From IMG/VR virus record IMGVR_UViG_3300025671_000540, positions 1 through 23,478 of that record: 23,478 bases of DNA; one strand, given 5' to 3'. Below the pieces are notes generated by a model. That model did not search any database. It was not told the DNA's origin and was given only the letters and a program-made list of their open reading frames with translations. The position numbers were made by a program, and so were the translations under genes. Shown here in pieces: positions 1 through 23,478 of the stretch. Source of the stretch: a virus. Position 1 is the first letter of the stretch. Each line of letters begins with the position of its first letter.

Positions 1-136
1 AGTACCAGGTTCTCCGAATAGCTTCAGAACCTCGTTGCTTTAAATGGTCCCAATCTCGTGCAAAACATTTTCGGGTCTGTCCTTTATAGGATAAAACGCA
101 GGCTAACTTATTTCGTTTATTATTTTTATTTCTCAT
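1..136 (-). CDS. Possible partial gene, 5' end only, running off the left edge
   Basis: An open minus-strand frame begins with ATG at 136-134 and stays open for 45 codons to the window edge. The peptide starts MRNKNNKRNKLACVLSYKGQ and continues with a charged stretch containing FARDWDHLKQRG, so the visible part is basic and lacks an obvious signal peptide. An in-frame stop lies 24 nt upstream of the ATG, which makes this the only ATG start in the frame. There is no clear Shine-Dalgarno sequence; just upstream is a short palindrome (GCAAG-TG-CTTGC, 141-152). It would be the next leftward gene after the 1996-residue protein. Forty-five open codons can arise by chance, and I do not recognise the family. 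Confidence 0.35.
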   Translation of the reverse strand, partial: MRNKNNKRNKLACVLSYKGQTRKCFARDWDHLKQRGSEAIRRTWY

Positions 137-197
137 GTGTGCAAGTGCTTGCCTTAAAAACTATGAAATTTTCTACAATATAGCAACAATTACCTAC

Positions 198-245
198 GGA
201 AAACTCCGCAAAACTACATCAATCAACGCAAGGGTTTGTGCGGAG
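198..245 (-). terminator. Weak candidate terminator after the ejection-protein gene
   Basis: Reading leftward, CTCCGCA (245-239) can pair with TGCGGAG (210-204) across a 28-nt spacer, followed at once by TTTTCC. It sits 24 nt after the stop of the 1996-residue protein, where a terminator could be expected. The long loop and short T-run make it much weaker than the hairpin at 18153-18187. The rest of the 137-268 gap is AT-rich, and I see no convincing promoter in it. Confidence 0.25.
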
Positions 246-268
246 AATTTCGGAATGTTAGTCCGATA

Positions 269-3200
269 TTAGCGGAAACGCTCGGCAGATTTAGCACCTG
301 CACTTACCGCAGGTAGCATGAACCGATTACCAGGCATAGCTGGTGCTTGGCGGGTAATGCGATTGGCGGGTTGGCGGGAGAAGTTTCCTGCCGGTAAAAA
401 GTTTACTTCTTGAGATCCTCGGGAATTAGTTCTTCCTCCTCGGGGGTTGGTTCGTAATTGCGATCCCCCCAACTCAGGCCGATATAATTCCTGCGAGTTA
501 TTGGCAGATTCATTTGTTCCATCTGCCCGACTATTGGATCTTTCTGTAACCCACTCAGGCTCTGTAATTCCGCCTGCGACTTCAAGGATTTGTTTTCTTG
601 TTTCATTTAAGGTTAGTTCTCCATTCTCGTATTTTTCCCACAAATTGTCAATTTTACCCTTATTGGATTTTGTTTTCCATTTAGCCTCATACAAGCCTCT
701 GATCGCTTCCCATGTTATACTTTGCATTTCTCTAGGTAAGATTCCCCGTGCTTCTGCGGCTTTTCTGTATGCGTCTGCATAGATGCCATACGTACCACTA
801 ATTCCTTTTACGGAACTATTCTTAATACTTCGTTTTGCACCTTTAGGCTTGGACCCGAAATTATTTGCTACTTCTAAATCTGCACCAGCTAATGGTCGAA
901 GTAAAGCCGCGGCAATCGCATGAGTATCTATTGTTACAGAAAACTTATCTGCATTTGGAAGAAGGATATTATTGTAAAAGTTTCTAATTTTATGAGCGTT
1001 ACCTAAAGCAGTTGAAATGCTTTCCTTAGATGGATTTCTTAAAACTTTAACAGCCTTAGAAATTTCAGTCATACTGCCCCAAGCTACTTTTTTATTTGCC
1101 CCATCTAGTGATTTCGCAAGTCCGATAAAATCCCCTTCAGGTGAAACAACCTGGTACTCTCTTGGATTATAAACTTCATCGTATGAACGAATAAAAGCGG
1201 CTTGTTCATAGTCACTCTTTAAATCGTTCAAAGTTTTACCAACCATAGCTTCTGCGATCTCGGTTGCTTTCTTTTTACCAATACCTTTTTCAAAAAGCTG
1301 AATATATTTTTTAGCCATAGCTTTATCGAACGCAAAGCCTGATTGATCTTTATAGATATCAAGCATTCTGCGGGCTAAGTCTACATTCATAAACCAGTCT
1401 TTTTGTGGAGATAAGGAAGCTAAAGCGGCGGCAATCGATTGTTTATCATTACCATATTGTTGATTCCACTTCTCGGTAATATTTCTAGCACCATCATACC
1501 AAAGTTTAGATCGATCTCTAACTTCAGGACGAACCTGGTCGTGCAGGTATAAAAGATTATCTACAACATGGTCCACAAAGCTATCTATAATCTTTTTGGG
1601 TACCTTAGAATTTCTCTTAATACCTGGATATTCTTGGAGTGCTAAAGCGTGAGATTCAAGCATTGTGACATCATCAGCAATCGATGCTGTATTGATTATT
1701 AAATCTTCTGTGATTGGATTCTCGGTTGCATTCTTAGCGGTAGGATTCCTTGTACTAATCTTGAAGTCTAAATCAGCGGCCTCGGCTTGCTTCCCCTTCC
1801 CCGCACCAGCCTCGGAGGCCGGCATGAAGAGTTTCTGCCCGCTTTCTAATTCGTTACGAATCTGATTAGCTGTTCGATCTGAGTCCCTAGACTTGGTAAT
1901 ATCCTGTGGGTTTACATACTCCCGTCTTTGACTAAACTCCTGCCCATTCTTATCGAAACCATAGAATGGATTCTGCTCGGGATTATCTGCTACTCCTGAT
2001 AGACGAGAACCATCCTTTAAATAGACTGGGCTTTTAAATGTTCTAAGTTTTGCCGATTTATCCCTTGAAGATTTTGGTCTAAAGAAACTACCAGGTGAAC
2101 CTTCTTGGATTTCGGTTGGCATAAGCAACTTCTTAGCCCTATCGACATTTACATTGGAGTTTCGGTTGCCTGACCTAGTTACATCAAATATCCGATCCAA
2201 GCGGAAAGTCTTAGTGGCTGGTCCGAATGGTTGCCGCTTGGATGGGTTAAACATATCCATCCCTTTTAATTTACTTATTTCAGAAAGTATCGGATTTAAA
2301 TTAATATGCTCGGTATCGATTGCCCCGTGCAATGCATTAAGGAAGTTCTTCTTGCGGATTGCTCGGGAAGGATCGTCATCTAATCCAAGTTGGCCATCCA
2401 TGCCATTGGCGGTATTAACTCGGTACTGTCGAAATGCTTCCCATACTTCTGTGTCGTTATCAAATAGTTGGTTATATTCGTCTCTGTATTTACCTGGTAA
2501 TCTCTTACCACCTTTTAAGAATTTAAGGTTCTTTTCGAGTTGGGGAACATCGTGTAAAAGGGCGAGAATATTTCCATCCTTTGTAAGTTTAAATCCGTAT
2601 GGCATTTCTTGCCTTAAAGCAAATGGTACAGCTTTTGGCTTTCTACCGGTTGATGCGGCAAAGTATCCAATTAAAAAGCCTGCTCGCTCACCATCGCCCT
2701 CCCTTAATGATCGACTAATTTCTCGAAGTGTTTGAATTTGACGAGGATGCCAGGGACCTTGTGCCAACTCATCAATCATTTCAGGAGTTAGGTTAGTAAT
2801 ATCCCTAGTCGATTTCTTCCCGTCCTTATGGGTGATGATATCAACTCCGTTTTTCTCAAATACTTTGATGGCATGATCGCCTTGCGCCCTGTTCTGTTTT
2901 TCCAACTCTTTTGCGGTATACCTCTTTGGAGTGCCAGTTGGACCAGTTTCTAATTCCGATCCTTTTCCATCTGCGGTTGGCCTCCATTTGAATATTCCAC
3001 CTGTGTCGAGTTTTGCTTTAATGGCTGGGTCGTTTTGATCTTTTATTGAGAACGAGTTTTCAAAATCACCTTGATCGATTGGTCGCTTTGCTTTTCGAGA
3101 GTCTATGCTTAATTCTTTATCCACCCGATTTGTACCTGGTGTGATTACCTCATCGCCTTGGATTTCCCTCTGTCTCATCGCCCGAGTGTCTTTGTAATAC

Positions 3201-6200
3201 TGGTCGATTAGTTTAGTAATTTCAGGAATCCTTCTTTGTTTACCTTCAAAGAATCCACCTTCGATAAATTTACCATCCGCTTTCATTGGGAAGTTCATTT
3301 TTAATAGAAAGTCCCGAATGAATGGAGTGCCTAGCATCGCCTCAGAGGATGCACGGATAATCTTTTGTGCGACTGTATTACCTTTGTCTTTTTTTCCGCT
3401 TAATAGATAGTCTTTAACTTGATCAGCAAATAGTTCAGATGCAAATATTTGATTACCCTCCGGTCCTTGATATCGGTCTGCATTTGCAGGATCAATTGAT
3501 TTATCGGCAGATAACTTTTGTAAATATATATCCCGTAAATCTAAGAACTCTTGATTAGGTTCGATTTTACCTTCGTCATTATATTTACCATATACCCCAC
3601 CTTCTTTAGTCACAGGATCGCCGAAGAATATTTTATTAACCATCGGGGTAAGTCCGTGAATTTCTATCTTATGCCCAATTTCATGGGCAAGCACTCCTTC
3701 GATTAACCCCGCCCCTGTGTCCCTCCGATATTCAATTACAGAAGTTTGAAGGTCGGGATTAAAACTAAAGTTGCCCTGCCCTTCTGTACCAGGTTGGAAT
3801 ATTACATCGGGATGGGATAGGCTATAACCAGCCAAGGCCATGCGGATATGCAAAGGTAATGCATCAAAATCTGCCTGTTCACTCTTATTAAGGTGTTCAC
3901 GATAGTAATGAACATCGCCCATCTTTTGCTGAAACAAATCGCCTTTATTTTTAAAGGTCTGATACATCCCAGCGCCCGCTCCAATTGATGTGAATGGTGC
4001 AGATACTAATGCACCTGCCAATGCACCTTCTACTTGTCCGCCTGAGCCGACATAGCCAAAGGTGGCAGGTAAAGTTGATCCCGCAGTTACCACAGTTCCG
4101 AATCGTCCAAGTGCCTCAATGCCTCGACCAAGTGTGGGTGTGCGATCTAAAAATTGTGCTACCTTTCGAGTCGGGTTGGACAGCATTTTATTGGTGTCAC
4201 TTAAACCTGGTCGAAATGGTGCGCCGGTTGGAAATTCATCTGTTACAGATGTTGCGATCCCTCGACCTATTGGTCTAATCTTATCAATCGTCTTTTCTAA
4301 AATGGTCTCGCCACTAGATGTTCGAGTGAGTGCTTGAAAGCGGTCAGCATTAGCTCCGATCAATCCTTCATCTGCCGATGGCAACAATGCTAACCTATTA
4401 AAAAACGGACTATTCTCACCCCTCGCATAGATCAACTCTGGTCCGATCACTCGACTATCCCTGATTGCGGCATCGGAGAATTGTGCCAGTTTGGGTAAGA
4501 ATTTTAATGCGAATGCACCTCCACCAATTTTAAGGAGAGAGTCGGATATTCCGCTACCGCCTTCTTGGTTACTTAAAATAGCACCACCACCTAATCCTAA
4601 TATACCTGTAGGGTATAAAACTTTATTAGTAAATTGACGATACTGTTTCCTTGCCGCTTGTTCGGTTATCTCCTCACCCGCTTCGGTGGCTGATCTCATA
4701 ATATAAGATATTGCTACATTTTCAGGCATTGTAGAAAGTATCTTTGCACCTTTTAAGACTGATGGTGCTAATGCTCCAACTGCCGCACCTTCAGGCCCTG
4801 CTAAAGATGCCCCAATGGTTGCACCGGCTATTTCAGGAGTCAGTCTAGCACCCATTGCGATTCCTTTGCGTACAAGCCCAATCTTTCCGTTGGGCTTCAT
4901 GGCGTTGTAGACCATATTCATGGACAACTTACCAGCATCAGTTGCAGTATCTAAATTTTTAGCGGCTACCTTCAGTAGTTCATCGGGTGATGATTGGGCG
5001 GCCATTCGCAAGAATAAAGAATTACGGGCATATTTATCTACAATTTTTTGCTTCTCTAAGAGTTCAGCATTTAATTCTACCAATCTACTTCCAACCCTTT
5101 GATGCATGGCAGATTGCTCGGGTAATTTATCTAGATATTTTATTGTAGATGCTTTTGCTTTATTTAAAATATTTACCTCTTTTAAGGTTTTAGAAATACG
5201 ACCTGATAGTGCGATTCGTTGGGGAGCCGTAACTCCTTTTGCGAATGTACCGCCAGCCATATTCATTGGATCTCCGACCACTTCCGTAAGGAAAGATAAT
5301 CCAGTATCGGGCTGTACCAATCCTGAGCGGATATCCTGTTGAAGATCAGAATCTAAATTTATATCCTCCTCATCGATTAAGATTTCGTTTAAGTCTTCTG
5401 CCTCAACAATTGGGGTTAGTCCTCCAACTAATCCCGCGACCATTGCCTTTGCAGACTCTTGTGGGTTCTCCAATACAAAAGCCGCTAATTCAGCTGAATT
5501 TTCGTAGCGATGATTTATTCCATCCAACTCAATGGCTGAATTTACATAATCTAACACATCAGCTTCATCGGTTTCATCCAACAGAAGTTTATCTTTTAAA
5601 AACTTTCCGCCTTTAAATAAAAACTCTCCACCACTAGCGGCTCGGGCATACCCCTCCCCCACTCCAGTAACCATCGAATCCTGTGCGTAATCCATTGCGG
5701 CAGTTTTAACTCGACCACGAGCGTCCTTATTCTTCGAGTAGAATGCCATACCTGTCCGCTTGAGAGCTTCAGTAATTGGATCGAAGTCTAATTTATCCTC
5801 GGTATTATCAAGAAAGCCAAAAAGGTATTTTCCCGCCTCCCTAAATTGATCTACATTTTCAGTTTTTTCATAGGGTACTGCCTTGTCAGGAAGTCTAAGT
5901 AATTTATCGTATGGACCCGAGATTCCTATACCTAAATCAGGAGACAATGTCCCGCCTGTTAGAGTTTTAGATATTTGTAAACCCCGCAGTACAGCTTTCC
6001 CTCCTAAGTCGAGTAAACCATCAATTATGCCAGGTTGTTCCGGTTGTCCTTCTACAGGTTTAGTCTCACCGAAGAATCCATTTTTATAGGCAGAAATCTT
6101 CTCCTCATCAGTCAACTGAGACAGCCCTAAAGGTCGAACTTGTTGCTTAACTACCTCCCAAAAATCCCGCTCAGTTGGTGGGGGTAAATCGTCTGGCCCT

Positions 6201-6259
6201 TCAAGTACTACGCTTCCAATTTGTGGAATACGAGGGTGGGAGATTTCGTACTCAGCCAT
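269..6259 (-). CDS. Giant internal virion/ejection-type protein with metallopeptidase-like domain (1996 aa)
   Basis: This is the largest gene and the last of the structural run; its size and position after two helical virion proteins fit a podovirus ejection protein entering the cell with the DNA. Seen: several Gly/Ala-rich hydrophobic segments (about residues 270-287, 475-510, 548-565, 720-766), resembling glycine zippers. A zincin-like centre follows, with H859-E860-x-x-H863 in LAHEIGHKIE and a plausible third ligand E942 in ASELFADQ. A charged middle region comes next. A folded-looking C-terminal domain spans about 1535-1850, with LASLSPQKDWF near 1614 and IDTHAIAAAL at 1777-1786; it recalls a phage family I remember as DUF7178 (unverified). 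Short motifs LLMPTE (M1380), LFMPASE (M1479), FLPAG (about 1955) and FMLPA (M1981) recur in the last third. No lysozyme or transglycosylase signature was seen. The role is inferred; the HExxH call is direct. The gene starts 2 nt after the upstream stop. Confidence 0.85.
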   Translation of the reverse strand: MAEYEISHPRIPQIGSVVLEGPDDLPPPTERDFWEVVKQQVRPLGLSQLTDEEKISAYKNGFFGETKPVEGQPEQPGIIDGLLDLGGKAVLRGLQISKTLTGGTLSPDLGIGISGPYDKLLRLPDKAVPYEKTENVDQFREAGKYLFGFLDNTEDKLDFDPITEALKRTGMAFYSKNKDARGRVKTAAMDYAQDSMVTGVGEGYARAASGGEFLFKGGKFLKDKLLLDETDEADVLDYVNSAIELDGINHRYENSAELAAFVLENPQESAKAMVAGLVGGLTPIVEAEDLNEILIDEEDINLDSDLQQDIRSGLVQPDTGLSFLTEVVGDPMNMAGGTFAKGVTAPQRIALSGRISKTLKEVNILNKAKASTIKYLDKLPEQSAMHQRVGSRLVELNAELLEKQKIVDKYARNSLFLRMAAQSSPDELLKVAAKNLDTATDAGKLSMNMVYNAMKPNGKIGLVRKGIAMGARLTPEIAGATIGASLAGPEGAAVGALAPSVLKGAKILSTMPENVAISYIMRSATEAGEEITEQAARKQYRQFTNKVLYPTGILGLGGGAILSNQEGGSGISDSLLKIGGGAFALKFLPKLAQFSDAAIRDSRVIGPELIYARGENSPFFNRLALLPSADEGLIGANADRFQALTRTSSGETILEKTIDKIRPIGRGIATSVTDEFPTGAPFRPGLSDTNKMLSNPTRKVAQFLDRTPTLGRGIEALGRFGTVVTAGSTLPATFGYVGSGGQVEGALAGALVSAPFTSIGAGAGMYQTFKNKGDLFQQKMGDVHYYREHLNKSEQADFDALPLHIRMALAGYSLSHPDVIFQPGTEGQGNFSFNPDLQTSVIEYRRDTGAGLIEGVLAHEIGHKIEIHGLTPMVNKIFFGDPVTKEGGVYGKYNDEGKIEPNQEFLDLRDIYLQKLSADKSIDPANADRYQGPEGNQIFASELFADQVKDYLLSGKKDKGNTVAQKIIRASSEAMLGTPFIRDFLLKMNFPMKADGKFIEGGFFEGKQRRIPEITKLIDQYYKDTRAMRQREIQGDEVITPGTNRVDKELSIDSRKAKRPIDQGDFENSFSIKDQNDPAIKAKLDTGGIFKWRPTADGKGSELETGPTGTPKRYTAKELEKQNRAQGDHAIKVFEKNGVDIITHKDGKKSTRDITNLTPEMIDELAQGPWHPRQIQTLREISRSLREGDGERAGFLIGYFAASTGRKPKAVPFALRQEMPYGFKLTKDGNILALLHDVPQLEKNLKFLKGGKRLPGKYRDEYNQLFDNDTEVWEAFRQYRVNTANGMDGQLGLDDDPSRAIRKKNFLNALHGAIDTEHINLNPILSEISKLKGMDMFNPSKRQPFGPATKTFRLDRIFDVTRSGNRNSNVNVDRAKKLLMPTEIQEGSPGSFFRPKSSRDKSAKLRTFKSPVYLKDGSRLSGVADNPEQNPFYGFDKNGQEFSQRREYVNPQDITKSRDSDRTANQIRNELESGQKLFMPASEAGAGKGKQAEAADLDFKISTRNPTAKNATENPITEDLIINTASIADDVTMLESHALALQEYPGIKRNSKVPKKIIDSFVDHVVDNLLYLHDQVRPEVRDRSKLWYDGARNITEKWNQQYGNDKQSIAAALASLSPQKDWFMNVDLARRMLDIYKDQSGFAFDKAMAKKYIQLFEKGIGKKKATEIAEAMVGKTLNDLKSDYEQAAFIRSYDEVYNPREYQVVSPEGDFIGLAKSLDGANKKVAWGSMTEISKAVKVLRNPSKESISTALGNAHKIRNFYNNILLPNADKFSVTIDTHAIAAALLRPLAGADLEVANNFGSKPKGAKRSIKNSSVKGISGTYGIYADAYRKAAEARGILPREMQSITWEAIRGLYEAKWKTKSNKGKIDNLWEKYENGELTLNETRKQILEVAGGITEPEWVTERSNSRADGTNESANNSQELYRPELGGSQLRTNPRGGRTNSRGSQEVNFLPAGNFSRQPANRITRQAPAMPGNRFMLPAVSAGAKSAERFR

Positions 6260-6261
6260 GT

Positions 6262-7743
6262 CTATCTTGTTTTAATTTTAAATCCGCCTGAAGTTTGTAA
6301 ATCTTGACTTGGTTGAGGATTATTCCCTCGAACTCCTAGTCGATTTGGTTGAGTTTGAGGTGAAGGGTTTTGGCTATTTATGCTAGACCCGAAATGTTCA
6401 TACAAATCCTGTGTAATGTCATTTTCTGGATCGTTAAGCCAAGCCATTGCCATCTTAACTCGTTCCTGTGGTAGCATTCCCTCATCCTTTAGTCCTTCAA
6501 TGTATTTATTTAATTTTACATCACGATTTGCCCGTTTTTTAGCATATTCAAGCATTAGCCTATTACCTAGCTTAGTATTAACCATCGATGGACTCATGGC
6601 TGTGAAAAGATCCATTTCTTTTTCCGAGATTGATCCCTTTGTTTGTGAGATTGCTTTAAATACAAATTCACCACTTAACTGAGTAAATTTTTCAGCGTTG
6701 GCCAATTGCTTCTTTTCTTCATCTGTAAAATCATATCCTGCTGACATTGCATATTTTTTAAGTGTGTTTTTAAAGTTTGAAAGGCCACCTGTGTCATCCA
6801 CTTTATCCAATGTGCTTAACATGGTGTTAACTGTCTGTATAGTATTTGTACCAGTAATTGCTCTCTCCCTCCAATCAGTCTCTGTATCCATCGCTTGATT
6901 GTCTTCTTTTGTGTCGATATTTATTCGCCTTACATCTCTTGGATCAGGGATTCTTGGGGGCTGAGTAGGTGCTATTCCTACAATCTTACCAGGAGTTCCA
7001 TCAGAGTTTTGTAGTGCGATAACATTCTGCCCTGTTTTTGGGTCATTGATAGTCATCGTCTTACCTGTGCCTTTAGAGGCTTCAGCTTCCGCCTTCTGTA
7101 AACTCATAAATCGATTAGCTGATAGTCTTGGGTCCATGCCTGTTTCCCTAGCCACAGTTGCGAAATCTTCTGCCCCTAAATTACCCACAGTAGTTTTTGG
7201 TTGTCGCTCAATTTCTGCATCCAAAAAGCGGTTACGCATTTCGGTATCTCCACCAAGTGCAAATAAGCCTGGTCTAGCCATGTCAGCATTTTGCTGAACA
7301 GCAGGATCGGTTGTTTCGGAAATCAAATTTTCTGAAAAATTTATGAGTCGCTGAGTTTCCGCATCTGCCCTTTCATTTTTCTGATCTATCTCTGCCTGCC
7401 TAGCCGCCCTTCCTTGGGCCGCAATATTTGATTGTGTGGCCAGCCTTGACTGCTCCATCTTCATCTTGGCCTCGGCTTCCTGTTTGCGCTGATACTCGTT
7501 TTGAAGGAATGGGTTCTTGGCGATTGCCATTGCATCTTTTTCGGCCACGCCTTGGCCCATCAAAAAGCCAGCAATCTCGCTTGCCCTTTTCTTTTTCTGT
7601 TGCCCTTCGATAAATCCCTTTGCCACTTGGCCGAGTGCCTGACCAAAGGATGCATTGGCGGCGGCATTTGCCCGTCCCGCTTCAAGGAATGGTGAGAAAT
7701 CGACTCGCATGAGTCCCGCCTGAACTGTGTCTCCTATTGCCAT
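6262..7743 (-). CDS. Probable internal virion protein (493 aa)
   Basis: This is a largely helical, hydrophilic protein with no signal peptide or strong membrane segment. Residues about 84-132 are rich in Lys, Glu, Gln and Ala and look coiled-coil; the region around 335-430 is a dense run of charged helices including the segment SGEFVFKAISQTKGSISEKE. The C-terminus is Pro/Gln/Asn-rich and ends GGFKIKTR. It lies between two other likely ejection proteins with only 2-nt spacers, matching the podovirus arrangement of a set of internal virion proteins after the tail genes. The start is well supported by a good AGAGGA ribosome site. No enzyme motif is visible. An internal core or ejection role is inferred from composition and position; a tail-associated structural role is possible. 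Confidence 0.75.
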   Translation of the reverse strand: MAIGDTVQAGLMRVDFSPFLEAGRANAAANASFGQALGQVAKGFIEGQQKKKRASEIAGFLMGQGVAEKDAMAIAKNPFLQNEYQRKQEAEAKMKMEQSRLATQSNIAAQGRAARQAEIDQKNERADAETQRLINFSENLISETTDPAVQQNADMARPGLFALGGDTEMRNRFLDAEIERQPKTTVGNLGAEDFATVARETGMDPRLSANRFMSLQKAEAEASKGTGKTMTINDPKTGQNVIALQNSDGTPGKIVGIAPTQPPRIPDPRDVRRINIDTKEDNQAMDTETDWRERAITGTNTIQTVNTMLSTLDKVDDTGGLSNFKNTLKKYAMSAGYDFTDEEKKQLANAEKFTQLSGEFVFKAISQTKGSISEKEMDLFTAMSPSMVNTKLGNRLMLEYAKKRANRDVKLNKYIEGLKDEGMLPQERVKMAMAWLNDPENDITQDLYEHFGSSINSQNPSPQTQPNRLGVRGNNPQPSQDLQTSGGFKIKTR

Positions 7744-7745
7744 GA

Positions 7746-9158
7746 TTATTTTCCTCTACCTAAATATCCACCAGCGGCTGTTCCAAGCATACTCATAAAT
7801 CCCTGTGCCGCACCACTTGCCGCTTGTTCTTTAGCCGCATAAGTGTTCGCCAGGTAGTTTGCCCGGTTCGCATATTCCTGCATACCGATATTAACTCCAG
7901 CATCGGGATTGATTCGGGTGACTGATTCCTGTGGTAATCCAAACAGGGCGGCTCGTTGGCCATAGCCTTGCTGTACGAAGTTTTGTCCACCACCAGTAAT
8001 TCGGAGTGGATCGTATGAGGTTGCTTGGTTGCCTCGCATGGCATAACTGCCAAACTTCATAGCATCGTCACGATTTTCACGAATGATATCCCGCAAATAA
8101 TCCTCACGGCTCATCGCTTCGGCCGCAATGCCCACATTGTCCATACCCCGCCCTCTCGATACTAAGCCTTCGCGTGCAGACTGAGTTGCCCTGCGTCTCA
8201 TTTCGGGCGACAAATCGGTCATCTGTGAATCGCGATATGCCTGATTGGCCAACTCGTTTGCTTGGTTAACGCGGGCTTGCATGAGCGGATCGGATGCACG
8301 AACTGCGGCAGTCATGTCTGCCCCGAATCGATTCATTAGGGACATATCGGAACCAGCCTGGCGTTCTGCCATTTGTGAGCCAAACTCCTGCGACCGCATG
8401 GCCTGTTGCTCCGCAAGCTGTGCCATCGGGTCGGCGGCTCGGCGGGCAAGACTCATTTGCAAGTCCTGATACTGCGGATCGTAGCGTTGCCGATTTTGAA
8501 GCATTCGATCCTGTAAACGAGGATCGGACATCGCGTTTACATAATCGCGGGCAGATTGCCCAACATCGAACTTTTCGAGTTGAGGTGCATCTTTTCCTCC
8601 ACCAAATAGTTTTTGGATAAAGTAGGATTTTACTCCCGATGAGTTTACTGGTACGCCGGCTCCGCCCTTACTTTTTAAGAGTTTTGCTTCCTGCTTGTTA
8701 ATATAGGCTACCTCTTCCCCTTTTGGGGCGGCCATATTAAGCAGAGTGGCGGCTTGTTTGAGGGGGTCTTCAGGGGCATAGGATACTATTCCTTCGGAAG
8801 TCATCTTTCCACTAGCGCCTGAACGCATGAGCAGTTCGCGCTCCATTGGATTGATATATGCGAGGGATTCTCCTGCTGGTCCTTTAGATTCTAGATATTT
8901 AACTATATCATCCTGTGATACATTTTGATTAAATGCACTAGGGTTACTATCAGGGAAAAAGGTAGGGTTTTTTTCTTTTGCATAATTTGCGGGATTTTTC
9001 ATGTATGCAGAATCACCTGGATCTTTCATCCGACTGTAATCTATATTACCCAAGAAAGAATGGCTTTGCATCTGTAACCTTCTCTGTGCTTCCTCGGCTA
9101 TCTCTTCTTCTGATGGACCCATGCCTATGAGCCGTTTAAGTGCGTCTAATGATTCCAT
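7746..9158 (-). CDS. Probable internal virion protein with internal repeat (470 aa)
   Basis: Residues 1-90 are charged, then Pro/Asn-rich. Residues 96-127 and 147-179 are an imperfect duplicate of about 32 residues sharing GE-x-[LV]-AYIN-x2-E-x2-LL, a small Gly-rich turn and a final SY. Residues about 200-400 are Gln, Met, Arg and Ala-rich helix (for example SLARRAADPMAQLAEQQA), typical of virion core proteins. The C-terminus is small-residue-rich and ends GTAAGGYLGRGK, which could insert into or lie along a membrane. The gene stands between the collar fibre and the 493-aa virion protein, in a run of ejection-type genes. The leader lacks a strong Shine-Dalgarno sequence. The internal virion or ejection role is inferred; no catalytic motif is seen. 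Confidence 0.75.
   Translation of the reverse strand: MESLDALKRLIGMGPSEEEIAEEAQRRLQMQSHSFLGNIDYSRMKDPGDSAYMKNPANYAKEKNPTFFPDSNPSAFNQNVSQDDIVKYLESKGPAGESLAYINPMERELLMRSGASGKMTSEGIVSYAPEDPLKQAATLLNMAAPKGEEVAYINKQEAKLLKSKGGAGVPVNSSGVKSYFIQKLFGGGKDAPQLEKFDVGQSARDYVNAMSDPRLQDRMLQNRQRYDPQYQDLQMSLARRAADPMAQLAEQQAMRSQEFGSQMAERQAGSDMSLMNRFGADMTAAVRASDPLMQARVNQANELANQAYRDSQMTDLSPEMRRRATQSAREGLVSRGRGMDNVGIAAEAMSREDYLRDIIRENRDDAMKFGSYAMRGNQATSYDPLRITGGGQNFVQQGYGQRAALFGLPQESVTRINPDAGVNIGMQEYANRANYLANTYAAKEQAASGAAQGFMSMLGTAAGGYLGRGK
7752..7757 (-). promoter_or_regulatory. Ribosome binding site of the 493-aa virion protein
   Basis: AGAGGA on the minus strand lies 8 nt before the ATG at 7743 and inside the last codons of the upstream gene. 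It fixes the start codon and shows this phage uses Shine-Dalgarno sites at some genes but not others. Confidence 0.65.
8622..8873 (-). repeat. Imperfect protein-level duplication inside the 470-aa gene
   Basis: Segments 8778-8873 (residues 96-127) and 8622-8720 (residues 147-179) encode matching blocks: GESLAYINPMERELL and GEEVAYINKQEAKLL, each followed by a Gly-containing turn and a closing G-[IV]-x-SY. The match is clear in protein but poor in DNA, so the duplication is old or under selection. Confidence 0.65.
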
Positions 9159-9165
9159 GACTTTA

Positions 9166-9945
9166 TCAAGTTTTAATGATGTAATTTAAAATGATAGTGG
9201 GCTGAACATTGTTGTGGGAACCTCCTCCACCCGCTAATCCTGTGTCAGTTTCGTATTCAAATCCGCCTCCATTTCCTGCCCCTGAACCTGCATTAGTATT
9301 GTACACAAAGCCCCCTGTTATTCCTGTTATGTTTTCGTGAGGCGGGTGTCTGTGACTAGGAATCTCAGAAATACTAAGAGTGTGAGTTTCGCTCCCGCCA
9401 GTAGCACCCAAAGTGTCTCCATTTAATCCGCCTGATTGATCGGTTAGGCGATTAGCGGATGAACCACCCATATCGTCCTGACCCGCAATGACTCGTCCTC
9501 GAAGGTCAGGGATATTAAATGTGGTTGATCCGTCTCCCACTCCGTAGGTCGTTCCTATAATTGCAAATAAACCTGCATAGGTTGTGCGACTTTTAGCTGA
9601 TCCATCACAAAGGAAATAACCTGTTGGGGCGGCTGACCCAGCATAAGGCAAAATGGTGGAAGTTGGCATGAGTACACTTACTGCCGCACTATCGAGCTTG
9701 GCCGCAGTCACCGCCCCGTCCTGTATCTTGGCAGTAATAACGGAGTTAGCCGCTAGTTCGTTAGATGTAATACCTGTCTGTTTGACTTTTAAATATCCGC
9801 CCGTGGCATCGACTTCTATAGTTGAACCGTCTGCGGTGTTGTTAGCACCTGTACGAAAGGTTGCGAGGTTAGCGATGTCCTGCAACTTTTGGGCTGTCAC
9901 CTGGTCGCCCGATGCGAAACTTTGTCCTGTTTGTAATACTGCCAT
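9166..9945 (-). CDS. Tail fibre with phage tail collar domain (259 aa)
   Basis: The N-terminal 90 residues are Ala/Asp/Thr-rich and probably form a repetitive fibre or attachment region (TAKIQDGAVTAAKLDS). Residues about 95-150 match the tail collar domain: ILPYAGSAAPTGYFLCDGSA, then TTYGVGDGSTTFNIPDLRGR. Next come IPSHRHPPH (His198, His200, His203), a Gly-rich stretch and the typical end HNNVQPTIILNYIIK. In related short fibres, HxH pairs bind metal at the trimer axis; that is known for the family and only inferred here. The likely role is host recognition or adsorption at the tail. It follows the nozzle gene, and its AAGGAG ribosome site overlaps the nozzle stop codon, so the two are probably co-translated. 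Confidence 0.88.
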   Translation of the reverse strand: MAVLQTGQSFASGDQVTAQKLQDIANLATFRTGANNTADGSTIEVDATGGYLKVKQTGITSNELAANSVITAKIQDGAVTAAKLDSAAVSVLMPTSTILPYAGSAAPTGYFLCDGSAKSRTTYAGLFAIIGTTYGVGDGSTTFNIPDLRGRVIAGQDDMGGSSANRLTDQSGGLNGDTLGATGGSETHTLSISEIPSHRHPPHENITGITGGFVYNTNAGSGAGNGGGFEYETDTGLAGGGGSHNNVQPTIILNYIIKT

Positions 9946-9954
9946 AATATTATT

Positions 9955-9960
9955 CTCCTT
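9955..9960 (-). promoter_or_regulatory. Ribosome binding site of the collar fibre, overlapping the upstream stop
   Basis: The minus strand reads TAAGGAG, where TAA (9961-9959) ends the nozzle gene and AAGGAG (9960-9955) is a strong Shine-Dalgarno sequence 9 nt before the ATG at 9945. The overlap suggests linked translation. Confidence 0.75.
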
Positions 9961-12400
9961 ATGAAATTGATGTGGTGGATCGGTTACTAATTCTAGCGTC
10001 TATCTTGGTAGCCCGAAGGTATGGTCGGCCTATGGATGGCCGGAAATCTGCCTGTATGCCAAACCCCTTCTTGTTTACCCGAAGGCGTAGGGAGGCCTCC
10101 TCCGAGTCGGGCAATGAGTTACCTAATAGGCTGGAGATTGCTGTGCTTGTGCTTACCGAGTCGGGGTCTTCGGTTATAAATTGGATGTTACCGTCAGTAG
10201 AAAAGCCGGTATTTGATTTTACATGGAACTCTGCGCGGCTGTATGTTTTACGGTCCATACTTTCGGCATCGTATTGGCGGGTGGTTAGCTGACTAATTAT
10301 AGGGATGGTGGAGGGACTTGCCTGACCCGCTGTAATCGAAACCACATCGCCTCCCTCATTGCCATCTATCTTATGCACCCCGCCCTCCTCGGTTGTCAGA
10401 TACAAAGCATTCTGCGCACCTTCGCGGGCAACAAGTAAATCGCGAATGGCAAAGTCTACAGAGTTTACAGAGTCAATGCTTTCAAAACCGCCGTTGATAA
10501 AATTATAAACGATTATGGTGTTGAGCTTAGTCGCATTGCCCGCACCAGGTGCTGAGTCTAATGGGACAGCCAGCCAATAGCGGGAGTTGAAATATACGCC
10601 TGTGGAAAGATGGGCATAGTTCTGATTTATCCGATCTATAAATGGTTGAATAGTTTCGGATATCGGTGTGCCTGTTCCTCGTAAATTGTATTCATCGAGG
10701 AACTCCACGCTGTAAATGCCTTGGTCTGATAAGAATAGAATCTTGTTCGCCACCTGGACGATTGACTTCCTTGCGGATGCTCCGATCTCTGTGGTTACCA
10801 CATTGGTGGACACATCGGAAAGAGATCCACTCACGCCTGTCATTAGGTGGATGGATTTTCGGTTAAATACAACTATGGAATCGTTGGTAAAACCTGTAAG
10901 CCCCACGGTATAATCGCTCTGCCCGGCACTCGCTCGGAACTGATTTCCGATTCTATCATATGTATCGCTATCAAAGATATCGCTGGCAATGAGTTCATCC
11001 CGAACATTTCGAGTGCTGGGTGATACATCCGAAGTGTACCAATACGGCACCCAAAGTCTACGCTGGTGAAACTCTCCCCACGGGGCAGATGGCATATGGA
11101 TAAATCCTTTACCGATTGCCAACTGTTTGGAGACCGTGAGGGATGCACCAAGTGATACTTTCTCTACCCCTAAATTAAAAGTAAATTGGTCTACTGTTGG
11201 GGTGGAAGTAATGATTGCTTTTTGATTTTTGAATAAATCGTATGGGGATGCCCCATCCCTAATGGTTACCTCGTTTCCTTGCTCCAGCCCATGATTAATC
11301 ACATCCATAGTTACCACGCCGTTTAGTGCAGTAGCGGTGGTGTCTGTAAGATAAGCGGGCGCTGTATAAGTGCCACGAGCTACCCTGGTAAAATCCTCAA
11401 AGTATTCAGCCGATGCACCCGATACATTAAAGGTAGCTGTCTGAGATCCTGCCATCTCCACGGTGAATTGAGTGGCAGTTGGAGCGGTTACTATCTGATA
11501 ACAGTTATTGGGATTGATGGTCCAATTACCCAGGTTTGTCAGCGTGACAAAGTCACCCACTACCCGACCATGATTTGCTGATGTATTTACCGTTATTACT
11601 TGACCTGATTGAGAGGCGGAGGATATGCCGATTTCATTAAGTGATGGGCTGGCCGACAAAGCGGTTTTCCTTGGGCGGAAGATAAACATTTTGTCAAATC
11701 CCTGAGACATTCCCACAGGAGCATCCACAGTCTCCCCTCCACCCTCATATCGGCACTTAAAAAGGGCTGTGTCTTTTAGTCGGACAATCACACAAACATT
11801 ATTTGTCGCGGTAAATATGTAGTCATCCGAGTTCGATGAAGCATCGCTGTAAACCGCTGATCCATAAACCTCATTTACCCCGTCATCGTTTAGGGTAAAA
11901 TTCAGGGTGGTGGTAATCGAGTTGCCAACAGAACATACTGAGGTGTTGCCTACCGATGAGTCCTGCACGGTAAAGGTTGCATCACTCCCGGCATTGGCAA
12001 AGGTGATGGTCTTAGTATTAAAGTTTACGGTAGATAAAGTGTGTGTGCCGTCTACTGAGGGGTCCACATCATCCACAGTTATATTATCACCAGGAATGAA
12101 GGACAGGCTGGGAGTGTCGTCTAGTACTAAACTGACAACGCCCGATGAACGGGAGGCCGATAAAATTACATAGGGTATGCGGATCGCATCTTCTCCCGAT
12201 GTGATTGATCCAAACAGAGTCGATAATCCTTTGCGGGGTTGCCAAGTACCGTCATCGTTCATCCGACCATTCTTTGACAGGGCAACCTCACCAGGCTTCA
12301 ACTGGTTGGGGCGCAGACGCGCATTCATCCGCAGAAAGAAGGTGTCCCCTTCTGTTACGAATGGATCGTCTAGCTGGCCGTAACTGCGATATCTCGACAT
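9959..12400 (-). CDS. Tail nozzle/hub protein, P22 gp10 or T7 gp12-like (813 aa)
   Basis: The N-terminus has the opening seen in podovirus hub and nozzle proteins: RPNQLKPGEVALSKNGRM followed by GTWQPRKGLSTL. Residues about 430-680 carry motifs expected of the beta-propeller body (RRLWVPYW, DSIVVFNRKSIHLM, ILFLSDQGIYSVEF). Length is close to T7 gp12 (about 790 aa) and longer than P22 gp10. The extra length is partly explained by three beta-rich repeats at about 81-146, 261-323 and 356-412, each with a [HP]G-D/N-x-[VI]-T core. It probably forms the tail tip below the adaptor ring and holds the fibres. It lies just after the holin-like gene and just before the collar fibre. Family membership is inferred from sequence reading; a role as a minor tail structural protein is very likely. 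Confidence 0.8.
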   Translation of the reverse strand: MSRYRSYGQLDDPFVTEGDTFFLRMNARLRPNQLKPGEVALSKNGRMNDDGTWQPRKGLSTLFGSITSGEDAIRIPYVILSASRSSGVVSLVLDDTPSLSFIPGDNITVDDVDPSVDGTHTLSTVNFNTKTITFANAGSDATFTVQDSSVGNTSVCSVGNSITTTLNFTLNDDGVNEVYGSAVYSDASSNSDDYIFTATNNVCVIVRLKDTALFKCRYEGGGETVDAPVGMSQGFDKMFIFRPRKTALSASPSLNEIGISSASQSGQVITVNTSANHGRVVGDFVTLTNLGNWTINPNNCYQIVTAPTATQFTVEMAGSQTATFNVSGASAEYFEDFTRVARGTYTAPAYLTDTTATALNGVVTMDVINHGLEQGNEVTIRDGASPYDLFKNQKAIITSTPTVDQFTFNLGVEKVSLGASLTVSKQLAIGKGFIHMPSAPWGEFHQRRLWVPYWYTSDVSPSTRNVRDELIASDIFDSDTYDRIGNQFRASAGQSDYTVGLTGFTNDSIVVFNRKSIHLMTGVSGSLSDVSTNVVTTEIGASARKSIVQVANKILFLSDQGIYSVEFLDEYNLRGTGTPISETIQPFIDRINQNYAHLSTGVYFNSRYWLAVPLDSAPGAGNATKLNTIIVYNFINGGFESIDSVNSVDFAIRDLLVAREGAQNALYLTTEEGGVHKIDGNEGGDVVSITAGQASPSTIPIISQLTTRQYDAESMDRKTYSRAEFHVKSNTGFSTDGNIQFITEDPDSVSTSTAISSLLGNSLPDSEEASLRLRVNKKGFGIQADFRPSIGRPYLRATKIDARISNRSTTSIS

Positions 12401-12404
12401 CTAT

Positions 12405-12551
12405 CTATTTCTTTCGGATCTCTTGGAAAATCTTAATCCCCATAAAGATGATGGTCGCCACGCCCGCCACGATGCCCACAATCTCATTGACTGTGCCTAG
12501 CCCAAAGGTGGCGGCGGTTCCCGCCATTCCTGCCATGCTCACCCTGTCCAT
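12405..12551 (-). CDS. Small holin-like membrane protein (48 aa)
   Basis: The frame runs from ATG at 12551-12549 to TAG at 12407-12405. The start overlaps the stop of the 38-aa gene as TAATG. The product has a small-residue N-terminus (MAGMAGTAATFG), one strong hydrophobic segment at about 22-42 (IVGIVAGVATIIFMGIKIF) and a basic end, QEIRKK. This single-segment, basic-tail form is common among small phage holins. It lies 4 nt before the nozzle gene and after the lipoprotein/38-aa pair. A membrane location is well supported; holin function is inferred from size, topology and neighbours. An inner-membrane accessory protein is the alternative. Confidence 0.65.
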   Translation of the reverse strand: MDRVSMAGMAGTAATFGLGTVNEIVGIVAGVATIIFMGIKIFQEIRKK

Positions 12552-12667
12552 TAGCCGCACGAATCTAGCAGCATCAAAACTGCGATTATTGCCAAAAATA
12601 TGGTAATCATTTTGCCTCGTTTCGATAGGGCGTGAAACTTATCTTTTAGAATTAGGAAGTTTTTCAT
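12551..12667 (-). CDS. Tiny membrane protein in the candidate lysis cassette (38 aa)
   Basis: ATG at 12667-12665 overlaps the upstream lipoprotein stop as ATGA, and the TAA at 12553-12551 overlaps the next start as TAATG. The product starts MKNFLILKDKFHALSKRGK, a basic amphipathic stretch, followed by a hydrophobic segment at about 20-34 and an end LLDSCG with Cys37 next to the C-terminus. An internal ATG at 12610 has GAGG five nt before it and would give a 19-aa form with only the hydrophobic part. Coupling on both sides and conserved-looking topology argue that it is translated. It could be a holin partner or antiholin. LDSC is a poor lipobox, so lipidation is unlikely. Confidence 0.6.
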   Translation of the reverse strand: MKNFLILKDKFHALSKRGKMITIFLAIIAVLMLLDSCG

Positions 12668-13089
12668 TTAATTGGAAATGGTGCGCGTGTTTGGTTTTTT
12701 ACCGCTTCTTTCTGCGAGCATTTTTTGGCGACAAAAATAGGAATGGCGAGGTATGCCCCCAGGGCGATTGCCGCCCATAGTAGCCATTGTTTTATTTTGT
12801 TGGTGAATGACTCAAAGCCCGATTGGTGTTCTGCCATGCCCTGGGCAACAAGTGCGGATACATCGCCGTGGGTAAGAGCTTCGATCCGCTCCTCTGCTTC
12901 CACAAGCTTGTCGGCATTTTTTAATGCCTCCCCCGCTAGTACCCCTGCCCCAGCCCCTAGTGCGGCAGTTCCTGGGCCACCCAAGCTACCCGCACCACCG
13001 CCTACTATGCCGCCAAGTGTTGGGTAGGTTGAGCGAAGCGAACAGCCAGCGAGTAGGAAGGTGATCGCGAATGTGAGGGCATGAGGCAT
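12664..13089 (-). CDS. Lipoprotein with C-terminal membrane segment, candidate unimolecular spanin (141 aa)
   Basis: The N-terminus is a short lipoprotein signal, MPHALTFAITFLLAGCS, with lipobox L13-A-G-C16 and Ser at +2, which favours outer-membrane sorting. A Gly/Ala-rich stretch at about 26-55 follows, then a charged helical region at 56-100 (NADKLVEAEERIEAL). A membrane segment lies at about 102-120 (WLLWAAIALGAYLAIPIFV), followed by a basic tail starting AKK. An outer-membrane lipid anchor plus a C-terminal inner-membrane span is the layout of unimolecular spanins such as T1 gp11 (about 131 aa), which join the two membranes in the last step of lysis. The neighbours are two tiny membrane proteins. 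The signal lacks the usual Lys/Arg start, and the Gly-rich stretch is unlike T1 gp11. A glycine-zipper lipoprotein with another role, such as superinfection exclusion, is the main alternative. Confidence 0.72.
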   Translation of the reverse strand: MPHALTFAITFLLAGCSLRSTYPTLGGIVGGGAGSLGGPGTAALGAGAGVLAGEALKNADKLVEAEERIEALTHGDVSALVAQGMAEHQSGFESFTNKIKQWLLWAAIALGAYLAIPIFVAKKCSQKEAVKNQTRAPFPIK

Positions 13090-13091
13090 AA

Positions 13092-13352
13092 TTAAATTAC
13101 AGAGTCAGGTGACCACTCAGGATCAAACTCTACCATGTCACTAACATTAAACTCGTTGATTGTGACATAGTTTCCGGATGTGGTAATTGGGAATATATAC
13201 TTGCCGAAATCATTGTGATCCGGATTACTGACTTGTAAAACTTCTGCGTACCGCTCATTTCCGATTCCATCAGGCAATCCGAATAGCGTATTCATAGCAT
13301 CGTTACTAGCGTCCCACTCTTCTTGTGTGCTGTATAAAATAAATTTCTTCAT
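13092..13352 (-). CDS. Small fibre-module protein, function unknown (86 aa)
   Basis: The protein starts MKKFILYSTQEEWDASNDAM and is acidic, with no signal peptide or membrane segment. The opening beta strand followed by a short helix rich in Glu, Asp and Ala resembles small proteins often found after fibre genes in phages. It lies 5 nt after the LamG-like adhesin and 2 nt before the lipoprotein. It may be a fibre chaperone or a small virion subunit; no motif decides this. The leader has no clear Shine-Dalgarno sequence. Confidence 0.6.
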   Translation of the reverse strand: MKKFILYSTQEEWDASNDAMNTLFGLPDGIGNERYAEVLQVSNPDHNDFGKYIFPITTSGNYVTINEFNVSDMVEFDPEWSPDSVI

Positions 13353-13357
13353 AGTAA

Positions 13358-14251
13358 TTAGGATGCAGGGTCTGCTACATAGTTAGGTTTTCTGGAGGTA
13401 GTAGCTTGGGACGCATCGTTGCCGTTTCCGCTGTAGTCTTTAACGGTTCCAATATCCTGACCAGCACTAGCTGCACTACCGTTACTATTAGTATCCCCGT
13501 AATAATAACCCATTCTATAGTAAGCTTCGGGAGATAAACTTAGACCCATTATGTCAGCCCCATTGTATATGTCTGTTATATTTTGAGTAGTTAACGCACT
13601 CCCAAAGAAAGCAACTTGGTCTAATTTACCTGTGTAAGGATATAAATAAGTAGATGTGTTACCTATCAAATAATTCGTTGGTGAATTTGCGGATTGCTTG
13701 CCATTATTAGCCCACCCGTTTGCTGTGGTAGCGTCAGCATTATACACAGGTGTGGTATTACCGTCTTTATAAATTTTAATATTCGTATCTGTACCGCTAT
13801 TATCTAAAACAATAACTATGTGATGCCATGCATTATCGTAAATGGTTCCAACATCAATACTACCATTAACATTACTTCCTGTTGATGTACCGTATCTCAA
13901 ATAAAACGGAGAACTATCACCTGGAGTTGTCAATACAGACAATCGACCCCAAGAAGAACCGGCATCGTCCCTGCAAATATCCTGATAAGTTGCCCCAGTT
14001 CCGCTAGACTTCATCCAAAATGAGATTGTAAAATCATTGCCTCCGGATGTACTTTGATATGTGGTATCCAATCGGTCGTTACCATCAAACTCTAAACTAA
14101 GAGTGTTGGCAGTCGTACTATCCCATGAGTACCCTCTCCAATTCGTGCCATCCCAAATGATGATATTCTTGGTGTCGGTTTCAAATAATACATCCCCGTC
14201 ATTAGGAGAAGGGGGGCGTGATGTTGATGTGCAAGTGCTGAATGTACTCAT
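13358..14251 (-). CDS. LamG/concanavalin-like adhesin, fibre component (297 aa)
   Basis: Residues about 46-235 read as a LamG-like jelly roll: SLEFDGNDRL, FTISFWMKSSG, the WHHIVIVLDNSG strand, KIYKDGN and YTGKLDQVAFFGSAL. Such domains bind glycans or other ligands and often sit at fibre tips. The first 40 residues carry a short attachment-like segment, PPSPNDGDVLF then IIIWDGTNWRGY, also found at the end of the neighbouring 207-aa protein. The C-terminal 60 residues are Tyr, Asn and Gly-rich, with GTVKDYSGNGNDA typical of such repeats. A cell-surface binding role is inferred. The gene lies 3 nt after the previous stop and lacks a strong ribosome site. Confidence 0.8.
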   Translation of the reverse strand: MSTFSTCTSTSRPPSPNDGDVLFETDTKNIIIWDGTNWRGYSWDSTTANTLSLEFDGNDRLDTTYQSTSGGNDFTISFWMKSSGTGATYQDICRDDAGSSWGRLSVLTTPGDSSPFYLRYGTSTGSNVNGSIDVGTIYDNAWHHIVIVLDNSGTDTNIKIYKDGNTTPVYNADATTANGWANNGKQSANSPTNYLIGNTSTYLYPYTGKLDQVAFFGSALTTQNITDIYNGADIMGLSLSPEAYYRMGYYYGDTNSNGSAASAGQDIGTVKDYSGNGNDASQATTSRKPNYVADPAS

Positions 14252-14254
14252 GTT

Positions 14255-14878
14255 TTACGGTGTATAATCGTTATTATAAATGTACCAAGCACTGCCGTCC
14301 CAAACATACAGATCGTAAGTGTCGCTACCAAACTTGACGGTTGCTTGTCCGCTTGGATTGGTTGGGCTAAGTGCAAGGATCGTAGCTTCTGTTTGTTGGT
14401 CCGTGCTGTCAGGGATGTTGTATTGGTTAGCTTGTGCTTCAAGGAACAATCCGCTGATCGATGCTGTGGTAAAACCTGTTGAAGATAAGTTAACACTAGT
14501 TACTCCGTTACCGCTTGCTGGGTTAGTAAGAGTGAAGGTAACTACTGTGTCGCTACCTGTTGATAAAGTCTGTCCGCTATCTACTGTAAGTACAAGTGTA
14601 CCTGTTAACTGAGTCCAGTTACCAGTCGATCCGAATATAGAAGCGTTCGCTCCACCTAAACTTAAAGAAACATTATCCGCTGTTGCACTACCTGTAAGCC
14701 CTGACAGAGTGATCGAAGAACCAGCGGAGATAGAAGCAGATGGTTGAACAGTAAATGTAAAGATATTGGAACCACTCGCTAAGTTAGTACCATCTGTAAG
14801 CGTTGCAGTATCGAATGTTTCAAGAGGTGCGGTAGGACTAGCTACTACGCCAAAATTGAATGTTGGAAGAACGAACAT
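14255..14878 (-). CDS. Beta-rich fibre/adhesin protein (207 aa)
   Basis: The protein is rich in Ser, Thr and Gly with alternating hydrophobic residues (ITLSGLTGSATADNVSLSLG, TLVLTVDSGQTLSTG), as expected for immunoglobulin-like or beta-sandwich phage adhesin domains. There is no Lys in the first 170 residues and no signal peptide. The last 45 residues contain DLYVWDGSAWYIYNNDY (W193-DG-x-x-W198), a small module shared with the start of the next gene product. It lies 3 nt after the main fibre gene. It probably forms a fibre segment or decorates the tail; the exact role cannot be read from sequence. Confidence 0.65.
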   Translation of the reverse strand: MFVLPTFNFGVVASPTAPLETFDTATLTDGTNLASGSNIFTFTVQPSASISAGSSITLSGLTGSATADNVSLSLGGANASIFGSTGNWTQLTGTLVLTVDSGQTLSTGSDTVVTFTLTNPASGNGVTSVNLSSTGFTTASISGLFLEAQANQYNIPDSTDQQTEATILALSPTNPSGQATVKFGSDTYDLYVWDGSAWYIYNNDYTP

Positions 14879-14881
14879 CTG

Positions 14882-16006
14882 TTATGCTGTAGTGTCCCCG
14901 GCAAGGATGTAGGTGTCGGTTGCGTAAGCTACTATACTAGCTACTCCGTACTGAGCGTTGATCTTGGTGTGTGATTGTCTGTTGTTAAGAGTAGCTGTGC
15001 CAGCAAATGTAACTTGACCTGATCCTGTCTGAATAAAGCTACAATTAAAACCTGCGGGTAATCCTGTATTGATGTTAACATTCATAGCAGTTGCACCGTT
15101 ATCAAGAGCCAATACCTTGCCGTTGTCTGCATCTGTTACTGTGTAAGCGTTAGCTGTTATGGTAGGCGTGTTAACTGATGCACCGAACCCAAGGATCGCA
15201 TTGTCATCAAAGTCAAAGTCACTTAACGCTCCAGCGGTTAATCCTGTGATAAAACCACTATCATTAGTAAGTGTGGAAATATTATCCCCTGGTTGAGTAG
15301 CAGTATCTGCGGTTGCCCCCTGTGCGGCGGTTGCGTAATCGGTAGATGCCGTTGTGGCGGCTGTACCTAAACCAAGGTTTGTGCGGGCAGTTGCGGCATT
15401 CGCTAAATCGCTAAGGTTACTGGCGATTGCAAGCTTAGTAGAGTCTGTGCCACTAACATTGGTTAATTGCGAACCATCTACTGCGGGTAATCCTGTGACA
15501 TCAAGTTGGACAACATTACCATTAGCAGTCCCTACATTTTGAGTTGATGCTGTGCCTAGACCACTTACATCAGTATTACTTAAAGTAACTACGCCTGTTC
15601 TTCCAGCTACCGATTGTACAGGCGCGCCTGATGAATCGATAAAGCCACTATCATTGGTAAGGGTCGATATATTATCACCAGGCTGAGTAGCACTATCTGC
15701 GGTTGCTCCTTGGGCCGCTGTAGCATAGTCTGTGCTTGCGGTTGTGGCGGCAGTACCTAGCCCTAAATTCGTTCTAGCAGTTGCGGCATTCGCTAAATCG
15801 CTAAGATTGTTTGCGGATTCTAAGTCACCCTGTGGTGCAACGGCTACTAAGTTGGCAACCGTTACCTTTTTGGTTGTACCCTGTAAAGACCCTGTGGTGT
15901 CATCTACATCGGTGACCGGGATAATATCAGAAGTGGTTAACCCAGGTGTCGATGTTCCTCCGACTAATGATATGTCGTCTAATGTTGAAATTCGCTTATT
16001 TGCCAT
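14882..16006 (-). CDS. Repeat-containing tail fibre protein (374 aa)
   Basis: The sequence is low in charge and rich in Ala, Thr, Asn and Gly, as in trimeric phage fibres. Residues 67-123 and 197-253 are near-identical repeats containing NLSDLANAATARTNLGLG and the turn GDNISTLTNDSGFI; the one clear change is Ser105 to Thr235. Between them is VQSVAGRTGVVTLSNTDVSG, a motif common in fibre shafts. The C-terminal 90 residues (TDADNGKVLALDNGA to the end) look like a beta-structured tip found on other phage fibres. A strong AGAGGA ribosome site supports the start. It heads the fibre module, followed by two adhesin-like genes that may attach to it. Receptor binding is inferred. Confidence 0.82.
   Translation of the reverse strand: MANKRISTLDDISLVGGTSTPGLTTSDIIPVTDVDDTTGSLQGTTKKVTVANLVAVAPQGDLESANNLSDLANAATARTNLGLGTAATTASTDYATAAQGATADSATQPGDNISTLTNDSGFIDSSGAPVQSVAGRTGVVTLSNTDVSGLGTASTQNVGTANGNVVQLDVTGLPAVDGSQLTNVSGTDSTKLAIASNLSDLANAATARTNLGLGTAATTASTDYATAAQGATADTATQPGDNISTLTNDSGFITGLTAGALSDFDFDDNAILGFGASVNTPTITANAYTVTDADNGKVLALDNGATAMNVNINTGLPAGFNCSFIQTGSGQVTFAGTATLNNRQSHTKINAQYGVASIVAYATDTYILAGDTTA
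15248..15418 (-). repeat. Second copy of the fibre repeat (57 codons)
   Basis: It encodes residues 197-253 of the fibre. The matching copy at 15638-15808 lies exactly 390 nt away. A 29-bp block is identical in DNA between the copies (15387-15415 and 15777-15805), while flanking codons differ at silent positions. Confidence 0.85.
15638..15808 (-). repeat. First copy of the fibre repeat (57 codons)
   Basis: It encodes residues 67-123 of the fibre and pairs with 15248-15418. The two direct repeats could recombine in frame and remove or add 130 residues. Confidence 0.85.
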
Positions 16007-16012
16007 AATTTA

Positions 16013-16020
16013 TTCCTCTT
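16013..16020 (-). promoter_or_regulatory. Ribosome binding site of the fibre gene
   Basis: AAGAGGAA lies 6 nt before the ATG at 16006 and touches the stop codon of the 49-aa gene. It is one of the strongest Shine-Dalgarno sites in the window. Confidence 0.65.
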
Positions 16021-16169
16021 TAATCGAATGCTAAAAATTGCCCCGCTTCCACGAGCAGAAAGTCCTCCGCCTCGGTTTGGATAACGCCGTCAGGGCCGCT
16101 TGCAATGGGACCGATGATGCTGTCGGCATCTACCTCACCGATGGAGAGTCTGAGTCCAAGTTCCGGCAT
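16020..16169 (-). CDS. Small unknown protein before the fibre (49 aa)
   Basis: The frame runs from ATG at 16169-16167, overlapping the upstream stop as TAATG, to TAA at 16022-16020. The product starts MPELGLRLSIGEVDADSIIG and ends FLLVEAGQFLAFD; it is acidic and has no signal or membrane segment. The precise coupling upstream and the fibre ribosome site at its end support it as a real gene. It probably encodes a small virion or tail-fibre accessory protein; I do not recognise a family. Confidence 0.6.
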   Translation of the reverse strand: MPELGLRLSIGEVDADSIIGPIASGPDGVIQTEAEDFLLVEAGQFLAFD

Positions 16170-16435
16170 TAGACGCTACCTTTGTAAAGTATGGCGGCTC
16201 CGCTTTGAAGAGTTATAGAAGTAAATGGAACATAGATCACCTGTCCTGCTCCGAAGGATGTGGCATCGGCAATCAAGTCTGCCGAGTTGTCCATCACCGC
16301 TGTGATTGCTCCTATTACCGAAGGCTCAGTAAATTGGACAGCGATAAAGCTACCATTTACTGCGGAGGTTCCGTTTACGTAGACGCATCCATTGGCGCCC
16401 ATTGAATTGAGTACATTTACACTGGCCAAGCCCAT
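16169..16435 (-). CDS. Small beta-rich virion-associated protein (88 aa)
   Basis: The protein has no charged clusters and alternates hydrophobic and small residues. The pattern GSFIAVQFTEPSVIGAITAV in the middle and YVPFTSITLQSGAAILYKG at the end resembles small proteins I have seen near tail and fibre genes of marine-type phages, where a W/F-x-A-I-Q-[VF] strand and an FTSI-x-L-x-SG-x-[AV]-I-x-Y end recur. The function of that group is not known to me. It lies between the second adaptor and the 49-aa gene, to which it is coupled by TAATG. A small decorating or trimer-forming virion protein is a reasonable guess. Confidence 0.65.
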   Translation of the reverse strand: MGLASVNVLNSMGANGCVYVNGTSAVNGSFIAVQFTEPSVIGAITAVMDNSADLIADATSFGAGQVIYVPFTSITLQSGAAILYKGSV

Positions 16436-16447
16436 TTTTCTTAGTGG

Positions 16448-17083
16448 TTAAGTGGTTGATAAAATTGATACTCCGAAGCTGTAGCTCGGGTATGTGTTTA
16501 CGGTTATTTTGTTTTGTGATTGTAGGCGTTCTGCCCGATCTATTTCTAAAAATAAATATTCCTCTGCCCTATTCTCCTCACGCATAGCGGCCTCTGTTTG
16601 GCCATCGCCCCGCAAGAAGTCACTAAGGCACCCGGCTGTCAGGTAGTTGCTTAGAAATTCAGGGATATTTTGCTCATCAGGACTGTCAGGTCCATAGGTT
16701 GGTCGAACTGCTGTGCCGAGTATAAACACGGAGGTTAATGAACTATCCGCAGGTAGAATTAAGTAACCATCGACTAGTTTGAAATCTATTAAGATAGCAT
16801 TGCGATCCGTGTATGGGTTTTTTGTCCATACCTGGTGAATTTCCATCACCTCCAAATCGTTATCGATCCGTACTGCTTTATCTGCGGCAGGGTTGGATGT
16901 GGCGGCTACATTCTTTTGGACAATTTTTAATAGTTCAGGCCATTGACAACGATGCCATGCAGTCTGCGCCCGACTATTTATTGCCTCCTTAAAAAAGAAC
17001 TCATCCACACTTGTCAAAGTCGGCAAGCCTGCCGCCATTTGGAAGCGTTTCTTTAAGGAGTCAAATGTTGTGGTTCTTGCCAT
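16448..17083 (-). CDS. Head-tail adaptor-like protein B (211 aa)
   Basis: It is a paralogue of the protein encoded immediately upstream. Both start with a short helical region (SLKKRFQMAAGL here), then a second helix with W-x-R near residue 43 and a beta-rich middle. Both carry the same block: DEQNIPEFLSNYL followed by FLRGDGQTEAAMREE (about 136-170), with a charged helix after it. The order head genes, this pair, then fibres and nozzle is where podoviruses place the ring that closes the portal (P22 gp4, T7 gp11). The adaptor role is therefore inferred from context and fold-like pattern, not a clear family match. Its ATG overlaps the stop of the first copy as TAATG, so the two are translated together. 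Confidence 0.7.
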   Translation of the reverse strand: MARTTTFDSLKKRFQMAAGLPTLTSVDEFFFKEAINSRAQTAWHRCQWPELLKIVQKNVAATSNPAADKAVRIDNDLEVMEIHQVWTKNPYTDRNAILIDFKLVDGYLILPADSSLTSVFILGTAVRPTYGPDSPDEQNIPEFLSNYLTAGCLSDFLRGDGQTEAAMREENRAEEYLFLEIDRAERLQSQNKITVNTYPSYSFGVSILSTT

Positions 17084-17823
17084 TATTGAACATTAGCGAT
17101 AGTTGGGCTAATAGGTTGTCCGCCCGCTTGAATGTTGTGCCTTCTGAATTGTGATGGTGTGCGATATTGCAAAATGTCGTTCCTGTATTGCCGACTTTGC
17201 TCTCGCACTAAATTAATTTCCTGAGCCAGCATAGCTTCTGAGTTTTGTTCTTCTGCAAATGCTTTCTCAGTCTGTCCATCCCCTCGCAAAAATCCTGCAT
17301 ATGCGGAATGTGCCAGGTAATCGAAAAAGAAGTTTGGCACATTTTGCTCGTCCCCAGCTTCATCACCATAATAACCAGTAGTTGCTGATCCTGAGTTAAT
17401 TTCGCCCCGCAAATCTTTGCGGTAAGTTATGTAAACATTTACACCGTCTAACGCAGTAGGCTCAATTATCTTAACGGATGGAAAACCACCTGAGTCCATC
17501 TCGGTTAGAAATGTATATTCATCGGGGTAGCGTGTGGTGGTTGGGTCTTCTTTGTGAATACGGAAAACCACATTGGCATCACTAGCCAATTTGTTACTCG
17601 TTCCATATATTCTCAAAGTATTAGAATCGCTGGTTACTACTGCGACACTTTCGCCTACTACTGTAAACTGTGGCCAAGGGTAACGCTCATGGGCAATACG
17701 AGCCGCACGATTAACTAAATCTCTAAGGAAACTTGCGTCAGTTGCCTGCAAGGCATCAAGTCCAGCTAATGCACGAAACCTAGATTTTAATTCCGAATAG
17801 GTTGCTGTCGCGTAGTTTGCCAT
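17083..17823 (-). CDS. Head-tail adaptor-like protein A (246 aa)
   Basis: This is the first of two tandem paralogues. The N-terminus is helical (YSELKSRFRALAGLDALQAT, then FLRDLVNRAARIAHERYPWP), the middle is beta-rich, and DEQNVPNFFFDYL plus FLRGDGQTEKAFAEE (about 158-192) is the block shared with copy B. It differs by a longer middle region and a longer C-terminal tail rich in Gln and Arg. A role as a connector between portal and tail nozzle is inferred from gene order. The leader is AT-rich (AAATATTTAAATT before ATG) without a Shine-Dalgarno sequence. Alternatives are a minor tail subunit or head-completion protein. Confidence 0.72.
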   Translation of the reverse strand: MANYATATYSELKSRFRALAGLDALQATDASFLRDLVNRAARIAHERYPWPQFTVVGESVAVVTSDSNTLRIYGTSNKLASDANVVFRIHKEDPTTTRYPDEYTFLTEMDSGGFPSVKIIEPTALDGVNVYITYRKDLRGEINSGSATTGYYGDEAGDEQNVPNFFFDYLAHSAYAGFLRGDGQTEKAFAEEQNSEAMLAQEINLVREQSRQYRNDILQYRTPSQFRRHNIQAGGQPISPTIANVQ

Positions 17824-17834
17824 AATTTAAATAT

Positions 17835-18143
17835 TTAGTGTTTTACTACCGTCTCAGGGTTGGATTTCTCAAAATCTTTCGTCCATTCCTTATTCGCCCA
17901 ACAACCAGGTTTTTGCTGTTCATGCCTCAAGTAAGTCGTCATATCAGTCACCCGTTTCAAACGAAAGTTTCCCTTGCCTCCCTCGAGGGATTTGGCGGCG
18001 TGGCGGATTTGCTCCTGCCTCTTGGCGTAGCCTGCTTTCTCGCGGACTGCGGCCTGCTCGTTTGCTTTGCGGATGTAGTAAGCGATCTCCTCTTGCGAGT
18101 TACCGCTTTTTTTACCTCCTCGAACGATGATATTTAGACTCAT
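17835..18143 (-). CDS. Small basic head-region protein, function unknown (102 aa)
   Basis: The protein is basic and helical, with a Gly/Lys start (VRGGKKSGNSQEE), an Ala/Arg/Glu-rich helix and a conserved-looking end: TTYLRHEQQKPGCWANKEW. That end, with aromatic and PGCW residues, resembles small proteins beside capsid genes in other phages I have seen, but I know no function for it. It is the first gene after the strong terminator that follows the capsid gene and has no Shine-Dalgarno sequence. It may bind DNA or the head, or be an accessory subunit. Confidence 0.62.
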   Translation of the reverse strand: MSLNIIVRGGKKSGNSQEEIAYYIRKANEQAAVREKAGYAKRQEQIRHAAKSLEGGKGNFRLKRVTDMTTYLRHEQQKPGCWANKEWTKDFEKSNPETVVKH

Positions 18144-18152
18144 ATTAAAATG

Positions 18153-18187
18153 AAAAAGGGAGCCGGCCTACCCCTAAACCGGCTCCC
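18153..18187 (-). terminator. Strong Rho-independent terminator after the capsid gene
   Basis: A perfect 9-bp stem, GGGAGCCGG (18158-18166) with CCGGCTCCC (18179-18187), closes a 12-nt loop. On the minus strand it is followed by TTTTT, CA, TTTT. It lies 49 nt past the capsid stop and 10 nt before the next start, so only leakage or a phage antitermination step would feed the tail genes, giving high capsid and lower tail expression. The plus strand lacks a T-run, so it acts leftward. Confidence 0.9.
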
Positions 18188-18236
18188 CTGAATGAACACA
18201 TGAAACAAACAACTACTAATTGTCTGATATGAATGA

Positions 18237-19262
18237 TTAAACGATAGAACCAAGAGCGCGTGGATTGCCGACACGAAGGGTCAACATAGCCTCACAGAAA
18301 GCTCTCTTTCCACCACCGTTGTCGGGCAGTTCCATTACGGAGATACCTTCCAAGAATTTCAAGGATACGGTGTCATCGTCAGGAATGAGATAAGCACGGT
18401 CGGTGTTTACAGTTCCAAGAGCGGTGTCTGTGCCGGATGGAGTGCCATCGAATCGTCCAAGAAATAGGTCAGGGATGATATCAATGGTTCCGAAGTCCGA
18501 AACATAGCTTAAAACACTTCTAATCAAGGACTTACCACTAACATCCTGAGTTAATTGATAACTGGGATTATTGGTGACAGTTGCACGAGTGTAGTCGGTG
18601 ATCTTGTTCATCACAGCAGGAGCGGCAAACAACTTAAAGTTGCTCTTAGCGCCAGAAGCGGTGTAAACAGACTGAAGAAGTCCACGAAGACCATCTTCGG
18701 TCAAGGATGCCAAGGATACACGGGAACCACTTACTGCGCGGAATGCTTCTTTAGCAGTTGTGTCGAAGGTGTTACCAGTTGCGGCTGGATCAGACCATAA
18801 ACCAAGTCCTGCCATCGTTGCACCTGCGGAACCTGATCCAGCAGCTTGGTCATTACCCGAAGCAATCGCCACTTCAATAGAGCGCTTGAGCTGGATGAGG
18901 GACTTAGCCTTGCTGCTTGAAAATAAAGATCCGCCAGGAGCGACATCAACCATTTCAGCCTGACGACTGACAGCAAAATAATCTCTGAGCGTGGCGACCC
19001 GGTTTGTCAAGCGAGCGCGAGAGTCGATCAAGTTTTTAGCGGAGCTAAGAGTAAGATCAACACCATCGATATTTGCACTTGCGCCGGATGGATCTTCAAG
19101 GCTATCTACGAGCCATTCGTTAAGTGTCGCTTTAGGAGCGGCGGATTGTGAGAGTGTGCTATATAAAGGGGTTTCTGTCGGCTCGACAGTCTTCAGAAGT
19201 GATTCTAAATTTTCCTTTGCGCCTTTACCAGCAGTTACATTGTAGGAAGTTGCTATTGCCAT
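18237..19262 (-). CDS. Major capsid protein, HK97-fold, SU10/DUF5309-like (341 aa)
   Basis: This should be the main shell protein. The N-terminal part reads KENLESLLKTVEPTETPLYS, then TLNEWLVDSLEDPSG, the pattern of the SU10-type (DUF5309) capsid family: a [DE]TP-[FL] turn followed by a [NE]W-x-x-D strand. A long helical stretch at about 105-140 (SLIQLKRSIEVAIASGND) fits the HK97 spine helix. The C-terminal part contains FGTIDIIPDLFL and ends with beta strands. Order (portal, scaffold, capsid) and the strong downstream terminator also support the call. The ATG follows ACTAAAA with no Shine-Dalgarno sequence, unusual for a highly made protein. The scaffold lies 35 nt upstream. Confidence 0.88.
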   Translation of the reverse strand: MAIATSYNVTAGKGAKENLESLLKTVEPTETPLYSTLSQSAAPKATLNEWLVDSLEDPSGASANIDGVDLTLSSAKNLIDSRARLTNRVATLRDYFAVSRQAEMVDVAPGGSLFSSSKAKSLIQLKRSIEVAIASGNDQAAGSGSAGATMAGLGLWSDPAATGNTFDTTAKEAFRAVSGSRVSLASLTEDGLRGLLQSVYTASGAKSNFKLFAAPAVMNKITDYTRATVTNNPSYQLTQDVSGKSLIRSVLSYVSDFGTIDIIPDLFLGRFDGTPSGTDTALGTVNTDRAYLIPDDDTVSLKFLEGISVMELPDNGGGKRAFCEAMLTLRVGNPRALGSIV

Positions 19263-19297
19263 TTTTAGTAAGAATTTTGAATTTTAATATTTAAAGT

Positions 19298-20323
19298 TTA
19301 GTCGCTGAGATAAGCGGCTAGATCGTTAGCCGAGAGTGGTCCTTTGCGCTTAATCGATTCTTTCTGTTTCTGTTTCCGGGTTGCGGCGTTCTCCACAGGA
19401 GGAGATACATTACCTCCATCGGTAGGAGGTGGAGCCTTGGGCTTGACCACTTTCTTTTTTGGTGCGGTGCTTGCCTTTTGGTCGGCCTTGATCGCTTCGA
19501 TACCCCTTACGAGAGTGGCGGCGATAAAGTCACCATTGGGAAGATTGTTTAGTACATGACTGTACTGCTTTTTAAGATTACCGAATAACTCCTGGCGGGT
19601 CTCTGCTAACTCACTATCTTCGTTCAACCATGAATGGGTTGTGATAGTGTCCTGTTGCCATTGCGATTTTTCAGCTAGGTATTTCTCCCGTGCTGGAATC
19701 TTTTCGGTAAGGTACTCGTCTGCCTGGGTTAGGATATTACGGATGTCATCATCGCTGTATTCCTTGCCATCGACTTCTACATAATCTTTACCGATGTTCT
19801 GCAATGCGAACTTCTTGGCGGCTTGTGCTTCCTGTTGGAGTTTTTTCAAATCTTCAAATGATTGAATGTTTTCCAGTTCAGGTTGCTTGACCGGTTCTCC
19901 TTGAGAAGTGCCTTGGGTTTTGAGGTTTTGGATCTCGGCCTTGAGTGCTTCTGCGGTTTCTTCCGCTGATTTAGCCCGTGCGGTAAGTTTATTTACTTGC
20001 TTTAAGAGCTTGCCTACTGCCTTGGGAGGTTCTTCGCTTTCGCTTTCGTCCTCCTCATCATCAGATTCCTCTGCCTCTTCTTCGGTATCTTCTTCCTCTT
20101 CGGAAATAGACTGTGAAAGAACATCTTCTTCTACCTCTGCTTCTGCGTCTTCAGAACTCTCGGTGACTTCTGCTTTCGCCTCATCGGTAGTGGCCTCCTG
20201 ATCCTGTTCGACTTGATCGACAAAACTTGCCGCCAAATCTTCCATGCTCATTGGGCCTCGCGCTTGATTGTCTTCTGCTCCCGTGGATTCAGCCGGAGCC
20301 TCGCTTATAACTGTTTCTGCCAT
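19298..20323 (-). CDS. Capsid scaffold protein (341 aa)
   Basis: The first 95 residues are extremely acidic (SEEEEDTEEEAEESDDEEDE), followed by a coiled-coil region (GKLLKQVNKLTARAKSAEET) and a helical middle. The last 60 residues are basic and Pro-rich and end RKGPLSANDLAAYLSD. Acidic N-terminus, coiled coil and a basic C-terminal helix that binds the shell are typical of phage scaffolds, and its place directly before the capsid gene fits. A feature I have not met before: GPMSMEDLAASF at residues 23-34 repeats the C-terminal GPLSANDLAAYL at 328-339. No protease domain is visible, so it is probably released intact or cut by another protein. The role is inferred from composition and position. 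Confidence 0.85.
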   Translation of the reverse strand: MAETVISEAPAESTGAEDNQARGPMSMEDLAASFVDQVEQDQEATTDEAKAEVTESSEDAEAEVEEDVLSQSISEEEEDTEEEAEESDDEEDESESEEPPKAVGKLLKQVNKLTARAKSAEETAEALKAEIQNLKTQGTSQGEPVKQPELENIQSFEDLKKLQQEAQAAKKFALQNIGKDYVEVDGKEYSDDDIRNILTQADEYLTEKIPAREKYLAEKSQWQQDTITTHSWLNEDSELAETRQELFGNLKKQYSHVLNNLPNGDFIAATLVRGIEAIKADQKASTAPKKKVVKPKAPPPTDGGNVSPPVENAATRKQKQKESIKRKGPLSANDLAAYLSD

Positions 20324-20423
20324 AATAATCTCTGCGTTTGTAGAGTTCGCACTCTCTTACATTGTTCTGCGGAGTAGATACACCCCGCCAATGACAATTT
20401 TAGCAGAAAAAAAAACCTATTTC
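20324..20423 (-). promoter_or_regulatory. Leader region of the scaffold-capsid genes
   Basis: This 100-nt gap is the largest inside the head module and probably starts or tunes scaffold/capsid expression. The minus strand has T9 (20415-20407), then CTGCTAAAATTG with a -10-like TAAAAT, but no well-spaced -35 box. Near the gene, AGAGT-GCGA-ACTCT (20355-20342) forms a five-pair stem with a GNRA-type loop. A promoter is inferred from position only. Confidence 0.3.
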
Positions 20424-20432
20424 TCAGGAAAT
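20407..20432 (-). terminator. Weak candidate terminator after the nuclease gene
   Basis: ATTTC (20432-20428) pairs with GAAAT (20423-20419) over a four-nt loop that contains the nuclease stop codon, followed by AGG and nine T. The stem is short and AT-rich, so at most partial termination is expected. Confidence 0.3.
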
Positions 20433-20837
20433 TTTAAATATATCCCAGCACTCTAAAAACTTCTCATATTTGCCCCGACTGCTTGGATTGTGAGGGCATA
20501 AACTTGCACGGATTCCTGTTAATTGAAGGCATGGAATTAAGTACCAACAGTTCTTAGGCTCAACATAGGCCGCCACCACATCGACCTTGGTGCAATCAAT
20601 TGGGTCTTTCTCCTTCGATCCTGTTGCCACCGTTACCATGTACCTGCCGAGTCCACCTCTGCCCTCTTTCATTAATCCGCCTGTGCCTTTTATCTGCACT
20701 TTAAATGGGCGGCCTGCCTGGTTCATAACGATGCAGTCCTGTGGCAGGTAATCTCCTAACGGGATAAAAACCTCAAGCCCCTGCCTTAGAGCTTCAGTAA
20801 AAAATATCTGCTCGTACAGGTTACCCTGTCTCTTCAT
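20424..20837 (-). CDS. PD-(D/E)XK-type nuclease in the portal gene cluster (137 aa)
   Basis: The fold pattern is clear: an N-terminal helix with Glu9 (GNLYEQIFFTEALRQGLEV), a strand with D34 (YLPQDCIVMN), then FKVQIKGT with Gln48 and Lys50 as the E/Q-x-K part. After that come VDVVAAYVEPKNCWYLIP, the strand pair usual in this nuclease group. This matches the small nucleases related to I-Ssp6803I and PDDEXK_5, including resolvase-like and homing-type enzymes. It would cut DNA; the target cannot be read. It lies last in the portal cluster, overlapping the previous gene by 17 nt. It may resolve branched DNA before packaging or be a free-standing homing-type gene. Gln instead of Glu at the QxK position also occurs in active members. 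Confidence 0.75.
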   Translation of the reverse strand: MKRQGNLYEQIFFTEALRQGLEVFIPLGDYLPQDCIVMNQAGRPFKVQIKGTGGLMKEGRGGLGRYMVTVATGSKEKDPIDCTKVDVVAAYVEPKNCWYLIPCLQLTGIRASLCPHNPSSRGKYEKFLECWDIFKIS

Positions 20838-21024
20838 CTTCGTCCGAAAGTTCTATCTCACTCTCGAACTCAAGCACATCCTCACCCAGCCACTCGTTAA
20901 GATCATCCATTGCGATCTTGGCCATATCCATATCCTCAATGTCGGACTCCTCCAACCATCGGTTTAATAAAGCACGATGCTCGTTCTTAAATTTTTGATG
21001 CGGAGTGATCGTCATCTTTCTCAT
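20821..21024 (-). CDS. Small acidic protein in portal cluster, unknown (67 aa)
   Basis: The protein is helical and very acidic near the end (LEFESEIELSDEDEETG). It overlaps the previous gene by 38 nt and the nuclease gene by 17 nt, both in other frames. The second ATG (codon 4, 21015) has GAGAAAG before it and may be the true start. I do not recognise a family. A DNA-mimic or chaperone role is possible because of the acidity but has no direct support. Confidence 0.5.
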   Translation of the reverse strand: MRKMTITPHQKFKNEHRALLNRWLEESDIEDMDMAKIAMDDLNEWLGEDVLEFESEIELSDEDEETG

Positions 21025-21214
21025 CGAGTAATGTTATGATGCGGTGAAAGGCGGCAATCTCACCCGATAGTCGGGCAAGCTTTTCGGGGCTGTCGATGTG
21101 CTGGTAATCCATGAAATCTACCAAGCAGGATTCTTTCTGTTCCTTTATAAATTCAATAATGGCCTTGTACTCGGTTAAGTCCTTCAGCCCAGCAACTGCG
21201 TCTTGAATGGTCAT
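20987..21214 (-). CDS. Small helical protein in portal cluster, unknown (75 aa)
   Basis: The product starts MTIQDAVAGLKDLTEYKAII and appears as two or three helices with a coiled-coil pattern (PEKLARLSGEIAAFHRIITL) and an acidic end. The ATG overlaps the stop of the 53-aa gene as ATGA, which makes the start secure. Similar small two-helix proteins occur near portal genes in other phages as packaging or head accessories, but I cannot name a family. Confidence 0.55.
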   Translation of the reverse strand: MTIQDAVAGLKDLTEYKAIIEFIKEQKESCLVDFMDYQHIDSPEKLARLSGEIAAFHRIITLLDEKDDDHSASKI

Positions 21215-21372
21215 GCTTTCCGTTTTTTAGGCTTTGGCTGTGATGCTTTGATCGCTTTTGCCGATGGATAGCCCTTATCACCAGGTTTATTCATCCGCTC
21301 GCCCGAGCCTGCTTTAATGCGTTTCTTCTTAGCGGCGATATTTGCCCACAATCCAGGTTTCTTCTTTTTCAT
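21211..21372 (-). CDS. Small basic phage protein (53 aa)
   Basis: The frame begins at ATG 21372-21370, overlapping the previous stop as TAATG, and ends at TGA 21213-21211, overlapping the next start as ATGA. The product starts MKKKKPGLWANIAAKKKRIK, continues AGSGERMNKPGDKGYPSAKA and is strongly basic. Similar small proteins (GLWANIxAKxKRIKAGSGExM) are common beside portal genes in marine-type phages; their function is not known to me. High Lys content suggests binding to DNA or acidic proteins such as the scaffold. The coupling on both ends and the familiar sequence make it a confident gene despite its length. Confidence 0.8.
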   Translation of the reverse strand: MKKKKPGLWANIAAKKKRIKAGSGERMNKPGDKGYPSAKAIKASQPKPKKRKA

Positions 21373-21653
21373 TACCATTTAAATTTGTCGGCCCAATAAG
21401 CCGCAGAGGTTTTACCTTTTGCGATATTTTTGGCGTGTCTGTTTTTAAAATTTGCACGCTTTTGCTTCATTGCCTGGCTCTCACCCTTCTTTGGCTTGCC
21501 AGCAGTTTTAGCACCCTGTTCGCCAAATCGGATCAACTGATAATTCTCCCTCTCGTTTTTGATCAAAACTGCATGGGATTTAGTTGGGTGATTAGGTGTA
21601 CGCTTGGGCTTATTTACCCCCGCAAACTTCATTCCTCTATAGTTTATGCTCAT
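21372..21653 (-). CDS. Small basic protein linked to portal, DUF6321-like (93 aa)
   Basis: The ATG overlaps the portal stop as ATGA. The product is very basic and carries FAGVNKPKRTPNHPTKSHAV, then RFGEQGAKTAGKPKKGES, and ends HAKNIAKGKTSAAYWADKFKW. I recall this as a widespread small phage family annotated DUF6321; I could not check this. Location next to the portal and strong positive charge suggest a role in packaging or binding DNA in the head. No catalytic motif is apparent. Confidence 0.75.
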   Translation of the reverse strand: MSINYRGMKFAGVNKPKRTPNHPTKSHAVLIKNERENYQLIRFGEQGAKTAGKPKKGESQAMKQKRANFKNRHAKNIAKGKTSAAYWADKFKW

Positions 21654-23478
21654 ACACTTGTGCCTGGTACATTACCTGGTGCAGTCCCTAGTTGTCCGAT
21701 TTTAGCGTTCTGCTGTTGAGTCTGCTGGAACTCTAACTGAGAAGCATATGTCTGTAGTCTCTTCGCAAAGTTCTCGTCCGATTGCAGTCTCTCCTGAACA
21801 TCGGTAGCCGGTATCGCTTCAGAGCCTTGGATGTACGATTCCAATACCTGTAACCTGAGTTGAGCATTCGCCCCCTTCTCGGGTGCATTAACAACCTGAC
21901 CCGATGCAATCTTTGCAATGTCGTTCGATGTTTCAATAATCTCTTTCGTTGTGGCCTCCTGAGTAGGCATGATTAATTGCGATGCTAGATTAGGATCGAT
22001 TGCTTCCAGTACCTTGCGGAGATAAATATCGAATCTGCTTATTCCCTGCCTATCGTAAGTCGCCATCAGCTTGCCCACGGTATCGAGCTTCTCGATCACT
22101 TTGCTTTCGTCTGCATTCATCGAGTTCCAGCTAATATTGAAATCATACAACTCCGCAGTTTCATCCAAAATTAACTGCGCACCCTGCTCATTATTGGTTA
22201 CCCGAAACCAAATCATCGGGCCGCTGTAAGTACGATCCAAGCACCATACACGCTTGAGGATCTCCTTCCATCCACTAAGCCAGCAATTTACCAGGTGCTG
22301 TTTGAGCGTATTAGCCTCCACCGCATCGTCAGGACCAGTCGGCCGACCGGTGATGCGGTTGGCCAGTTGCCGAAGTTGCATCTCCACCTCTGTGGATGCT
22401 GGTGAGTAGCGAGGGATTTCCATGAATCCTACCTCTCCACGCCTCCTTACTGCCAAGGTAGCACCTGGACCTATACGCTCGGGGCGGCGACCAATTTGAT
22501 GCTCAATGGGAGGCAGGGTACTCATCGATGCACGGTCACGGCGGCTGTCCATCTCTGTCTTTACCGCAATCTGATAACTCTTGAGCAACTCAGGGTATCC
22601 GCGAGAGTCCAATAAACGATGGTTTAAATGCTCTCTCGTGATACATACAAATGGATATCTGCCCTCATCGTACCCAATAGGCTCGTGGAACCCAGCCTCG
22701 TCCATCTCCTCGGTCCAGCAGGTCTTGGTAACCACAGGCACATCATCTTCATCGAGTTCCTTACGATAGGTAGTAATTACCTTAATCAAACCTTCGTAGT
22801 GCTGACTCCCATAATTGTTGCCATAGTCATACGACATCATGCTGTCGGAGTACCGCTCCTCAGAGTAGAAATCTTTAGCCTTTTCGATAGCTTCGTCTAT
22901 CCATTTATCATCCCATCCCTCATTGACCTTCTGCTTTAAGGCTTCAGGCGTGTAATAGTGCAAACAATGAATTGACCTGGCACTTTCCAAATCGATCACA
23001 TTGCTATCCACAATCAATTCACGCCCAAGCTCATACGCTTTAACTGCCGGGCGATTAACAACCATCTTTTCAGTAGGTATTTCTGTCTCACCTGTTTCCC
23101 GAAGTTCCTTGAGCATCTTCTTGACCCGTCTCTTCTTTAGCTTTGGGAACATTGGATAAAACATCTCCTCGACCCCTTCCTTCATGTCGGGATCTTCAAT
23201 AGCCAAAGCCAATTCGGGTGACTGCTCCTCTATCTGCGCCAAACTTATAGGCTCAAACTTCCTAGTCTTCTCCTGCTTCCAGTATGTGCCAAAGAAAGTA
23301 AGGCCGTTCTGTAGTAAATAATTAGCACCAATCGATGCTTCCCTCATTAGCTCATCCATCGTACCCATCCGCCAACGCAAAAACTCACTCACCAGCTTGG
23401 CCGATGCTATGTCGCCCGATTCAACCGGGGCGGCGACCAGGTTGGCCTTAGTCAAAGACTGCACCAAGGTAGCCACAT
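21650..23478 (-). CDS. Portal protein, N-terminus outside the window (at least 608 aa)
   Basis: The frame is open to the right edge. The first codon visible in frame is GTG at 23476, unlikely to be the start because portals of this type have roughly 80-100 residues before the motif VAAPVESGDIASAKLVSEFL. The visible part contains ITREHLNHRLLDSRGYPELL and SMSTLPPIEHQIGRRPERIG, GPDDAVEANTLKQHLVNC, then a long helical region and a Gln-rich end (SQLEFQQTQQQNAKIGQLG), consistent with a P22-like podovirus portal with clip, stem, wing and a helical barrel. It forms the twelve-subunit ring through which DNA enters and leaves. Terminase is expected further right. The stop overlaps the start of the 93-aa basic protein. 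Confidence 0.82.
   Translation of the reverse strand, partial: VATLVQSLTKANLVAAPVESGDIASAKLVSEFLRWRMGTMDELMREASIGANYLLQNGLTFFGTYWKQEKTRKFEPISLAQIEEQSPELALAIEDPDMKEGVEEMFYPMFPKLKKRRVKKMLKELRETGETEIPTEKMVVNRPAVKAYELGRELIVDSNVIDLESARSIHCLHYYTPEALKQKVNEGWDDKWIDEAIEKAKDFYSEERYSDSMMSYDYGNNYGSQHYEGLIKVITTYRKELDEDDVPVVTKTCWTEEMDEAGFHEPIGYDEGRYPFVCITREHLNHRLLDSRGYPELLKSYQIAVKTEMDSRRDRASMSTLPPIEHQIGRRPERIGPGATLAVRRRGEVGFMEIPRYSPASTEVEMQLRQLANRITGRPTGPDDAVEANTLKQHLVNCWLSGWKEILKRVWCLDRTYSGPMIWFRVTNNEQGAQLILDETAELYDFNISWNSMNADESKVIEKLDTVGKLMATYDRQGISRFDIYLRKVLEAIDPNLASQLIMPTQEATTKEIIETSNDIAKIASGQVVNAPEKGANAQLRLQVLESYIQGSEAIPATDVQERLQSDENFAKRLQTYASQLEFQQTQQQNAKIGQLGTAPGNVPGTSV

Follow-up and report, generated by a model that had tools for sequence, protein, structure and literature searches.

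Small membrane-protein genes that lie among the tail genes of a phage, far from any recognised endolysin, raise the question of whether they serve host lysis. Three such genes are consecutive in the stretch of DNA analysed here (the window), which is 23,478 bases long and spans the whole of a fragmentary IMG/VR record. They are located on the minus strand and encode a lipoprotein of 141 aa (12664-13089), a 38-aa peptide, p38 (12551-12667), and a 48-aa holin-like protein, p48 (12405-12551), which an alternative GTG start would lengthen to 51 aa. The stop of the lipoprotein gene overlaps the start of p38 in an ATGA (12664-12667), and the stop of p38 overlaps the start of p48 in a TAATG (12549-12553). 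The frames and junctions given in a preliminary description of this DNA are thus borne out, as is its account of a lipoprotein with a C-terminal membrane segment and two membrane peptides; hydropathy predicts one transmembrane (TM) segment in each product.

The same description proposed a lysis cassette, and this is the best-supported reading. With a probability of roughly 0.62, the three genes supply the membrane proteins of a host-lysis cassette in a marine podophage lineage, namely a unimolecular spanin (u-spanin), a small TM peptide and a holin. The reading is drawn from the swapping of modules among sister phages, the p48 that these share, and the u-spanin architecture of the lipoprotein. 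No support was found for a specific role of p38 or for the presence of an endolysin, which a classical cassette needs.

The genomic setting can be followed beyond the window. Over the stretches compared, the window is 99.7-99.98% identical to G001, a record of 38,121 bases whose ends overlap each other by about 100 nt (window positions 23320-23424 are present at both); G001 is therefore essentially this phage's complete genome. The only TM proteins predicted in G001 that do not lie in overlaps with larger genes are the trio and two frames of 42 and 47 aa, which by elimination also points to the trio as the lysis genes. The cassette had been placed between fibre and nozzle genes. This is correct on one side, where the gene of an 813-aa nozzle/stabilisation-type tail protein (9959-12400, minus strand) follows directly downstream, outside the cassette. 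On the upstream side, an 86-aa gene (13092-13352) intervenes before the lectin-fold fibre gene (13358-14251). In many other loci with the trio (L016, L014, L024, L027 and others), the nozzle homologue closest to that of the window lies 0.5-2.3 kb further downstream of p48; the arrangement of the tail genes near the cassette therefore varies.

The two small frames might be taken for chance, and their conservation in relatives was accordingly checked. An initial set of 58 trio loci has the three genes in succession, with conserved overlaps. Profile searches over 350-odd loci, retaining those where the lipoprotein gene has at least 350 nt of downstream flank, placed p38 and p48 directly behind it in all 113 distinct IMG/VR loci. 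The p38 gene occurs without a lipoprotein match in two cases only, both cut by a contig end; elsewhere it invariably accompanies the u-spanin-type gene, directly downstream of it (113/113). The overlap between the two is -4 in 73 of 99 distinct loci and -14 or -11 in the remainder; the ATGA form is consistent with translational coupling. Against eight relatives, with pS up to 0.95, pN/pS is 0.11-0.31 for the lipoprotein, 0.15-0.36 for p38 and 0.10-0.25 for p48. Given this co-occurrence and the low pN/pS, all three frames are real genes under purifying selection. The preliminary description would have counted missing conservation of the small frames in related phages against its proposal; conserved as they are, the frames leave the proposal standing. 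Seven positions of p38 are invariant over 38 distinct sequences, and twelve of p48 over 41. One profile search of genome contigs with the lipoprotein alignment found no homologues in cellular genomes, and neither the lipoprotein nor p38 has a match in 50,697 phage records.

The lipoprotein has the architecture of a unimolecular spanin. Such proteins are defined by an outer-membrane lipoprotein signal and a C-terminal TM segment in one polypeptide, and all 58 known examples lack periplasmic cysteines (PMC6139136). The protein of the window begins with a signal peptide and lipobox (LLAG-C16, with Ser17 at position +2), continues through a glycine-rich stretch and a conserved part predicted to be helical, HGDVSALVAQGMAEHQ, and crosses the membrane at 103-121 by hydropathy (KD 2.23); a basic tail ends in a conserved TRxPF motif. 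The pair C16-S17 is near-invariant across the family alignment. A strict lipobox is present in 81 of 99 distinct uncut frames; 78 of these have Ser at +2 and 3 have Asn, and all 81 are free of periplasmic cysteines. The other 18 comprise 17 with a looser box, for example TAGC, that still contains Cys-Ser, and the frame of L251, from which the N-terminus is missing. The net charge of the C-terminal tail is +4 to +7. Ser or Asn at +2 is compatible with sorting to the outer membrane, provided that the host follows the +2 rule of E. coli. Variants that seemed to lack a lipobox (L094, L103, L109 and L114) were rejected as such, since a lipobox appears once an in-frame start further upstream is taken, or the frame is truncated at a contig end.

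Because it has the properties that define u-spanins, the lipoprotein is read as one and, by analogy, probably works like one. The closest known counterpart, gp11 of phage T1 (Kongari et al. 2018, PMC6139136), is likewise a single lipoprotein of 130-150 aa with Ser after the lipobox Cys, a C-terminal TM segment, no periplasmic cysteine and an adjoining holin-like gene. There are also clear differences. Sequence similarity ends at the lipobox, the only part aligned by hhalign (1.4%), and so lies below the level that delimits the T1 gp11 family (at least 40% similarity over at least 40% of the periplasmic part). The T1 type is mainly beta, whereas the window protein is glycine-rich and, by prediction, helical: its AlphaFold model shows a helical periplasmic part and a long C-terminal helix (77-133), at a low confidence (pLDDT 56) that makes it too poor for a fold search. 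In addition, its gene is the first of the set rather than the last, and the cassette has no endolysin. Searches of PHROG, Pfam, PDB-sequence and phage records gave no meaningful match. Judged by sequence, the lipoprotein would represent a new family of u-spanin type.

The preliminary description called the 48-aa product holin-like, and this gained support from two sides. Fourteen of 41 p48 members match the holin family phrog_920 at E<=0.1 (best E 2.2e-4; 0.0095 for the window protein). This is the family of the T7 holin gp17.5, which itself scores 6e-30 against phrog_920. The second line comes from the marine autographivirus MedDCM-OCT-S45-C18, in which a weak tblastn match of p48 falls on a 53-aa gene that follows the fibre gene and is itself followed by a 76-aa gene, the terminase large subunit and an amidase; it thus occupies the position of the holin gene 17.5 in T7. 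In one hhalign comparison, the p48 alignment matched an alignment of 26 relatives of this 53-aa gene with 97.9% probability (E 3.6e-13), against 2.4% for a control comparison of p38 with p48. A direct alignment of p48 with the single T7 gp17.5 sequence was not significant (1.7%).

As a T7-type class II holin, p48 would resemble gp17.5 in being a small late membrane protein, with profile matches in part of its family and a homologous marine family at the gp17.5 position. However, it has 48 aa rather than 67 and one strong TM segment (24-42), its N-terminal hydrophobic stretch being only weak, while the gp17.5 type has two TM segments in an N-in/C-in arrangement. Its gene is also located between the spanin-like gene and the nozzle gene, instead of between tail fibre and terminase genes.

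The peptide p38 has a basic N-terminus and one TM segment (20-38), with a predicted N-in/C-out topology, and a family search for it returned nothing above noise. Its most probable role is that of a small regulator, holin-like or antiholin-like. It might modulate the action of p48 or act as a helper of the spanin.

Evidence on function also comes from relatives that were collected by their nozzle protein rather than by the lipoprotein. Several of these sister phages keep p48 and have neither lipoprotein nor p38. In their place stands a module of one of three different proteins (74, 102 or 118 aa), each with an N-terminal TM segment and a helical or coiled-coil remainder, together with a 154-aa membrane protein. 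One type of the N-terminal TM protein matches the 'Rz-like spanin' family phrog_739 (E 0.008). The two modules never occur together: none of the 31 loci that carry the 154-aa gene has the lipoprotein-p38 pair, and the two also exclude each other in seven complete or near-complete genomes. The identical p48 sequence is found with either. A tree of the nozzle protein (64 rows), which anchors the comparison, shows 13 module changes, at least 12 of them forced by well-supported branches; recombination between the nozzle gene and the module adds to these counts, and the number is one of exchanges, not of inventions. Near-identical nozzle proteins accompany different modules in the pairs L013/L087, L016/L092, L005/L079 and L046/L110. 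That the modules have replaced each other repeatedly at a single site, next to a holin-like gene that stays constant, argues that their function is the same. Exchange with a module resembling an i-spanin and an o-spanin further supports the naming of the lipoprotein as a u-spanin.

The 154-aa gene would encode the o-spanin half of the alternative module in its +1 frame. This whole frame is open in 15 of 16 distinct sister sequences, and for 137 codons in the sixteenth. Such openness was reached in none of 2,000 codon-usage simulations for any sequence, and by within-gene shuffling of synonymous codons at 0-2.6%; the 16 sequences are related, and the tests on them are not independent. The product starts at an ATG at codon 46 of the 154-aa gene, present in most sequences, and its features are those of Rz1-type o-spanins: a basic N-terminus, a hydrophobic core, a lipobox-like sequence followed by Cys, and a tail rich in Ser and Pro. 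Reduced synonymous variation in the 154-aa frame was not found, which counts against overprinting. On balance, the frame is likely to encode an overprinted Rz1-like lipoprotein. The arrangement recalls T7 18.5/18.7 and lambda Rz/Rz1, where the o-spanin is embedded, in that an N-terminal TM coiled-coil protein is combined with a lipoprotein in the +1 frame of another gene. It differs in that the overlapped gene is that of a separate 154-aa membrane protein and not the i-spanin gene, and the window itself carries the one-gene form. Frames of this kind with a lipobox lie upstream of p48 at L112:9386-9862, L117:6869-7288, L088, L074 and 12 other sister loci.

More distant relatives are found in Verrucomicrobia phage P8625 and in phage C75C1. 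A p48-like protein, gp27, is encoded in P8625 beside a membrane protein, gp28, that ends in GFYFGSS like the 154-aa protein of the sisters; the counterparts in C75C1 are CDS41 and CDS46. Unlike the loci above, these have neither a lipoprotein-p38 pair nor an overprinted frame, the 154-aa homologues having many stops in the +1 frame. The products, which resemble a p48-type holin and the GFYFGSS-ending protein, are annotated as hypothetical only (L138:11980-12533 for P8625, L121:18232-19624 for C75C1). None of five endolysin and transglycosylase families was found in the two genomes, and a literature search on phage C75C1 and on the lysis genes of P8625 found nothing.

Module exchange could also be accommodated if p48 were the only lysis gene, a holin, and the lipoprotein and p38 formed an envelope module for superinfection exclusion or receptor blocking, with the alternative module doing that same job. 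It is p48 that is constant and has homologues outside the lineage, phage-encoded lipoproteins are known as exclusion factors, and frequent swapping also suits exclusion or arms-race genes. However, exclusion lipoproteins usually lack a second, C-terminal TM segment, the alternative module combines i-spanin topology with an overprinted Rz1-like lipoprotein frame, and the operon is late, lies among tail genes and is coupled to the holin. This makes the explanation unlikely, though it is the most serious rival to a spanin function.

A role of the trio in the virion or in tail assembly, for instance as ejection or tail-associated membrane proteins, is suggested by its position among fibre, nozzle and internal virion genes, and by an ORF of at least 100 aa, mostly the nozzle gene, within 60 nt downstream in all 109 testable trio loci. 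Yet virion components do not typically carry a lipoprotein signal or consist of single-TM micropeptides, the genes are exchanged wholesale for unrelated proteins while the virion genes stay, and homologous holin-like genes occupy the lysis position in T7-like phages; such a role is quite improbable.

The reading of the trio as lysis genes leaves the question of the endolysin. The preliminary statement that the cassette lies far from any recognised endolysin holds well beyond the window. No endolysin was found in G001, of whose proteins nearly all were searched with Pfam and most with PHROGs, and a six-frame search for five endolysin and transglycosylase Pfam families gave none in G001 or the six other complete or near-complete relatives; the amidase and transglycosylase of T7 and the amidase of MedDCM S45-C18 were detected in the same search. 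With no known endolysin family in these seven genomes, the cassette is incomplete as recognised when compared with a classical holin-endolysin-spanin cassette. The missing endolysin is likely to be an unrecognised enzyme encoded elsewhere in the genome. An endolysin-free lysis strategy is possible but improbable, because, among other reasons, the sister phages that do without p38 have no recognised endolysin either. That p38 acts in such phages as a single-gene-lysis-type peptide stopping murein synthesis, leaving p48 and the u-spanin to finish lysis, can be set aside as very improbable: the failure to find an endolysin beside positive controls and the conservation under selection of a basic-plus-TM micropeptide would fit, but sisters G002 and G005 lack both p38 and a recognised endolysin, so that this is not a general answer, unrecognised endolysin families are common, and no motif links p38 to known murein inhibitors. 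It is a long shot that the whole lineage lyses without an endolysin of known type, by a kit of micropeptide, holin and spanin or by a wholly new class of murein hydrolase, the spanin part switching between a one-protein form and a two-component, overprinted one.

If the trio does serve lysis, the genes would be expressed late from the tail operon, with translation coupled through their overlaps. In this scheme, p48 would accumulate in the inner membrane and trigger its permeabilisation like a T7-type class II holin, and a murein-degrading activity of some further gene would weaken the peptidoglycan. The lipoprotein, its lipidated N-terminus sorted to the outer membrane and its C-terminal TM segment remaining in the inner membrane, could then disrupt or fuse the outer membrane. 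We infer all of these activities, and any role of p38, from the genes, their conservation, coupling and topology, the homology of p48 and the exchange of modules.

Lysis genes of marine phages often go unannotated. The trio supplies an apparently new u-spanin-type family, with no match to T1 gp11, PHROGs or PDB sequences, and a conserved micropeptide easily missed by gene finders. It also offers a natural experiment: beside one and the same holin, a one-gene and a two-gene spanin-like system have taken each other's place at least twelve times. Should the proposed lysis functions be true, the interchangeability of u-spanins and two-component spanins is directly testable in one genetic background. 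At the same time, the complete genomes of the lineage expose the problem of the missing endolysin.

Two places where an endolysin might be hidden were considered and rejected. A murein hydrolase inside the internal virion proteins of 1,600-2,900 aa was sought with Pfam on 11 homologues, which gave none; a PDB sequence search was empty. The domains found in these homologues were polyvalent-type ART, nuclease-like and acetyltransferase domains, with one sub-threshold match to Peptidase_M48 (E 0.046). A 135-aa protein, the single core protein outside the virion set that had no assignment, was examined as a cryptic endolysin, and its AlphaFold model (pLDDT 73) gave a best Foldseek hit against PDB of E 0.23, which is not credible.

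Several further features of these genomes were observed. A 42-aa single-TM peptide is encoded outside the cassette, just before the dNMP kinase gene (L123:12117-12245; G001 31117-31245). The 135-aa core protein (L123:4289-4696; G001 23289-23696), which has the signature GKKKVRGDSNYYRxLR and no family or fold match, is encoded after the internal virion gene in each of the seven genomes. The giant internal virion protein itself, of about 1,570-2,860 aa (window 269-6259; L061, L065, L086, L097, L112 and L124), has an invariant HExxH, and its homologues carry varying polyvalent-type domains (ART-PolyVal, GNAT, PBECR2, DUF3990, ASCH and DUF7178).
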